Part shown: in pieces, positions 1-64,000 of the stretch
Layout: the number at the start of each line of letters is the position of its first letter
Position numbering within the stretch: position 1 is the stretch's first letter
Origin: Micromonospora gifhornensis
GTDB taxonomy: Bacteria > Actinomycetota > Actinomycetes > Mycobacteriales > Micromonosporaceae
Assembly (NCBI RefSeq): GCF_016863515.1
Contig: NZ_BOPA01000021.1
Location: 1 to 64,000 of the forward strand
Direction: 5' to 3'
Length of the DNA stretch: 64,000 nt
The notes under the pieces: generated by a model
Database searches by the model: none
Told to the model about the DNA's origin: nothing
The model's input: the letters and a program-made list of their open reading frames with translations, nothing else
Translations under genes and position numbers: made by a program

Positions 1-59
1 CCCCCCTTCTCCGCCCTCCCACCTCTCCCCGCCACCCCGCACCCCCCACCCCTCCCCGT

Positions 60-128
60 CGATCTTGCACTTTTCGTCAGGGCAAAGAGGGCGTAAGGCG
101 CTTATCGGCGACCAAGACTGCAAGATCG
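60..128. repeat. Palindromic intergenic repeat, copy A
   Basis: A 69-nt element begins with CGATCTTGCA and ends with its exact reverse complement TGCAAGATCG, enclosing about 49 nt. It resembles the element at 172-242 read in the opposite orientation, sharing the ends and interior words such as GCAAA, TAAG and GCGACC in the same order. The surrounding bases 1-307 hold no convincing gene: 1-57 is C-rich and 243-326 is G-rich. It is probably a small non-autonomous (MITE- or REP-like) repeat; that class is inference from structure. Confidence 0.6.
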
Positions 129-171
129 GCGGGACTCGCTGAGCGGGACGGGGTGGACCGCTCTCGCCCCG

Positions 172-242
172 CGATCTTGCACTTTCGGTCGCATATCTGC
201 CCTACTTAGGACTGATTTGCGGGGACGGGAAGTGCAAGATCG
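172..242. repeat. Palindromic intergenic repeat, copy B
   Basis: A 71-nt element with 13-bp perfect inverted ends (CGATCTTGCACTT at 172-184 and AAGTGCAAGATCG at 230-242) around a 45-nt interior. Its reverse complement aligns with copy A at 60-128. The two copies lie about 43 bp apart in inverted orientation downstream of the siderophore-interacting protein gene, so together they could fold as a transcription-ending structure for the iron operon. Confidence 0.6.
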
Positions 243-244
243 AC

Positions 245-326
245 GGGGAGACAGGGGTGCGTGGGGAGGGAGGGAGGCAGGGGGCGTGGGGGTGGGGTGG
301 GTGGGGGTTAGGAGGTGGGGTCGGGG
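245..326 (+). other. G-rich tract, possible G-quadruplex former
   Basis: The + strand carries more than eight runs of three to five G separated by one to six bases, just beyond and partly overlapping the 3' end of the siderophore-interacting protein gene, which lies on the - strand. Such spacing satisfies the usual G3+N1-7 quadruplex pattern. The - strand transcript would be C-rich here, so any quadruplex would form in DNA or in a + strand RNA. No coding function is evident. Confidence 0.4.
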
Positions 327-1291
327 CGGCCTTGGCGCCAGTAGCCCATGAAGGCAACGGCGCGACGGTCGAGGGCGCAGTCGGAGACCAGGTGGCGGCG
401 CAGGGTACGGATGACGCCCGCCTCCCCGGCCAGCCAGGCGTAGAGCGGGGCAGACGGCGGTACGTCGGGGACCTCCCAGAGGATCGTGGTGTCCACGTCC
501 ACGTCGTCGACCGTCGGACCGTCGGCCGTCCCGGCGCCGGCCATCGCCCCGGCGACGGCTACGGGCACGCCCGGCTGTGGGGTGGGCTGCTGGTGCTGGC
601 CACCGCCTGACGCGGCGAGCAGGTCACAGGCCGCGTCGGCGACGGCGCCGATCAGCCGGTCACCGTGCGGTGCGCCGTTGCGGGGCAGCCAGATGACCTC
701 GACGCCGGGGGGCGCGACCAGCGGCAGGACGTCCGCCGCGTCGGGAACCTCCAGCAGCACCCGGCCGCAGGCGTCCAGCGGCAGCCGCTCGCAGATGCCG
801 CTGATCGCCGGGACCGCCGTCTCGTCCCCGGCCAGCAGCAGGCACCCGGTCGACGGCGGGCGGAACTCCAGTCCACCGTGGTCGCCCTCGTAGCCGGCGT
901 CCGGCCCGGCGATGGCGATCTCGTCGCCGGGGCGGACCTGCTGCGCCCACCGGCTCGCCGGGCCACCGTCGCCGTGCAGCACCAGGTCGACGTCGAGTTC
1001 GTGCAGGTGCGGCCGGACCGCTCGCGCGGTGTAGGTGCGGATCGGGTTGCGCTGGTGCTCCGGCAGCGCCCGCCACTGCGCGTACCAGTCGGGGCCCTGC
1101 GGCAGGTAGACCGCCCGCTGACCGGGCAGCGGCAGGGCCAGCTTGATCCGCTGGTCGTAGCCGTTGTCGGCGAAGCGGTCCAGGTCCGGGCCGGTGAAGG
1201 TGACCCGGACGAAGGACGGGCTGAGCCGGCGTACCGCGCGGATCTCGACGGAGAACAACCGCCACGGTGCGACGGGCAGGGTGTTGGTCAT
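308..1291 (-). CDS. Siderophore-interacting protein (FAD ferric-siderophore reductase)
   Basis: A 327-residue cytosolic flavoprotein of the SIP / ViuB family, which reduces imported ferric siderophores to release iron. The FAD-binding RTYT motif is at residues 85-88, and the family C-terminal block (AWLAGEAGVIRTLRRHL, then a GYWRQG end) is present. A Gly/Gln/Pro/Ala-rich insertion of about 40 residues near residues 220-265 lengthens the NAD(P)-binding lobe relative to usual members. The start at 1291 follows a GGAAGG ribosome site; an in-frame start at 1315 lacks one. It is the last gene of the iron operon read leftward from the iron box at 5288-5306, 33 bp after the permease gene. Confidence 0.93.
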   Translation of the reverse strand: MTNTLPVAPWRLFSVEIRAVRRLSPSFVRVTFTGPDLDRFADNGYDQRIKLALPLPGQRAVYLPQGPDWYAQWRALPEHQRNPIRTYTARAVRPHLHELDVDLVLHGDGGPASRWAQQVRPGDEIAIAGPDAGYEGDHGGLEFRPPSTGCLLLAGDETAVPAISGICERLPLDACGRVLLEVPDAADVLPLVAPPGVEVIWLPRNGAPHGDRLIGAVADAACDLLAASGGGQHQQPTPQPGVPVAVAGAMAGAGTADGPTVDDVDVDTTILWEVPDVPPSAPLYAWLAGEAGVIRTLRRHLVSDCALDRRAVAFMGYWRQGRPDPTS

Positions 1292-1324
1292 GCTGCCTTC
1301 CAGGGTGCGGGCCACGCGGACCGG

Positions 1325-3433
1325 TTACCGGGACTGAGGGGCTGAGGCACGCGAGCGCCACAGCAGCCAGACGAAGTACGGGGTGCCGATCAGGGCGGTG
1401 ACCAGACCGGCGGGGATCTGTGCCGGGGCGATCACGGTGCGGCCGAGGGTGTCGGCGACGCTGACCAGGGCCGCGCCCAGCAGCGCGGCGACCGGGAGCA
1501 CCCGGGCGTGTCGACCGCCGACCAGGGCGCGGGCGGCGTGCGGGGCGACCAGACCGACGAACCCGATCACGCCGACGGCGGAGACCGCGGTGGCGGTGAG
1601 CAGCGCCGCCGCGCCGAGCGCGACCAGTCGGGTGCGTTCCAGCCGGACTCCGAGCACGCGGGGGGTGTCGTCGTCCAACGCCATCAGGTCCAACTCGCGG
1701 CGGGCGGCGACCACGGCCGGGGTGAGCACCAGCAGCGCGATCGCCACCGGCAGCACCTGGGTGGCGGTGCGGCCGTAGGTGGAGCCGGACATCCAGGTCA
1801 ACGCCTTGCCGGTGTTCCACGGGTCGCGGGAGACGATCAGGAAGGTGATCAGGGCCATGCCGCCCTGCCACGCCCCGAACCCGATCAGCACCAGCCGATC
1901 GGAGCTGAGCCCACCGCGCCAGGCCACGCCGTAGACCAGGGCGAAGGCGAGCATCGCGCCGAGCCCGGCCATTCCGGAGACGGCCCAGACGCTGGCCAGC
2001 GGCACGAAGGTGATGAGCGACACCGCGCCCAGTCCGGCGCCGGCGGTGATGCCGAGGATGCCGGGCTCGGCCAGCGGGTTGCGGCAGACCGCCTGCACGG
2101 TGGTGCCGGCCACCGCCAGCGCCGCGCCGGCCAGCAGGGCGGCGGCGACGCGAGGCCATCGCTGGTCAAGCACGAAGGTGTACGCCGGCCCGGTGTTGCC
2201 GTTGACCCAGTTGACCAGGTCACCGAGGAGCACCCAGGTGTCCCCGGCCAGCATGCCGACCACCACCCCGACGGTGGCGACCGTGGCCACCACGACGACG
2301 ACGGTGCGGTGGAAGGCGGCCGAGCGGACGGCGGCGTGACCGCCCGGCGGTCGGCGTGTGGGGCCGGCGTCGCGGTGCCGTCGGGCCAGCCAGATCAGGA
2401 TGGCCGCGCCGAGCAGGGTGGTCACCACGCCGGTGGGGATGTCGACACCGGCCTGGGCACCCATCGCGGCCCGCAGCAGCACGTCGGAGCCGAGCACGAT
2501 GACCATTCCGGCGATGCCGGAGAGCGGCAGCAGCACCCGGTGACGGTGTACGCCGGGCACCAGCGGCCCGAGCAGCCGGACGATCACCGGCGCGCAGAGG
2601 CCGACGAATCCGACCGGCCCGGTGAGGGTGACCGCCGCGGCGGAGAGCAGGACGGCCAGCACAGTGACGATCAGCCGGGTACGCCGCACGTCGAGACCGA
2701 GCACGGAGGCGGTGTCGTCGCCGAGGGCGAGGATGTCGAGGCGGTGGCCGAGCAGCATCAGCGCCACGATGGCGAGGCCGATGATCGGGGCGAGCTGGGT
2801 GAGCGCGTTCAGGTCGCTCTGCACCAGCGAACCGTTGCCCCAGGCGAACAGGCCGATGGTGGCCTGTTCGAAGAGCAGGAGCAGCAGCATGGACACCGAG
2901 CTGAGCGCCAGTGCGGTGGCCGAGCCGGCGAGGATCAGCCGGGTGGTGCCGGCCTGCCCGCCGGAGGACATCGCCATCACCAGTCCCGCCGCCGCGAGGC
3001 CGCCACAGAAGGCGAGCCCGCCGGCGGGCAACGCGGGCAGCGCGATGCCGAACGCGGCGACCGAGACGATGGTCAGGTGGGCGCCCGCGTTGACGGCGAG
3101 GGTGTCCGGCGAGGCCAGCGGGTTGCGGGCGATGGACTGCAGGGCCGCACCGGCGAAGCCGAGCGCGACACCGATGGTCAGCCCGGCGAGCAACCGGGGC
3201 ATCCGGGAGGCGACGAGCACCCGTACGGTTTCGTCGTCACCGCCGGTGAGCAGGCGCAGCAGGTCGAGCGCGCCCACGGCGGAGGTGCCCTGGGTGAGGT
3301 GTACGACGGCGACCACGAGCGCCAGCGCGGTGGCCGCGATGAAGGCCCCGACGATGCGGGTACCGGGGAGGCGTCCGGCCGGAGCCGGCCCGAGGGCCGA
3401 CTCCGAACGCGGAGGCGCGGACAGCTCGGTCAC
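1325..3433 (-). CDS. Iron-siderophore ABC transporter permease, fused FecCD-FecCD
   Basis: A 702-residue inner-membrane permease made of two complete FecCD halves in one chain, roughly residues 25-340 and 365-700, as in FhuB. Each half has many hydrophobic helices and the conserved GxxxxxxARNPLA / CRNPLAEPGILG segment. Most FecCD permeases are single-length and act as dimers, so the fusion supplies both transmembrane halves. The GTG start at 3433 overlaps the stop of the binding-protein gene by 4 bp (GTGA), implying translational coupling. It would work with the lipoprotein at 3430-4416 and the ATPase at 4450-5283. Confidence 0.95.
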   Translation of the reverse strand: MTELSAPPRSESALGPAPAGRLPGTRIVGAFIAATALALVVAVVHLTQGTSAVGALDLLRLLTGGDDETVRVLVASRMPRLLAGLTIGVALGFAGAALQSIARNPLASPDTLAVNAGAHLTIVSVAAFGIALPALPAGGLAFCGGLAAAGLVMAMSSGGQAGTTRLILAGSATALALSSVSMLLLLLFEQATIGLFAWGNGSLVQSDLNALTQLAPIIGLAIVALMLLGHRLDILALGDDTASVLGLDVRRTRLIVTVLAVLLSAAAVTLTGPVGFVGLCAPVIVRLLGPLVPGVHRHRVLLPLSGIAGMVIVLGSDVLLRAAMGAQAGVDIPTGVVTTLLGAAILIWLARRHRDAGPTRRPPGGHAAVRSAAFHRTVVVVVATVATVGVVVGMLAGDTWVLLGDLVNWVNGNTGPAYTFVLDQRWPRVAAALLAGAALAVAGTTVQAVCRNPLAEPGILGITAGAGLGAVSLITFVPLASVWAVSGMAGLGAMLAFALVYGVAWRGGLSSDRLVLIGFGAWQGGMALITFLIVSRDPWNTGKALTWMSGSTYGRTATQVLPVAIALLVLTPAVVAARRELDLMALDDDTPRVLGVRLERTRLVALGAAALLTATAVSAVGVIGFVGLVAPHAARALVGGRHARVLPVAALLGAALVSVADTLGRTVIAPAQIPAGLVTALIGTPYFVWLLWRSRASAPQSR

Positions 3434-4416
3434 ACCGCGTAGGTGTTGACGAACTGGTCGATGTACTGCTTGGCGGAGAGCGGCCCGCCGAAGGTCCAGA
3501 TGCCGTCCGGCATCCGGTGCAGGTTGCCCTGCTTGACGAAGGGCAGCGACTTCCAGATCGCGTTGTCGGCGAGGCCGTCGGCGAAGACGTCGGTGCCGTC
3601 CGAGGCGTTGTAGAAGAAGTGCAGGTCGGGGCTCTTGAGCCCGGTCAGGCCCTCGACGTCGGTCTGCCCCAGGCCCCACACCTCGTCGACCTTGCCGGTC
3701 CAGGCGTTGGTGAGGCCGAGCTGGATGCCGAGCTGGGAGACGAAGGCACCCTGGCCGAACATCCGGATGCTGACGGTGCTGCCTTCCTTCCAGCCGTCGG
3801 CGATGGCGAACGGCTTGCCGGCGGCACCGGCGTCGGCGATCTTCTTCTTGCCGTCGGCCAGGGCGGCGTCGAAGTCGGCGAGCAGCTTCTCCGCCTCGGC
3901 GGTCTTGCCGACCGCCTTGGCGATCATGTTGAGGTCGGCGCGCATCCGGCCCACGTTGTCGGTGGCGTCGCTGCTCTTGGTCACCAGCACGGGGACGTAC
4001 TTCTCCAGCTGGTCCAGCAGGGCGGCGCCGCGACCGTCGGAGACGACCACCAGGTCGGGGGCGAGGGCGACGATCGAGTCGACGCTGGGTTCGCCGCGGG
4101 TGCCGACGTCCTTGACCGCGGGGTCGAGCTTGGCGGCGGTCACCCAGGTGGCGTAGCCCTTGGGGTCGGCGACACCGACCGGCATGACGCCGAGGCTGAC
4201 CAGCATCTCGACCTCGCCCCACTCCAGGCCGACGACCTTGGTGGCGGGGCTGTCGAGCTTGATCTCCTTGCCGCGGCTGTCGGTCACGGTGACCGGTCCG
4301 CCGGCGGCGGAGGCGGAGGGTGCGGGCTCGGCGGTGTTCTCGGTGGTGCCGCAGGCGGCCAGCAGCAGCGCGGTGGCGGTGGCGGCGACCAGGGCGGTGA
4401 CACGGGTACGGAACAT
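3430..4416 (-). CDS. Iron-siderophore ABC transporter substrate-binding lipoprotein
   Basis: A 328-residue secreted lipoprotein of the FecB / periplasmic-binding TroA-like fold. The N-terminus has a basic start, a hydrophobic helix and an LAAC lipobox with Cys22 as the lipid-modified residue. A Thr/Ala/Pro-rich tether precedes the binding domain, where VTDSRG, VVGLEWGEVEML and TRGEPSVDSIVALAPDLVVVSD match the ferric-siderophore binding family. It is second in the iron operon, 33 bp downstream of the ATPase gene, and would hand the ligand to the fused permease. The ligand cannot be named from sequence. Confidence 0.94.
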   Translation of the reverse strand: MFRTRVTALVAATATALLLAACGTTENTAEPAPSASAAGGPVTVTDSRGKEIKLDSPATKVVGLEWGEVEMLVSLGVMPVGVADPKGYATWVTAAKLDPAVKDVGTRGEPSVDSIVALAPDLVVVSDGRGAALLDQLEKYVPVLVTKSSDATDNVGRMRADLNMIAKAVGKTAEAEKLLADFDAALADGKKKIADAGAAGKPFAIADGWKEGSTVSIRMFGQGAFVSQLGIQLGLTNAWTGKVDEVWGLGQTDVEGLTGLKSPDLHFFYNASDGTDVFADGLADNAIWKSLPFVKQGNLHRMPDGIWTFGGPLSAKQYIDQFVNTYAV

Positions 4417-4449
4417 GGTGTTCTTTCTCGTTGCAGGACCGGTCCGGGT

Positions 4450-5283
4450 TCAGACCGGGATTCGGGTCAGGTGACGTCCCACGGGGCGGGTGGTCACCAG
4501 ACCGGTGAGGGGATCGGTGGCGACCTCGATGCGGATGCCGTACGTCTCGGTCAGGTCGGTCTCGGTGAAGACCTGCGCCGGGGTGCCGGTGGCACGGATC
4601 CGGCCGTTGTGCAGCAGGACCACCTCGTCGGCCACCGCGGCGGCCTGGTTGAGGTCGTGCAGCACCACGCCGACCGCGACGCCGTGCTCGTCGGCCAGGT
4701 CGCGCATCAGGTCGAGGATCTCGATCTGGTAGCGCAGGTCGAGGAAGGTGGTGGGTTCGTCGAGCAGCAGCACCGCGGTGTCCTGGGCCAGGCAGGTGGC
4801 CAGCCAGACCCGCTGGAGTTCGCCGCCGGAGAGTTCGTCGACGGGCCGGTCGGCCATCGCGGTCACCCCGGTGACCGCCATCGCGCGGGCGATCGCGGCC
4901 GGGCCCTCGGGGTCGTCGGTGCGCCAGCGGCCCCGGTAGGGGTGGCGGCCGTAGCCGACCACGTCACGGACGGTGACGCCGTTGGGCACCGGTCGGCTCT
5001 GGGCGAGCAGGGTGACCCGGCGGGCGAACTCCTTGGCCGGCAGGCTGGCCGCGGCGATCCCGTCGGCGCAGACCACTCTGCCGGTGTCGATCGGGTGCAG
5101 CCGGGCCAACGCGCGCAGCAGGGTGGACTTGCCGCTACCGTTCGGGCCGACGAGGGCGGTCACCTTTCCGGCACGTAGCCCGATCGAGGCGCCGTGAACC
5201 ACTGCCGTACCGTGATATCCCAGGCAGAGGTCGACGCCGCGTAGGCGCTGGTCAGCGTCGTTCGACGCCAGTCCGCTCGACAT
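4450..5283 (-). CDS. Iron-siderophore ABC transporter ATP-binding protein (FecE type)
   Basis: A 277-residue ATPase that powers siderophore import. Walker A GPNGSGKST is at residues 46-54, followed by the LSGGELQRVWLA signature and the Walker B stretch VLLLDEPTTFLDLR. It is the first gene of the four-gene iron operon. The ATG at 5283 has no ribosome site; it sits 6 nt behind a TAACCT -10 hexamer, so the mRNA is probably leaderless and begins at the A of the start codon. The 19-bp iron box lies directly upstream, so expression should be shut off by an IdeR/DmdR-type repressor when iron is plentiful. Confidence 0.95.
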   Translation of the reverse strand: MSSGLASNDADQRLRGVDLCLGYHGTAVVHGASIGLRAGKVTALVGPNGSGKSTLLRALARLHPIDTGRVVCADGIAAASLPAKEFARRVTLLAQSRPVPNGVTVRDVVGYGRHPYRGRWRTDDPEGPAAIARAMAVTGVTAMADRPVDELSGGELQRVWLATCLAQDTAVLLLDEPTTFLDLRYQIEILDLMRDLADEHGVAVGVVLHDLNQAAAVADEVVLLHNGRIRATGTPAQVFTETDLTETYGIRIEVATDPLTGLVTTRPVGRHLTRIPV

Positions 5284-5287
5284 GCGG

Positions 5288-5306
5288 TTAGGTTAACCTA
5301 ACCTAA
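5288..5306 (-). promoter_or_regulatory. Iron box (IdeR/DmdR-type operator)
   Basis: TTAGGTTAACCTAACCTAA is a near match to the actinobacterial iron box consensus TTAGGTTAGSCTAACCTAA. It covers most of the -10 hexamer and part of the spacer of the promoter that starts the siderophore operon, so bound repressor would block RNA polymerase directly. Confidence 0.9.
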
Positions 5307-5317
5307 CTTCGTGTCAA
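5290..5317 (-). promoter_or_regulatory. Promoter of the siderophore uptake operon
   Basis: On the - strand a perfect TTGACA (5317-5312) is followed after 16 bp by TAACCT (5295-5290). Seven bases beyond the -10 lies the A of the ATG at 5283, which predicts a leaderless transcript. The iron box is embedded in it. Confidence 0.75.
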
Positions 5318-5575
5318 GACGCGGACCCCCTTCACGTCCCGCGGGGCCCTGTCCCGGTCGGAGAACATCGATGCCGCCGACCGACTCCGACCCCCTTCGG
5401 TCGCCGGCCGGACACACTCGGCAACCCTCGCTGCCCACACCTGCGAAACCGCCCCTCGGGGAACGCGAAAACGTACCGGGGTGGGACGACAGATCGACAC
5501 GAGCGGCGGTAGCGTTGCGCGTCATCGCCGCCGGGTCGCCGGTGCGCCGATCCGCGATCGTACGGAGGATGAGGC

Positions 5576-7258
5576 ATGTCCATCGGCGAGGAGCCGTACG
5601 CCATCCGCGACGACCTGGCCTCACGGCCGACCTTCGAGGTGACCCTGCGCGGTTACGAGAGAAAGCAGGTCGACCGCTATGTGGAGCAGTTGGACGGTCA
5701 ACTCAGCACGGTCTCGGCCGAGCGGGACCGGGCCCTGGGGCGCGCTCGGGAGCTGACCGCCAAACTCCAGGCGGCCCAGGCCGAGGTCGCCGATCTGCGG
5801 CAGCGACCGGCGCAATTGGACAAGGCGACCTTCCAGGATGTGGGCCCGATGGTCGGCCAGATCCTGGACCTCGCGGAGAAGCAGGCCGCGGCGATCATCG
5901 ACACGCACACTCAGCGGGCCAACAAGCTCCAGGCGGAGGCGGAGAAGACCCTCGCCAACGCCCGGGAACGCACCGTCAAGGCGCTTGCCGACCTCGAAGA
6001 GGAACTCGCCGCCCGCCGCGCCGAGCACGACAAGAAGTACGAGGAACTCCGGGCGGCCGCCGATGCCGAGCTGGCGGAGAGCCGGGAGCGGGCCGACAAG
6101 CTGCGCGCCGACGGCGAGGCCGCACACGAGCGCGCCCAGCAGGAGGCCCACCGCATCGGGGAACAGTGCCGCCAGCAGGTGGAGCAGGCCCGCGCGGCGG
6201 CGGAGGCGTTGACCACCTCCGCGCGTACCCAGATCCACCAGGAGATCCAGGCGGCCCGGTCGAAGAGCCAGCAGGAGCTGGCCCAACGGCGAACGGCCGT
6301 CGAGGAGGAGCTGGCCGAGCGGCGCGCCGCGGCCGAGGAGGATCTGACCGAGCAGCGCGCCACCGTCGAACGCGAGCTGGCCGCCCAACGCAGCGCCGCC
6401 GAGCAGCGGGTCAGCTCGATGATCGCGGACGCCCAGCAGTACTCCGCGGAGATCCGCAAGCGCGCCGACGAGCAGGCCGCCGAGGTCCGCAGGCACAGCG
6501 ACGATCAGGCCGCAGCCGCCGAGGAGCACCTGCACGCCGTGCAGCTGGAGATCGGCGAGCAGCAGGACGCGTTGGCCGGGGTGCGGGAGGAGCTGGACAC
6601 CGCCCGCCGGCAGCTCGACGAGACGCGGCAGGGCAAGGAGGCCACCGAGGCCGAGCTGACCGGGCTGCGGCAACAGCTGGAGGAGACTGTCCGGGATCTC
6701 GCCGCGGAGAGCCAGCGACTGGACGAGGTGCGCCGGGCCGTCGAGGCCGCCGAACGGCACGCCAAGGAGACCCGGGCGCGGGTGCAGCGGGAGGCCAAGC
6801 GGGTCGCCGACCTCGCCGCCGCAGCCGTGATGGCCGCTGCGGCCGGTGGTGGCGAGACCGCCGAGTATCCGATGGTCGGTGCCCGCACCGGGCACCGCCC
6901 GCCGACCCCGGCACCGGAGTCCGAGCCGATCGTGCGCGACGCCACGGCCGAACGCGGTGCCCGCGAGGCGACCGCGGGTGGCGCCGGGGCCGACGGCCAG
7001 CCGACGACGGGCCCGGCTGCTGAGACCCGCCCGGCCCCGCCAAGCCTGGAGGCACCCGGCGGCAGCGAACCGGCCGTCGAGGGCGAACGGGCAGGGCAGG
7101 CGCACCTCGGGCCGACCGTACCGATGCCGACCGCCGCGCTGGCGCGGGCCGAGGCGGCGCTCGCCGGCGGTCCGGCGGGCATCAACTGGTTCGCCGGGCA
7201 GCCCGAGGACCAGGAGGACGACGCGGCCGATCGCGCGCCGCAGCCGTCGACACACTGA
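5576..7258 (+). CDS. DivIVA-like coiled-coil protein
   Basis: A 560-residue cytoskeletal-type protein. Residues about 15-75 resemble a DivIVA N-terminal domain (FEVTLRGYERKQVDRYVEQL), which in actinobacteria targets curved membrane at poles and septa. Residues about 40-420 are almost continuous heptad-rich, Glu/Arg/Ala/Gln-rich coiled coil with repeated VEEELAERRA-like units. The tail from about 430 is Pro/Ala/Gly-rich and probably disordered. The start at 5576 has GGAGG 7 bp upstream. It is monocistronic and ends at a strong hairpin. A role in polar growth or cell-shape scaffolding is inferred from family resemblance; it is far longer than classic DivIVA/Wag31, and a Scy/FilP-type scaffold is an alternative. 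Confidence 0.8.
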   Translation: MSIGEEPYAIRDDLASRPTFEVTLRGYERKQVDRYVEQLDGQLSTVSAERDRALGRARELTAKLQAAQAEVADLRQRPAQLDKATFQDVGPMVGQILDLAEKQAAAIIDTHTQRANKLQAEAEKTLANARERTVKALADLEEELAARRAEHDKKYEELRAAADAELAESRERADKLRADGEAAHERAQQEAHRIGEQCRQQVEQARAAAEALTTSARTQIHQEIQAARSKSQQELAQRRTAVEEELAERRAAAEEDLTEQRATVERELAAQRSAAEQRVSSMIADAQQYSAEIRKRADEQAAEVRRHSDDQAAAAEEHLHAVQLEIGEQQDALAGVREELDTARRQLDETRQGKEATEAELTGLRQQLEETVRDLAAESQRLDEVRRAVEAAERHAKETRARVQREAKRVADLAAAAVMAAAAGGGETAEYPMVGARTGHRPPTPAPESEPIVRDATAERGAREATAGGAGADGQPTTGPAAETRPAPPSLEAPGGSEPAVEGERAGQAHLGPTVPMPTAALARAEAALAGGPAGINWFAGQPEDQEDDAADRAPQPSTH

Positions 7259-7264
7259 TCACCA

Positions 7265-7301
7265 GCCCGGCCCTACGCCACTGTGGAGCGTGGGGCCGGG
7301 C
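7265..7301 (+). terminator. Rho-independent-type terminator hairpin
   Basis: Two 14-nt arms (7265-7278 and 7288-7301) pair with one G-U wobble around a 9-nt loop and are followed by GTTT. It stands 6 bp after the stop codon of the coiled-coil gene. Confidence 0.75.
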
Positions 7302-7390
7302 GTTTCGCGCCTCCGGCACCGCTGAACGTGCTCGGCGCGTCAGGCGTCCGCACGATGGTCACCGGCGGTGCACGGTGCCAGAATCGCCCC

Positions 7391-10159
7391 ATGCGGCGTG
7401 CGCTCGTCGGCCGGGACGAGGTATTCGACCAGGCCTGGCGCTCGCTGGGCGAGCCGGGGCAGGTGCTGCTGGAAGGCCCCGCCGGCATCGGCAAGACCGC
7501 GCTGTTGCGGGCGCTGACCGCCGAGGCGGCCCGGTCGGGTTGGCTCGTGCTCTCCTGCGCGCCGACCGAATGCGAGGCCGAACTCCCCTTCGCCGCCCTC
7601 GCCGACCTGCTCCGCCCGCTTGCCGACCTGGCGGCGGAGCTGCCGCGTCCGCAGCGCATCGCCGCCGAGACGGTCCTGGTCACCGGCGACAGCGACGAGA
7701 CGATCGACGAACGCGTGATCGGGGCGGCCACCCGGTCGCTGCTGGAGGCGGCGCTCGCCTCGGGCCGGCCGGTGCTGCTGGCCGTGGACGACGCGCCCTG
7801 GCTCGACCGGCCGAGCGAACGTGCCCTGCGGTTCGCCCTGCGCCGGGTCGGCCCGGGACCGGCCACCCTGGTCAGCAGTCGCAGCGCGAGCGGGCCGGCG
7901 GTGCCGGCGGCCCCGCTCGGGCTCGACGCGGGTGCCGGCCGGCTGACTCGGCTGGAGGTGACGCCGCTGGGTGTGAACGCGCTGCATCATGTCCTGCGCG
8001 AGCGGGTCGGTGCCGGTCTCGACCGTCCGCTGCTGGCCCGCATCGCCCGGGAAGCCGGCGGCAATCCGCTTGTCGCCATCGAGGTGGCCCGCGCGGTGCA
8101 GCGGCTGCCGAAGCCACCGGAGCCGGCACAGGAGCTACCTGTCGCCTCGTCCATGCATCAACTCCTCGCCGACGTGCTCGCCGAACTGCCGGCCCGGTGC
8201 CGCGACGCCGTCCGGCTCGCGGCGCTGCTCAGCGTCCCCCTGCTGCGCGACCTCACGGCGGCGGGCGTGGGGCCACGCGCGTTCGACGCCGCCGAGGAGG
8301 CCGGGCTGCTGGCGGTGACACCGGCCCGGGTGGAGTTCACCCATCCGGTGTACGCGGCGGCGGTGCGGGCCGGCATTCCGCCCGGTGTCCGCCGAGGGCT
8401 GCACCGCAGGCTGGCCGGGGTGGTCGCCGACCCCGACGAACGGGTACGCCAGCTGGCCGCCTGCACCACCGGGGCCGATCCGGTGGTGGCCGACGCCCTC
8501 GCCGCAGCCGCCGTGCGGCAACACACCCGAGGTGCGCCGGACGCGGCGGCGAACCTCTACGAGGCAGCCGCGCGGCTCACCCCGGCCGACGACCGCCCCA
8601 CCCTGGGGCAGCGGCTGCTGGCGGCGGCCCGGTGCCGGTTCGACTGTGGCGACCATCCGGGTGCCCGGACGGCCGCCGATGAGGTGGCCGCCAGCTTCAC
8701 GGGTCACGTCCGCGCCGAGGCGCTGCTGCTGCGCGCCGTGGTCGCATGGAGCGCCGACGAGCCGGGCGGCACCGCGCTGGCGGCCGCCGGGCGGGCCCTG
8801 GCCGCCACGCAGCCCGATTCCCTGCTCGCCGGCCGGATCCACGCCCACCTGGCCCTCTTCGTCGACCTGCCGGACCCGGCGCGTACCCACGCGGAGTCGG
8901 CCATCGCCCTGCTCAGCGGCCCGGGTGGGGACCGGGAACTGCTGGCCGCGGCGCTGCTGCACCTGTTCAACAGCGAGGTACGCGCCGGTGCGCCACCCCG
9001 CACCGAGTTGCTCGACCGGGCACTGGCCATGGAAGGGCCGGAACCGTCCTGGTTGGCGGGCACCATCCCGGCGGTCTGGTGGAAGGGGATCGACGATCCC
9101 GACCGGGCCCGGGATCGGCTGACCCGGCTGTTGGACCGGGCGGCGGCGCGCGGTGACGAACCCTCCCAGTACGAACTGCTCAAGCATCTCGGTGAGACCG
9201 AACTGCTCGCCGGACGCTGGTCGATGGCGCAACGGCACATCGCGGCGGCCCGTGACCTCGGTGAGCTGCTGGGCACCGAGTTGACCGCGGAGACCTGGCT
9301 GACCGGGCTGCTCGACGCCCTGCGGGGGCGGCTCGACGCGGCGGCGCAGGTGGCGGAGGCGGGCGTACGCCTGGGCGAGGACCTCGACGACGACTGGTGC
9401 CGCCGGATCCACCTGCAACTCGGCGCGTTCGTCGCGCTCTGCGCCGGCCGGGTCGCCGACGCGGCGGTCGGTTACGGTCGGCTGGCCGCGTTGGTGGACC
9501 GGATGGGGCTGGCCGAGCCGTTGGCGCAGCGCTTCGAGCCGGACTGGATCGAAGCGTGCGTGGCCGCCGGTGATCTCGCCACCGCCCGCGTCGCCCTGCA
9601 CCGGCTGACCGAACGGCACCGCCGCCTGCCGCGACCGTGGACGCTGCTGGGCCTGGCCCGCAGTCGTGCCCTGCTGGACAGCGCCGAGGGCGGGGACCCG
9701 TCGGCCGCCCTCGACGACCTCGCCGCCGCCCGCGCGGCGGTGGCGCCGCACGTGCTGCCCCTGGATCGGGCCCGCTGCCTGCTGGTCGCCGGAGTGGTGC
9801 ATCGGCGGCTGCGCCGTAAACGCCCGGCTCGGGAGGCGCTCACGGCTGCAGCGGCCGAATTCGACGCGCTGGGCGCGGCGGCGTTCGCCGCGCGGGCCCG
9901 GGCGGAGGCGGCCCGGCTGGGTGGGCGGCCCCCGGCGCCGTCGGCGTTGACCGCCACCGAGGAGCGGGTGGCGCGGCTCGCCGCGCTCGGACGGACCAGC
10001 CGCGCCATCGCCGACGAACTGTTCGTCAGCCCCAAGACGGTGGAGACGAACCTGTCCCGCGTGTACCGCAAGCTGGGCATCTCCCGACGGGCCGAACTCA
10101 ACGCGGCACTGGCCCGGGTCAGCGCCGACGCGGTATCGGCCGGCGGCCACAAAGGCTAG
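7391..10159 (+). CDS. LAL-family LuxR transcriptional regulator with AAA ATPase domain
   Basis: A 922-residue regulator. Walker A GPAGIGKT is at residues 29-36 and a Walker B-like VLLAVDDAPWLD is near 126. A long TPR-like helical middle follows, and a LuxR helix-turn-helix closes the protein (about 865-915: LTATEERVARLAALGRTSRA then SPKTVETNLSRVYRKLGIS). Large ATP-binding LuxR (LAL) proteins often activate sugar-utilisation or secondary-metabolite genes. I chose the ATG at 7391 because CAGAAT (7379-7384) sits 6 nt upstream, the leaderless layout seen elsewhere here; the frame is open to 7283. Its target cannot be inferred. Confidence 0.92.
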   Translation: MRRALVGRDEVFDQAWRSLGEPGQVLLEGPAGIGKTALLRALTAEAARSGWLVLSCAPTECEAELPFAALADLLRPLADLAAELPRPQRIAAETVLVTGDSDETIDERVIGAATRSLLEAALASGRPVLLAVDDAPWLDRPSERALRFALRRVGPGPATLVSSRSASGPAVPAAPLGLDAGAGRLTRLEVTPLGVNALHHVLRERVGAGLDRPLLARIAREAGGNPLVAIEVARAVQRLPKPPEPAQELPVASSMHQLLADVLAELPARCRDAVRLAALLSVPLLRDLTAAGVGPRAFDAAEEAGLLAVTPARVEFTHPVYAAAVRAGIPPGVRRGLHRRLAGVVADPDERVRQLAACTTGADPVVADALAAAAVRQHTRGAPDAAANLYEAAARLTPADDRPTLGQRLLAAARCRFDCGDHPGARTAADEVAASFTGHVRAEALLLRAVVAWSADEPGGTALAAAGRALAATQPDSLLAGRIHAHLALFVDLPDPARTHAESAIALLSGPGGDRELLAAALLHLFNSEVRAGAPPRTELLDRALAMEGPEPSWLAGTIPAVWWKGIDDPDRARDRLTRLLDRAAARGDEPSQYELLKHLGETELLAGRWSMAQRHIAAARDLGELLGTELTAETWLTGLLDALRGRLDAAAQVAEAGVRLGEDLDDDWCRRIHLQLGAFVALCAGRVADAAVGYGRLAALVDRMGLAEPLAQRFEPDWIEACVAAGDLATARVALHRLTERHRRLPRPWTLLGLARSRALLDSAEGGDPSAALDDLAAARAAVAPHVLPLDRARCLLVAGVVHRRLRRKRPAREALTAAAAEFDALGAAAFAARARAEAARLGGRPPAPSALTATEERVARLAALGRTSRAIADELFVSPKTVETNLSRVYRKLGISRRAELNAALARVSADAVSAGGHKG

Positions 10160-10271
10160 GGAAACACCGGATTCCTTCCCCGGGGGGCGGCCGTACCGTC
10201 GAGTGCACCCCGACTGTCGCAGGTGCTGATGCGCAGCGCTGCCGGCCGGGCGGAGGAGGGGGAACGGACCG

Positions 10272-10796
10272 GTGCGACGACTGATTCTGCCTGTGCTGCT
10301 CGCGACGGCGCTGGCACTGACCGGCTGCGGCGACAGCGAACCGGCGACACGGGGCGCCGGTCCGGACGCCGGGTCGGATGCCGGTTCGGACGCCGATCTC
10401 GACCTGCCCGTCGACGGTGCCGACGCGGTCCGGCCGGCCTGCCCCTTCACCGCCGAGCAGGTCACCGGGATCGTCGGCCAGCAACTCGACGACAAGGGCA
10501 ACTGCAGCTTCGGTGACGGCATCGCCCTGCTCACCGTGACCACCGCGTCGCGGGTCGCCGGTGAGATGACCTACGACTACCAGCGCCAGCAGGCCGACCA
10601 GATCTACCAGTCGGTGACCGACCTCGGCGTCGGCGACAAGAGCTACCTGGCGGTGAAGGACATCGAGGCGGAAGCGGTGGTGATCAACGGGGCGGGCAGC
10701 TTCACCGTGACGCTGAGCAGCTTCCAGCGTCTCGGCGCTGAGCCCGACGGATATGCCCAGGCGATGCGCAAGCTGGCCGACGCCCTGCCGAACTGA
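10272..10796 (+). CDS. Secreted lipoprotein, DUF3558-like
   Basis: A 174-residue putative lipoprotein. The N-terminus MRRLILPVLLATALALTGC is a lipoprotein signal with Cys19 as the anchor. An acidic, Gly/Asp-rich tether follows, then a domain that begins with CPFTAEQVTGIVG and includes a second Cys about 20 residues later (NCSFGDG), a pattern like the DUF3558 family. The GTG start follows a GGAGGAGGGG ribosome site. The next gene encodes a second, similar lipoprotein 21 bp downstream, so they are probably co-transcribed. Function is unknown. Confidence 0.8.
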   Translation: MRRLILPVLLATALALTGCGDSEPATRGAGPDAGSDAGSDADLDLPVDGADAVRPACPFTAEQVTGIVGQQLDDKGNCSFGDGIALLTVTTASRVAGEMTYDYQRQQADQIYQSVTDLGVGDKSYLAVKDIEAEAVVINGAGSFTVTLSSFQRLGAEPDGYAQAMRKLADALPN

Positions 10797-10817
10797 AGCC
10801 CCGACGAAGGAGACACC

Positions 10818-11351
10818 GTGCGGCACCTGACCTCCGTCGCCCGACTCGCCGCGGCGGCCACCGTTCTCACCGTCCTGGCCGCCTGCGGCGGTACGGAGCC
10901 TGCGGCGGCACCGCCGGCACCGGCGCAGCCGTCGGAGCCCGCGCCACCGACCGAGGCCACCGAGGCACCGGAGCCCCCCGCCGCGGCGCCGGTCGACGCC
11001 TGCGCGCTGGTCTCGAAGGAGGATGCCGAGAAGCTGGCCGGTACGCCGCTGGATGACCCGCTGCCGAGCGGGGAGACCTGCTGGTTCACCGGGCCCGTCT
11101 CGGGGCCGGTGGCGCAGGTCGAGGTGCACGTCGGCGACGGGGCGAAGAAGATCCTGGACATCGACCGCGACCTGAAGCACGAGTTCGAGACGCTGTCCGG
11201 CATCGGGGACGAGGCGTACCTCGAGGAGGGGATGGTCTTCGTCAACGTCTCCGGGGTCTGGGTGGCCATCCGGCTGGTCCGCACCGACGACATGGCCAAG
11301 TACGACGAGCGGCTGACCGAGTTGGCGCGGACGGTCGCCGGCCGGCTCTGA
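10818..11351 (+). CDS. Secreted lipoprotein, DUF3558-like
   Basis: A 177-residue putative lipoprotein with signal MRHLTSVARLAAAATVLTVLAAC (lipobox LAAC), a 35-residue Ala/Pro/Glu tether and a C-terminal domain starting VDACALVSKEDAEKLAGTPL and containing a paired Cys (ETCWFTGP). That layout is typical of DUF3558-type actinobacterial surface lipoproteins. The GTG start follows AAGGAGA. It is related in layout to its upstream neighbour, suggesting an old tandem duplication. Function is unknown. Confidence 0.82.
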   Translation: MRHLTSVARLAAAATVLTVLAACGGTEPAAAPPAPAQPSEPAPPTEATEAPEPPAAAPVDACALVSKEDAEKLAGTPLDDPLPSGETCWFTGPVSGPVAQVEVHVGDGAKKILDIDRDLKHEFETLSGIGDEAYLEEGMVFVNVSGVWVAIRLVRTDDMAKYDERLTELARTVAGRL

Positions 11352-11382
11352 TCCGCCCCGGTCGGTCACGCCGGGCGGTCGG

Positions 11383-12576
11383 TCACGTCGGGTCACTCTC
11401 GGTGGTCTCGTGCTGCGCGTCGAAGCGTTTCCGGATCACGCCGCTGGCTTCCTCTTCGTCACAGCCGAGGCTGCGCAGCAGGTCGGTGGCGACGGTACGG
11501 ATCTGCGCCACCACCACGCTGCCGGAGAAGCCGACCCCTTCGGCGTACGCCTCGGCGGCCCGGTCCACCGCCTTGAGGATCAGCTGTTCGGACCGGTCGG
11601 TGTGACGCCCGCTCTCCGCCTCGACCTGGAGCAGCGCGAGGGCGTCACCGAAGTAGTGCACGGCGGCGGCCAGCCCGGGTGGCACCGGCTCGTCGTCGCG
11701 GATCGCGGTGGCCGCCCGGCGCAGCATCTCCTGGCCGCCTCGGATGGCCAGGGCGAGGTAGCGGGTGCCGCGTTCGTAGTGCTCGAACTCGCTGCGCCGG
11801 TGCCACCGCGCCGGTGAGATGGCCACCGCCTCCCCGGCTCCGGAGACCGCGTCGTTGAGCAGTTTGAGCTGCGGGTCCAGGCCGCCCAGGGCGTCCCGGG
11901 CATGTGCCACGGCCGGGTAGTCACCGTGGGAGATGCCCTCCGCGGCGTCGTGCAGGTGCTGGATCAGGGCAGCGAAGAGCGGACGCGCCGCCCGCTGGAT
12001 GATCCGTACCGGGTTGACCGGCAGGACGGCGACCACCACCACGGCGGTCACCCCGCCGATCACGGCGTCGACGATGCGGGGCACCTCCAGTCCGCGCTGC
12101 ACCGGTGCCAGCGTGGCGATCAGCACGGCGGTGCCGCCGGCCTGGGTGACCACCTGTCCGCCCCGGCTCAGGCTCAGCGCGAGCAGGATGGCCAGGGTGA
12201 CCACGGTGCCGGTCTGCCAGGGGCCGGTGCCGATGACCGCGATCAGGGCGTCGCCGACCAGCAGCCCGGCCAGCACGCCGAGCAGCAGTTCGACGGTACG
12301 CCGGGTGCGTCGGCCGATGGCCGCGGCGATGGTGCCGACGGCGGCGGTGGGGGCGAATACCGGTGACGGATGGTGCAGCAGGTTGTGCGCCACCCACCAG
12401 GCGAGCGCGGCGGCCACCCCCGCCTGCACGGCGAGGATCGCGTACAGCTCCAGGGTCCGTCGCCGCTCCCGCCAGTCGGCCCGGACGCTGAGTGCGGCAA
12501 CCGTGCCCGCGACCCGGTCCCTCGCCGAGCCGGCGGCGCCACGCGCCCAGCTCCCGATCCGCTCGCCCGCCGCCAC
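11383..12576 (-). CDS. FUSC-family (aromatic acid exporter-like) membrane protein
   Basis: A 397-residue integral membrane protein with about six hydrophobic segments in residues 45-185, including PVFAPTAAVGTIAAAIGRR and the RRTVELLLGVLAGLLVGDAL block characteristic of the FUSC / ArAE exporter superfamily, followed by a soluble helical C-terminal half. Family members export aromatic acids or other small organics; the substrate here is unknown. The GTG start at 12576 begins MAAGERIGSW. It converges with the lipoprotein genes, with 31 bp between stops that contain a repeated CGGTCGGTCACG word, and diverges from the cellulase gene. Confidence 0.82.
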   Translation of the reverse strand: MAAGERIGSWARGAAGSARDRVAGTVAALSVRADWRERRRTLELYAILAVQAGVAAALAWWVAHNLLHHPSPVFAPTAAVGTIAAAIGRRTRRTVELLLGVLAGLLVGDALIAVIGTGPWQTGTVVTLAILLALSLSRGGQVVTQAGGTAVLIATLAPVQRGLEVPRIVDAVIGGVTAVVVVAVLPVNPVRIIQRAARPLFAALIQHLHDAAEGISHGDYPAVAHARDALGGLDPQLKLLNDAVSGAGEAVAISPARWHRRSEFEHYERGTRYLALAIRGGQEMLRRAATAIRDDEPVPPGLAAAVHYFGDALALLQVEAESGRHTDRSEQLILKAVDRAAEAYAEGVGFSGSVVVAQIRTVATDLLRSLGCDEEEASGVIRKRFDAQHETTESDPT

Positions 12577-12710
12577 GCGGCCGACTACCCCGACGGGCCA
12601 CGCTCATTCACACCGCCTGTTCCCGAACGCGTCGCACATCCAGGCGACACGGCCGAATTGCGAACTGCCGTGCCACCTGCACAGAAGCCCTTTACATCGC
12701 GGTACGTCGA

Positions 12711-12740
12711 TTGACAAAGTTCATGATCCCAACTTATTGT
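12711..12740 (+). promoter_or_regulatory. Promoter of the cellulase gene
   Basis: A perfect TTGACA (12711-12716) is followed after 18 bp by TATTGT (12735-12740), in a locally AT-richer patch 80 bp before the cellulase start. No CebR-like TGGGAGCGCTCCCA operator is visible between 12577 and 12820. Confidence 0.6.
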
Positions 12741-12820
12741 GCGAGCCGGCCGGATGTTGCCGGCGGTCCGGTGACACGCGGCCAGCCACCCGTCGACACC
12801 ATCACCACACGAGGAGCGTC

Positions 12821-14920
12821 ATGGCCGGGCTGCGCGGCACACTACGAAGGACACGATGGCGACTGGGCGTGGTCGGCGCCGGGGTCGCCGCCCTGCTGGC
12901 CGGGGTCGGGTTGGTCAGCGCGGGCGCCGCCCACGCGGCGGCCGGCTGCCGGGTGGTCTACTCCGCGCCGAGCCAGTGGCCGGGCGGTTTCACCGCGAAC
13001 GTCGACCTGACCAATCTCGGCGACCCGCTCAACGGCTGGCGGCTGACCTGGACCTTCCCCTCCGGTCAACGGGTGACGCAGGCGTGGAACGCCACCGTCA
13101 CCTCCGCCGGAAACGACGTCACCGCCGCCAACGTCAGCTACAACGCGACGCTCGGCACCAACCAGACGGTGTCGTTCGGCTTCAACGGCTCGTGGTCGGG
13201 CAGCAACACGGCCCCCACCTCGTTCGCGCTCAACGGGGTCACCTGCACCGGCAGCGTCGGCCCGACCACCCCTCCCCCGACCACGCCGCCGCCGACCGAC
13301 CCGCCGCCGACGACCCCGCCGCCGACCGGTGACGCGATGGCCTACGTGGCCGCGATGCAGCCGGGCTGGAACCTCGGCAACACCTTCGACTCCGTCGGTG
13401 ACGACGAGACCGCGTGGGGCAACCCGCGGGTCACCGAGGCCCAGTTGGACGCCATCCGGGCGCAGGGGTTCAACAGCATCCGGATCCCGGTCACCTGGAG
13501 CAACCGGCACGGTCCGGCGCCGTCGTACACCATCGACCCGGCCTGGCTGAACCGGATCAAGGAGGTCGTCGGCTGGGCCCTGGACGACGGCTTCTACGTG
13601 ATGATCAACCTGCACCACGACTCGTGGCAGTGGATCCACGAGATGCCGACCAACCGGACGACCGTGCTCAACCGGTACAACGCGCTCTGGACCCAGATCG
13701 CCGCGGCGTTCCGGGACGCCTCACCGAAGCTGCACTTCGAGAGCGTCAACGAGCCGCAGTTCGCCAACAGCTCCGGTGACGCCCAGAACGCGCAGCTGCT
13801 GCACGAGCTGAACGTCAACTTCCACCGGATCGTGCGCGCCTCCGGTGGCAACAACGCCACCCGGATGCTGGTCCTGCCGACCCTGCACACCTCCTCCGAG
13901 CAGGCCCGGATCAACGAGCTGACCACGACGATCAACCAGCTCAACGACCGCAACCTGATCGCCACCGTGCACTTCTACGGCTACTGGCCGTTCAGCGTGA
14001 ACGTCGCCGGCGGCACCCGCTTCGACGCCACCACCCAGCAGGACCTCGTCGACGCCTTCGACCGGGTCTACAACGCCTTCGTCACCCGAGGCATCCCGGT
14101 GGTCATCGGCGAGTACGGCCTGCTCGGCTTCGACCGGCACACCGGCACCATCCAGCAGGGCGAGAAGCTGAAGTTCTTCGAGTACTTCGGCTACTACGCC
14201 CGGCACCGACAGCTCACCACCCAGCTGTGGGACAACGGCCAGCACTTCAACCGGACCACCTTCGTCTGGCGGGACGCGGAGCTGATCAACCAGATCAAGT
14301 CGAGCTGGACGACCCGCTCCGGCACCGCCTCCTCCGACCAGGTGTACGTGCCGCGTACCGGCTCGATCACCGCCAGGACGCTGACCCTCAACCTCAACGG
14401 CACCACCTTCTCCGGTCTGCGTCAGGGCAGCACCGAGCTGGTCCGGGGCACCGACTACACCGTCTCCGGCAACCAGCTGACGCTGACCGCCAGCGCGTTG
14501 ACCCGACTGGTCGGCAACCGGGCGTACGGCGTCAACGCCACCCTCCAGGCGCGCTTCTCGGCCGGCGTACCGTGGCGGATCGACGTGATCAGCCACGACC
14601 CGCCGGTGTTGTCCAACGCCACCGGCACGACCGCCTCCTTCGCCATTGCGACCCAGTTCCGCGGCGACCAGCTCGCCACCATGGAGGCGCGGTACGCCGA
14701 CGGCAGCAACGCCGGACCGCACGACTGGACGTCGTTCAAGGAGTTCGACGTCACCTTCTCCCCCGACTACACCGGCAACCGGATCACCCTGACCGACACC
14801 TTCTTCGGTGAGGTACGCGACGGCAGCCCGGTCACCCTCACCTTCCACTTCTGGAGCGGTGCCCAGGTGACCTACCGCGTCACGAAGTCGGGCACCAGCG
14901 TCACCGGCCAGGCCGGCTGA
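12821..14920 (+). CDS. Secreted endoglucanase: CBM2 - GH5 - C-terminal X2/Ig-like domains
   Basis: A 699-residue extracellular beta-1,4-glucanase. Domains in order: Arg-rich signal peptide cleaved near AHAAAG (about residue 37); family 2 cellulose-binding module (about 37-145) with paired Cys; Pro/Thr linker (about 146-170); GH5 catalytic domain (about 170-505) with acid/base Glu311 in VNEPQF and nucleophile Glu431 in VVIGEYGLLGF; an X2-like Ig domain (from about 509) and a further beta-rich module to the end. The ATG at 12821 follows GAGGAG. CBM-first order with a C-terminal X2 module is common in actinobacterial cellulases. Confidence 0.95.
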   Translation: MAGLRGTLRRTRWRLGVVGAGVAALLAGVGLVSAGAAHAAAGCRVVYSAPSQWPGGFTANVDLTNLGDPLNGWRLTWTFPSGQRVTQAWNATVTSAGNDVTAANVSYNATLGTNQTVSFGFNGSWSGSNTAPTSFALNGVTCTGSVGPTTPPPTTPPPTDPPPTTPPPTGDAMAYVAAMQPGWNLGNTFDSVGDDETAWGNPRVTEAQLDAIRAQGFNSIRIPVTWSNRHGPAPSYTIDPAWLNRIKEVVGWALDDGFYVMINLHHDSWQWIHEMPTNRTTVLNRYNALWTQIAAAFRDASPKLHFESVNEPQFANSSGDAQNAQLLHELNVNFHRIVRASGGNNATRMLVLPTLHTSSEQARINELTTTINQLNDRNLIATVHFYGYWPFSVNVAGGTRFDATTQQDLVDAFDRVYNAFVTRGIPVVIGEYGLLGFDRHTGTIQQGEKLKFFEYFGYYARHRQLTTQLWDNGQHFNRTTFVWRDAELINQIKSSWTTRSGTASSDQVYVPRTGSITARTLTLNLNGTTFSGLRQGSTELVRGTDYTVSGNQLTLTASALTRLVGNRAYGVNATLQARFSAGVPWRIDVISHDPPVLSNATGTTASFAIATQFRGDQLATMEARYADGSNAGPHDWTSFKEFDVTFSPDYTGNRITLTDTFFGEVRDGSPVTLTFHFWSGAQVTYRVTKSGTSVTGQAG

Positions 14921-14926
14921 CCCGCC

Positions 14927-14994
14927 GCGCGCCACCGGCCTCCCCGGCCGCCCCCTGTGGGGTGCCCGGCCCTCCCCCGGGGTCGGTGGCGCGC
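14927..14994 (+). terminator. Hairpin after the cellulase gene
   Basis: Perfect 11-bp arms (GCGCGCCACCG at 14927-14937, CGGTGGCGCGC at 14984-14994) enclose a GC-rich interior that can itself fold. It lies 7 bp after the cellulase stop, with no U-run. Confidence 0.55.
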
Positions 14995-15012
14995 ACCGGT
15001 CATGATTGGTTC

Positions 15013-15393
15013 ATGATCCGATTCGTACTGAACGTGCTCTGGCTCATCTTCGGCGGCGGGCTCGTGCTGGCGATCGGCTACGGCATCGCCGCTCTGATCT
15101 GCTTCGTCCTCGTCGTCACCATCCCCTTCGGGGTGGCGTCGCTGCGGCTGGCGTCGTACTCGCTGTGGCCCTTCGGCCGCACCCTGGTCCCCAAGCCCGG
15201 CGTCGGTGTCGCCTCCGGCGTCGCCAACGTCATCTGGGTCGTGCTCGCCGGGTGGTGGCTCGCCCTGTCCCACATCGTCGCCGGCGTCAGCCTCTGCCTC
15301 ACCGTCATCGGCATCCCGTTCGGGGTGGCCAACTTCAAGCTCGTCCCGGCCGCGATCTGGCCGCTGGGCCAGGAGGTCGTCCCCGCGCCGTAG
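15013..15393 (+). CDS. YccF domain-containing inner membrane protein
   Basis: A 126-residue membrane protein with the two repeated YccF units: LVVTIPFGVASLRLASYSLWPFG and, about 70 residues later, LTVIGIPFGVANFKLVPAAIWPLG, each preceded by hydrophobic helices. YccF proteins have no established function. The ATG at 15013 is preceded at exactly 6 nt by CATGAT, so the transcript may be leaderless. It is followed by the DedA gene on the same strand after 112 bp. Confidence 0.9.
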   Translation: MIRFVLNVLWLIFGGGLVLAIGYGIAALICFVLVVTIPFGVASLRLASYSLWPFGRTLVPKPGVGVASGVANVIWVVLAGWWLALSHIVAGVSLCLTVIGIPFGVANFKLVPAAIWPLGQEVVPAP

Positions 15394-15505
15394 GCCCGAA
15401 CGACACAGCCGTCGCACGGAGCCGGGGCCGCTGGTTTCCCGACGACCCGAGCGGTTTCCCGGTTCGCCTGCCCGCCGGGCCGTCGCGAAGCGCCAGAATC
15501 AGCAG

Positions 15506-16111
15506 ATGGACCGGGTACTGGCGGGGATCGCCGCGCTGCCGCCGTTGGTCGTGCTGGCTCTGGTGTTCCTGCTGCCCGCGCTGGAGTCCTCGACGCTGCT
15601 GGGGCTGCTCATACCCGGTGAGACCGTCGTGCTTGTCGGCGGCGTGGTGGCTCACCTCAGTGGGTTGCCGCTGTGGGCGGTGATCGTCGCCGCGGCCGTC
15701 GGGGCCTGCCTCGGCGACCAGGTCGGCTACCTGCTGGGCCGCCGGTACGGGCCCGGGGTGCTGGCCCGCGCGCCGGCCGTGCTCCGTCGTCGCCTCGACC
15801 TGAACCGGGCCCGACGCCTGGTCGCCGACCGAGGAGCTGTGGCGGTGGTGATCGGCCGGTGGGTGGCCGTGCTGCGGGTGCTGGTGCCGCTGGTGTCCGG
15901 TGCCAGCGGCATGCGGCGCAGCACGTTCGGCTGGGCCAACGTCACCGGCGGGCTCCTCTGGGCGGTGGCGGTGGCGACGCTCGGTTACCTCGGCTCGGCC
16001 TCCTACCGCTATCTGGAGCGGGAACTGGGCATCGGCACGTACACGCTGCTCGCCGTGATCGTGGTGCTCGCCCTGCTGGCGTTCTGGCGGCACCGCCGGC
16101 GGGCGCACTGA
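15506..16111 (+). CDS. DedA-family (SNARE-associated) membrane protein
   Basis: A 201-residue integral membrane protein of the DedA / VTT superfamily, whose members are implicated in lipid (undecaprenyl-phosphate or phospholipid) translocation and membrane homeostasis. The ESSTLLGLLIPGETVVLVGG block, the GDQVGYLLGRRYG block and the GRWVAVLRVLVPLVSGASGM block are all characteristic. The start at 15506 is chosen because CAGAAT (15494-15499) lies 6 nt before it. It converges on the VKOR gene. Confidence 0.9.
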   Translation: MDRVLAGIAALPPLVVLALVFLLPALESSTLLGLLIPGETVVLVGGVVAHLSGLPLWAVIVAAAVGACLGDQVGYLLGRRYGPGVLARAPAVLRRRLDLNRARRLVADRGAVAVVIGRWVAVLRVLVPLVSGASGMRRSTFGWANVTGGLLWAVAVATLGYLGSASYRYLERELGIGTYTLLAVIVVLALLAFWRHRRRAH

Positions 16112-16113
16112 CC

Positions 16114-16143
16114 GAGCCCACCCATTGTCAGGCGGGCGGGCTC
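16114..16143. terminator. Hairpin between convergent DedA and VKOR genes
   Basis: GAGCCC (16114-16119) can pair with GGGCTC (16138-16143), with additional weaker pairing inside. It sits between two converging stop codons and could serve both strands. Confidence 0.4.
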
Positions 16144-16762
16144 ACCAGAGGGTGGACCAGTAGTCCCAGAAGCGGACCAGGATGGCCAGCATGATCAGCA
16201 CGTACCAGGCGACCAGGATGAGGCTGTGATAGCCGGCGAGACCGGAGAGCCGGGCCAGCGGCGACGTCGGCGCGACCGCGCCGAGGTTACGCAGGCTGGT
16301 GTAAAGGAAGATCGCGATGGTGACGACCCAGACCACCATGCAGTACGGGCACAGCGCCGAGATCACGTAGAGGCTCTGGTAGATGAGCCAGTGCACGAAG
16401 ACGACGCCGAGGGTGGCCCCGGCCTGCAGGCCCAGCCAGCACCAGCCGGGCAGCCGCACCCGGGCCAGCAGCAGGACGCCGAGCGTGGTGACCACGGCGA
16501 AGCCGGCGATGCCGAGCAGTGGGTTGGGAATGCCGAAGGCGGCGGCCTGCGGCGTGGTCATCACCGAGCCGCAGGACAGGATCGGGTTGATGCTGCAGGT
16601 GGGCACGTAGTCGGCATCGGCCAACAGGTTGATCTTCTCGACGGTCAGGGTGCCCGCGGCGAGCAGTCCGATGCCGCCGCCGACGGCCAGGACCCAGGCG
16701 GTGACCCGGGCGACGAATCCGGCCTGCGGCGTCTCGGGACGGCGGGCGACGGTGGCGGTCAC
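16142..16762 (-). CDS. Vitamin K epoxide reductase (VKOR) family protein
   Basis: A 206-residue membrane oxidoreductase that re-oxidises a DsbA-like partner and passes electrons to quinone. It has four to five hydrophobic helices, the loop cysteines Cys56 and Cys64 (TCSINPILSCGSV) and the redox motif C138-P-Y-C141. It replaces DsbB in actinobacteria. The start overlaps the stop of the DsbA-like gene by 4 bp (GTGA), so the two are translationally coupled and form a disulfide-forming pair at the cell envelope. Confidence 0.94.
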   Translation of the reverse strand: MTATVARRPETPQAGFVARVTAWVLAVGGGIGLLAAGTLTVEKINLLADADYVPTCSINPILSCGSVMTTPQAAAFGIPNPLLGIAGFAVVTTLGVLLLARVRLPGWCWLGLQAGATLGVVFVHWLIYQSLYVISALCPYCMVVWVVTIAIFLYTSLRNLGAVAPTSPLARLSGLAGYHSLILVAWYVLIMLAILVRFWDYWSTLW

Positions 16763-17415
16763 TGGGCGAGCGCGGCGTCGATGGCGGCGACCATGTCCGA
16801 CTGGGTACGGACTCCGGTCAGCTCCCGGCCGTTGAGGAAGAAGGTGGGAGTGCCCCGCACCCCGACGGTCTCACCGTCGGCCCGATCTGCGGCCACCCGT
16901 TGGGCGGTGGCCGGAGCCTCCAGGTCCTGCCGGAAACGGTCCACGTCCAGGCCGAGATCGCGGGCGTACCCGACGAACCTGTCGGTCTGCGCGGTGCTCT
17001 GGTGTCCCCACTGCGCCTGGTTCTCGAACAGCGTGGCGTACATCTCGGGGAACCGGCCCTGCTCAGCGGCGGCCTGCGCGGCGCGGGCGGCCAGGTCGGC
17101 GTTGGGGTGGCTGGCGATCGGGAAGTACCGCACCACGAAGGTGATCCGGTCCTGGTAGGTGTCCAGGATCTCGGTGATCGACGGGTAGACCGCGCCACAT
17201 GCCTCGCACTCGAAGTCGAGGAACTCCACCAGGGTGACCTTGCCGTCGGCCGCCGTGCTGAGCCGGTGGCTGTCGTCGCGGACCAGCACGGCCGGGTCGA
17301 CCGGCGCGCCGCTGGCGGCGGGCCGGTTGGTGTTCCGGTTCACGGCGATCACAACGATCATGGCGAGGATGAGCACCAGGATCATCGCCAGGGTCAGTCG
17401 CGTATTCCTCGTCAT
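16759..17415 (-). CDS. Membrane-anchored DsbA-like thioredoxin-fold protein
   Basis: A 218-residue thiol oxidase anchored by a single N-terminal helix (residues about 7-26). The thioredoxin-fold domain carries the active site C70-E-A-C73 in LDFECEAC and the cis-proline loop GVRGTPTFFLNG. It probably oxidises secreted proteins outside the membrane and is recycled by the VKOR protein encoded immediately downstream with a 4-bp overlap. It resembles DsbA-like or DSBA/DUF953-type actinobacterial anchored proteins; substrates unknown. Confidence 0.92.
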   Translation of the reverse strand: MTRNTRLTLAMILVLILAMIVVIAVNRNTNRPAASGAPVDPAVLVRDDSHRLSTAADGKVTLVEFLDFECEACGAVYPSITEILDTYQDRITFVVRYFPIASHPNADLAARAAQAAAEQGRFPEMYATLFENQAQWGHQSTAQTDRFVGYARDLGLDVDRFRQDLEAPATAQRVAADRADGETVGVRGTPTFFLNGRELTGVRTQSDMVAAIDAALAQ

Positions 17416-17526
17416 GCCGGAGCCAGCCTTTCGGTGCGGGTGCGCCCCATGCTGGCCGGGTTTCCTGTCAGCTTCCTGAAAACCACGCGCCTCAGCTGCG
17501 TGACAGCCCGCGCCGCCGGCCCCGCA

Positions 17527-17550
17527 CCGGGCGGTCGTGGCTCCGCCCGG
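17527..17550 (-). terminator. Terminator hairpin after the CDF transporter gene
   Basis: CCGGGCGG (17527-17534) and CCGCCCGG (17543-17550) form a perfect 8-bp stem with an 8-nt loop, 3 bp past the stop codon of the CDF gene. Confidence 0.6.
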
Positions 17551-17553
17551 ATG

Positions 17554-18468
17554 TCACCAGTGCGCGCCGTGGCACACGTCTTCGGCGTCCTGCGGCTCCA
17601 CCTGGAGGGTGGCGTGCTCGATGGCGAAGCGGTCGTGCAGGATCTGCCGGGCGCTGCTGAGCACCCGGCCCAGGTCCGCCCCGGCCGTCAGCTTCAGGTG
17701 CGCCGAGGCCACCTCCATGCCCGAGGTCAGGGTCCACACGTGCAGGTCGTGCACGTCGGCGACGCCGTCGAGGGCGCGCAGTCCGGCCCGTACCTCGGCG
17801 ATGTCCACGTGTGGCGGCGCGGCCTGGACGAGCACCCGCAGGGCGGCCCGGCCCAGCTTGTAGGTGCGGGGCAGGATGAACGCGCCCACCGCCACGGCGA
17901 CGATCGGGTCGGCGTACCACCAGTCGGTCACCGCGATCACCACGGCGGCGACGATCACGCCGACCGAGGCGAGCAGGTCACCGAGGACCTCCAGGTACGC
18001 CCCGCGCACGTTGAGGCTCTCCTTGGAGCCGGAGCGCAGCAGCAGGAACGCCACGACGTTGGCGACCAGACCCGCCACGGCGACGATCAGCATCGGGCCG
18101 ACCAGCACCTCCGGCGGTTCGTCGAACCGGCGTACCGCCTCGACCACCACGTAGACGGCGACCCCGAACAGCAGCACCGCGTTGGCCAGTGCCGCCAGCA
18201 CCTCCATCCGGTACAGCCCGAAGGTGCGTTGGCCGTCGCGGGAGGCCTTGCTGGCCGCGGTGATCGCGGCGAGGGCCATGCCGATGCCGAGCACGTCGGT
18301 GAACATGTGCCCGGCGTCCGACAGCAGCGCCAGCGAGCCGGTCACCCATGCTCCGACCGCCTCCACCACCATGAAGACGGCAAGCAGGGCGAAAGCCGCC
18401 CACAACCGCCCACGGTGCTTCTCTCCGGCGCGCAGCACCTGCTGCCCGTGGTCGTGCCCGGCACCCAT
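17554..18468 (-). CDS. Cation diffusion facilitator (CDF) metal efflux transporter
   Basis: A 304-residue divalent-metal/proton antiporter. Six membrane helices follow a short His-containing N-terminus (MGAGHDHGQQ). The SLALLSDAGHMFTDVLGIGMAL segment carries the HxxxD metal site of helix II and GAYLEVLGDLLASVGVI that of helix V; a cytosolic C-terminal domain with DVHDLHVWTLTSG follows. Zn(II) is the commonest substrate of this group, Cd/Co are alternatives. The ATG at 18468 has GGGAGG 7 bp upstream; an upstream extension to 18609 is not needed. A candidate metal-sensor operator overlaps its promoter. Confidence 0.92.
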   Translation of the reverse strand: MGAGHDHGQQVLRAGEKHRGRLWAAFALLAVFMVVEAVGAWVTGSLALLSDAGHMFTDVLGIGMALAAITAASKASRDGQRTFGLYRMEVLAALANAVLLFGVAVYVVVEAVRRFDEPPEVLVGPMLIVAVAGLVANVVAFLLLRSGSKESLNVRGAYLEVLGDLLASVGVIVAAVVIAVTDWWYADPIVAVAVGAFILPRTYKLGRAALRVLVQAAPPHVDIAEVRAGLRALDGVADVHDLHVWTLTSGMEVASAHLKLTAGADLGRVLSSARQILHDRFAIEHATLQVEPQDAEDVCHGAHW

Positions 18469-18499
18469 CGTGCGACCTCCCGCCCAGCCGTCGGCGATC

Positions 18500-18528
18500 A
18501 ACATATGCGGGCATTGCAATAAGTGCAA
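18500..18528 (-). promoter_or_regulatory. CDF gene promoter with overlapping inverted repeat
   Basis: On the - strand TTGCAC (18528-18523) is spaced 17 bp from TATGTT (18505-18500). The -35 and upstream spacer form TTGCA-5-TGCAA (18514-18528), an inverted repeat of the kind used by ArsR/SmtB-type metal sensors. Regulation by metal is inference; no ArsR gene is adjacent. Confidence 0.5.
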
Positions 18529-18618
18529 CTTTAGTGGTCGGTGGGCGGCCGGTACCGCGGTTCGCGCAAATTGCTGCGGGGCCGGCCCCGGCGTGACCAG
18601 CATGGTCACGCCGGGACG

Positions 18619-18942
18619 TCAGTGCGCGCCGCGCAGGTTGAGCAGGACGACGCCGGCGATGATCAGACCGACCCCGACCACCTTGGTGACGGTCAGCGGC
18701 TCACCGAGCACTGTCGCGCCGATGGCCACGATCGCCGCGGTGCCCAACCCCGACCACAGGGCGTACGCGACACCGACTTCGATGCCCTTCACCGCCTGGG
18801 CGAGCAGCGCGAACGCCGTCAGGTAGGCCACGGCCAGCCCGAGCGTCGGCCACAGGCGGGTGAATCCCTCGGTGGCCTTGAGCAGGCTCGTGCCGGTGAC
18901 CTCGGCGGCGATAGCGAGCAGCAGGAAAACGTACGCCACCAT
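18619..18942 (-). CDS. Small multidrug resistance (SMR/EmrE-SugE) transporter
   Basis: A 107-residue four-helix membrane protein. The essential membrane Glu is in LLLAIAAEVTGTSLLKATEGF, and the VAYALWSGLGTAAI and LNLRG ends fit the QacE/EmrE branch. SMR proteins act as dimers exchanging protons for quaternary ammonium compounds or guanidinium. The ATG at 18942 has GGAGTG upstream; it lies downstream of the flavin monooxygenase gene on the same strand, 78 bp apart. No guanidine riboswitch is recognisable. Confidence 0.92.
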   Translation of the reverse strand: MVAYVFLLLAIAAEVTGTSLLKATEGFTRLWPTLGLAVAYLTAFALLAQAVKGIEVGVAYALWSGLGTAAIVAIGATVLGEPLTVTKVVGVGLIIAGVVLLNLRGAH

Positions 18943-19020
18943 GCACTCCGTTCCACTGCGGTTGAGCCGACGGCTGTCACTGTGCCGGTCGGGCGCGGCG
19001 AACACCAGCGGCGCGCCTCG

Positions 19021-20394
19021 TCACCGGGCCCGCAGGTTCGCCCGCAGCGCACCCAGGATGACCCCGGGCCTGGCCAGCGAGTTCGGGTGCTCGCACAGGG
19101 ACACCACGTCGTTGAACCGGCGGGCGGTGGCGATGTCCGTGATCGTCGCGTCGACGATCTGCCGGCTGACCCAGCGGGAGAACCGGTAGCCACGCGGGTA
19201 CGGACCGTCGACGTGCGGCAGGGCCAGGTCGGCGGAGGTCGACATCGACCACGCGGCGTCGACCACGACCTGCTGCAGGGCCAGGAACTCGCGGGCCGGC
19301 TGCCGCAGATCCGGCCCGGTGCGCAGGTACGTCGACAGGCAGGCGGCGTGCAGGGCAGCCGCCGTGATGCCCTGCCCGTACACCGGGTTGAAGGACGCGA
19401 CGGCGTCGCCGACCGGGACCAGCCCGGCGGGGAAGCGGCTCAGCCTGTGGAAGTCCCGCCGCCGGCTGTCGGCGTGGCGGTAGGTCTGCACATCGCCGAG
19501 CAGTTCGCTGTCGGCGACCTCGTGGAACTCGGGCGGGAACTCGCGCAGCCGGCGAACGAAGTCCTCGGGCGTACGGCCCGGACGATTGTCCGCGTACCCG
19601 GCCATCATCGCCATCCACCTGCCGTCTTCGATGGCGAAGAACGCCGCCCCGGCCACCGCCGCCGAGGTCCGCGGGCTGTTCAGCGCCAGCACGACGGTGT
19701 GCTGCGGCTTGTCCTCCCGCCGCCGGAACAGCGCGGTGGCGTAGTTGAGGTGCACGCTCATCCGCCGCATCTCGGGCCGTTCCCAGCCCGCCTGCTCCAG
19801 CCAGTCGGAGAGCCGGCTCGACCGGCCCATGGCGTCCACCACGAGATCCGCGTTCTCCGTGCCGGAAGCGCCACCGGCCTCGTAGCGGACCCCGGTGGTG
19901 ACGACGCCGTCGAAGACCAGACCGGTGGCGCGGGCGGTGATCGTCTTGACGTTTGGCAACCGCAGGACCTGCTGCCGGATCAGCCCTTCCAACAGCGGCC
20001 GGCTGCCGGCCAGACTGTCGGCGTCGTCCGGCACGACGATCTTCAACCGCCCGTCGAGGTAGGAGCGGCGGGCCTCGGGCGGCGCCTCGATCGCTCCCTT
20101 GGCCACGGCCTGCCTGCCGAACCCGGGGAAGAGCCGCTCGAGTTGCAGGAAGCCGCCCGGCAGCAGGGCATGCAGTTGCGTCCCCTGCGGAACGCCGGGC
20201 CGGTGGCCCGGGACGTGCAGGTTGTCCCGATCGATGACGACGACGCTGTGCGCGTGCTCCGCCAACGCCCGCGCGGCCAGCAGACCGGCGACACTGCCGC
20301 CGAGCACGACGGCCTTGTCGATGAACGGCGACGGCTGGTCGAGAGGTCGCACCGCGTTCAACGTGGCGAAGACCTGGGCCGGAGAGAGGGACAT
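19021..20394 (-). CDS. FAD-dependent monooxygenase / oxidoreductase
   Basis: A 457-residue flavoprotein of the PHBH-like group. The nucleotide-binding motif GGSVAGLLAARALAEH is near residue 32, and the second FAD motif PVGDAVASFNPVYGQGITAA near residue 330. There is no signal peptide. Such enzymes hydroxylate or otherwise oxidise aromatic and polyketide substrates; the close match of the GD-FNPVYGQG block also occurs in halogenase-like relatives, but I see no clear WxWxIP motif. The start at 20394 follows TTTGGAGAG. Two palindromes lie about 100 bp upstream (20490-20508). Substrate unknown. Confidence 0.85.
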   Translation of the reverse strand: MSLSPAQVFATLNAVRPLDQPSPFIDKAVVLGGSVAGLLAARALAEHAHSVVVIDRDNLHVPGHRPGVPQGTQLHALLPGGFLQLERLFPGFGRQAVAKGAIEAPPEARRSYLDGRLKIVVPDDADSLAGSRPLLEGLIRQQVLRLPNVKTITARATGLVFDGVVTTGVRYEAGGASGTENADLVVDAMGRSSRLSDWLEQAGWERPEMRRMSVHLNYATALFRRREDKPQHTVVLALNSPRTSAAVAGAAFFAIEDGRWMAMMAGYADNRPGRTPEDFVRRLREFPPEFHEVADSELLGDVQTYRHADSRRRDFHRLSRFPAGLVPVGDAVASFNPVYGQGITAAALHAACLSTYLRTGPDLRQPAREFLALQQVVVDAAWSMSTSADLALPHVDGPYPRGYRFSRWVSRQIVDATITDIATARRFNDVVSLCEHPNSLARPGVILGALRANLRAR

Positions 20395-20489
20395 GGGCTC
20401 TCCAAAGAGGGGTCCGGGACGGTGCTGCCCGCGCACGGCCTGCCGTGGCGTCACGGCAGCGACAGAACGGCGGAAGCGGGTGATGGCAT

Positions 20490-20508
20490 GAACGTTCAAC
20501 GATCGTTG
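20490..20508. promoter_or_regulatory. Overlapping palindromes upstream of the monooxygenase gene
   Basis: GAACGTTC (20490-20497) abuts CAACGATCGTTG (20497-20508); both are perfect palindromes sharing one base. They are about 100 bp before the monooxygenase start and could be a TetR-type operator. No such regulator gene is adjacent. Confidence 0.4.
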
Positions 20509-20569
20509 TACCCGCACGGGGCGTCACCCGTAGCCCCGCGGACTGTCAGCGTCACGACAGTCGCCTACC

Positions 20570-21466
20570 TCAAACGGCGGTGGCACCGCTTGCAGAGGTG
20601 CTGGTCCGGGTGCCGACGCGATTCACCAGATAGCCGAAGGCGGCGGCGGTGAAGAACATGACGACGCCGTAGACGGCTGCCGGGATCGCCATCTGGCTGC
20701 TGTTGAGCAACGCCGGGCTGAGCGCGATCGTGATGGCCAGCGTGCTGTTGTGGATGCCGATCTCGAATCCGGCCGCCTTGGCGGCAGCGCGGTCGGTGCC
20801 GGCCAGCCGGGGCACTCCGTAGCCGATCCCGAGGCTCACCAGGTTGAACGCGAGCACGGCGAGACCGACCGAGACGAAGTAGTCGGCCAGGTTGTCCCGC
20901 TCACCGATCACGGCACCGGCGATCACCGCGACGAGCACGACGACGGACAGGATGCGCACCGGGCGGTTCAGGCTCTCGGCGACGCGGGGAACCCAGGCGC
21001 GGACCAGCATGCCGATGGCGACCGGGACGAGCACGATGGCGAAGACCTGGAGCACCTTGTCGAACTGGAGACCGATGCTGCGCGCGTCGCCGAGGAAGTA
21101 CGCCGCCGACAGGTTGACCACGATCGGCAGGGTGAACACGGCGAGCACCGAGTTGATGGCGGTCAACGTGATGTTGAGCGCGACGTGCCCGCCGAAGAGG
21201 TGGCTGTAGAGGTTGGCCGTGGTGCCGCCGGGCGATGCTGCGAGCAGCATCATCCCGACGGCCAGTTCCGGCGGCAGACCGAAGGCGAGCACCAGGCCGA
21301 AGCAGAGCGCCGGCAGCAGCAGCACCTGGCAGGCCAGCGCGATCACGGCGGCCTTCGGATGGTGGGCCACCCGGCGGAAGTCGGCGACGGTCAGGCCGAG
21401 ACCCAGACCGAGCATGATGACGCCGAGGGCGATGGGTAGTCCGATCAGGGTCAGGGCGGAGTCCAT
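20570..21466 (-). CDS. Bile acid:sodium symporter (BASS) family protein
   Basis: A 298-residue membrane transporter with nine to ten hydrophobic helices. The MLLAASPGGTTANLYSHLFGGHVALNIT and AAGFEIGIHNSTLAITIALS segments are the paired crossover motifs of the BASS (SBF) family. Bacterial members carry bile acids, pantoate or other organic anions with sodium; the substrate here is unknown. It is transcribed alone, 103 bp upstream of the monooxygenase-side palindromes and 68 bp from the FN3-CBM2 gene. Confidence 0.9.
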   Translation of the reverse strand: MDSALTLIGLPIALGVIMLGLGLGLTVADFRRVAHHPKAAVIALACQVLLLPALCFGLVLAFGLPPELAVGMMLLAASPGGTTANLYSHLFGGHVALNITLTAINSVLAVFTLPIVVNLSAAYFLGDARSIGLQFDKVLQVFAIVLVPVAIGMLVRAWVPRVAESLNRPVRILSVVVLVAVIAGAVIGERDNLADYFVSVGLAVLAFNLVSLGIGYGVPRLAGTDRAAAKAAGFEIGIHNSTLAITIALSPALLNSSQMAIPAAVYGVVMFFTAAAFGYLVNRVGTRTSTSASGATAV

Positions 21467-21534
21467 GACACAACATCGTTACCACCCGGTAACGCATTCA
21501 CCATCATCCGTGTGGCCGGATACTGCGGCAGTTG

Positions 21535-22275
21535 TCAGGACCACCGCTCGCAGCTGAGCGTGAGCCCCGTCGGCACGCTGCTGGTCGCGGCCAGCAGACC
21601 GAAGGTCGTCGACGCACTCGGTGCCAGGACGCGGTTGTACTCGGCGTGCCGCGCCGTCACCTCGGTCGACGTCGTCTCCACCACCGCGTTCCAGATCGAC
21701 TGGACGCTGCCGCCGCCGGGCCAGCTCAGGCGCACGCGCCATCCGTTGAGCTGGTCGGCACCGGTGTTGCGGACGGTGACCGTGGCGACAAAGCCGCTTC
21801 CCCATCCACTGTCGACGGTGGCGGTCGCGGTGCACGGTGCCGGCAGCCCGGTCCGCGCCGGCCCGCCGATGACGTACCGGTCCCGTACGCCGTGCGCGTC
21901 GCTGATCCGGAACCAGTACTCGGTGCCCGGGGTCAACCCGTCGATGGTGACCGTGCCGGAGCGTTCCGGTCCCGAGGTGCCCTGGGCGATCGGGTTCTGC
22001 CAGTCGATGGCGTCGTCGTGGCTGCCGAACAAATGGAACGTGATCGGCGGGTCGTAGCCGCAGGGCGGGACGACGAACGCGCTGTAGGTGATGGACACGC
22101 TGGTGGCGGTCGTCCCGGTCACCATGGCGTTGATCGGCAGCACCGGTGGGCAGACCGGGGTCGGCGACGGCGTCGGGGTCGCCACGGGTGCGGTCTGCGC
22201 GACGGCGGGCGTGACGAGCCCGGCGGCCAGGGTCAGGGTCGCGGTGGCCAGCACCACGCCGAACTCGCGTTTCAT
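21535..22275 (-). CDS. Secreted FN3 - CBM2 protein without a catalytic domain
   Basis: A 246-residue secreted protein. A signal peptide (MKREFGVVLATATLTLAAGL, cleavage near AVAQT) and a short Thr/Pro linker precede a fibronectin type III-like domain (about 45-140; GLTPGTEYWFRISDAHGV) and a C-terminal CBM2 (about 143-246) with bounding Cys and the Trp residues of the cellulose-binding face (DSGWGSGF, LNGWRVRLSWPGG). The start at 22275 follows GGGAGG. It has no enzyme domain, so it may be a polysaccharide-binding accessory protein or a truncated former hydrolase. Confidence 0.85.
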   Translation of the reverse strand: MKREFGVVLATATLTLAAGLVTPAVAQTAPVATPTPSPTPVCPPVLPINAMVTGTTATSVSITYSAFVVPPCGYDPPITFHLFGSHDDAIDWQNPIAQGTSGPERSGTVTIDGLTPGTEYWFRISDAHGVRDRYVIGGPARTGLPAPCTATATVDSGWGSGFVATVTVRNTGADQLNGWRVRLSWPGGGSVQSIWNAVVETTSTEVTARHAEYNRVLAPSASTTFGLLAATSSVPTGLTLSCERWS

Positions 22276-22340
22276 CCGTACCTCCCGAGTCGGCCACCGC
22301 TCGCGGCGGCCGGTTGTTCCTACTGGAGGAGGACGGCCCG

Positions 22341-22359
22341 GCACGGGGTTTTCCCGTGC
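22341..22359. terminator. Hairpin in the FN3-CBM2 upstream region
   Basis: GCACGGG and CCCGTGC form a perfect 7-bp stem with a 5-nt loop. It lies between the lutC stop (22522) and the FN3-CBM2 start (22275), both on the - strand, so it could end lut transcription or shape the 5' leader of the CBM2 gene. Confidence 0.4.
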
Positions 22360-22419
22360 GTCCCCTTGCCCTGTAACGAATCGCGCGGCTCCCCACGCGA
22401 TCCGCACCAAGTCTTTCAG

Positions 22420-22445
22420 TCGACGATCGTCGATACAACGGTTGT
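22420..22445. promoter_or_regulatory. Palindrome pair upstream of the FN3-CBM2 gene
   Basis: TCGACGATCGTCGA (22420-22433) is a perfect 14-bp palindrome, followed after one base by ACAAC-G-GTTGT (22435-22445). The pair is about 150 bp before the FN3-CBM2 start and could be a repressor operator. Apart from this and the hairpin, 22276-22521 shows nothing definite. Confidence 0.4.
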
Positions 22446-22521
22446 CGTGACGAAGATCCGGGGCCCGACCGGAGACGGCCATCGACCGAACGGGCCTTGC
22501 GCCGGCCGCATGGTCGCCGGA

Positions 22522-23124
22522 TCAGGGCAACAGGACGACGTGCAGAGTGCGTGGCCCGTGCACGCCCTCCACCCGGCTGAGTTCGATGTCGCTCGTGGCC
22601 GACGGACCGCTGATCCAGGTCAGCGGCCGTTGCGGGGTGAGCCGGGCGAGCGCCTCGGGCACGGTCGCCACCACCTGGGCCGTCCGCAGCACGCAGACGT
22701 GCCGGTCCGGCAGCAGGCTGAGCACGCGCCGCCCCTGGTCGGGCGAGCCGTCGAGGACGACCGTGCCGGTCTCGGCGACGGCGACCGCCGCAGCGGTGAC
22801 GACCGCGTCCGCCGCCGCGATCCGTCCATTGTCGAGGTCGTGGTCGGGTCGGACGGTCACCGTCGACGGCAACCAGCCCGACGGCAACCCCGGCGGTACG
22901 ACGACTGTCGCTCCCGCCGGCAGGATCGCGGCGATCGTGTCGGCGACGGCGTCCTCACTCACCCGGTGCACCTGGGCCCGGTAGTCGATCAGCCGTGCCA
23001 CGAACCGGTCCAGGTCGAGCGGGCCGCCGTGCCGGTAGTCCCGGGGCACCTCGACGGGGACTTGCGGGCCGCCGGCGGCGAGGGCGGCGCGTAACCGGCC
23101 GAGCAGCAGGTCCCGGGAGCTCAT
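22522..23124 (-). CDS. lutC: LutC-type LUD-domain protein (lactate utilisation)
   Basis: A 200-residue cytosolic protein of the LUD / YkgG family, the third component of the LutABC L-lactate oxidation complex. The domain is recognisable by VSEDAVADTIAAILPAGATVVVPPGL, VAVAETGTVVLDGSPDQGRR and the WISGPSATSDIELSRVEGVHGPRTLHVVLL end, which is nearly invariant in LutC. The ATG at 23124 overlaps the lutB stop by 4 bp (ATGA), indicating translational coupling. It is the last gene of lutABC. Confidence 0.93.
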   Translation of the reverse strand: MSSRDLLLGRLRAALAAGGPQVPVEVPRDYRHGGPLDLDRFVARLIDYRAQVHRVSEDAVADTIAAILPAGATVVVPPGLPSGWLPSTVTVRPDHDLDNGRIAAADAVVTAAAVAVAETGTVVLDGSPDQGRRVLSLLPDRHVCVLRTAQVVATVPEALARLTPQRPLTWISGPSATSDIELSRVEGVHGPRTLHVVLLP

Positions 23125-24551
23125 CGCCCGGCCCACCACTGGCGGAACGTCTGCGCCGGCGGGTCGGGCAGATCACGACTTGCGGTCCAGCCGTCCAGGG
23201 GCGGTGGCAGCGCGCACCCACGCCGCCCGGCGAGCCGGCTCAGCCGTACGGCCCGTTGCGCCGCCTCGTACAGCCGCGGATGGTCCATCGTGTACGCGGC
23301 CGCCGCCATCGCCGCAGCCTCGGCACGCGGGTGGGGCGCCTGGTCCCGCAACTGCACAAGCAACTCCGGGATGTTGATCTTCACCGGGCACGCGTCGTAG
23401 CAGGCGCCGCAGAGCGACGAGGCGTACGGCAGCGACGCGTTGTCGGCCACCCCGGTCAGTTGCGGGGACAGCACCGCCCCGATCGGCCCCGGGTAGACCG
23501 ACCCGTAGGCGTGTCCGCCGGTGCGCTCGTACACCGGGCAGACGTTCAGGCAGGCCGAGCAGCGGATGCAGTGCAGCGCCTGGCGACCGGTCGGGTCGGC
23601 CAGTACGGCGCTGCGCCCGTTGTCCAGCAGCACCAAGTGGAACGCCTGCGGCCCGTCACCCGGCGTCACGCCCGTCCACATCGAGGTGTACGGGTTCATC
23701 CGCTCCCCCGTCGACGCGCGGGGCAGCAGTTGCAGGAACACCTCCAGGTCCTGCCAGGTCGGCACCACCTTCTCGATGCCCATCACGGTGATCAGCGTCT
23801 CCGGCAGGGTGAGACACATCCGTCCGTTGCCCTCGGACTCCACCACCGCGAGGGTGCCGGTCTGCGCCACGGCGAAGTTGGCCCCGGAGACGGCCACCTT
23901 CGTGGTGAGGAACGTCTGCCGCAGGTAGTTGCGGGCGGCGGCGGCCAGGGCGGCCGGCTCGTCGGTCAGCCCGGGATCCACGCCGGGCATGGCCCGCAGG
24001 AAGATCTCCCGGATCTCGGCCCGGTTGCGGTGGATGGCCGGGACCAGGATGTGGCTCGGGCGGTCGTCACCGAGTTGGACGATCAACTCGGCCAGGTCGG
24101 TCTCCACCGGCGCGATCCCGGCGGCGACCAGTGCCTCGTTGAGCCCGATCTCCTGGGTGACCATCGACTTGACCTTGATCACCCGCTCGCTGCCGGTGGC
24201 CCGCACCAGGTCGGTGACGATCCGGTTGGCCTCGGTGGCGTCGGCAGCCCAGTGCACCACCGCACCGGCCTCGGTCACCCGCGCCTCAAGCTGCTCCAAC
24301 AGTTCCGGCAGACGGGCCATGACGTCGGTCTTGATCGCCCGGCCGGCCTCGCGCAACTGCTGCCAGTCCGGCACCTCGGCGATCATCCCGGCCGATCTGG
24401 CCCGGATGGTCGCGGTGGCGTGCCCGAGGTTACGCCGCAGCTGCGGGTCGGCGAGGCTGCGCCGGGCCGCGCTCGGGAACGGCTCCGTGCCGCGCAGGTG
24501 CCCCACGCCGGGCGGCGCGGTCGACGGCATGCCGAGGAAGGTGTGGGTCAC
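23121..24551 (-). CDS. lutB: LutB-type iron-sulfur protein (lactate utilisation)
   Basis: A 476-residue protein of the LutB/LldF family. An N-terminal LUD domain (about 65-290) is followed by two [4Fe-4S] ferredoxin-like clusters, CIRCSACLNVCPVY near 310 and LCGACYDACPVK near 360, and a C-terminal LutB domain (WTASRDLPDPPAQTFRQWW). In LutABC it carries electrons from L-lactate oxidation. The GTG start overlaps the lutA stop by 4 bp. All the diagnostic cysteines are present. Confidence 0.95.
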   Translation of the reverse strand: MTHTFLGMPSTAPPGVGHLRGTEPFPSAARRSLADPQLRRNLGHATATIRARSAGMIAEVPDWQQLREAGRAIKTDVMARLPELLEQLEARVTEAGAVVHWAADATEANRIVTDLVRATGSERVIKVKSMVTQEIGLNEALVAAGIAPVETDLAELIVQLGDDRPSHILVPAIHRNRAEIREIFLRAMPGVDPGLTDEPAALAAAARNYLRQTFLTTKVAVSGANFAVAQTGTLAVVESEGNGRMCLTLPETLITVMGIEKVVPTWQDLEVFLQLLPRASTGERMNPYTSMWTGVTPGDGPQAFHLVLLDNGRSAVLADPTGRQALHCIRCSACLNVCPVYERTGGHAYGSVYPGPIGAVLSPQLTGVADNASLPYASSLCGACYDACPVKINIPELLVQLRDQAPHPRAEAAAMAAAAYTMDHPRLYEAAQRAVRLSRLAGRRGCALPPPLDGWTASRDLPDPPAQTFRQWWAGR

Positions 24552-25315
24552 GGCCGCACCGCCGTGCGCTCACCGGTGATCGCGCTGCGCTCGGTGGCGG
24601 CCAGGATCTCGGCGAGGTGCACCGTCCGGACCCCGGTACGCAGCCGGGACAGGCCGCCGCCGAGGTGCATCAGGCACGAGGCGTCGCTCGCGGTGCAGAC
24701 GTCCGCCCGGGTGGACAGCACGTGACGCATCTTGTCGGCGAGCATCGCCGTCGAGGTGTCGGCGTTCTTCACCGCGAAGGTCCCCCCGAATCCGCAGCAC
24801 TGCTCGGCGTCCGGCAGCTCGACCAGGTCCAGACCGCGTACCGCGCGCAGCAGTCGCAGCGGCCGGTCCCCGACCCGCAGCATCCTCAACGAGTGGCAGG
24901 TCGGGTGGTAGGTGACCCGGTGCGGGTAGTAGGCGCCCACGTCGGTCACCCCGAGCACGTCGACAAGCAGTTCCGACAGCTCGTACGTCCGCGCCGCCAC
25001 GTCCTCAACCCGGCCGGCCAACCGGTCGTCACCCGCTCGTCGAGCCACCAGCGGGTGCTGGTGGCGCACCGACCCGACACACGACCCCGACGGGGCCACG
25101 ATCACGTCGTACGGATCGAAGGTCCGTACGTGTCGACGGATCAACGGCAGCGCCTCGCGTTGGTAGCCGGTGTTGACGTGCATCTGCCCGCAGCAGGTCT
25201 GCTCGGCCGGGAAGACCACCTCGTGACCGAGCCGCTCCAGCAGCCGTACCGTGGCCTTCGCCGCCTCGGGGAACACGGTGTCGGCCAGGCAGGTCACGAA
25301 CAGCGCGATGCGCAT
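24548..25315 (-). CDS. lutA: LutA-type (Fe-S)-binding CCG-domain protein (lactate utilisation)
   Basis: A 255-residue cytosolic protein with two Cys-rich CCG domains: EQTCCGQMHVNTGY with PSGSCVGSVRH, and YHPTCHSLR with EQCCGFGGTFAVKN. These are the LutA/YkgE signatures and bind Fe-S or heterodisulfide-reductase-like clusters. It is the first gene of lutABC, starting at 25315 after GGGAGGTGGGAG; an in-frame start at 25384 is unnecessary. No LutR/GntR-type regulator gene is adjacent, so regulation is unknown. It diverges from the chitinase gene with 209 bp between starts. Confidence 0.94.
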   Translation of the reverse strand: MRIALFVTCLADTVFPEAAKATVRLLERLGHEVVFPAEQTCCGQMHVNTGYQREALPLIRRHVRTFDPYDVIVAPSGSCVGSVRHQHPLVARRAGDDRLAGRVEDVAARTYELSELLVDVLGVTDVGAYYPHRVTYHPTCHSLRMLRVGDRPLRLLRAVRGLDLVELPDAEQCCGFGGTFAVKNADTSTAMLADKMRHVLSTRADVCTASDASCLMHLGGGLSRLRTGVRTVHLAEILAATERSAITGERTAVRP

Positions 25316-25440
25316 CTCCCACCTCCCGCCGGGTGACCGGCAGCGCGGCGGTGCGGCCGCGCGATCTCCATGAGTCTGCCGCACCGACCGCCGCCAGGCG
25401 AGCGAGGCGGCTCCGCGTGACGGTGCGGCCGGGACGGCTA

Positions 25441-25498
25441 TTGACCGCAGGCGATGATCCGCCTAGCTTCATCAATCAGGAAGGTCTCTTTACTGATT
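25441..25498 (+). promoter_or_regulatory. Chitinase promoter and downstream inverted repeat
   Basis: TTGACC (25441-25446) is 17 bp from TAGCTT (25464-25469). Just downstream, AATCAG (25474-25479) and CTGATT (25493-25498) form an inverted repeat at or after the expected transcript start, 27 bp before the start codon. No convincing DasR dre site is present. Confidence 0.6.
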
Positions 25499-25524
25499 TC
25501 GCTTCATCCCTCGTGGGAGTGCCG

Positions 25525-26862
25525 ATGCGACCGTTCCGCCACCGCCGCCTCACCGCCCTCGTCGCCCTGACCACCCTGCTGATCACCGCCGCGCCGCCGA
25601 GCACCGCCAGCGCGGGCGAGCACCGCCGTACCGGGTACCACCGGGTCGGCTACTTCACCCAGTGGGGCATCTACGGCCGGGCCTTCCCGGTCAAGAAGCT
25701 CGACACCTCGGGTGCGGCCGCCCGGCTCACCCACATCAACTACGCCTTCGGCAACGTCAGCGAGGACGGTCGCTGCTTCGTCGACGGTGGACCGGGCGAG
25801 GGCGACGCCTGGGCCGACTACCAGCGGCCGGTACCGGCCGAGGAGAGCGTCGACGGCGTCGCCGACGCCTGGGGCGAGCCACTCAACGGCAACTTCGGCC
25901 AGCTGGCCAAGCTCAAGGCCAAGCACCCCGACCTCAAGGTGCTGATCTCGCTGGGCGGCTGGAGCTGGTCGACGTACTTCTCCAACGCCGCCCGCACCGA
26001 CGCGAGCCGCAAGGCGTTCGTGGCCTCCTGCATCGACCTCTACCTCAAGGGCAACCTGCCGATCCTCGACGGCGGCAGCGGCGGACCGGGTGCCGCCGCC
26101 GGAGTGTTCGACGGCATCGACCTCGACTGGGAATGGCCGAACTGGCCCGGCGAACCGGGCAACGTGATCCGCCCGGAGGACCGGGAGAACTTCACCAAAC
26201 TGCTCGCCGAGTTCCGCCGGCAACTCGACGCCTACGGTCGCACGACCCGCAGGCACCACCCGCTCACCGCGTTCCTGCCGGCCAACCCGGCGACCATGGA
26301 CGCCGGGTACGAGGGCCGCAAGATCTTCAAGTACCTGGACTTCGCCACGGTGCAGGGTTACGACTTCCACGGCACCTGGGAGACGGTGACCAACCAGCAG
26401 TCGGCGCTGCGGGTGCCGCGCGGCGCTCCGGGCAGCCCGGACTTCTCCGTCGAGGTGGCCGTCGACGGCTGGCTCGCCCGCGGCGCGCCCCGGGCCAAGC
26501 TGGTCCTCGGCATCCCCTACTACGGTCAGGGCTGGACCGGCGTCACCGGCGGCGGCAACGGCCTGTTCCAGCCCGCCACCGGGCCCGCACCGGCCGTGCA
26601 CGGCGCCGGCTACGAGGACTACAAGCAGCTGAAGACCCTGACCGGCAAGGGCTTCGCCGTGCACCGCGACCTGCGCGCCGGGCACGCCTGGCTGTTCGAC
26701 GGTACGACCTTCTGGACGTACGACGATCCGGCGGTGGTGCTGCAGAAGACGCTGTACATCCGGCGGACCGGCCTGGGCGGGGCGATGATCTGGTCGCTGG
26801 ACGGCGACGACGACAACGCCACCCTGACCAGGACGATCAGCCTCGGACTGACGACGCGGTAG
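25525..26862 (+). CDS. Secreted GH18 chitinase
   Basis: A 445-residue extracellular chitinase. A basic signal peptide (MRPFRHRRLTALVALTTLLI) with cleavage near STASAGE leads directly into a GH18 TIM barrel. The catalytic DxxDxDxE motif appears as FDGIDLDWEWPNW with the last Glu as proton donor; the upstream SLGGWSWS strand, the MDAGYEG, the substrate-cleft QGYDFHGTWE and the C-terminal GGAMIWSLDGDD strand are typical of subfamily A, including the chitinase insertion region. There is no carbohydrate-binding module. The start follows GGGAG. Confidence 0.95.
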   Translation: MRPFRHRRLTALVALTTLLITAAPPSTASAGEHRRTGYHRVGYFTQWGIYGRAFPVKKLDTSGAAARLTHINYAFGNVSEDGRCFVDGGPGEGDAWADYQRPVPAEESVDGVADAWGEPLNGNFGQLAKLKAKHPDLKVLISLGGWSWSTYFSNAARTDASRKAFVASCIDLYLKGNLPILDGGSGGPGAAAGVFDGIDLDWEWPNWPGEPGNVIRPEDRENFTKLLAEFRRQLDAYGRTTRRHHPLTAFLPANPATMDAGYEGRKIFKYLDFATVQGYDFHGTWETVTNQQSALRVPRGAPGSPDFSVEVAVDGWLARGAPRAKLVLGIPYYGQGWTGVTGGGNGLFQPATGPAPAVHGAGYEDYKQLKTLTGKGFAVHRDLRAGHAWLFDGTTFWTYDDPAVVLQKTLYIRRTGLGGAMIWSLDGDDDNATLTRTISLGLTTR

Positions 26863-26867
26863 CCGTC

Positions 26868-26902
26868 ACCGGGGCCGGCCGGCATCGCTGGCCGACCCCG
26901 GT
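26868..26902 (+). terminator. Terminator hairpin after the chitinase gene
   Basis: Arms ACCGGGGCCGGCC (26868-26880) and GGCCGACCCCGGT (26890-26902) pair with a single C/A mismatch around a 9-nt loop, 6 bp past the stop. Confidence 0.65.
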
Positions 26903-26921
26903 CTCCGGCTACCATCGCCCG

Positions 26922-27488
26922 ATGGATCTTCGAGGAACGGTCAGCCCTGATCGCCCGCTGCTCGTGCTGGCCCTCGCGGAGGAGGCCGCCCACCTCGATG
27001 CGCGCCTGCCGGTGCTGCTCACCGGCATGGGCAAGGTCAACGCGGCCTCCGCCGTCGCGGCGACCCTGGCCCGCACACCGCTGCCCGCGGCGGTGATCAA
27101 CCTCGGCACCGCCGGCGCACTGCATCCCGGCTGGGCCGGCACCCACGAGGTGGGCAGCGTCCTGCAACACGACCTGGACACCGACTTCCTCCGCCGGTTG
27201 ACCGGTCAGTCCGTCGGCGCGCCGCTGGCCCTCGGCGACGGTCCGGTGCTCGCCACCGGCGACCAGTTCATCGCCGACGACACCGCCCGCGCCGCCCTGG
27301 CCACCCGCGCCCACCTGGTCGACATGGAGGGCTACGCGGTCGCCTCGACCGCCCAGCGGTTCGGCGTACCGGTCCGTCTGATCAAGCAGGTCAGCGACGA
27401 GGCCGGCGACGGGGCGGCGCGTACCTGGCAGGAGTCGGTGGACCACTGCGCCCGGCTGCTCGCCGACTGGGTCCGCGACCACCTCTGA
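26922..27488 (+). CDS. Nucleosidase / purine phosphorylase-like protein
   Basis: A 188-residue protein of the PNP/MTAN (nucleoside phosphorylase) superfamily. TGMGKVNAASAVAATL, INLGTAGALHPGW and the substrate-binding VDMEGYAVASTAQRFGVPVRLIKQVSDEA stretch match MTA/SAH- or futalosine-type nucleosidases, which cleave the N-glycosidic bond of adenine nucleosides. It is shorter than canonical MTAN (about 230). The ATG at 26922 lies 6 nt after TACCAT (26910-26915), so it is likely leaderless. Exact substrate is not resolvable from sequence. Confidence 0.85.
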   Translation: MDLRGTVSPDRPLLVLALAEEAAHLDARLPVLLTGMGKVNAASAVAATLARTPLPAAVINLGTAGALHPGWAGTHEVGSVLQHDLDTDFLRRLTGQSVGAPLALGDGPVLATGDQFIADDTARAALATRAHLVDMEGYAVASTAQRFGVPVRLIKQVSDEAGDGAARTWQESVDHCARLLADWVRDHL

Positions 27489-27533
27489 GCCACCCGGCGG
27501 CGGCCGACGCCACCGGAACGCGACCCGGGCCGG

Positions 27534-29117
27534 TCAGAGCGCCAGGCAGCTGGCCTGGTTGCCGCCCGCCCGCTTGGCCGCGTACATCGCGCTGTCGGCG
27601 TGGCTGATCGCCTGGTCCAGGCAGTACGCCGGGCCGTGGGCGACCCCGACGCTCACCTGCGCCGGCCAGGCGGTCAGGCCGGCGACGGCCTCCACGGTCC
27701 GCTGCGCCACCAGCCGGGCCAGCGTGGCGTCCGCGCCCGGCAGGATGGCGACGAACTCGTCCCCGCCCAACCGCGCCACGAAGTCGCCCTGCCGTACGTT
27801 CGTCGTGAGCAGCTGCGCCACCGCCCGCAGCACGTCGTCGCCGGTGGAATGGCCGAGCGAATCGTTTATGTGCTTGAACCTGTCGATGTCCACGGCCAGC
27901 ACCGCCACGGGGTGGTCGGCGGCGTCGGGACGGGCCAGGTCACGCAGGAACTTGTCGAGACCACGACGGTTCGCCACACCCGTCAGCGGATCGGTCCGCG
28001 CCGCCCGCTCGGCCTGCTCGTGCTGCCACCGCAGCGCGTCGTACGACTGCATCGTCATCGCGGTGTGCAGCCAGTGATGCCGTTGCCGCCACAGCAACTC
28101 GGCGAGGGTGTCGCCGTAGGTGAGCCCGGGCCGCGCACCGGCCGAGCCGGTCGCCGCCAGCAGCACCGCGTGGGTACGGTGCACCGCCGCCGAGATCAGG
28201 CAGTCGGTCTCGGGTGACAGCAGGGCGACGGCCTCCTCGATGACGCGCAGCGCCTCCTCGGGTCGCCCGGACCGGCGCAGCGCGACGGCGTGGAAGGGCC
28301 GGCACAGCAGGATCTCCTGATGCTGTTCGGGCAGGCCGTGGATGCGCAGCAGGTTGGTGTAGCGGGGGATGTCGACGGCCGCACCGGCCGGGTCCTGCCG
28401 GTCGGCGCGGGAGCACGCCTCGTACAGCAGGGCCGAGAGCCGCCACACCTCCGCCTTGGGGCCGGACGCCTCGGCGACCGCCCGCGTCGCGTACTCCTGC
28501 GCGGCGGCGCTGTGCCGTTCCGCCTCGGCGATCCGACCGACCTGGTACAGCTCCAACGCCCAGATCAGGTTGAGTTCGGCGAGGTTGCACAGCCACATCG
28601 CCCGGTTGCCGTTGTCCGGATAGGACGCGTGCCGGGTCGCCTGGTAGGCCGCCTCGAACTGGGGTACGGCCAGTTCGTAGAGGCGAAGCTGGGCGTAGCC
28701 GATCGCGATCCCGGTGTGCGCGTTGCCCGTGATCACCGGGTTGGGTTCGTCGGCCAGCAGGGCGGTTTCCGCGCTGACGAGGTCGCGGAGCACCGCTTCG
28801 ATGTCGTACTCGGCGATGTCCTGACCGCCCAGGCGAAGCCGCCGGGTCGCCCGCAGCGACAGCGCACAGGATCGCCAGCCGGCGCTGCCCTCACGGTCGG
28901 CGGCGGCCAGCATCAGGTCGGCGGCGTCGATCGCGGCCCGCAGGTCACCCAGGCGGGTCAGGGCCACCACGCGGGCGAAGTGCATCGCCGCCGGGCCGTC
29001 GCCGATCTGCCCGGTGGGTTCGCGGAGCGCCGACTCGGCGGCGGTCAACACCTGCGCCGCCCCGCCGGCCTGCGCCTCCTCAAGGAGGCGGAGCGCCCCG
29101 AGGGTCACCTCGTCCAT
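27534..29117 (-). CDS. Diguanylate cyclase (GGDEF) with TPR-like N-terminus
   Basis: A 527-residue cytosolic protein. Residues 1 to about 350 are Ala/Leu-rich helical repeats of TPR type, with no membrane helix, PAS or GAF domain. A GGDEF domain fills about 365-527: the active site GGDEF is intact at residues 451-455 and a product-binding I-site RQGD lies five residues upstream (442-445). It should make c-di-GMP with feedback inhibition, and the TPR region probably senses a protein partner. The start at 29117 follows GGAGG. It is convergent with the nucleosidase gene. Confidence 0.92.
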   Translation of the reverse strand: MDEVTLGALRLLEEAQAGGAAQVLTAAESALREPTGQIGDGPAAMHFARVVALTRLGDLRAAIDAADLMLAAADREGSAGWRSCALSLRATRRLRLGGQDIAEYDIEAVLRDLVSAETALLADEPNPVITGNAHTGIAIGYAQLRLYELAVPQFEAAYQATRHASYPDNGNRAMWLCNLAELNLIWALELYQVGRIAEAERHSAAAQEYATRAVAEASGPKAEVWRLSALLYEACSRADRQDPAGAAVDIPRYTNLLRIHGLPEQHQEILLCRPFHAVALRRSGRPEEALRVIEEAVALLSPETDCLISAAVHRTHAVLLAATGSAGARPGLTYGDTLAELLWRQRHHWLHTAMTMQSYDALRWQHEQAERAARTDPLTGVANRRGLDKFLRDLARPDAADHPVAVLAVDIDRFKHINDSLGHSTGDDVLRAVAQLLTTNVRQGDFVARLGGDEFVAILPGADATLARLVAQRTVEAVAGLTAWPAQVSVGVAHGPAYCLDQAISHADSAMYAAKRAGGNQASCLAL

Positions 29118-29226
29118 GCGGCCTCCGCACCGGCCAGGTAGGAAATCAGCCCGATGGTACGGCAACGGCCTCAGTTCGGGGAGCCACCGACATCGACAAC
29201 TGGGGACCGTCCAGGCGCGACAGTTG

Positions 29227-29754
29227 TCATTCCGGTGACGGGGGCGGTGGCAACGGCAGTTCGACGGCGGCGGGCTCACCGAGCCGTACCGCGGAGTGGG
29301 CCGGTGGCTGCTTCTCGGCCCGGGGCAGCCGGCTGTGCACCCGGCCTCGTCCGGTCGGATCCGGCCGGGCGGTCACCTCGCAGGTCACCATCTGGATCGG
29401 TGGCGGCGGTGGGGTGAAGCGGCCGGTGCCCCATCGCAGCCAGAGCGGTATCCGTCCGGCTTCCGCCTCGGCGAGCAGCTTCTCCCAGGTGCGGCGGCGC
29501 GTGCCGTGGTCGATCTCGACGACGACCGGTGGCCCGTCGGGGCGGGCACAGGCCACGTCGAGCACCGACTGCTGGGCGGACATCGGCGGCGGCAGCGGCA
29601 GCACGCTCGGCGCCCGCCGGTAGACCCGCCAGCCGCGCCCCTGCGCCCAGTCGGCCACGGTGTCGACCAACAGCGCGGTGACCTGGTCAGTGGTCAGATC
29701 GGTGAAGACGAGCCGGTCGACCCGCTCCGCCAGCCACTGCCCCTCCTCGCCCAC
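29227..29754 (-). CDS. Hypothetical protein
   Basis: A 175-residue protein I do not recognise. The first half is helical and acidic; the middle SVLDVACARPDGPPVVVEID followed by an Arg/Trp/Lys-rich helix vaguely recalls a PD-(D/E)XK nuclease core, but the match is too weak to assign. The C-terminal third is rich in Pro and Arg and probably disordered. Codon bias is like that of its neighbours, supporting real coding. The GTG start at 29754 has GAGG-like sequence only inside the gene, so the start is uncertain. An 8-bp inverted repeat (29195-29202 with 29221-29228) covers its stop. Confidence 0.6.
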   Translation of the reverse strand: MGEEGQWLAERVDRLVFTDLTTDQVTALLVDTVADWAQGRGWRVYRRAPSVLPLPPPMSAQQSVLDVACARPDGPPVVVEIDHGTRRRTWEKLLAEAEAGRIPLWLRWGTGRFTPPPPPIQMVTCEVTARPDPTGRGRVHSRLPRAEKQPPAHSAVRLGEPAAVELPLPPPPSPE

Positions 29755-29796
29755 CCCCGCAGCCTAACCACTCCCCCATTCCCACCCCGCCCACTG

Positions 29797-29854
29797 GTTG
29801 TGGCAGTGGAGTTGGTCGGCACCCGATGATGCGGACCAGCTCCACTGCCACAAC
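29797..29854. repeat. Long inverted repeat between genes
   Basis: Two 21-nt arms (29797-29817 and 29834-29854) are complementary except for one position and enclose 16 nt; the outer 15 bp pair perfectly. It lies between two - strand genes, 17 bp after the stop of the VOC gene at 29871, and would act as a terminator for it. Its size and neat ends also suit a short dispersed repeat. Confidence 0.6.
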
Positions 29855-29870
29855 GACGGCTGCGGTGGGT

Positions 29871-30281
29871 TCAGGGCACCTGTTGGATGCGGACGAGGTT
29901 GCCGGCGGGGTCGCGTACGGCGCAGTCGCGTCGCCCGTACGGCTGGTCGGTCGGCTCCTGGACCACCTCGACGTCGGCGGCCTGCAGCCGGTCGAAGGTC
30001 TTGTCCAGCTCCGGGGTGGCCAACAGGATGCCGGCGTAGGTGCCCTTGGCCATCATCTCGGCGATGGTGGCACGTTCCTCGGCGGTGATGCCGGGATCGA
30101 CCGCCGGCGGCGTCAGGACGATGGAGGTGTCGGGCTGCCCGGGCGGACCGACGGTGATCCAGCGCATCCCACCGTGCCCCACGTCGAGGCGGACCTCGAA
30201 GCCGAGGACGTCGCGGTAGAAGGTCAGTGCCGCCTCCGGGTCGGTGTGCGGCAGGAAGCTCGCGTTGATGGTGATGTTCAT
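29871..30281 (-). CDS. VOC (glyoxalase/bleomycin-resistance) family protein
   Basis: A 136-residue protein with two beta-alpha-beta-beta-beta VOC modules: NASFLPHTDPEAALTFYRDV LGFEVRLDVGHGG in the first and TFDRLQAADVEVVQEPTDQPYGRRDCAVRDPAGNLVRIQQ in the second. Members are metal-dependent lyases/dioxygenases or drug-sequestering proteins. The start at 30281 begins MNITINAS. It lies 58 bp downstream of the UvrA-like gene and shares its strand, so the AraC regulator, UvrA-like protein and VOC protein probably form one unit devoted to resistance to a small molecule. Confidence 0.9.
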   Translation of the reverse strand: MNITINASFLPHTDPEAALTFYRDVLGFEVRLDVGHGGMRWITVGPPGQPDTSIVLTPPAVDPGITAEERATIAEMMAKGTYAGILLATPELDKTFDRLQAADVEVVQEPTDQPYGRRDCAVRDPAGNLVRIQQVP

Positions 30282-30339
30282 GCTGGTCACGCTAATCGCG
30301 CCCGGACCGGTGCGGCTTCTCGATTCCTGACCACCTGCC

Positions 30340-32724
<2,385 letters not shown>

Positions 32725-32761
32725 CGATCTCTCCATCCCCGTAAGCGTTCGTGTGCGCCGG

Positions 32762-33208
32762 TCACGCTAGCTGCGGCCGGCCCGCCGACGCTTCTCGAAT
32801 CCTGATCGGCCGGGTCACCTGCTTCGACACGCACGCGGGCAGCTCGGCGGCGCCGGCGAGCGCCTGACGCCGGTAGGCGCTCGGCGGCACGCCGACCAAC
32901 TCGGTGAACCTGGTGCTGAACGTGCCCAACGAGCCACAACCGACCGCGAAACAGACGTCGGTGACGCTGAGGTCGCCGCGACGCAGCAGCGCCATCGCCC
33001 GCTCGATGCGCCGGGTCATCAGATAGGAGTACGGCGACTCGCCGTAGGCGAGCCGGAACTGGCGGCTGAGGTGACCGGCCGACATGTTCACCCCACGGGC
33101 GAGCGCCTCGACGTCGAGCGGCTGAGCGTACTCACGATCGATCCGGTCCCGGACCCGACGCAGCCGAGCCAGGTCCCGTAGCTGCTCGGCCGAGGCTCTG
33201 CTGGTCAC
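32762..33208 (-). CDS. AraC-family helix-turn-helix transcriptional regulator
   Basis: A 148-residue regulator consisting of little more than the AraC DNA-binding domain, with no sugar-binding jelly-roll domain. The two HTH units are LDVEALARGVNMSAGHLSRQF and LSVTDVCFAVGCGSLGTFSTRF, ending in VGVPPSAYRR. The GTG at 33208 (MTSRASAEQL) is preferred; an in-frame start at 33232 would add eight residues. It precedes the UvrA-like and VOC genes on the same strand and is the natural candidate to switch on that cassette. Confidence 0.9.
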   Translation of the reverse strand: MTSRASAEQLRDLARLRRVRDRIDREYAQPLDVEALARGVNMSAGHLSRQFRLAYGESPYSYLMTRRIERAMALLRRGDLSVTDVCFAVGCGSLGTFSTRFTELVGVPPSAYRRQALAGAAELPACVSKQVTRPIRIREASAGRPQLA

Positions 33209-33332
33209 CCGCGGAATCGTGCCACGGCGCACCGACAGTTGCCCACTTCCGGCGACGGCCCCGCCGTGTCGTCTTCATGCCGGCCGGTGGCGAGGGGTCA
33301 AGAACCGGATCGCGCAGGTGAGGCGAAGACAC

Positions 33333-33344
33333 CAAAAGGTTTTG
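33333..33344. promoter_or_regulatory. AT-rich inverted repeat upstream of the carboxylase gene
   Basis: CAAAA-GG-TTTTG, extended by ACA and TGT across a bulge, is the only AT-rich patch in the 276-bp gap 33209-33484 between divergent genes. It is about 140 bp before the carboxylase start and could be an operator. A promoter could not be fixed with confidence; the rest of the gap shows nothing definite. Confidence 0.35.
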
Positions 33345-33484
33345 TGTGGTTCCTACAACCGGGCCGCGCAGGGTTGGGCGGTTACGGCATGGCGCTGCCC
33401 GCTCTCAGGCAGAACAGTGTTCACTGCCGGGGCTGCCATCCTCGGCGCACCGTACGTCACAGGTCTACCGGAGGGGTCGGTCGG

Positions 33485-36400
33485 GTGTTCAGCCGTATCG
33501 CCATCGTCAACCGTGGTGAGGCCGCCATGCGGCTCATTCACGCGGCCCGAGAACTGGCTGCGCAGACCGGGACACGGATCGAGACCGTCGCCCTCTATAC
33601 CGACGTCGACCGCACCGCCACATTCGTACGCGAGGCGGACCTGGCCTACGATCTCGGCCCCGCCTCCGCGCGGCCATACCTCAACCTGGCGACCCTGGAG
33701 CGCGCCCTGGTGGCGACCGGGGCCGACGCGGCGTGGGTCGGTTGGGGCTTCGTCGCCGAGGATCCGGCCTTCGCGGAGTTGTGCGAGAAGATCGGTGTCA
33801 CCTTCATCGGTCCGAGCCCGGAGGCGATGCGCCAACTCGGCGACAAGATCGGTGCGAAGCTGCTCGCCGAGCAGGTCGGTGTGCCGGTCGCGCCGTGGAG
33901 CCGGGGCGCGGTGGAGAACCTCAACGCCGCGCGGGCCGCGGCTGCCGAGATCGGCTACCCGCTGATGCTCAAGGCGACCGCCGGCGGTGGCGGGCGCGGC
34001 ATCCGGGTGATCACCAGCGAGGCCGAGCTGGCCGACGCGTACGAGCGCACCAGCCAGGAGGCGGCGCGGGCCTTCGGCAGCGGCGTGGTCTTCCTGGAGC
34101 GCCTGGTCACCGGCGCCCGGCACGTCGAGGTCCAGGTGATCGCCGACGGTCAGGGCACCGCCTGGGCGCTGGGCGTACGCGACTGCTCGGTGCAGCGGCG
34201 CAACCAGAAGATCATCGAGGAGTCGGCCTCGCCGGTCCTCAGCACGGAGCAGGCCGCCGAGCTCAAGGCGTCGGCCGAGCGGCTGGCGCTGGCCGTCGGC
34301 TACCGGGGAGCGGCGACCGTCGAGTTCCTCTACCACCCCGGTGACCGGCTGTTCGCCTTCCTGGAGGTCAACACCCGGCTCCAGGTCGAGCACCCGATCA
34401 CCGAGTCCACCACCGGCTTCGACCTGGTGAAGGCACAGCTGTGGGTGGCGGCGGGTCGACGGCTGGAGGGCGAGGCGCCCGTCGAGCGGGGGCACGCCAT
34501 CGAGGCCCGGCTCAACGCCGAGGATCCCGACCGCGATTTCGCCCCCTCCCCCGGCCGGGTTGCCCGGCTGGACCTGCCCGCCGGGCCGGGCATCCGGGTG
34601 GACACCGGCATCAGCGAGGGTGACACCATCCCCGCCGACTTCGACTCGATGATCGCGAAGATCATCGCCTACGGTCGGGACCGCGACGAGGCGCTCGGTC
34701 GACTCCGTCGGGCGATGGCCGAGACCACGGTGATCATCGAGGGTGGCGCGACGAACAAGAGCTTCGTGCTCGACCTGCTCGACCAGCCCGAGGTGATCGA
34801 CGCCAGCGCGGACACCGGCTGGATCGACCGGGTCCGTGGTGCCGGTGGGCTCGTCGGGCACCGGCACTCCGCCGTCGCCCTGGCCGCCGCCGCCATCGAG
34901 GCGTACGAGGAAGAGGAAAGCGGCGAGCGGCACCGGCTGCTGGCCACGGCGGCCGGCGGACGCCCGCAGGTGCAGCACGTCGGCGGCCGACCGTTGGACC
35001 TCAAGCTGCGCGGCGTCGGCTACCGCATGCGGGTGGCGCGTACCGGTGCGCACCGGTTCCGCGTCGGGATCGAGGCCGGCGGCGAGGTCCGTACCGCGGA
35101 CGTCGAACTCGACCGTTTCGACAGACACACCGGGCAGATCGTCGTCAACGGCGCTCAGCACCGCCTGCTCACCGCCACGCACGGGCCGATCCACCTGGTC
35201 GAGGTGGACGGGGTGACGCACCGGGTCAGCCGGGACGAGGGCGGCGTGCTCCGGGCACCCATGCCCGCGCTTGTCGTCGCCACCCCGTTGGCGGTGGGCG
35301 CGGAGGTCGAGGCGGGCGCGCCGGTGCTGGTGCTGGAAGCCATGAAGATGGAGACGGTGCTGCGGGCGCCGTTCCGGGCGCGGCTCAAGGAGTGCGCGGT
35401 CTCGGTGGGCAGTCAGGTGGAGGCGGGCGCGCCGCTGCTGCGGCTGGACCCGATCGCCGACGACGACGCCGAGCCCGGTGCCGAGACGGCCGGCCCTGCC
35501 GTCGAACTGGATCTGCCGACCGCCCCCGGGCAGGTCCCGGCGCTGGCTCGCGCCCGACGCGGCCAGGAGGATCTGCGTGGTCTGCTGCTCGGCTTCGACG
35601 TCGACCCGCACAACGACCGGCGGGTGCTCGACGACTACCTGGTCGCCCGGCAGGAGGCCACCGAGGACGGTCACCGGCCGCTGGCCGAGGAGATGGACCT
35701 GCTCAACGTCTTCGCCGACCTCGCCGAGCTGAGCCGCAACCGTCCCACCGGCGAGGACGGCGGCAGCGCCCACGTGCACAGCGACCGGGAGTACTTCCAC
35801 ACCTACCTGCAGAGCCTCGACGTGGAGCGGGCCGGCCTGCCGGCCACCTTCCAGGGCAAGCTGGCCCGGGCCCTCGCCCACTACGGCGTGACCGAACTGG
35901 ACCGTTGCGGCGATCTCGAATCCGCCGTCTTCCGGATCTTCCTCGCCCAGCAGCGGGCCGCCGCCGACGCCGCCGTCGTCACGGCGTTGCTGCGCGCGTG
36001 GCTTCAGGAGCCGCCGCCGGAGGAGTCGCTGCGCGAGCCGATCGGTCTGGCCCTGGAGCGACTGCTGGCCGCCACGCAGGTCCGCTTCCCGGTGATCGCC
36101 GACCTCGCCCGGGGAGTGGTCTTCGCCTGGTTCGCCCAACCGCTGCTGCGTCGCAACCGGGCCCGCGTCTACGCGGAGGTCCGCAAGCACCTGCGTCACC
36201 TGGACGCCCACCCGGACGCGCCGGACCGGGCCGACCGGATCGCCGCGATGGTCCGCAGCACCGAGCCGCTGGTCCGCCTGCTCGGCCAGCGTCTGCTGCG
36301 CGACCACCTCGACAACACGGTGATGCTGGAGGTGCTGACCCGCCGGTACTACGGCAACAAGCAGCTCATCGGCGTACGCGCCCACGAGGTGGGTGGCTGC

Positions 36401-38947
36401 GCCTTCGTGGTCGCCGAGCGGGCCGACTCGTCGTTGGTCTCCGCCGCGGTCGGCTTCGACGCGCTGGGCGACGCGCTGCGCGGGCTCGCCGAACTGGCCG
36501 CCGACGAGGAGGCCGTCAACGCCGACATCTACCTGGCCTGGGAGAACCAGCCGGAGGACTTCGACGCGATGGCGGCGGCACTGCTTGCGGTGATCAACGC
36601 GCAGCCGTTGCCACCGCAGGTACGCCGGCTCACCGCCACCGTGGCGGGCAGCGGCGGGGCGGTCATGCACCACCACTTCACGTTCCGTCCGGCGAGCACC
36701 GGGATGGCCGAGGAGCGGTTGATCCGCGGCCTGCACCCGTACATCGCGCAGCGGATGCAGTTGGAGCGGCTGCGCAAGTTCGACCTGACCCGGCTGCCGT
36801 CGGCGGACGAGGAGGTCTACCTGTTCCAGTGCGTGGCCCGGGAGAACCCGTCCGACGACCGGCTCGTCGCGTTCGCGCAGGTACGCGACCTGACCGAGCT
36901 GCGCGACCACGACGGTCGACTGGTCGCGCTGCCGACCACCGAGGACGCGGTGGCGGCCTGCCTCGACTCGATCCGTCGGGCCCGGGCCCTGCAACCGTCG
37001 AAGACCCGCTTCAACACCAACCGCATCGTGATCTACGTGTGGCCGCCGAGCGGCCTGACCCGCGCCGAGATGGAGATGATCGCCGGTCGGGTACGCCCGA
37101 CGACGGCGGGCGCCGGGCTGGAGGAGATCCTGTTCATCGCGCGGCAGCGCGACCGCGCCACCGGTCAGCTGACCAAGGTCGGGATCCGGATCACCTTCGA
37201 CGCCACGGGTGGTGCGGAGCTGACCGTCGGTGAGCCGCCGATCGACGCGATCGAGCCGCTCGACGACTACCGGCTGAAGGTGCTGCGGGCCAGCAGCCGC
37301 AACACCGTCTACCCGTACGAGCTGACCCGGCTGCTCGGCGACTTCGTCGAGTACGACCTCGACGAGACCCACACGCTCGTGCCGGTGGACCGGCCGAAGG
37401 GCCGCAACAGCGCGGCGATCGTCGCGGGTGTGGTCAGCACGAAGACCGCCCGGCACCCGCAGGGCATCAGCCGGGTGATCCTGCTCGGCGACCCGACGAA
37501 GGCGCTGGGCGCGTTGTCGGAGCCGGAGTGCCGCCGGGTGATCGCCGCGCTGGACCTGGCCGAGCGGATGCAGGTGCCGCTGGAGTGGTACGCGCTGTCC
37601 GCCGGTGCCCGGATCTCGATGACCTCGGGCACCGAGAACATGGACTGGGTGGCGGCGGCGCTCAAGCGGATCGTCGAGTTCACCCAGGACGGCGGCGAGA
37701 TCAACATCGTGGTGGCCGGCATCAACGTCGGTGCGCAACCGTACTGGAACGCCGAGGCCACGATGCTGATGCACACCAAGGGTGTGCTGGTGATGACGCC
37801 GGATTCGGCGATGGTGCTCACCGGCAAGCAGTCGCTGGACTTCTCCGGTGGCGTCTCCGCGGAGGACAACTTCGGCATCGGCGGCTACGACCGGGTGATG
37901 GGCCCGAACGGGCAGGCGCAGTACTGGGCGCCGAACCTGCCCGCCGCGCGGGACGTGCTGATGGCGCACTACGACCACACGTACGTCGTGCCGGGTGAGG
38001 CGGCGCCTCGGCGTACGGAGACCACCGACCCGACCGACCGGGACATCTCGAACTTCCCGCACTCGGTGGCCGGCAGCGACTTCACCACGGTCGGCGAGAT
38101 CTTCTCCGCCGAGGCCAACCCGGACCGCAAGAAGCCGTTCGACATCCGTACGGTGATGCGGGCCCTGTCCGACCAGGACCACCCGGTCCTGGAGCGGTGG
38201 GCGGGGATGGCCGACGCGGAAACCGCGGTGGTGCAGGACGTCCACCTCGGCGGCATCCCGGTGTGTCTGCTCGGTATCGAGTCGCGGTCGGTGCCCCGGC
38301 ACGGCTTCCCGCCCACCGACGGCCCGGACACCTACACGGCCGGCACCCTGTTCCCCCGGTCGTCGAAGAAGGCCGCGCGGGCGATCAACGCGGCCAGCGG
38401 CAACCGGCCGCTTGTGGTGCTGGCCAACCTGTCCGGCTTCGACGGCTCGCCGGAGTCGATGCGCAAGCTGCAACTGGAGTACGGCGCCGAGATCGGCCGG
38501 GCGATCGTCAACTTCCGTGGGCCCATCGTGTTCTGCGTGATCTCGCGGTACCACGGTGGCGCGTTCGTGGTCTTCTCCAAGGCGTTGAACCCGAACATGA
38601 CGGTGCTGGCGCTGGAGGGCTCGTTCGCCTCGGTGCTGGGCGGCGCCCCGGCTGCCGCCGTGGTGTTCTCCCGCGACGTCGACGCCCGCACCGCCGCCGA
38701 TGCCCGGGTACGGGACATGCAGGCCCGGGTCGCCGCCGCCGCCGGCACCGACCGTGCGGAGCTGACCGCGGAACTCGACGAGCTGCGCTCGTCGGTGCGG
38801 GCGGAGAAGCTCGGTGAGGTGGCCGCCGAGTTCGACCGGGTGCACAACATCCACCGCGCGGTCGAGGTCGGTTCCGTCGACGCCGTCATCCGCGCGGCCG
38901 AGTTGCGCCCCCGCATCATCGAGGCCATCGAGACGCACCTGCGGTAG
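33485..38947 (+). CDS. Single-chain eukaryote-type acyl-CoA carboxylase (BC-BCCP-central-CT)
   Basis: An 1820-residue multidomain enzyme that carboxylates an acyl-CoA to give malonyl- or a related CoA. Biotin carboxylase: residues 1-455, with the GGGGRG ATP loop near 167 and EVNTRLQVEHPITE near 294. Biotinyl domain: LVLEAMKMET with biotinyl Lys621. Central region: about 690-1250, with HPYIAQRMQLERLRKFDLTR and DDYRLKVLRASSRNTVYPYELTRLL matching the eukaryotic ACC central domain. Carboxyltransferase: about 1260-1800, with GARISMTSGTENMDWV. Bacteria usually encode these as separate subunits. The GTG at 33485 follows GGAGGGG; the acyl substrate is unknown. Confidence 0.93.
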   Translation: MFSRIAIVNRGEAAMRLIHAARELAAQTGTRIETVALYTDVDRTATFVREADLAYDLGPASARPYLNLATLERALVATGADAAWVGWGFVAEDPAFAELCEKIGVTFIGPSPEAMRQLGDKIGAKLLAEQVGVPVAPWSRGAVENLNAARAAAAEIGYPLMLKATAGGGGRGIRVITSEAELADAYERTSQEAARAFGSGVVFLERLVTGARHVEVQVIADGQGTAWALGVRDCSVQRRNQKIIEESASPVLSTEQAAELKASAERLALAVGYRGAATVEFLYHPGDRLFAFLEVNTRLQVEHPITESTTGFDLVKAQLWVAAGRRLEGEAPVERGHAIEARLNAEDPDRDFAPSPGRVARLDLPAGPGIRVDTGISEGDTIPADFDSMIAKIIAYGRDRDEALGRLRRAMAETTVIIEGGATNKSFVLDLLDQPEVIDASADTGWIDRVRGAGGLVGHRHSAVALAAAAIEAYEEEESGERHRLLATAAGGRPQVQHVGGRPLDLKLRGVGYRMRVARTGAHRFRVGIEAGGEVRTADVELDRFDRHTGQIVVNGAQHRLLTATHGPIHLVEVDGVTHRVSRDEGGVLRAPMPALVVATPLAVGAEVEAGAPVLVLEAMKMETVLRAPFRARLKECAVSVGSQVEAGAPLLRLDPIADDDAEPGAETAGPAVELDLPTAPGQVPALARARRGQEDLRGLLLGFDVDPHNDRRVLDDYLVARQEATEDGHRPLAEEMDLLNVFADLAELSRNRPTGEDGGSAHVHSDREYFHTYLQSLDVERAGLPATFQGKLARALAHYGVTELDRCGDLESAVFRIFLAQQRAAADAAVVTALLRAWLQEPPPEESLREPIGLALERLLAATQVRFPVIADLARGVVFAWFAQPLLRRNRARVYAEVRKHLRHLDAHPDAPDRADRIAAMVRSTEPLVRLLGQRLLRDHLDNTVMLEVLTRRYYGNKQLIGVRAHEVGGCAFVVAERADSSLVSAAVGFDALGDALRGLAELAADEEAVNADIYLAWENQPEDFDAMAAALLAVINAQPLPPQVRRLTATVAGSGGAVMHHHFTFRPASTGMAEERLIRGLHPYIAQRMQLERLRKFDLTRLPSADEEVYLFQCVARENPSDDRLVAFAQVRDLTELRDHDGRLVALPTTEDAVAACLDSIRRARALQPSKTRFNTNRIVIYVWPPSGLTRAEMEMIAGRVRPTTAGAGLEEILFIARQRDRATGQLTKVGIRITFDATGGAELTVGEPPIDAIEPLDDYRLKVLRASSRNTVYPYELTRLLGDFVEYDLDETHTLVPVDRPKGRNSAAIVAGVVSTKTARHPQGISRVILLGDPTKALGALSEPECRRVIAALDLAERMQVPLEWYALSAGARISMTSGTENMDWVAAALKRIVEFTQDGGEINIVVAGINVGAQPYWNAEATMLMHTKGVLVMTPDSAMVLTGKQSLDFSGGVSAEDNFGIGGYDRVMGPNGQAQYWAPNLPAARDVLMAHYDHTYVVPGEAAPRRTETTDPTDRDISNFPHSVAGSDFTTVGEIFSAEANPDRKKPFDIRTVMRALSDQDHPVLERWAGMADAETAVVQDVHLGGIPVCLLGIESRSVPRHGFPPTDGPDTYTAGTLFPRSSKKAARAINAASGNRPLVVLANLSGFDGSPESMRKLQLEYGAEIGRAIVNFRGPIVFCVISRYHGGAFVVFSKALNPNMTVLALEGSFASVLGGAPAAAVVFSRDVDARTAADARVRDMQARVAAAAGTDRAELTAELDELRSSVRAEKLGEVAAEFDRVHNIHRAVEVGSVDAVIRAAELRPRIIEAIETHLR

Positions 38948-38998
38948 GTCGCTCGTGGCGGGGCCGGCTCTCGCGCCGGCCTCACCAGAGCCGACGAC

Positions 38999-39030
38999 AG
39001 CCGCCCCCACCGACATCGGTGGGGGCGGCT
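38999..39030 (+). terminator. Perfect 15-bp terminator hairpin after the carboxylase
   Basis: AGCCGCCCCCACCGA (38999-39013) pairs perfectly with 39016-39030 around a 2-nt spacer. The last base of the right arm is also the first T of the TAAAGT -10 hexamer (39030-39035) of the next gene, so the terminator and the promoter share DNA. Confidence 0.8.
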
Positions 39031-39043
39031 AAAGTGCGACCCT

Positions 39044-39607
39044 GTGTCGTCGACCGAGGTCCTGACCGCCACTGCGGCGGATCGCCCGCAGGTGGTCAGC
39101 GCTCTCGTCGCCGCGTTCGCGGACGACCCGGTGCTGCGTCATCTCTTCCCCGACCCGCAGGACTACCCGCGCTTCGCCGCCGTGTTCTTCGGCAATCTCT
39201 TCGACAAGCGGGTCGGGCTGGGCACGGTCTGGACGATCGGGCCGGGCGCCTCGACCGCGGTCTGGCAGCCGCCCTCCGGCGGTGATCCCGCCTCGACCGA
39301 CCTGCTCGAAACGCACCTGCCCGCCGACGCGCTGGCCCGCACCCGCGCCTACGACGACGCGGTGCGCGCCGCCCTGCCGGCCGAGCCGTTCTGGTACCTG
39401 GGTGTGCTGGGGACCCGCCCGGACAGCGCCGGGCGTGGGCTGGGGCGGGCGGTGATGGCGGCCGGGTTGCGGCGGGCCGCCGCCGACGGCCTGCCCGCGA
39501 TCCTGGAGACCAGCAACCCGGCCAACGTCGAGTTCTATCGCCGGGCCGGGTGGCAGGTCGTACGCCAGATCGACGAGCCCCTGCCGATCTGGGTGATGCG
39601 CCAGTGA
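39044..39607 (+). CDS. GNAT-family N-acetyltransferase
   Basis: A 187-residue acetyl-CoA-dependent acyltransferase. Motif A is LGVLGTRPDSAGRGLGRAVMAAGL with the RGLGRA CoA loop, and motif B is ETSNPANVEFYRRAGWQVV, placing it in the broad GNAT superfamily. The N-terminal ADRPQVVSALVAAFADDPVLRHLFPD is typical of the group often annotated as puromycin-N-acetyltransferase-like. The GTG start at 39044 lies 8 nt after TAAAGT and has no ribosome site, so the mRNA may be leaderless. Substrate unknown. Confidence 0.9.
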   Translation: MSSTEVLTATAADRPQVVSALVAAFADDPVLRHLFPDPQDYPRFAAVFFGNLFDKRVGLGTVWTIGPGASTAVWQPPSGGDPASTDLLETHLPADALARTRAYDDAVRAALPAEPFWYLGVLGTRPDSAGRGLGRAVMAAGLRRAAADGLPAILETSNPANVEFYRRAGWQVVRQIDEPLPIWVMRQ

Positions 39608-39645
39608 TCAGCCCGACTGCCGGCTGAGCCCGGCAACCGGATCGG

Positions 39646-39912
39646 TCAGGCCAGCGACAGGAAGAGCTTCTCCATCTGGTCGAGGTTGGCCTTGCGTTCC
39701 TCGCCCGGTGCGGCGGTGACGCACTGCTGGAGACCACTGGCAATGATCTTGAAGCCGGCGCGGTCCAGGGCCCGCGACACGGCGGCGAGCTGAGTCACCA
39801 CCTCTGAGCAGTCCCGCCCGTCTTCGAGCATGCCGATGACGCCTCGGATCTGCCCCTCGGCACGGCGCAGTCGCTTGATCACGTCATCGACCGCATTCTC
39901 GTCGACCTGCAT
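39646..39912 (-). CDS. CsoR/CstR-family repressor, probable persulfide sensor
   Basis: An 88-residue all-helical DUF156 repressor. Family Cys residues are Cys35 (RDCSEV) and Cys64 (LQQCVT). The His that completes the Cu(I) site of CsoR, four residues before the second Cys, is Gly60 here, so copper binding is unlikely. A Cys pair without the His is the CstR pattern, which senses per- and polysulfides by forming cross-links. It is divergent from a rhodanese operon and near three copies of a matching palindrome, supporting a sulfur-responsive role. The ATG follows AGGGGGG. Confidence 0.88.
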   Translation of the reverse strand: MQVDENAVDDVIKRLRRAEGQIRGVIGMLEDGRDCSEVVTQLAAVSRALDRAGFKIIASGLQQCVTAAPGEERKANLDQMEKLFLSLA

Positions 39913-39943
39913 GTTCCCCCCTCTCGATCGGCCCTAATCCACG

Positions 39944-39961
39944 GTACACCCGGGGGTATAC
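39944..39961 (-). promoter_or_regulatory. CstR-like operator 1 (repressor gene)
   Basis: GTATACCC-CC-GGGTGTAC read on the - strand is an 8-2-8 inverted repeat with one mismatch, about 31 bp upstream of the repressor start. It matches the G/C-tract flanked by TA layout known for CsoR/CstR operators, implying autoregulation. Confidence 0.7.
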
Positions 39962-39995
39962 GCCCGACCTGCGCCCATCGGTGGTCTTCGTCGGT

Positions 39996-40049
39996 TTGCC
40001 GTCGCTGACCTGCTCGGACATACTCGATTCAGATACCCCTGGGGGTATC
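39996..40049 (+). promoter_or_regulatory. Rhodanese operon promoter and CstR-like operator 2
   Basis: TTGCCG (39996-40001) lies 17 bp before CATACT (40019-40024). The perfect 8-2-8 repeat GATACCCC-TG-GGGGTATC (40032-40049) starts where transcription should begin, so bound repressor would block initiation or early elongation. Confidence 0.75.
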
Positions 40050-40079
40050 CATGTCCACGGATCGTCAAGGAGTAGCCAG

Positions 40080-40670
40080 ATGAGTGCCACGAATGCTTCC
40101 CGCACTGTCGACGTCGCCACCGCCCGCGCCCTGATCGCCAACAACCCCGACACGTTGATCGTGGACGTGCGCACACCCGGGGAATACGACAGCGCTCACG
40201 TGCCCGGCTCGATCAACCTGCCGCTGGACCAGGTCGACGCGCACCTGGGGCGGATCGTCGACGACGCAGGTGGCCGGATGCTGCTGATCTGCCAGTCCGG
40301 CGCCCGGGCCACTCAGGCGTGCACCAAGCTTGTCAACGCCGGGCTGCCCGCGGCCACCGTGGTCACCGGCGGAATGAACGCCTGGATCACCGCGGGCGGC
40401 CCGGTCGAGCGGGGCCGTGAGCGGTGGGGCCTGGAGCGCCAGGTGCGCCTGGTGGCCGGTGCCATCGTCCTGCTGTCGATCGTGATCAGCATCTGGGTGC
40501 CGGCGGCGCGGTTCGTGGCCGGTTTCATCGGGGCCGGCCTGACCTTCGCCGCGCTGAGCAACACCTGCGCCATGGGCATGATGCTGTCCAAGCTGCCGTA
40601 CAACAGGGGTGCCGCCTGTGACGTCGACGCCTCCCTCGCCCGGCTGCGCGCACCGGGGCTGCGGGCATGA
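40080..40670 (+). CDS. Rhodanese (sulfurtransferase) with C-terminal DUF2892 membrane domain
   Basis: A 196-residue protein. Rhodanese domain (about 10-108): VDVRTPGEYDSAHVPGSINLPL and the active-site loop CQSGARAT with catalytic Cys71. DUF2892 domain (about 115-196): two hydrophobic helices with SNTCAMGMMLSKLPYN. It should accept sulfane sulfur at the inner face of the membrane. The start at 40080 follows AAGGAG; an upstream in-frame ATG would place the operator inside the gene. First gene of the operon, 4 bp overlapping the SulP gene. Confidence 0.93.
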   Translation: MSATNASRTVDVATARALIANNPDTLIVDVRTPGEYDSAHVPGSINLPLDQVDAHLGRIVDDAGGRMLLICQSGARATQACTKLVNAGLPAATVVTGGMNAWITAGGPVERGRERWGLERQVRLVAGAIVLLSIVISIWVPAARFVAGFIGAGLTFAALSNTCAMGMMLSKLPYNRGAACDVDASLARLRAPGLRA

Positions 40671-42448
40671 GCTCGCCCTATCCGATCCAGGACCGCTCGG
40701 GCCTGGCCCGAGTGGTGCCGTTGGTGGGGTGGTTGCGCCACTACGACCGGAAGATCCTGCGCCACGACCTGGTGGCCGGTCTGACCGTGGCCGTCATGTT
40801 GGTGCCGCAGAGCATGGCGTACGCCACCCTGGCCGGAATGCCACCGGTGACCGGCCTGTACGCCTCGATCGTGCCGTTGGTGGTCTACGCCCTGCTGGGC
40901 ACCTCCGGCTCCCTCGCCGTCGGCCCGGTGGCCATCACCGCACTGATGACAAGCGCGGCGCTGGCCGGTCGGGCCGACGGTGACCCGGCCCGGTACGCCG
41001 CGCTTGCCGCTCTGCTCGCCCTGCTGGTCGGCGGCATCCAGGTGCTGCTCGGGGTGCTGCGTCTCGGGGTGCTTGTCAACTTCATGTCCCATCCGGTGCT
41101 GTCGGGGTTCACCTCGGCAGCCGCGATCGTCATCGCCGCCAGCCAGGTCAAGGACCTGTTCGGGCTGAACATGGGCCGCGCGGAGACCTTCCCCGAGATC
41201 GTCGCGGCGTTGTGGGGCGCGGCCACCACCGCACACGGCCTGACCATCCTCGTGTCGCTGGTCAGCGTCGCCGCGCTGGTGCTGCTGCGCCGCTACGCAC
41301 CACGGCTGCCCGGCGCGCTGCTGGTGGTCGCCGGCGTCACCGCGGTCAGCGCCGCGTTCTCGTTCGGCGACCGAGGCGTCAAGATCCTCTCGTACGTGCC
41401 GGCGGGCCTGCCGGTGCCCGCGCTGCCGACCCTGTCCGGCCAGGACGTCCAGGCACTCCTGCCGGCGGCGATCGCCATCGCGCTGGTGGCGTACCTGGAG
41501 GGCATCGCGGTGGCCAAGACGCTCGCCGCGAAGTCCCGCCAGCAGGTCGGCCCGGACCGGGAACTGGTGGCGGTGGGCGCGGCCAACCTGTCGGCCGGGT
41601 TGTTCCAGGCGTTCCCGGTGGCCGGCGGGCTGTCCCGCAGCGCGGTCAACTTCTCCGCCGGCGCTCGTACGCCGGTGGCGACGCTGGTGACCGCGGCGAT
41701 GGTGGCGGTCACCGCGCTGGTGCTGACGCCTGCCTTCCACCACCTGCCTCGGGCGGTGCTCGCCGCGATCGTGGTGGTCGCCGTGCTGGGCCTGGTGGAC
41801 CGCAAGGGTGCGGCCACCACCTGGCGGGTACGTCGTGCCGACGGTCTGGCGCTGGCCCTGACCTTCCTGGTCACCCTGCTTGTCGGGGTCGAGCCGGGGC
41901 TCGCCGCGGGCGTGGCGTTCAGCCTCGGGGTCTTCGTGTGGCGCTCCGCCCGGCCGCACACCGCCGAACTCGGTCGGGTGCCGGACACCGACCGGTACCG
42001 CAACGTGCAGCGGTTCCCCGGCCTGCTCACCGACCCACGGTTCGCGGTCGTACGGGTCGACGGCCCGCTCTACTTCGCCAACGCTCAACGGCTGTCCGAC
42101 CAGTTGCTCACCATGGCCGGACAACGCGCCGGACTGGTGGCCATCGTGTTGGACGCCAGTGCGATCACCGACATCGACACCGACGGCGCGACCGCCATGG
42201 CGGAGCTGCGCGAACGACTCGCCGGGCACGACGTGGTGCTGCACCTGGCCACCGTCCGGGGACCGGTCCGCGATCTGCTCGATCGCGCCGGCGTGTGGCG
42301 GTCGGTACGCGACGCGGGTCACGTGCACCCCGACATCCCCACCGCCCTGGCGGCGGCCGAGGGCACCGCAGCCTTCGCAGCGGACGGGGACCGGGCCACG
42401 TTCGCGATGGCCGGCAGCAGCACGGATGACACCCGGGAGGTGCGATGA
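40667..42448 (+). CDS. SulP-family inorganic anion transporter with STAS domain
   Basis: A 593-residue transporter with ten to twelve membrane helices (about 25-425) and a cytosolic STAS domain (about 440-570). The SulP signature VPQSMAYATLAGMPPVTGLYASIVPLVVYALLGTS is intact, as is SALSFGDRGVKILSYVPAGLP. SulP proteins move sulfate, bicarbonate or other anions. Here the gene is translationally coupled (4-bp overlap) to a rhodanese and lies in an operon with a persulfide dioxygenase, so export of sulfite, thiosulfate or sulfate is the likeliest role; bicarbonate transport is the alternative given the carbonic-anhydrase-like protein. Confidence 0.93.
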   Translation: MSSPYPIQDRSGLARVVPLVGWLRHYDRKILRHDLVAGLTVAVMLVPQSMAYATLAGMPPVTGLYASIVPLVVYALLGTSGSLAVGPVAITALMTSAALAGRADGDPARYAALAALLALLVGGIQVLLGVLRLGVLVNFMSHPVLSGFTSAAAIVIAASQVKDLFGLNMGRAETFPEIVAALWGAATTAHGLTILVSLVSVAALVLLRRYAPRLPGALLVVAGVTAVSAAFSFGDRGVKILSYVPAGLPVPALPTLSGQDVQALLPAAIAIALVAYLEGIAVAKTLAAKSRQQVGPDRELVAVGAANLSAGLFQAFPVAGGLSRSAVNFSAGARTPVATLVTAAMVAVTALVLTPAFHHLPRAVLAAIVVVAVLGLVDRKGAATTWRVRRADGLALALTFLVTLLVGVEPGLAAGVAFSLGVFVWRSARPHTAELGRVPDTDRYRNVQRFPGLLTDPRFAVVRVDGPLYFANAQRLSDQLLTMAGQRAGLVAIVLDASAITDIDTDGATAMAELRERLAGHDVVLHLATVRGPVRDLLDRAGVWRSVRDAGHVHPDIPTALAAAEGTAAFAADGDRATFAMAGSSTDDTREVR

Positions 42449-42870
42449 GCACGCCACAGCGGTTCGCCACGATGGTCACCTGCATCGACGGGCGCATCCA
42501 GCGTCCGCTCGACGAGTGGGTACGACGACACCTCGACGTCGACTACCTCGACACGATCACGGAGCCGGGACCTGAGGCGGTGCTGGCCGCGACCGGCGAG
42601 CAGCGGCTGACCGCCGTGCTGGAGAAGGTGGCGGTGTCGCAGCAGGCTCATGGCAGCGGCACGCTCGTCATCGCCGGGCACGCCGACTGCGCGGGCAATC
42701 CGGTGTCCGTCGAGGAGCATCGCGACCAGCTCCGCCGGAGTGTGGCCCGACTCGCGCGACGGTTGCCCGACACCCGGATCCTCGCGGTGCACGCCGGTCA
42801 GTGCGGGGAGCGCTGCTGGGATCCCGAACTCGTCGCCGAGGTGTCGCCCGCGCCCCGGCCGGCGGCGTAG
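42445..42870 (+). CDS. Beta-carbonic-anhydrase-like zinc protein
   Basis: A 141-residue protein carrying the three zinc ligands and the Asp/Arg dyad of beta-carbonic anhydrases in order: C13-x-D15-x-R17 (VTCIDGR) and H79-x-x-C82 (AGHADCAG). It is shorter than canonical enzymes (about 200), so it may be a minimal or altered member. The ATG overlaps the SulP stop by 4 bp, so the two are co-translated. In the sulfur operon it may hydrate CO2/COS or supply bicarbonate or protons to the transporter. Confidence 0.82.
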   Translation: MSTPQRFATMVTCIDGRIQRPLDEWVRRHLDVDYLDTITEPGPEAVLAATGEQRLTAVLEKVAVSQQAHGSGTLVIAGHADCAGNPVSVEEHRDQLRRSVARLARRLPDTRILAVHAGQCGERCWDPELVAEVSPAPRPAA

Positions 42871-42921
42871 CGCGACCCCTCCGGGCTGCCCGAAGTTGCG
42901 TTGGTCACGACTGTCGTTCGC

Positions 42922-42937
42922 ATACCCCCCGGGGTAT
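42922..42937 (+). promoter_or_regulatory. CstR-like operator 3 (CstB-like gene)
   Basis: ATACCCC-CC-GGGGTAT is a perfect 7-2-7 inverted repeat overlapping the possible TATACA -10 (42935-42940). It is 50 bp before the CstB-like start and matches the two operators near 39944 and 40032, so this gene probably has its own repressed promoter. Confidence 0.75.
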
Positions 42938-42987
42938 ACATTTGGAGCGGTACATCAGCCGCCATCACTGTGAAGGAGCTGGCAAAA

Positions 42988-44370
42988 ATGCTGTTCACCC
43001 AGTACTACCTGGACTGTCTGTCCCAGGCGTCGTACCTGATCGCCGACGAGAGCACCAAGCGTGCCGTGCTTGTCGACCCGCGCCGGGACATCGACGAGTA
43101 CCTCGCCGACGCCCGGGCCCGCGGCCTGACCATCGACGGGGTGATCAACACCCACTTCCACGCCGACTTCCTCGCCGGCCACCTGGAGGTGGCGGCGGCC
43201 ACCGGCGCCTGGATCGGCTACGGCCACCGGGCCGAGACCGAGTACCCGATCCGCAAGCTACGCGACGGGGAACGGATCAGCCTCGGCGAGGTGACCCTGG
43301 AGATCATGGAGACCCCGGGCCACACCCCGGAGTCGATCAGCATCCTGGTCCGCGAGCACGCCGACGACCCGGTGCCGTACGGGGTGCTGACCGGCGACGC
43401 ACTGTTCATCGGTGACGTCGGCCGCCCCGACCTGCTCGCCTCGCTCGGCGTGACCGCCGACGAGCTGGGCCGGATGCTCTACGACAGCGTCCAGCGCAAG
43501 CTGATGGGCCTGCCCGACGAGGTGCGCGTCTTCCCGGCCCACGGTGCCGGTTCCGCCTGCGGCAAGAACCTGTCCACCGAGCGGCAGTCCACCATCGGTG
43601 AGCAGCGCCGCACCAACTACGCCTGCGCGCCGATGAGCGAGGAGCAGTTCGTCGCCCTGGTCACCGGCGGGCAACCGGCCGCACCCGGCTACTTCGCCTT
43701 CGACGCCGTGCTCAACCGCAAGGCCCGCGAACTGTTCGACCCGCAGCGGGCCGCCCGTCCGCTCACCGCGGCGCAGTTCGCCCAGGCCCACGCCGAGGGC
43801 GCGGTGGTCGTCGACACCCGCGACCCCCAGGAGTTCGCCACCGGCCACCTGCGGGGTGCGATCAACATCCCGGCGGACGGACGGTTCGCCGAGACCGCCG
43901 GCAGCGTCCTCTCCCCGCAGCACCGGGTGCTGGTGGTGGCGCCGCAGGACCGCGAGGAGGAGATCGTCGTACGCCTCGCCCGGATCGGGTTCGACCAGGT
44001 GCTCGGCTACCTCCGCGAGCCGGAGGCCGCCTTCCTGGAGATGATCGCCGAGATGACCCGGGCCAGCCGGGTCACCGCCACCGAGCTGCGCGAGGCGCGG
44101 GAACGCCCCGAGCCGCCCGTGGTGCTCGACGTGCGCAACGCGGGCGAACGCGAGCAGGGTGCCGTCGAGGGCTCGCTGCACATCCCCCTGGCCGAGTTGA
44201 CCCGCCGCCTCGACGAGGTACCGACCGAGCGGCCGATCGTCGTGCACTGCGCCGGTGGCTACCGGTCCTCGGTCGCGGCCAGCCTGCTGCGCAGCGCCGG
44301 CCGGGTCGACGTCTCCGATCTGCTCGGCGGGTACGCCGCCTGGCAGTCACTGCACGCGGCCGCGCGCTGA
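42988..44370 (+). CDS. CstB-like persulfide dioxygenase - rhodanese fusion
   Basis: A 460-residue enzyme with three domains. Metallo-beta-lactamase fold persulfide dioxygenase (about 1-240) with the iron motif H56-F-H58-A-D60-FLAG-H65 and further ligands in TPGHTPES and TGDALFIGDVGRPDL. A first rhodanese-like domain (about 255-350) lacks the catalytic Cys (VLVVAPQD), so it is a pseudo-domain. A second rhodanese (about 363-460) has catalytic Cys421 in HCAGGYRS. This order matches CstB, which oxidises persulfide and yields thiosulfate. The start at 42988 follows AAGGAG. Confidence 0.94.
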   Translation: MLFTQYYLDCLSQASYLIADESTKRAVLVDPRRDIDEYLADARARGLTIDGVINTHFHADFLAGHLEVAAATGAWIGYGHRAETEYPIRKLRDGERISLGEVTLEIMETPGHTPESISILVREHADDPVPYGVLTGDALFIGDVGRPDLLASLGVTADELGRMLYDSVQRKLMGLPDEVRVFPAHGAGSACGKNLSTERQSTIGEQRRTNYACAPMSEEQFVALVTGGQPAAPGYFAFDAVLNRKARELFDPQRAARPLTAAQFAQAHAEGAVVVDTRDPQEFATGHLRGAINIPADGRFAETAGSVLSPQHRVLVVAPQDREEEIVVRLARIGFDQVLGYLREPEAAFLEMIAEMTRASRVTATELREARERPEPPVVLDVRNAGEREQGAVEGSLHIPLAELTRRLDEVPTERPIVVHCAGGYRSSVAASLLRSAGRVDVSDLLGGYAAWQSLHAAAR

Positions 44371-44398
44371 GGATGTGGTCGGTTCGGGGGCCGGGTCG

Positions 44399-44920
44399 CT
44401 ACACCGCCCGGCCCCGACCGGCCGCCCTGGTCAGCAGCCGCGCCACGACCAGCGGCACCAGGTGCAGCACGCCGCCGAGCAGCAGCGCCAACGTGAGGAT
44501 CTGGCCGACGGCGAGCCCGTGCAGCGCCAGCACCAGGGCGGTGCAGGCGCCGGTGGACAGCAGGTGCCACCCGAGACGTCGCACGATCGACCAGGTGGTG
44601 GGTGGTTCCGGCCGGTCGGCACGGGTACGCAAGGCACCCACTGCCGCGCCGGTCGCGAGCAGCACGGCCACCTGCCCGGCCCAGAGGGCGACCCGGCCGA
44701 CGCCGGCGTCGTCGGTCACCGACGGCGCGACGAGGGTCGTGGCGGTGAAGACGACGAAAGCGGGCAGCGCGACGAAGATGAACGCCGTCGTCGCTGCCCG
44801 CCCGGCCCGCCCCGGCAGGCTCTGCTGCGGCTGGACCTGTTGCTCGATGCCGACGCGCACGTCGTCGGGGGCCCAGACGAGATTGGTCGCCGCGTGCGGT
44901 TCGCGCCCCGAAGCTGACAT
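44399..44920 (-). CDS. Predicted four-helix membrane protein, unknown function
   Basis: A 173-residue protein I do not recognise. The first 40 residues are hydrophilic and cytosolic; four hydrophobic segments follow (about 45-70, 80-97, 120-137, 141-160), including FIFVALPAFVVFTATTLVAP and ILTLALLLGGVLHLVPLVVARLL. It is transcribed alone, convergent with the CstB-like gene, and its promoter region contains an 8-bp inverted repeat (44947-44972). No function can be assigned. Confidence 0.65.
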   Translation of the reverse strand: MSASGREPHAATNLVWAPDDVRVGIEQQVQPQQSLPGRAGRAATTAFIFVALPAFVVFTATTLVAPSVTDDAGVGRVALWAGQVAVLLATGAAVGALRTRADRPEPPTTWSIVRRLGWHLLSTGACTALVLALHGLAVGQILTLALLLGGVLHLVPLVVARLLTRAAGRGRAV

Positions 44921-44946
44921 GTCGCGAGACTAGTTCCGGCTGTCAA

Positions 44947-44972
44947 TGTCCGGCCGTCCGATTTGCCGGACA
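44947..44972 (-). terminator. Hairpin after the L36 gene
   Basis: TGTCCGGC (44947-44954) and GCCGGACA (44965-44972) form a perfect 8-bp stem with a 10-nt loop, 30 bp past the stop of the L36 gene and just before the membrane protein gene. It may end L36 transcription or act in the membrane-gene promoter. Confidence 0.45.
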
Positions 44973-45002
44973 TCGCCGTCGAACATCACCGCCGGGGTGC
45001 GA

Positions 45003-45125
45003 TCAGCCCTGACGGCTCTTCCACTGCGGGTTGGCGCGGTTCACCACGACCACCCGGCCCCGGCGGCGTACCACCACCGAACCCGGCTTCTGCTTCAGCG
45101 AGCGCAGGGAGCTGCGTACCTTCAT
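45003..45125 (-). CDS. rpmJ: 50S ribosomal protein L36, zinc-free (C-minus) paralogue
   Basis: A 40-residue basic protein ([15 protein letters not shown], ending NPQWKSRQG) recognisable as L36. All zinc-ribbon Cys residues of standard L36 are absent, which marks the C-minus form that replaces the zinc form when zinc is scarce. The start at 45125 follows GGAGGG by 5 bp; the frame is open further upstream but the rest is not coding-like. I found no Zur box between 45126 and 45260, so zinc control is unproven. Confidence 0.9.
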
Positions 45126-45260
45126 GGTGTCCCTCCTCGGTTCGAATGCCTGGGGGAACGCCTCCTCGACCTGCGGGATTCCCCCGCCGCACCCGAACCG
45201 GATAACCTGCCGGGGAGGGCGCGACCTGGTGAGTGGGTGTCGAGTACGGGTGGGGTTGTT

Positions 45261-45677
45261 GTGGCTGAAGTGGGAAAGATAATCCGGTTTGACGAGGTTC
45301 GCGGCTACGGGTTCATCGCACCGTCCGCCGGCGGGGAGGACGTCTTCGTCCACGCCAACGACTTCGGCGAGCACCGCCATCTGGTGCGGGTCGGCCTACC
45401 TGTCGAGTTCGAGGCCGTGGACAGCGACCGTGGCCTGAAGGCCGCGTCGGTGCGGATCATCGAGGCGGAGCCGGCGGCGGTCGGTGGCGAACGGCGGCTG
45501 CGCCCGCGCGTCGAGGGCGACGACGAGTTGTGCGACGTCCTGTCCCCCACCGAGTTCACCACCGCGGTGACGGAAGTGCTGCTGCGCTGCTCACCGTCGT
45601 TGACCGGCGCCCAGATCATCGCGGTACGGGAGCGGTTCGCCGAGTTCAGCCGCGCCCACGGCTGGGTCGACGGCTGA
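45261..45677 (+). CDS. Cold-shock domain protein with C-terminal extension
   Basis: A 138-residue nucleic-acid-binding protein. The N-terminal cold-shock domain (about 1-68) has the RNP1-like RGYGFIAP and RNP2-like DVFVHANDF motifs; the extra 70 residues ([20 protein letters not shown] onward) are helical and acidic and unlike classic 67-residue CspA. Such extended members occur in actinobacteria. The GTG at 45261 is chosen because it begins the domain at [17 protein letters not shown] and follows a GGGTGGGG tract. It is divergent from L36 and convergent with grpB. Confidence 0.88.
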
Positions 45678-45681
45678 CCGG

Positions 45682-46227
45682 TCAGGCGTCGCTCGGTCCG
45701 GGCGTCCAACCGATCCGCTGCGCCCACCCGTCGGCACGCCGAACGATCTGCCAGACGAACGGATCCTTGGCCTCCACATACGCCTGCCGATCGTGCCGGA
45801 ACTGTTGGGCGTACCGGCGCTTCACCGTGGCGTACTCGGCGGCCGCAGCGGGATGGGCTCGCAGATAGTCGCGAAACAGCAGTGGCAGCTGCTGCGAGAA
45901 ACTACCGAGCTGTCGTACGTGCACATGCGTGCGACGGCGACCCGGCGGTTCCCGGAAGTAGCGTTTCGTGCGCTCCGGATTGTCGGCTCGGTAGACGTAA
46001 CCCAGCTGCTCCAGCGGCAGTCGGAAATCGTCGACCGGCTCCAACGTGAGTACGGAGATCTGGATGTCGATGACGGGCTTCGCGGCCAGGCCCGGTACGG
46101 CGGTGGAACCGATGTGGTCGATCCGCTGCGCACCGTCGCCGAGCGCGAGGCGCAGCGCCCGGCCCAACTCGGTGAAGTCCACACCCCAGGCGGGCTGGTA
46201 GTCGACGATCTCCACCGCGCTGGACAC
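45682..46227 (-). CDS. GrpB-family (UPF0157) nucleotidyltransferase-fold protein
   Basis: A 181-residue protein of the GrpB family, related to the nucleotidyltransferase superfamily. Characteristic segments are IVDYQPAWGVDFTELGRAL, RIDHIGSTAVPGLAAKPVIDI with the GSTAVPGL loop, and YFREPPGRRRTHVHV. Function remains undefined; some members act in CoA or antibiotic metabolism. The GTG at 46227 lies 6 nt after CATGAT (46239-46234), fitting the leaderless pattern; an in-frame ATG at 46251 would add eight residues. Confidence 0.9.
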   Translation of the reverse strand: MSSAVEIVDYQPAWGVDFTELGRALRLALGDGAQRIDHIGSTAVPGLAAKPVIDIQISVLTLEPVDDFRLPLEQLGYVYRADNPERTKRYFREPPGRRRTHVHVRQLGSFSQQLPLLFRDYLRAHPAAAAEYATVKRRYAQQFRHDRQAYVEAKDPFVWQIVRRADGWAQRIGWTPGPSDA

Positions 46228-46284
46228 CGCTTCATCATGCCAGCGATGCACCGCCGCCGGGGCGACCAGGGCCGTCCGTCGCGG

Positions 46285-47931
46285 CTACGTGACCACCACC
46301 GGTGCCACGTCGGACGCCCAGACCAGGCGCGGCTCGTAGCGGGAGAGCAGGTCGACGACGGCCTGCTCGGCTTCCGCGGGCACCAGCACGTCGAGCCGTA
46401 GGCGCGCCAGCAGTGGCTGCTCCTGCAAGTAGCCGCGCGGCAGCACCTGGCGTACCGTCCCCTCGGTCGCCGCCGTGGTGTCGGAGACGGTAAGCGAGAT
46501 CGCGCCGGCACCGAGCAGTTCCTCGCGCAGCGTCCCGCTGTCGGACACCCGGGACGGGTCGAGCAGCGCGCTGACCAGCTTGACCGGATGCCCGGCCGGC
46601 ATCGGGGCCGCACCGGCACCGCCCGGCCTGGGCCGTCGCTGTGGTCCGCCCGGCGCGGCCAGGCTCGTCACGCCGCCCAGGTGGTAGGCGTCGGTGCCCT
46701 GCTGCGCCTGGTCGAGCCGGTCCTGGTCCTTGCCGGCCACCCGCAGGCCGATCGCCGCCTGGATTCCGGCGGCGATCAGCCAGGTCAGCACGAACGAGAA
46801 GGCCACCACGCTGACCACCCCGACGAGTTGGTCCCACAGCAGACCACCGCCACCGCCGAGGAAGAGACCGTCGCGGCCGAGCGGGTTGATGCCGTTGTCG
46901 CCGAACAGGCCGAGCAGCAGCGAGCCGAGCATGCCGCCGACGAAATGCACCGCGAGCACGTCGAGCGCGTCGTCGAGCCGCAGCAGATACTTCAGGCGCA
47001 GCGCGAAGTGGCAGACCAGGCCGGCGATCGCACCGATCGCGATGGCGGAGAGCGTGTTGACGTACCCGGCGGTCGGGGTGACCGTCGCGAGTCCCGCGAC
47101 CGCCCCCGACACCCCGCCGACCACCGTGCTGTGGCCGTCGGAGAGTCGTTCCACAAGCAGCCAGACGAGCATCCCGGCGGCGGCGGCGAGATGGGTGTTG
47201 AGTACCGCCTGGGCGGCAACCCCGTTGGCCTGGAGCCCGTCGCCGCCGTTGAAGCCGAACCAGCCGAACCAGAGGATCCCGGCGCCGAGGATGGTCAGCG
47301 GGATGGAGTTGGGTGGTGCCGCCGCGTGCGGCCAGTTCCTGCGTCGACCGACGACCAGCAGCACGGCGACGACCGCCGCGCCGGCACTGGCGTGCACGAC
47401 CATTCCGCCGGCCCAGTCCTGGGTGCCGAGCTTCGCCAACCAGCCACCGGGATGCCAGAGCCAGTGCGCGATCGGCGCGTAGACCACGATGGACCAGATC
47501 GCCAGGAACAGCACCCAGCCGCCGAACTTCAACCGGCCCGCGGTGGCCCCGGTGACCAGCGCGGGTGTGATCACCGCGAACATCATCTGGTACGCGACGA
47601 AGGCCAGTGCCGGAATGGTGATCCGGGCGTCGACCACGTGCAGGTGCGGGGCGGGTGGCACCTTCAGATCGGTCAGTCCGAACAGTTCGAGGTTGCCGAA
47701 CAGGCCGCTGCCGGCGTCGTCGCCGAAGGCGATCGTGTAGCCGACGAACACCCAGGTCAGGCTGACCACCCCGAGGGCGATCATGTTCTGCTGGAGCATG
47801 GCCAGCACGTTGCGGCTGCGCACCATCCCGCCGTAGAAGACGGCCAGGCCGGGCGTCATGAACAGCACCAGCCCGGTGCAGACCAGCACCCAGGCGGTGT
47901 CGCCCGGATTCACGGCGACATCAGCGGACAC
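46285..47931 (-). CDS. amt: Ammonium transporter with C-terminal PII-like domain
   Basis: A 548-residue membrane protein. The Amt core (about 1-430) has eleven helices and matches the family at VFYGGMVRSRNVLAMLQQ, DWAGGMVVHASAGAAVV and VHFVGGMLGSLLLGLFGD. After a Gly/Pro linker, residues 450-548 resemble GlnK/PII (VKLVSALLDPSRVSDSGTLREELLGAGAISLTV and RLRLDVLVPAEAEQAVVDLL) but lack the uridylylated Tyr loop. A built-in PII could gate the channel. It is the last gene of the urease operon, 27 bp after the urea transporter, so it may recapture the ammonium that urease produces. Confidence 0.93.
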   Translation of the reverse strand: MSADVAVNPGDTAWVLVCTGLVLFMTPGLAVFYGGMVRSRNVLAMLQQNMIALGVVSLTWVFVGYTIAFGDDAGSGLFGNLELFGLTDLKVPPAPHLHVVDARITIPALAFVAYQMMFAVITPALVTGATAGRLKFGGWVLFLAIWSIVVYAPIAHWLWHPGGWLAKLGTQDWAGGMVVHASAGAAVVAVLLVVGRRRNWPHAAAPPNSIPLTILGAGILWFGWFGFNGGDGLQANGVAAQAVLNTHLAAAAGMLVWLLVERLSDGHSTVVGGVSGAVAGLATVTPTAGYVNTLSAIAIGAIAGLVCHFALRLKYLLRLDDALDVLAVHFVGGMLGSLLLGLFGDNGINPLGRDGLFLGGGGGLLWDQLVGVVSVVAFSFVLTWLIAAGIQAAIGLRVAGKDQDRLDQAQQGTDAYHLGGVTSLAAPGGPQRRPRPGGAGAAPMPAGHPVKLVSALLDPSRVSDSGTLREELLGAGAISLTVSDTTAATEGTVRQVLPRGYLQEQPLLARLRLDVLVPAEAEQAVVDLLSRYEPRLVWASDVAPVVVT

Positions 47932-47958
47932 GACCTGCCCCTTTCTGCGTACGGTCGC

Positions 47959-48984
47959 TCAGACCGAACGCCGTACGGACGACACGACGGTCTCTTTGAC
48001 CCGCTCGTGATTGGGCACCGGCGCGAAATGCCGGTCGGGCAGCAACAGCAGCCAGGTGGCGACGTTGAACGGGCCGGTCAGCACCGGGATGCCCAGCGGG
48101 GTCAGCACGGAGGCCATCGCCATCTGGATGAACAGCGTCAACGCGATCCCGAACAGGGTGTAGCCGGTCACCAGCAGGCCCGGCCGGTGCAGCACCGCAC
48201 CCACGGCGATCGCGGTCAGTACGGCGTTGAAGCCGAACAGTCCCTTGTCGAGGCTCGTGCCGTCGGCACCGAACCAGAGCGCGAGCAGCGTCGCGCCGAC
48301 CGCGCCGACGATGGCGAAGACCGCCGACCAACGGGAGTTGATCAGCAGCGCGATGATGATCAGCAGGCCGCTGACCCAACTGTTGATCAGGAAGACCTGG
48401 GAGATTCCGCGCAGGAAGATCGGCACCAGGTCCCAGTTGAAGTGCCCGCCGGTCAGCGTTCCCTCGCCGGGGAACTTCGGCGTCAACTGGGTCAGCACGG
48501 TGAACCTGTCGAACTGGTACGCGGCCAGCAGCAGCACCCAGGTGGTGAGCACGAAGGGAAAGGTGAACGCGGTCAGACCCCACCGTTTGAACACGGCGTT
48601 GAGGGCGAGCGTCACCACAGTGGTGCCCGCGGCGCCGAGCACCAGGTAGAGCCACATCAGGGGTCGTTGGTCCAGGAACGTCGGCACGGCGATGCCGGTC
48701 AGGAAGGGGCTGAAACCGAACAGCCCCTTCCGCCAGGAGGCCCGGTCGACCTGGAGTGCCAGCGCGGTCGCGGTGCCGACGACCAGCCCGAGCACGCCAC
48801 CACCGAAGATCCGGGGCTGCCCGCTGTCGAACGCGCCCCAGGCGACCGCGATGAGGATGACCACGCCGGTCAGGGGATTGTTCTGGAACACCACCTGAGC
48901 CGGTCCCCGCAGGCATGCATCGATGAACTGGACGAGCGGGTTGCGGTCGGCCAACCCGTCCCAGCGCCGCGCGATCGCCGTCAC
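47959..48984 (-). CDS. Urea transporter (UT family)
   Basis: A 341-residue channel with two homologous halves: each carries GLFGF(S/N)xxLTxIAV, once as GLFGFSPFLTGIAVPTFL near 85 and once as GLFGFNAVLTAIAVGAVL near 245, the urea-selectivity signature of UT proteins. It is placed between ureD and the ammonium transporter in the urease operon, 17 bp from ureD, so urea import is coupled to hydrolysis. It may pass related small amides. Confidence 0.93.
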   Translation of the reverse strand: MTAIARRWDGLADRNPLVQFIDACLRGPAQVVFQNNPLTGVVILIAVAWGAFDSGQPRIFGGGVLGLVVGTATALALQVDRASWRKGLFGFSPFLTGIAVPTFLDQRPLMWLYLVLGAAGTTVVTLALNAVFKRWGLTAFTFPFVLTTWVLLLAAYQFDRFTVLTQLTPKFPGEGTLTGGHFNWDLVPIFLRGISQVFLINSWVSGLLIIIALLINSRWSAVFAIVGAVGATLLALWFGADGTSLDKGLFGFNAVLTAIAVGAVLHRPGLLVTGYTLFGIALTLFIQMAMASVLTPLGIPVLTGPFNVATWLLLLPDRHFAPVPNHERVKETVVSSVRRSV

Positions 48985-49001
48985 ATCGGTCTCCTGTCCG
49001 A

Positions 49002-49922
49002 TCAGCGCCAGCTGAAGGCGGGTGGGAAGGTGCAGCCGACCACCTCTTCGCGGGCGGCGGTGCAGAACGCCCGGACCGCCGCCCGGACCGGCTCGGTCTC
49101 CTGGCCGAGGACCTTGAAGACCAGACCCGCGTCGTTGGGCAGTCGGCTGACCGCGCTGGCCAGTGGGGTCTGCTCGTCCCAGACGGGGGTGGCGGTCCGT
49201 TCGTAGACGCGCGCGGCCCGGTCGGTGTCGGTCAGCAGCATGACGTTGCCGAAGACGTGGAAGCGGTCCATCATCGCGATCCGGTCGACCGGGAACTGGC
49301 CGGGCGAGATGACGAACTTCTCCACGAACAGTCCCCGCCCGTCGGGCCGCTCCGCCCGCAGTTGGGAGGAGAACAGGTCGTAGGCGAAGAGTTCCCCGTC
49401 GCGGTAGTACTTGCGACCGGGTTGGAGCACCTCGGCGTAGAGCAGGGTGGCGCTGGTCGGCAGCCGTACCCGGGTGTGCGAGACGAACCGGCTGCGCCGG
49501 AACGGGATCACCGGCTCCGGCAGGAACTCCAGGTAGGCGTCGTCAGCGAGGGTGATGTTCTGCTGCTGGGTGCCGTAGTTGGCGTCCATCTCCTGGATCT
49601 TGGTGGCGGACTGGGTGACCAGGTGCGCCTGCGCCTCCGGGCCCAGGTCGACGTCCATGGACAGCCGGTCACCCTGGAGTACCCCGCCGGAGGTGGTCAG
49701 GATCATCACGCACGGCAGGCCGGGCATCTCCTCGTCCCAGTACAGCGCCCGCTGCACCAGCAACGGCGACTGCCGGTAGAGGTCGCGCAGGATGGTCCGG
49801 TCGCCGCGCCGTTCGAAGCCCAGCCGCAGCATCCCGACCTTGCCGTTCGCGGCAGCGGGTAGCTGAGCCGGCTGATCCTGGTACGGCGCGAGTTCCCGGA
49901 CCAGATCCAGGGATACGGTCAT
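49002..49922 (-). CDS. ureD: Urease accessory protein UreD
   Basis: A 306-residue scaffold protein (UreD/UreH) that binds apo-urease and delivers nickel with UreF and UreG. Family features include [46 protein letters not shown] and [17 protein letters not shown]. The start overlaps the ureG stop by 4 bp. It is the last classical urease gene in the operon. Confidence 0.95.
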
Positions 49923-50548
49923 GCCAGCACTTCGGCGTCGAACAGCACGTTGCGACGCACCAGGTCGACCAGCTCGTCGATGCCCTCACCGGTCTTGCAG
50001 TTGGTGAAGACGAACGGCTTGCCGTTGCGCATCAGCTCCGCGTCGCGGGCCATCACGTCCAGGTCGGCGTCGACGTACGGCGCCAGGTCGGTCTTGTTGA
50101 TCACGAGGATGTCGGACTTGGAGATCCCCGGACCGTTCTTGCGCGGGATCTTGTCGCCGGCCGCGACGTCGATCACGTAGATGAAGTAGTCGACAAGCGC
50201 GGGACTGAAGGTCAGGGTGAGGTTGTCGCCGCCGCTCTCGATCAGCACCACGTCGCTGTCGGGGAACTTCGCCTCCATGTCCTCCACCGCCGCCAGGTTC
50301 ATGCTCGGGTCCTCGCGGACGGCGGTGTGCGGGCAGGCGCCGGTTTCCACGCCGACGATGCGCTCCTCGACCAGCACCCCGGTCAACGCGCGCCGGACGT
50401 GCTTGGCGTCCTCGGTGGTGACCACGTCGTTGGTGATGACCAGGATGCGCAGTCCCTGTTCCACCAGGCGGGGCACGACGGTCTCGATGATGGCGGTCTT
50501 GCCGCTGCCCACCGGGCCACCCACGCCGATACGGCTTGCTGACTTCAT
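49919..50548 (-). CDS. ureG: Urease accessory GTPase UreG
   Basis: A 209-residue SIMIBI-class GTPase that powers nickel insertion into urease. The P-loop [13 protein letters not shown] is at residues about 7-19, [17 protein letters not shown] contains the conserved CPH nickel-binding motif, and [14 protein letters not shown] is the G4 motif. There is no His-rich N-terminal extension, so nickel must come through UreE. It lies between ureF and ureD. Confidence 0.97.
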
Positions 50549-50573
50549 CTCTGCTCGACCCTTCTCGAACGGT

Positions 50574-51260
50574 TCAACTCATGAACATGCGGACGTGCGC
50601 GTGCTGGTGTGCGGCGGCGAGGATGTCCAGGTGCGGGGCGAAGCCCTGCATGTCGTCGAGGGTGGCGCCGCGAATGTCCTGGTAGTCGTCGTCGACCCGC
50701 TCGTTGACCGCGAACAGGATCGACTGTGCGTCGAGGTGGTCCACCCGCAGCAGCCGGATCGCCGCGCTCAACACCATCGACGCCGCACCGTACTGGTGGG
50801 CTGCGAAGGCGCCCTGCTCGTCGACGCCGAGTTCGGCGAAGAGCACGCCGAGTGCCACCGGATAGGTCACCGGAACGAGGTTGTCGCTCTCGCTGGCCCG
50901 CTTCTTGAGCAGAGACTCACCGATGACCCGGTTGGCCGCCTCGGCGAGCTTGCGACCCATGCGTACCGACATGGTGCGCATTTCTTCGTTGATCTTGCGG
51001 AGGTGGACGGCCTCGTCCGCCCGCCGGATCTGGTCGAGGTCGCCGAGGGCCGCGCCGCGGTGCCCGACGAGTACGCCGACCCCGTCGCCCGTCGCGGCGA
51101 GCCGGGTGATCGTCCGGACGTACTCCTGCAGGCTGCTCCGGTCGTGCACGGTCCCGTGCTGCACGGCCATCTCCAGACCGTTGGAGAAGGAGAAGGCGCC
51201 GACGGGGAACACCGAGTCGCCGAACTGGAGCAGCCGCAGCGCCTCGGCCATGCTGGGCAC
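50574..51260 (-). CDS. ureF: Urease accessory protein UreF
   Basis: A 228-residue all-helical accessory protein that gates nickel delivery with UreD and Ure[22 protein letters not shown] is the family N-terminus. The GTG at 51260 is chosen because AAGGAG lies 7 bp upstream; an ATG at 51251 is three codons later and the frame is open much further upstream, where it runs through ureE in another frame. The C-terminus is HAHVRMFMS. Confidence 0.93.
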
Positions 51261-51271
51261 AAGAGGCTCCT

Positions 51272-51835
51272 TCAGTTGAGCTCGGCGGGCAGGTGCGTGT
51301 GCGGGGTGGAGTCCGCTCCGCCGAACAACCGCCGCGACTCGTGCGGGGCGAGGTAGGCGATGACCTCCGTACCGGCGATGAACTCGTGCGTGATGCCGGT
51401 GAACGAGTGGGTCCGCATCACCGAATCCATGACCTTGCGGTCCACGGTCAGCGGCACGTACATCTCGGTGCCCTTCACCACGGCCGGCCAGTGCTGGTTG
51501 CCGATGGCGTGACCGAGTTCCACTGCCGAGCGGATCACCATGTCCAGGGATTCGCCGTGCAACTTGTCCAGGTGCACGACCATCACCTCGCCGAGCGCGA
51601 TGCGGGCCACCACCGCCGTCGCGGTGAGTTCGTCCCAGGCAAGAATGTCGCCGTCGCGCAGGCGTACGCCCCGGGACAGGGAGAGCGCGAGTTCGGTGCC
51701 GAGGCTCGTCGCCTTGCGCAGCCGACTCTTCTGGGCCTCCCACTGGTCGAGGACCAGGTCGTCGACCTTGGCCTGGCTCAGCCGCTCGGTCCAGTCCGGC
51801 TCGGCCACGTTGCCGAGCACCGCTTCCACGATCAT
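51272..51835 (-). CDS. ureE: Urease accessory protein UreE
   Basis: A 187-residue nickel metallochaperone. The N-terminal peptide-binding domain (MIVEAVLGNVAEPDWTERL, LRDGDILAW) and the metal-binding domain (GHAIGNQHWPAVVKGTEMYVPL) are clear. The C-terminus (STPHTHLPAELN) has only two His, so it lacks the His-rich tail of many UreE proteins; nickel binding would rely on the central His. The start at 51835 follows AAAGGA. Confidence 0.92.
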   Translation of the reverse strand: MIVEAVLGNVAEPDWTERLSQAKVDDLVLDQWEAQKSRLRKATSLGTELALSLSRGVRLRDGDILAWDELTATAVVARIALGEVMVVHLDKLHGESLDMVIRSAVELGHAIGNQHWPAVVKGTEMYVPLTVDRKVMDSVMRTHSFTGITHEFIAGTEVIAYLAPHESRRLFGGADSTPHTHLPAELN

Positions 51836-51882
51836 GTGTCGTCCTTTCACGCGATCCGCACGCGGGCGGTACCGCGTACGCG

Positions 51883-53601
51883 TCAGCTGAAGAAGTAGAG
51901 CTGGCTCATCGGGAGGTTCTTGGCCGCCGGCACGGTCGCGTGGACGCCGTCCATCTTCACCGCGAAGGTCTCCGGGTCGACCTCGAGCTTCGGGGTCCGG
52001 TCGTTGCGCACCATGTCCCGCTTGGTCAGGTTGCGGCACTGGTAGACCGGCATGACCTGCCGTTGCAGGCCCAGCTGTTCGCCGATGCCGTTCTCGTGGG
52101 CGGCCTTGGAGACGAAGGTGACGCAGTTCTTGGCGACCTGGGTCCCGGTCGCGCCGAACGAGGGTCGGTAGTAGACCGGCTGCGGCGTGGGCAGCGAGGC
52201 GTTCGGGTCGCCCATGATCGACCAGGCGATCATCCCGCCCTTGAGCACCATCTTGGGCTTCACCCCGAAGAAGGCGGGCTCCCAGAGCACGAGGTCGGCC
52301 AGCTTGCCCGGGGTCACCGATCCGATGACGTGGGAGACGCCCTGGGTGATGGCCGGGTTGATGGTCATCTTGGCGACGTAGCGCAGCACTCGGAAGTTGT
52401 CGTTGCTCGACGAGTCCTCGGCGAGCTTGCCGCGGACGTTCTTCATCTGGCCGGCGAGCTGGATGGTGCGCAGCCAGGTCTCCCCCACCCGGCCCATGGC
52501 CTGCGAGTCGCTCTGCATCATCGAGATGACGCCCTCGTCGAGCAACACGTCCTCGGCCGCGATGGTCTCGGTGCGGATGCGGCTCTCCACGAAGGCCACG
52601 TCGGAGGGGACCTTCGGGTTGAAGTTGTGACAGACCATGATCATGTCGTACAGCTCGGACTGGCTGTTGATGCCGTACGGCACGGTGGGCGTGGTCGAGC
52701 CGGGCAGCACGTTCATCTGACCGGCCACCTTGATGATGTCCGGTGCGTGGCCGCCGCCGGCGCCCTCGGTGTGGAAGGTGTGGATGGTCCGGCCCTCGAA
52801 GGCGGCGATCGAGTCCTCGATGTAACCGCTCTCGTTGAGGGTGTCGGTGTGGATGCTGACCTGTACGTCGAACTCGTCGGCGACGGCCAGGCACGAGCGG
52901 ATCACCGCCGGAGGCGCGCCCCAGTCCTCGTGGATCTTGAAGCTCGGCACCCCGGCCATGATCTGCTCCACCAGCGGCGCGCGACCGCTGCTGTTGCCCT
53001 TGCCCAGCAGGCCGATGTTGATCGGCAGGTTCTCGAAGGCCCGCATCATGTTGTGGATGTTCCACGGGCCCGGCGTGATGGTGACGCCGTTGGTGCTGTC
53101 GGTGGGGCCGGTGCCGCCACCCCAGAGGGTGGTCACCCCGTTGCTGAGCGCCGTCTGCACCTGGAACGGCGTGACCAGGTGGACGTGGGCGTCGATGCCG
53201 CCGGCGGTCAGGATCAGGTGTTCGCCGGAGATGGCGTCGGTTCCCGGTCCGGTCACCAGGCCGGGGGTCACCCCGTCCATGATGTTCGGATTGCCGGCCT
53301 TGCCGATCCCGGCGATCCTGCCGTCCTTGATGCCGACATCGGCTTTGATCACGCCGAGCAGCGCGTCCACGATGGTGACGTTGGTGATCACCAGGTCGAC
53401 CACCCCCTCGGCGTTGGTGGCCTGGCTGCTGCTGCCCATGCCGTCGCGCAGGGTCTTGCCGCCGCCGTACATGACCTCGTCGCCGAGGACCCGCAGGTCC
53501 TTCTCGATCTCGATGTAGAGGTCGGTGTCGGCCAACCGGATCTGGTCGCCCGTGGTGGGGCCGTACATCCCGGCATATTCTTGCCGCGAAATCTGACTCA
53601 T
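51883..53601 (-). CDS. ureC: Urease subunit alpha (catalytic)
   Basis: A 572-residue metallohydrolase containing the di-nickel centre. It has the [20 protein letters not shown] metal-His segment, the carbamylated-Lys region, [30 protein letters not shown], and the flap Cys in [13 protein letters not shown]. Length and order are normal for the actinobacterial three-subunit enzyme. It is 38 bp after ureB and 47 bp before ureE, all on one strand. Confidence 0.98.
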
Positions 53602-53639
53602 TCTCTTCCGCTCCAGGTTCCGTACGCGCTCGTCGGCGC

Positions 53640-54098
53640 CTACTGCTTCTTGTTGTCGCCCTGGTCCTGCGCGCTGAACTTGAAGCCGCGTGTCCTGGCG
53701 TTGTGCAGCGACTCGGCACGATCCGGTCGGTAGTCCGGCGGCGTCGGGTCGTCGCCGGTCCAGCCCTGGACCAGGCCGTTGAACCCGTACACGCGTTGCA
53801 GACCACCGAACGGGATCAGTTGCACGGTCTTGCGGTCACCCGGCTCGAACCGGATCGACGTGGTCGCCGGGATGTTGAGTCGTTTGCCGAAGGCGGCCGG
53901 TCGATCGAATTCGAGGTACCGGTTCGCCTCGAAGAAGTGGAAGTGGGAGCCGACCTGGATGGGCCGGTCACCGGTGTTGTGCACGACGACTTCGATCACC
54001 GGACGGCCGGCGTTGAGCTCCAACGGCTGGTCGCTGAGCTTGTATCCACCGATCGGGCGCAGGTGCTTGGAGTTCGGTCCCGGATGTTGTTTCGCCAT
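53640..54098 (-). CDS. ureB: Urease subunit beta
   Basis: A 152-residue beta subunit. The core [22 protein letters not shown] and [20 protein letters not shown] segments are diagnostic. The C-terminal tail (about 110-152) is longer than the approximately 100-residue minimum and hydrophilic, a common actinobacterial variation. It lies between ureA and ureC. Confidence 0.97.
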
Positions 54099-54130
54099 TT
54101 CTGCCTCGCTCTGTCACGAAAGGGAGCGCC

Positions 54131-54433
54131 TCATTGAATGGGCGAGTGGATGGTGATCAGCCGGGATCCGTCGGTGAACACCGCCTCGACCTGGAGCATC
54201 GGGATCATGTCCCCCACGCCGGGCATCACGTCGTCGGCCTTGAGCACGGTGCGTGCGTCGTTCATGACCTCTTCGACGGTCTTGCCCTCGCGGGCGCCCT
54301 CCAGGGCCGCGGCGCAGATCACCGCCACCGACTCGGGATGGTTGAGCTTCAGACCCTTCGCCCGCCGGGCATTGGCCACCATCGCCAACGAGAGGATGGT
54401 GAGCTTGTCGAATTCTCTCGGAGTGAGATGCAT
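54131..54433 (-). CDS. ureA: Urease subunit gamma
   Basis: A 100-residue gamma subunit of normal length with [47 protein letters not shown] and the [18 protein letters not shown] end. It is the first gene of the operon ureABCEFGD - urea transporter - amt. The ATG at 54433 follows GAAGGATCAGG. Confidence 0.97.
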
Positions 54434-54588
54434 TTCCTGATCCTTCTCAGCAGTCGCCGGATGGCGTCGCCGGCCGGTTGGGCGGACCCGTCGGTACGGG
54501 TTCGCGCCGAGCCACCCTGCTGCCGCGTCTGGCGTTCCCGCTCATCGACCTACCGAATGCCACGTCCGACTGTAGGACTAGTTAGACC

Positions 54589-54604
54589 GGTTTGCGGTGG
54601 TTTG
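54589..54604. promoter_or_regulatory. Direct repeat upstream of the urease operon
   Basis: GGTTTG occurs twice with 10-bp periodicity (54589-54594, 54599-54604) in the 187-bp gap 54434-54620 before ureA. One-turn spacing suits a cooperative regulator. It is not a convincing GlnR box. A firm promoter could not be placed; the rest of the gap shows nothing definite. Confidence 0.3.
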
Positions 54605-54620
54605 ATCCGAGAGACAGGAT

Positions 54621-56046
54621 TTAAGGCTTTCGGTGACCGTGGGCCCTGCCGCCGGCGGCCCACATGTCCTGGATCTGTTCCAGCGTCTTGCCCCTGGTCT
54701 CGGGCAGGTACCGCCAGACGAACACGAACCCGAGCGCGCACAGCCCGGCGAAGAGCGCGAACACACCGGCCCGGCCGAGCGCGTCGAGCAGGCTCAGGAA
54801 GAACTGCGTGATCACGTACTCGGCGCCCCAGTGGGTCGCCGAGGCGATGGCGACGCACCGTCCCCGGATGGGGCCGGGATAGATCTCGTTGATGATGGTC
54901 CAGGTCGCCGGGCCGATCGTCATGGCGTAGAAGGCGATGAACAGGATCACCCCGGACAGCAGGAAGACACCCGCGTCGGGCAGCCCCGGCGTCTCGGTTC
55001 CCGACCGCCCGGAGCCGAGCTTCAGGAAGCTCACACTCACCATGACCAGCGCGGCGGCCATGCCCAACAGCCCCACCAGCAGCAGGGGACGTCGGCCGAC
55101 CCGGTCCAGCAGACCGACGGCCACCACGGCGAAGACGGTGTTGACGGCGCCGATCGCCCACGTCGTGGCGGACAGTTGCGCCTCGGCCGTCCGGAATCCC
55201 GCCGCCGCGAAGATCGAGTCCGCGTAGTAGATGATGCCGTTGATGCCTGTCATCTGCTGGAACAGCGCCAGCCCGATGCCGAGAGCCAACGGCCGCCGCC
55301 ACTGCGCGGACAGCAGTTCCCGCCAGCTCGCCCGCCTGCCCCGCAGGCTCTGCTCCATGTCCTGGAGCCGGGACTGCACCTTCGCCTGCGGCACCGTACG
55401 CGCCAACGAACGCTGCGCCCGATCCCGGTCGCCCCGGCGCAGGTACCAGATCGCGGAGTCCGGTATCACGACGGTGATCAGGATCAGGGCCACGCCCAGC
55501 AGCACCGCGGCGCCCAGCAGATAGCGCCACGACCCGGATCGGGTGAACAACTCGTCGGCGAGGTAGCCGATGAAGATCGCGGCGGTGATCGAGAGCTGGT
55601 AGACCGCCACCAGCCCGCCCCGGATCCGCTCGGGGGCGGCCTCGGCCGCGAACATCGGCCCGGCGACCGACGCCACCCCGATACCCACGCCGAGCACCAG
55701 CCGCGCACCGGACAGTACGGCGATGCTCGGCGCGGCAGCCTGGACGACCGTGCCGAGGATGTACGTGGCGGCGGCGACCCACAGGGCGCCCCGCCGACCT
55801 ATCCGGTCCGCGAGATGACCACCGACCAACGCACCGACCAACGCGCCGATCGTCACCCAGCTCGCCGCCGCCTCGACGGCGAAGGTGTCCGCGTGGAAGG
55901 CCTGACGGATGTCGCTCAGGGTTCCGCTGATGACGCCCTGGTTGTAGCCGAAGAAGGCACCGGGACAGCACGACGATCGCGATGATCGCCACGAAATTGC
56001 GTCTGGGGGGCTTGGTTCGACCGGCCGCGCTGTCACCCGCTGTCAC
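54621..56046 (-). pseudogene. Sugar-porter MFS transporter, disrupted by a +1 frameshift in TM1
   Basis: A sugar-porter family transporter (about 475 residues if whole), with SGARLVLGVGIGVASVAGPMFAAEAAPERIRG, LFQQMTGINGIIYYADSIF and WRYLPETRGKTLEQIQ motifs in order. The natural N-terminus, starting at the GTG at 56046, reads through RRNFVAIIAIVVLS in one frame; the continuation GAFFGYNQGVISGTL is in the next frame. The shift falls at the GGG run 55962-55964, where one extra base splits TM1. It is either a real inactivating mutation or a sequencing error. The frame from 56036 starts with an implausible Ser/Arg/Pro-rich stretch. Confidence 0.8.
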
Positions 56047-56131
56047 GGTCACCTCTTCCGCCCGGAATCACCACCTCATCCCTTTTGTAGCAAGAATGAG
56101 AGGTTTACGGATCTGGACGGAAAAGTCCCTG

Positions 56132-56911
56132 TCAGTGACCGGGCGCGGGCCGCCGGGTCAGCACCTGCGGGCCGGCGTCGGTGATGGCGACGGTGTGTTC
56201 GGAGTGGGCGGTGCGGGAGCCGTCGGCGGAGCGGATCGTCCAGCCGTCGCTGTCGTACCTGATCTTGTCCGTGGAGCGGCAGAACCAAGGCTCGATGGCC
56301 AGGGTCAGGCCGGGGTCGAGCTTCAGCCCGCGGCGGGGACGGCCGTTGTTGGCCACGTGCGGGGCCTCGTGCATGGTGCGGCCGATGCCATGTCCGCCGA
56401 ACTCGGCGTTGACCCCGTAGCCGTACGCCTCGGCGACCTCGCCGATCGCGGCGGAGATGTCACCGAGGCGACCACCGGGCTGGGCGGCGGCGATGGCGGC
56501 CTCCAGTGCGACCTCGGTGGCCTCGATCAGCCTCAGGTCGGCCGGGTCGGGTGTGCCGACGACGAAGGAGAGCGCCGAGTCGGCGACCCAACCGTCGATG
56601 CCGACCGCCATGTCAATGCTGAGCAGGTCGCCGTCGCGCAACACGTAGTCGTGGGGCAGGCCGTGCAGCACCGCGTCGTTTACCGACAGGCACAGCACGT
56701 TGCGGAACGGCCCCCGACCGAACGAGGGAGCGTAGTCCCAGTAGCAGGATTCGGCGCCGCGTTCGGCGATGCGGCGACGGGCATGGTGTTCGAGGTCCAT
56801 CAGGTTGACGCCGACTGCGGCGACAGTGCGCAACTCGGCGAGCAGTTCGCCGACGAACTGGCCGGTCACCGCCATCCGGCCGATCTCCTCGGCGGACTTC
56901 AACTCGATCAC
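56132..56911 (-). CDS. map: Type I methionine aminopeptidase
   Basis: A 259-residue dimetal protease that removes the initiator Met. All five metal ligands are visible in order: the two Asp in LLSIDMAVGIDGWVADSALSF, His in GHGIGRTMHEAPHV, Glu in LAIEPWF and Glu in SEHTVAI. There is no N-terminal zinc finger. The GTG at 56911 follows GAGGGGGG. Actinobacteria often have a second map gene, and this may be such a paralogue because no translation genes are adjacent. It is divergent from an XRE-type regulator across an inverted repeat. Confidence 0.95.
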   Translation of the reverse strand: MIELKSAEEIGRMAVTGQFVGELLAELRTVAAVGVNLMDLEHHARRRIAERGAESCYWDYAPSFGRGPFRNVLCLSVNDAVLHGLPHDYVLRDGDLLSIDMAVGIDGWVADSALSFVVGTPDPADLRLIEATEVALEAAIAAAQPGGRLGDISAAIGEVAEAYGYGVNAEFGGHGIGRTMHEAPHVANNGRPRRGLKLDPGLTLAIEPWFCRSTDKIRYDSDGWTIRSADGSRTAHSEHTVAITDAGPQVLTRRPAPGH

Positions 56912-56933
56912 GACAACCCCCCCTCGATGAAGC

Positions 56934-56947
56934 GGTATTTTTATACC
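56934..56947. promoter_or_regulatory. Inverted repeat between map and the XRE regulator gene
   Basis: GGTAT-TTTT-ATACC lies in the 73-bp gap between two divergent starts (56911 and 56985) and includes a TATAAA-like -10 for map. It may be the operator of the adjacent XRE-type regulator. Confidence 0.4.
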
Positions 56948-56984
56948 ATGACGGGTCGGGGCGTCGGCGGACTATCCTGCTGGC

Positions 56985-57251
56985 ATGGTTCGCCAACCGC
57001 TCACCGCCGAACAGATCGCGGCGGGCCAGCGCCTCGGAACGGCGCTGCGGGCCGCGCGCGCCGGCCGCAGCCTCGTCGAGGTGGCCCTGGCAGCCGGCAT
57101 CTCCCCCGAGACCCTGCGCAAGATCGAGGCCGGTCGCCTGCCCGCACCGGCGTTCGGCACGGTGGTCTGCCTCAGCCAGGCCCTCGACGTGCCGCTCAAC
57201 GAGCTGGCGGACGTCTGGCTGGCCGACATGCCGACCCGTCGGGCGTCCTGA
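56985..57251 (+). CDS. XRE-family helix-turn-helix transcriptional regulator
   Basis: An 88-residue protein that is essentially one Cro/C1-type HTH domain (LGTALRAARAGRSLVEVALAAGISPETLRKIEAGRLPAPAFGTV), followed by LSQALDVPLNELADVW. There is no ligand-binding domain. TATCCT (56973-56978) lies 6 nt before the ATG, so the transcript is probably leaderless. It may control itself and the divergent map gene through the repeat at 56934-56947. Confidence 0.92.
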   Translation: MVRQPLTAEQIAAGQRLGTALRAARAGRSLVEVALAAGISPETLRKIEAGRLPAPAFGTVVCLSQALDVPLNELADVWLADMPTRRAS

Positions 57252-57299
57252 ACCCCGTTGAACCGGTGAGCCCGCCGGCACGTCATGCCAGACCTTGCG

Positions 57300-57497
57300 T
57301 CACCTACCGAGAGTCAGGTTGTGCTCCTCAAGCGCACTCTCGATGATCCCGAGTGCCTTCGGTCCCATGCCATGCAGCTCGGCCAACTCGGCGCGCGACA
57401 CCCCGACGAGATCGCGCAGCGTCGTGTAGCCGGCGTTGTGCAGCGCCCGCGTCGCCGGCGCACTGATCTTCGGCAGGGTGTCGAGATCGGAATTCAT
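57300..57497 (-). CDS. Small helix-hairpin-helix DNA-binding protein
   Basis: A 65-residue protein made of an HhH / RNA-polymerase alpha-CTD-like domain: PKISAPATRALHNAGYTTLRDLVGVSRAELAELHGMGPKALGIIESALEE. Such stand-alone domains are widespread in actinobacteria and presumed to bind DNA; no target is known. It is convergent with the XRE regulator gene and 36 bp downstream of the LLM oxidoreductase gene on the same strand. Confidence 0.88.
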   Translation of the reverse strand: MNSDLDTLPKISAPATRALHNAGYTTLRDLVGVSRAELAELHGMGPKALGIIESALEEHNLTLGR

Positions 57498-57533
57498 GTC
57501 CTTGATCCTAAGCTGGCGGACAAAACCCGCGAA

Positions 57534-58436
57534 TCACTCGTCACCCGGTCCTGGTAACCGGCGGCGAACCTCGGCGAGGAGATCGACCTGTGCCCGCCAG
57601 TCCGGGCCGGACAATCCGATGACCACATGGTTCGCGCCGTGGGCGGCGTACTCCGCGAGGCGTGCGGCGGCCTCGTCCGGCCCACCGGTGACGGGAAGCT
57701 CCTCGGCGTCGCGGGCGGTGTGCCGGTACGCGCCGGCCAGCCCTGCCGCCAACTCTGTACGGGAGGGCGTGCCCGGGGCGTCGCCCAACGCACCGGTGGC
57801 ACCGATGGTCACCGTCGGCACCGGTCGGCCGGCAGCGGCGGCCACCGCATTGAGTCGCTCCCGGCCCTGCGCCAGTGCCGTGGGAGTGATCAGTGACGGG
57901 AACCAGCCGTCGCCCAGCCGGGCTGCCCGGTCGATCGCCAGCGTCGAGGCGTTGCCCACCCACAGCGGCGGAACCTCGACACCGGGCGAGAGGGTGACCG
58001 CGCTCCCGTCCGGCATGGTCACCGACTCGCCCGCCAACAGTCCGGGTAGCAGCCGCAGCGCGGTGTCGGTACGCGGGCCGCGCTCGCGGAAGGCGACACC
58101 CGCCGCCGCCCACTGGGCGGCACCACCACCGGAGCCGACACCGAGCAGGAGCCGGTTGCCGGAGACCAGTTGCAGGCTCGCCACCTGCTTCGCGGCCCAC
58201 ACCAACGGGCGGATCGCGGGAATGAAGACGCTCGCGCCGATCCGGATGCGGGCGGTGGCGGTCGCGGCGACGGCCAGGGCGATCGTGCAGTCCACGGTGG
58301 GCATCCCGACGGCGAGATGATCGCCGTGCCACACGCTGTCCAGACCAGCGTCCTCCGCGTGGCGGGCGGCGGCGGCAAGGTCGAGGGAGTCTCGCCGTTG
58401 GATGGTCAGCGAGGGCAGGATCACGCCGACCTTCAT
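57534..58436 (-). CDS. LLM-class flavin-dependent oxidoreductase
   Basis: A 300-residue luciferase-like monooxygenase fold protein, probably using F420 or FMN. MKVGVILPSLTIQRRDSLDL, DSVWHGDHLAVG, and the C-terminal GLSGPDWRAQVDLLAEV are typical. GIGASVFIPAI and LVSGNRLLLGVGSGGGAAQW form the cofactor-binding face. The start overlaps the stop of the quinone-oxidoreductase-like gene by 4 bp (ATGA), so both are under the SoxR-like promoter at 59377-59407. Substrate unknown. Confidence 0.92.
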   Translation of the reverse strand: MKVGVILPSLTIQRRDSLDLAAAARHAEDAGLDSVWHGDHLAVGMPTVDCTIALAVAATATARIRIGASVFIPAIRPLVWAAKQVASLQLVSGNRLLLGVGSGGGAAQWAAAGVAFRERGPRTDTALRLLPGLLAGESVTMPDGSAVTLSPGVEVPPLWVGNASTLAIDRAARLGDGWFPSLITPTALAQGRERLNAVAAAAGRPVPTVTIGATGALGDAPGTPSRTELAAGLAGAYRHTARDAEELPVTGGPDEAAARLAEYAAHGANHVVIGLSGPDWRAQVDLLAEVRRRLPGPGDE

Positions 58437-59341
58437 CGGACCAGGACCACCTTGCCCCGGCCGTGGCCGGTCTCCACCTCCCGATGGGCGTCGGCGGCCT
58501 TCGCCATCGGATAGGTCCGACGGACAGGGAAGCGCAGGTCACCTGTGGCATAGAGGGCGGCGAGAGCAGCGAGGCGGGCAGCGGAACGCAGGTTCGGGGT
58601 GGTCCGGATGCCGAGGTCGGCAGCGCGGGCGTGCTCGGTCAGGGTGAGGATCCGGGAGCGGTCGGCGCAGAGGGCCAGGGACGCGGTGAGCGCCTCACCG
58701 CCGGCACCGTCGAGCACCAGATCGGCGCCGTCCGGCAACAGGCCGCGGAGACGGTCGACCAGGTCAGGGCCGTAGACCACAGGCACCGCGCCGAGGGTAC
58801 GCAGATAGTCCTGGTTGGCAGCACCGGCCGTGCCCACCACACGGGCTCCGGCCCGCAGCGCGAGTTGCACCGCCACCGCGCCGACGGCACCGGCCGCGCC
58901 GTGCACGAGCAGGGTTTCGCCGTACGCGGGCCGGATCTGTTCGAGGGCGATGTGCGCGGTCTGGGCCGCGCCGCTGAACCCTCCGGCGACCTCCCAGGGC
59001 ATGGCGGCCGGCTTGGCGGTCACCTGGTCGGCGGGTACCACGATGAACTCGGCCGCGGCGTTCATGAAGCCGAAGCCCAGCACCTCGTCACCGACGGCGA
59101 CGCCGTCGACCCCGTCACCAACCTGATCGACCACTCCGGTGAACTCGTTGCCCGGCACCGCGGGCAGTGGGGCCCGCGCCCAGTCGGGCGTAGACCCGGC
59201 GCGTACCGCGCAGTCGATGGGCTGCACGCCGGCCGCCCGCACACTCACCCGGACCTGGCCGGGGCCCGCCTGCGGCGTCTCGACCTCAGCCCACTCCAGC
59301 ACCTCTGGCCCGCCGACCTGTCTGAACACCACTGCCTTCAT
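58433..59341 (-). CDS. NADP-dependent zinc-type alcohol dehydrogenase / quinone oxidoreductase
   Basis: A 302-residue MDR-superfamily oxidoreductase. It has MKAVVFRQVGGPEVLEWAEVE, the GNEFTGVVDQVGDGVDG segment and the Rossmann motif VHGAAGAVGAVAVQLALRAG. The structural-zinc Cys residues are absent, so it belongs to the quinone-reductase branch. The ATG at 59341 follows GGGGAGG. It is first in an operon with the LLM enzyme and is preceded by a MerR-type promoter, which suggests induction by redox-active or quinone-like compounds. Confidence 0.93.
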   Translation of the reverse strand: MKAVVFRQVGGPEVLEWAEVETPQAGPGQVRVSVRAAGVQPIDCAVRAGSTPDWARAPLPAVPGNEFTGVVDQVGDGVDGVAVGDEVLGFGFMNAAAEFIVVPADQVTAKPAAMPWEVAGGFSGAAQTAHIALEQIRPAYGETLLVHGAAGAVGAVAVQLALRAGARVVGTAGAANQDYLRTLGAVPVVYGPDLVDRLRGLLPDGADLVLDGAGGEALTASLALCADRSRILTLTEHARAADLGIRTTPNLRSAARLAALAALYATGDLRFPVRRTYPMAKAADAHREVETGHGRGKVVLVR

Positions 59342-59376
59342 GTGTGGCCTCCCCGTGATCCGTCGCCGCAGGAGCC

Positions 59377-59407
59377 AGTCTCAAACCTCAACCACAGGTG
59401 AGGTCAA
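59377..59407 (-). promoter_or_regulatory. MerR/SoxR-type promoter with 19-bp spacer
   Basis: On the - strand TTGACC (59407-59402) and GAGACT (59382-59377) are separated by 19 bp, the over-long spacer typical of MerR-family promoters. Inside it, ACCTCA (59385-59390) and TGAGGT (59399-59404) form an inverted repeat resembling the CCTCAA..TTGAGG SoxR box. Confidence 0.7.
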
Positions 59408-59443
59408 GAGACGATCGCCGACCGGGGGCGCGGCAGCGATTCC

Positions 59444-60508
59444 TCAGGCTGCCGGCTTGGCCAGGCAGGTGGTGCCGTCCGGGCTGGCGAGCGACACCTG
59501 TCGGTACCCCTCGCTGTGGTAGAGGTCGATGTTGCGCTGGCTCCTCGCCCCGGTGAACAGCACCATGCGACGGCAGTCGGGATCGGCGGCGGCTTCGGCG
59601 GTCCGCAGCAGCCACCGGCCCAGCCCCTGGCCGCGCAGGTCAGGAGCGACAGCGAGCCGGCCCACGTGCCAGTCGGTGTCGACGCGGCGGGACCGCACCA
59701 TGCCCAGTAGTCGGCCGTCCCGCCACAGGCCGGTGGCGTGCCAACTGGTCAGCCACTCTCGCACCTGCTCCGGCGACTCGTGCAGGGCCGGTATGTCCAT
59801 TGTGTCGTTGGCGAGGGCCTCGTCCACCCAGCAGCACCGCTGGAGCACCGTCACCTGGCCCGCGTCGTCGGCCGTCAGTCGTCTGGCGTAGGAACCAGGC
59901 AGCGGACCGGGGCTGGATCCGACGTGCGCGCGTTCCCGCATCGGCCGCAGCGCGTGCGCGACCCGGACCAGTTCCTCCAGCAGGCCGACACCCGCCGCGT
60001 GGTGGGCGGCGTCGGGCCGCAGTCGCCCGTCCTGCATTGCCGCGCCGATACGGATCGCGACGGTGGCACCGAGCGGGACCAGGCGCAACGTGGTGACCAC
60101 CTGCTTGGCGTGCTGGACCGCCCGGGTGCCGGCCGAGGTGTGGCCGTAGCTGACGAACCCGAACGGCTTCCACGCCCATTCGCGACTGAGGTAGTCCAGC
60201 GCGTTCTTCAGGGTCGCCGGCATCCCGTAGTTGTACTCCGGGGTGATTGCGATGAAGCCGTCCGCAGCGTCGACGGTCTCGCTCCAGCGCAGCGTGTGCT
60301 CGTGCCGGTAGCTGCCCGACGCCGGATGCTCCTCCTCGTCCAGGAACGGCAGGTTCAGGTCGCCGATGGCGACCGGTACGAGCTCGACGCCGAGCCCCGC
60401 AGCCCGTGGGGTGAGCGTTTCGACAAGCCACTGCCCGACGACCGGGCCGAGGGCGCCGGGGCGGGTGCTGCACACCAGGGCAAGAACACGAATCGATCTC
60501 GTTGACAT
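59444..60508 (-). CDS. NADPH-dependent FMN reductase - GNAT acetyltransferase fusion
   Basis: A 354-residue two-domain protein. The N-terminal flavodoxin-like half (about 1-185) is an NADPH-dependent FMN/quinone reductase with the ITPEYNYGMPATLKNALDYLS motif. The C-terminal half (about 205-354) is a GNAT acyltransferase with GRLAVAPDLRGQGLGRWLL as motif A. Each half is complete; they are normally separate proteins. No frameshift or stop joins them, so the fusion is genuine in this sequence. It diverges from a MarR gene across a 11-bp inverted repeat, so MarR control is likely. Confidence 0.9.
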   Translation of the reverse strand: MSTRSIRVLALVCSTRPGALGPVVGQWLVETLTPRAAGLGVELVPVAIGDLNLPFLDEEEHPASGSYRHEHTLRWSETVDAADGFIAITPEYNYGMPATLKNALDYLSREWAWKPFGFVSYGHTSAGTRAVQHAKQVVTTLRLVPLGATVAIRIGAAMQDGRLRPDAAHHAAGVGLLEELVRVAHALRPMRERAHVGSSPGPLPGSYARRLTADDAGQVTVLQRCCWVDEALANDTMDIPALHESPEQVREWLTSWHATGLWRDGRLLGMVRSRRVDTDWHVGRLAVAPDLRGQGLGRWLLRTAEAAADPDCRRMVLFTGARSQRNIDLYHSEGYRQVSLASPDGTTCLAKPAA

Positions 60509-60549
60509 GGAAACGAATCGTAGGTGCTAGATTGATTACATGTCAACGA
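60499..60549. promoter_or_regulatory. Divergent promoter with inverted repeat over both start codons
   Basis: TCGTTGACATG (60499-60509) and CATGTCAACGA (60539-60549) are perfect 11-bp inverted arms that contain the start codons of both divergent genes and a TTGACA on each strand. The leftward gene has TTGACA-18-TACGAT (60546-60517); the rightward has TAGATT (60528-60533) 6 nt before its ATG. A likely MarR operator. Confidence 0.7.
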
Positions 60550-61013
60550 AGCCGGCAGCGAAGCCCGTACGCTGGTTGAATCCGGACGAGGAGCGGGCGT
60601 GGCGGGCGTACCGGCGGGTGATGGTCGCCGTCTCGACCGGCACCACCGGTGATCTCGCGGCGATCGGGCTCTCCGAACCCGACTACGAGGTGCTGAGCAC
60701 CCTCTCGGAGCGACCCGACCACACAAGCGGCCTGGGCGAGCAGGCCGACAAGATGGGCTGGTCACGCAGTCGTCTGTCCCGGCACGCCACCCGGATGGAG
60801 GCTCGCGGTCTGCTGCGACGCACCCCCGACCCGAACGACGGTCGCGGCTGCCTGCTCACCCTCACCGCCCAGGGTCTGGCCGCTCTCGAAGAGGCCGCAC
60901 CGACCCACGTCGAGTCGGTACGACGTCATTTCATCGACCGACTCGACGCGGAAGACTTCAGCGCCATCGAACGGATCGCCCGGAAGCTGGAAGAACCCAC
61001 AGCCGACAGCTGA
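60540..61013 (+). CDS. MarR-family transcriptional regulator
   Basis: A 157-residue winged-helix regulator. It has LSEPDYEVLSTLSERPDHTSGLGEQADKMGWSRSRLSRHATRMEARGLLRRTPDPNDGRGCLLTLTAQG, the MarR recognition helix and wing. The transcript is predicted leaderless: TAGATT ends 6 nt before the ATG. Because the inverted repeat at 60499-60549 covers both start regions, it probably represses itself and the FMN-reductase/GNAT gene until a small ligand releases it. Confidence 0.94.
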   Translation: MSTKPAAKPVRWLNPDEERAWRAYRRVMVAVSTGTTGDLAAIGLSEPDYEVLSTLSERPDHTSGLGEQADKMGWSRSRLSRHATRMEARGLLRRTPDPNDGRGCLLTLTAQGLAALEEAAPTHVESVRRHFIDRLDAEDFSAIERIARKLEEPTADS

Positions 61014-61180
61014 TCGGGCGCGGCGATAATGACATTCCCGTGGCACGGAATGACGAACGCCCGAACCAGTCCTCTCTTCGGATCAGAATGCCACTGATTG
61101 GCTCGTTGTCGATGAGCCGTAATGCTATTCGACAGACCGCGGAGATCGAATTCACGCGGTCCGCAAGCGGGTCGAGGCGC

Positions 61181-61230
61181 CTAGCCGGCAGCGAGTGTCA
61201 GCAGCTCAAGAGCATGATGCTGCCGGCTAG
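61181..61230. repeat. Inverted repeat with 12-bp arms
   Basis: CTAGCCGGCAGC (61181-61192) and GCTGCCGGCTAG (61219-61230) are perfect inverted arms enclosing 26 nt. It lies 168 bp after the MarR stop and 10 bp from a second, longer hairpin. Confidence 0.6.
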
Positions 61231-61240
61231 GACTCTCGGT

Positions 61241-61277
61241 GCGTCAGCGACAAGAGGCAATTCCTTGTCGCTGACGC
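61241..61277. terminator. 14-bp hairpin in the gene-free gap
   Basis: GCGTCAGCGACAAG (61241-61254) and CTTGTCGCTGACGC (61264-61277) pair perfectly around a 9-nt loop. It is the strongest hairpin of the gap, between convergent genes, and sits 15 bp past the stop of a possible 12-codon ORF on the - strand. It has no U-run. Confidence 0.6.
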
Positions 61278-61291
61278 CGGTTCACTGACCG

Positions 61292-61330
61292 TCAGACCGC
61301 GTTGGCCACTCCACGAACGTCACCCTTCAC
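61292..61330 (-). CDS. Possible 12-codon micro-ORF with strong ribosome site
   Basis: GTG starts a short ORF (MKGDVRGVANAV) that is preceded at 8 nt by AGGAGG, part of AGGAGGTGATC, an extended complement of the 16S rRNA 3' end. A strong hairpin follows the stop. The peptide matches nothing I recognise, and a promoter is not certain. The ribosome site is better than at most real genes here, which is why it is listed. Confidence 0.25.
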   Translation of the reverse strand: MKGDVRGVANAV

Positions 61331-61559
61331 CGTGATCACCTCCTAGAATTAGGGACCGCGTGATGGTGAATCAGCGTACGCGCATGCCTTCACGATCGAC
61401 ACACGCAGCGCACGTTCTTTTCTCAGTCCGTCAAGGGCACATCAGTTCCCCTTGCCAACAACCGAGCACAGAACAGCAGGTAATGCGCTGAATGGTCGCG
61501 CTCGTCAATATCGACGCGTTACAGTCCGAACTGGACACTGCCGCGAGCCTGCTCTCGGA

Positions 61560-63083
61560 TCAGCGGTTGTCCAGGATCAGATCGGCCGCCCGCTCCCCGA
61601 TCATGAGGGTCGGTGCGGCGGTGTTGCCGGCGGGCGTGACGGGCATGACCGAGGCGTCGGCGATCCGCAGCCCTGCCACGCCGTGCACGACGAGCTGAGG
61701 ATCGACGACGGCCAGCGGGTCGGTGCCGATGCGTGCCGTACCCACCTGGTGCTGGCCGCTGTCCACCGACGCCCTCACGTAGTCGCGGAGCTCGCCGCGG
61801 CTCATGCGGTCGGGCCCGGGATAGACCTCGGATTTGATCCACGTGTCGAGCGCCGGCTGCCGGGCGACATCCCGCAGTGATTCGAGATGGTCGACCAGCG
61901 CGTCCAGGTCGCGGCGGTCGGACAGGATGCCGGGGTCGATCAGCGGCGCGTCGGCGGGGTCCGCGGAGCGCAGCCGCACCTCGCCCTGACTGTGCGGGTG
62001 CAGCAGCAGGGCCAGGGCGGTGAATCCCCGGTCCGGCAGGTTCTCCGTGATGGTGGAGTAGACGAAGGAGATGAAGACCGCCTGGCGGTCGGGCTGGATC
62101 GTCCCGGTGTCCGCCGAATCGGTGATCAGCTGCGCCTCGATGCCGGTCATCCGGGGCGCCGGAACGTCGAGACGGCTCTCCCACACCATGGGGCTACCCA
62201 CGTGGTCGCGGAGGTTCCGCCCGACGCCGGGCAACTCCCGCACCACCTCGATGCCGTGCTGGCGTAGGTGCTCGGGGGCACCGATGCCGGAGAGCATGAG
62301 AAGGTGCGGGGTGCCGAAGACACCGGCGGAGAGCACGACCTCCTTCTCGGCCCGGATGACGCGCCGCTGGCCGTCGCGGACGTACTCGACGCCGACCGCC
62401 CGGCCGTTCTCGATGACGATCCTCGTCACCAACGCGTCGGTGATGACCCGCAGCGACGCGGAATCGGCGACCGGTTGCGCGTACGCCCGCCATGCGGTCA
62501 CCCGCTCCCCCCGGTGAAGGGTGGCCTGCGCGTAGCTCGCGCCCCGGCTGTCCTCGGCGTTGTAGTCGTCGTTGTAGGGGTGTCCGGCCTGAACAGCCGC
62601 GTCGACGAAGGCGGTCACGAGCGGGTCCGGGTCGGTGTTGTGGTGCACCCGCAGCGGCCCGTCGGTGCCTCGGCCGGCCCGGCCCGGTCCGTCGTAGTTC
62701 TCGATCCGACGGAAGTACGGTTCGACCTCCCGCCACGACCAACCGGTGGCACCGGCGGCGGCCCACGCGTCGTAGTCGCTTCGCGCGCCGCGGACGTACA
62801 GCATGCCGTTGAGGATCGTGCTGCCGCCGAGACTCCGGCCGCGAGGCTGGTAGAGAACGCGGTTGTTGGCGTGCGCCTGCGGCACTGTGGACAGCTTCCA
62901 GTCCACCTCACTGGCGAACAGGGCTCCCGCCCCGAACGGGCTGCCGATCTCGGGCCGTCCGTCCGTCGGGCCGGCCTCCAGGACGGTGACGCGATGTCCC
63001 GCGTCGATGAGCCGCCGGACGACCACCGAGCCGGCCGTGCCGGCACCGACGACGACCACGTCACTGCTGTCGATGTTTGTCAC
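61560..63083 (-). CDS. GMC-family FAD-dependent oxidoreductase
   Basis: A 507-residue flavoprotein (choline dehydrogenase / glucose-methanol-choline family). The Rossmann motif VVVVGAGTAGSVVVRRL with Glu at the end of the second strand (VLEAGP) is N-terminal; the RGRSLGGSTILNGMLYVRG FAD loop follows; the catalytic His is in SGQHQVGTARIG and the second active-site Asn in TPAGNTAAPTLMIGERAADLIL. The substrate (an alcohol) is unknown. The GTG start at 63083 lies 15 bp after the LLM gene on the same strand, so the two are probably co-transcribed. Confidence 0.93.
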   Translation of the reverse strand: MTNIDSSDVVVVGAGTAGSVVVRRLIDAGHRVTVLEAGPTDGRPEIGSPFGAGALFASEVDWKLSTVPQAHANNRVLYQPRGRSLGGSTILNGMLYVRGARSDYDAWAAAGATGWSWREVEPYFRRIENYDGPGRAGRGTDGPLRVHHNTDPDPLVTAFVDAAVQAGHPYNDDYNAEDSRGASYAQATLHRGERVTAWRAYAQPVADSASLRVITDALVTRIVIENGRAVGVEYVRDGQRRVIRAEKEVVLSAGVFGTPHLLMLSGIGAPEHLRQHGIEVVRELPGVGRNLRDHVGSPMVWESRLDVPAPRMTGIEAQLITDSADTGTIQPDRQAVFISFVYSTITENLPDRGFTALALLLHPHSQGEVRLRSADPADAPLIDPGILSDRRDLDALVDHLESLRDVARQPALDTWIKSEVYPGPDRMSRGELRDYVRASVDSGQHQVGTARIGTDPLAVVDPQLVVHGVAGLRIADASVMPVTPAGNTAAPTLMIGERAADLILDNR

Positions 63084-63098
63084 TGTTCCCCCGTCTGG

Positions 63099-64000
63099 TC
63101 AGTTGTTGATCGGTTCGGCACTCGATCCGGGCGTCACGGTCGTCCCGTGTCCGCCCGTCGTGCCGGGGTAGGTGGTCGCCGGGACGGTGAGCTCCCGGCG
63201 GAGAACTGGGGCGACCTCGGTGGCCAGCCGCTCCACCGACGCGAGCAGTTGCCCCTGCGGCATCCCGCCGAAGCCGATGTGCAGCAGCAACCGGCTGATC
63301 CCGTACGCCTCGTGGTAGGCCGCGACCTTGTCGATGACCTCCTGGGCGCTACCGACGACGAGGGCTCCCCGTGGGCCGGTGAAGGCGTCGAACTTCTCGG
63401 GCGTGAGCACGAATCCCTGACCCCGCTTGTGGTTGTTGTCGCGGAATCCGGCGGTGAAGTACGGGTACATCGTCCGCCGCGCCTCCTGGCTGGTGCTGCC
63501 GACGTAGCCCTGCACGCCGACCCCGACCCGCAGGGTGGCCGGGTCGTGACCGGCCTGTTCGGCTGCGCGTCGGTACAGCTCGGTGATGCCGGCGTGACCG
63601 TCGACGGTGCCGAGCAGGACGCCGAGCATCATGGGCAGCCCACGGGCACCGGTCTGGGCGGCGGAGGCCGGGGTTCCGCCGACACCGACCCAGACCGGCA
63701 GTTCGTCCTGCAGGGACCGGGGTGCGATGTCGGCCTCCTGTAGCGGCGCGCGGAAGCGCCCGCCCGACCAGCTGAGCGGGTTGGTCTCACGGATCCGCAG
63801 CAGCAGGTCGAGCTTCTCCCGGAACAGCTCCGCGTAATCGGCGAGGTCGTAGCCGAACAGTGGAAAGGACTCGGTGTACGACCCGCGGCCGGCGATGATC
63901 TCGGCACGGCCACCGGAGAGCAGGTCCAGGGTGGCGAACTGTTCCCAGACGCGGACCGGGTCCTCGGAGCCGAGCACGGTGACGGCGCTGGTCAAACGGA
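63099..64000 (-). CDS. LLM-class flavin-dependent oxidoreductase, 5'-truncated by window end
   Basis: The C-terminal 300 residues of a luciferase-like monooxygenase. The first visible residues (TSAVTVLGSEDPVRVWEQFATLDLLSGGRAEIIAGRGSYTESFPLFGYDL) belong to a strand that is normally about residue 60, so roughly 60 residues lie outside the window. The Met at 63995 is therefore not the true start. IAGRGSYTESFPLFG and DELPVWVGVGGTPASAAQ are family signatures. It is upstream of the GMC oxidoreductase by 15 bp, suggesting a two-enzyme oxidation unit. Confidence 0.92.
   Translation of the reverse strand, partial: RLTSAVTVLGSEDPVRVWEQFATLDLLSGGRAEIIAGRGSYTESFPLFGYDLADYAELFREKLDLLLRIRETNPLSWSGGRFRAPLQEADIAPRSLQDELPVWVGVGGTPASAAQTGARGLPMMLGVLLGTVDGHAGITELYRRAAEQAGHDPATLRVGVGVQGYVGSTSQEARRTMYPYFTAGFRDNNHKRGQGFVLTPEKFDAFTGPRGALVVGSAQEVIDKVAAYHEAYGISRLLLHIGFGGMPQGQLLASVERLATEVAPVLRRELTVPATTYPGTTGGHGTTVTPGSSAEPINN

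Follow-up and report, generated by a model that had tools for sequence, protein, structure and literature searches.

The window, by which we mean the whole stretch of 64,000 nucleotides that was analysed, carries on its minus strand a gene for a quinone-oxidoreductase-like MDR protein (QOR; 58433–59341, 302 aa) and, directly behind it, a gene for an LLM-class oxidoreductase (57534–58436, 300 aa), and both enzymes are as the sequence-only reading had described them. QOR scores above the Pfam cut-offs for ADH_N, ADH_zinc_N, and ADH_zinc_N_2, its best NCBIfam model being quinone_pig3 at 146.5 bits, under the 296.8 cut-off of that model; the second enzyme matches Bac_luciferase. The end of the QOR gene and the start of the LLM gene overlap by 4 nt (ATGA), and the LLM gene is probably the second gene of the QOR transcript. 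A likely ribosome-binding site (GGGGAGG, 59348–59354, minus strand) is found 6 nt 5′ of the QOR start codon. On the other side of the promoter studied here, a fused NADPH-FMN-reductase and GNAT acetyltransferase protein (59444–60508, minus strand) is encoded divergently from a MarR-family gene (60540–61013, plus strand), with a promoter-like site, TTGACA-18-TACGAT, between the two. Judged by open reading frame resemblance, urease structural genes appear to be located farther upstream within the window (51883–54433, minus strand).

The promoter and its conservation at QOR homologues

The promoter claimed earlier is present and reads from 59407 to 59377 on the minus strand: a −35 hexamer TTGACC (59402–59407), an over-long spacer of 19 bp (59383–59401), and a −10 hexamer GAGACT (59377–59382), which is 35 nt from the QOR start codon, so that the QOR message here is not leaderless. 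A SoxR-box-like operator dyad, ACCTCA-N8-TGAGGT, occupies 59385–59404 (20 bases, ACCTCAACCACAGGTGAGGT); on the minus strand its left half, ACCTCACCT, has one deviation and its right half, ACCTCAACC, fits the consensus. The earlier description of the dyad as centred in the spacer is a little loose, since its centre is 2.5 bp closer to the −35 than the spacer centre. The pattern ACCTCA-N6..10-TGAGGT matches the window once, at this dyad, and shuffled windows (n = 100) contain a mean of 0.02 such dyads, two shuffles having a match. A 31-base pattern that includes the spacing and the −10 matches the window at 59377–59407 only, at both ≤1 and ≤2 mismatches, and matches none of 100 first-order Markov simulated windows (first two T fixed). 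A generic sigma-70 promoter scan does not list the site, because the spacers in that scan were limited to 16–18.

MerR-family activators such as MerR, CueR, and ZntR act on promoters with a spacer of 19–20 bp and a dyad inside it, and they usually control the neighbouring operon. The arrangement at 59377–59407 has both the 19 bp between −35 and −10 and the dyad between them. Unlike in those systems, there is no MerR-family regulator gene on the contig of the window (C21): none of the 23 MerR_1 matches in the genome falls there, which bears out the earlier statement that the window has no MerR gene.

The box lies within 300 nt upstream of the QOR homologue in 23 of 43 tabulated loci and is lacking in the other 20. 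All 23 boxed rows have TTGACC or TTGACT as the −35, the identical 19-bp spacing, and NANNNT at the place of the −10. Thirteen of them come from Micromonospora and ten are among the best 20 of 80 loci from named genomes, the remaining 60 of which have no box; one locus of M. zingiberis (L075 and L104) is counted in both the genus and the named lists. The boxed named-genome loci belong to Phytohabitans, Asanoa, Actinomadura, Streptomyces, Kitasatospora, Frankia, and Micromonospora. Presence of the box follows the identity of QOR, with 21 of 26 loci boxed at ≥55% identity and two of 17 below 55%. The Phytohabitans and Asanoa loci (L105, L107) have every conserved base of the dyad, and their −10 is just 7 nt from the ATG. 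This conservation of dyad and 19-bp spacing at QOR homologues, together with the anatomy of the site, strongly supports the earlier proposal of MerR-type activation, and we take 59377–59407 to be a promoter of that predicted type.

The LLM gene does not share this conservation. With flanks of 1.5 kb in the genus and ≤4 kb in the named genomes, it is directly 3′ of QOR in one of the 35 other loci compared (L307, 63% identity), and it is not directly after QOR in 21 other loci of a first comparison and 13 further ones; L106 has a 42% LLM homologue ~3 kb from QOR. The conserved target is therefore QOR. No MerR gene is found immediately beside QOR in any of the 23 boxed loci. MerR genes downstream of QOR in L110 and L111 were considered as its regulator and set aside, as they encode proteins without the Fe-S cluster motif and are 1.2 and 2.5 kb away.

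Candidate regulators and a genus-wide set of like promoters

The sequence-only reading had suggested looking through the genome for SoxR and for further copies of the box, and both were found. The genome encodes a single SoxR, on another contig than the window (G000:C44, locus L060), which scores 209 bits against the TIGR01950 cut-off of 116.9 and has all four cluster cysteines in the motif CX2CXCX5C (CIGCGCLSLSRC); a SoxR with the cluster motif, as a SoxR regulon requires, is thus encoded in this genome. Its recognition helix reads QSALRYYE. Most of the Micromonospora SoxRs that we read (L060 1486–1926; L057, L059–L073) have SALRYYE in place of SALHFYE; VSALHFYE stands at this place in SoxRs from S. 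huiliensis, S. mashuensis, and Actinomadura, among others, and SALHFYE in many other fetched SoxRs. At the same Micromonospora loci, an operator of the AGTTGAAG type is located between soxR and a transketolase-like gene. SoxR is present in 149 of 151 Micromonospora genomes. The genome of the window also encodes a second SoxR-like MerR protein (G000:C15 105006, 139 aa, helix PSAVRFYE), which at 86 bits is under the SoxR cut-off, is without the Fe-S cysteine set, and is divergent from an FMN reductase gene with a box between the two. In L018 (1441–1860), the gene of a SoxR-like MerR protein without Fe-S cysteines, divergent from an FMN reductase, is flanked on either side by a box that matches the relaxed pattern fully.

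Further copies of the box were sought genome-wide by pattern searches. The relaxed pattern, TTGASYTSAASNNNNSTTSARSTNNNANNNT, is a 31-mer in which positions 2, 5, and 8 may be either G or C. At ≤2 mismatches it has nine sites in the genome of the window and none when reversed. At ≤1 mismatch, there are 769 sites in 150 of the 151 Micromonospora genomes (mean 5.1, range 0–10), and the reversed-pattern control has no match in any of the 151. We looked closely at 70 distinct sites with ≤1 mismatch, not at all 769 (67 loci fetched by pattern plus 10 QOR loci, flank ≤1.5 kb): for 48 the fetched locus contains no MerR gene, 17 have a SoxR with the cluster motif as neighbour, and five have other MerR frames, two of which (L288) are actually near a SALHFYE SoxR truncated by the locus edge. 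The SoxR-adjacent sites are flanked by soxR on one side and, on the other, by a transketolase-like gene that is read divergently. A MerR scan of L320–L339, stretches with little upstream DNA in which mainly the downstream side was covered, found none.

The targets, named from family searches, or from resemblance by eye where stated, are largely redox and export genes. Pfam matches at sites without a MerR neighbour include a quinone reductase (L276), MFS exporters (L241, L247, L328), a questin-oxidase-like protein (L248), an OCD-like protein (L238), an arylamine N-acetyltransferase (L290), a short-chain dehydrogenase (L236), an ABC transporter (L332), and NAD-binding reductases (L324, L336). 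In L288, near the SALHFYE SoxR of genome G011, a box lies 5′ of a gene for a DsbA and F420-quinone-reductase fusion. Ni-superoxide dismutase genes are behind the box in seven Micromonospora genomes (L286, L320–L323, L325, L338), at sites that start with TTGACAT or TTGACCT, and three more TTGACAT-start sites (L324, L326, L327) lead to other genes. None of the nine sites in the genome of the window was found to precede a sodN, the genes behind all but the C18 site having been identified. A variant of the box that ends in GTGCTTCACT or GTGCTTGACT, and in which the −10 located 19 bp away is missing its A, was observed in L236 and L289, also in G052 and G093. In L236 it leads to a short-chain dehydrogenase gene, as it does, by eye, in L289.

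The distance from promoter to coding region is often very short. Among 63 distinct sites, an ATG follows exactly 6 nt past the −10 in 35 and at 7 nt in seven. Sixteen of those 35 are mutually homologous soxR–transketolase sites; the 41 sites without a MerR gene nearby have the ATG at 6 nt in 17 cases and at 7 nt in six. Since the ATG stands 6 or 7 nt past it, the −10 is independently fixed and leaderless messages are implied.

Discussion

The question that follows from these observations is which protein reads the dispersed boxes. The usual half-site beside soxR is AGTTGAAG, and the half-site at the QOR of the window is ACCTCAAC. In the genome itself, the operator beside soxR is TTGAGCTGAACCCTGCTTCAACTTGCAGGCT, and several of its half-site positions disagree with the QOR box. 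The soxR–transketolase operator uses AGCTGAACC/AGTTGAAGC, and hybrid sites elsewhere link both operator types. At position 5, a G half is paired with a C half in 20 of 48 orphan dyads, with ~23 expected by free assortment of the 59 C and 36 G halves, and position 2 is mixed in 14 of 48. Since the relaxed pattern takes either base at positions 2, 5, and 8, a sharp preference could not show. Among the 17 SoxR-adjacent dyads, two are mixed at position 5 and six at position 2. As orphan dyads mix both half-site types, the homodimer that reads them must accept both, and one dimer seems to do so, judging from these base patterns. The mixed half-sites thus point, with good probability, to SoxR as the common regulator of the orphan boxes. 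Two Streptomyces and one Kitasatospora (L111, L115, L110) have a SoxR with SALRYYE and boxes of the ACCTCAAG/ACTTCAAG type both beside soxR and at QOR; therefore, a SALRYYE helix can go with half-sites of this kind. The operator at the QOR promoter itself resembles that of a SoxR regulon, CCTCAAGTTAACTTGAGG or ACCTCAACTGCAGTTGAGGT by a TTGACC −35 that is separated from the −10 by 19 bp. Its dyad equals the SoxR box of Stenotrophomonas mfsA at 17 of 20 bases, and it agrees with the outer CCTCAA/TTGAGG at 11 of 12.

Other regulators have to be weighed against SoxR, and the clearest single rival is the C15 MerR protein, which could run the QOR box in trans. It is present in the same genome, adjoins the gene of a flavin enzyme (FMN reductase), and its adjacent box, TTGACCTCAACTAATGTTGAAGT, has the ACCTCAAC half-site in common with the QOR box, which made it an early strong candidate for a conserved regulator. 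However, a regulon of this protein would need the regulator wherever the QOR box is kept, and G003, G007, and G015 keep QOR and the box with no C15-type MerR at E ≤ 1e-12, the sole match there being SoxR at 35–37%; we rejected it as the conserved regulator on account of these three box-bearing genomes. Moreover, boxes near C15-type MerRs in the genus have mostly A+T-rich centres, for example AACATATGTT, unlike QOR boxes. Control of the QOR box by the C15 protein is quite unlikely on this evidence. Within the 23 MerR loci of the genome (1.5 kb each side), TTGACCTCAA-N6-TTGAGGT occurs at ≤3 mismatches only at C15, which argues against the idea that another of the 23 MerR-family proteins runs the dispersed boxes. 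With the relaxed pattern, the MerR-near sites in 67 loci are at SALRYYE SoxRs, at C15, and at SVSAIRFYE/SASAIRFYE MerRs, and the rest comprise a single site with two mismatches in the MerR locus L237 and the L288 pair close to the SALHFYE SoxR of G011. Speaking for another MerR protein are the resemblance between operators of different MerR members and the two boxes kept in G001, where soxR is not detectable; we consider it unlikely.

G001 and G139 are the two of 151 genomes in which soxR was not detected, and both keep boxes. The two boxes in G001, before MFS and QOR genes by resemblance (L269, L277, L301), are counter-evidence to control by SoxR. This 560-contig assembly has no detectable soxR-linked transketolase either (best transketolase match 44% identity), and a gap over both genes is possible. 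G139 seemed at first to be counter-evidence too; its transketolase match begins at contig base 11 with the first 31 residues missing, and its soxR probably sits in an assembly gap, whereas G001 showed no contig end of this kind. G127 has a SoxR and no site at ≤1 mismatch. It is highly improbable that the box is a decaying relic, once regulated and without functional control in this strain. The mismatch in the left half-site of the window and three departures from the strict consensus in the QOR box of the closest relative, G003, would fit decay, but the −35, the −10, the spacing, and the right half are intact, and in the relatives L306, L307, and L076 (65–69% identity) the box, at 61–66 nt, deviates from the relaxed pattern by one base at most. 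The distant SoxR acting in trans, which the earlier reading had offered as a possibility, is the best-supported choice, given the SoxR on C44, the dispersed boxes by redox genes, and the likeness to the mfsA box, and we consider it likely that this protein controls the QOR promoter.

Under control by SoxR, the promoter would work as has been established for this activator (PMC4411124). The 19-bp spacer would keep the −35 and −10 too far apart and rotated, so that RNA polymerase uses them poorly, with a SoxR dimer made from G000:C44 occupying the dyad. Redox-active quinones or similar metabolites would oxidise the [2Fe-2S] cluster, and the oxidised SoxR would distort the DNA so that the hexamers become aligned. 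QOR, with the LLM enzyme behind it, would then be transcribed to process the inducing compound. The predicted parts of this mechanism are that SoxR binds, that redox cyclers induce, and that the LLM gene is co-transcribed, along with the substrates; the mechanism builds on the observed promoter anatomy and its conservation, a SoxR with four cluster cysteines, and the dispersed promoter set.

As a single site, the QOR promoter is an ordinary case; a SoxR-controlled quinone oxidoreductase is already known in Streptomyces. SoxR of S. coelicolor binds the promoter of the quinone oxidoreductase SCO0320ext, which has a soxbox (PMC4146615), and the boxed set here resembles that regulon in being small and dispersed, in an antibiotic-producing actinomycete, with a quinone oxidoreductase target (PMC4146615). 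An ABC transporter and oxidoreductases are likewise among the S. coelicolor SoxR targets, as among the boxed genes here (PMC4146615). SCO0320ext (also SLI_0274, SAV_4018) and the QOR of the window are likened by description, and unlike in S. coelicolor, an LLM gene follows the QOR of the window. The mfsA promoter of Stenotrophomonas maltophilia (TTGACC, 19 bp, CATGCT) has a SoxR box proven by gel shift, with binding lost on mutation, and has in common with the window the TTGACC, the 19-bp spacer, and the dyad ACCTCAAC...GTTGAGGT; there, however, soxR is divergent and adjacent, whereas here it is on another contig (PMC4411124).

Beyond the S. coelicolor set, the boxed Micromonospora genes include transketolase, Ni-superoxide dismutase, questin-oxidase-like, and OCD-like genes, and the genus seems to place unusual genes under SoxR-type control, as far as box positions tell. 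A transketolase of S. avermitilis has also been noted with a soxbox (PMC4146615), and sodN of S. coelicolor is controlled by Nur indirectly via a small RNA (PMC3919588). Within the titles and abstract openings of the open-access papers listed, we found no description of a genus-wide mixed-half-site SoxR regulon with Ni-superoxide dismutase. We put forward, tentatively and as a proposal that could well fail, that the Micromonospora SoxR (mostly SALRYYE) runs a genus-wide dispersed regulon with mixed ACCTCAAC/AGTTGAAG half-sites, often leaderless, and that Ni-superoxide dismutase, transketolase, questin-oxidase-like enzymes, and quinone reductases such as the QOR of the window are direct members of it. 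The QOR–LLM pair would thereby be placed in a response to redox metabolites. The survey provides a testable SoxR regulon for a major antibiotic-producing genus and a candidate direct link from SoxR to Ni-superoxide dismutase in relatives, and, if true, the response to superoxide and quinones would be wired directly to SoxR, without SoxS.
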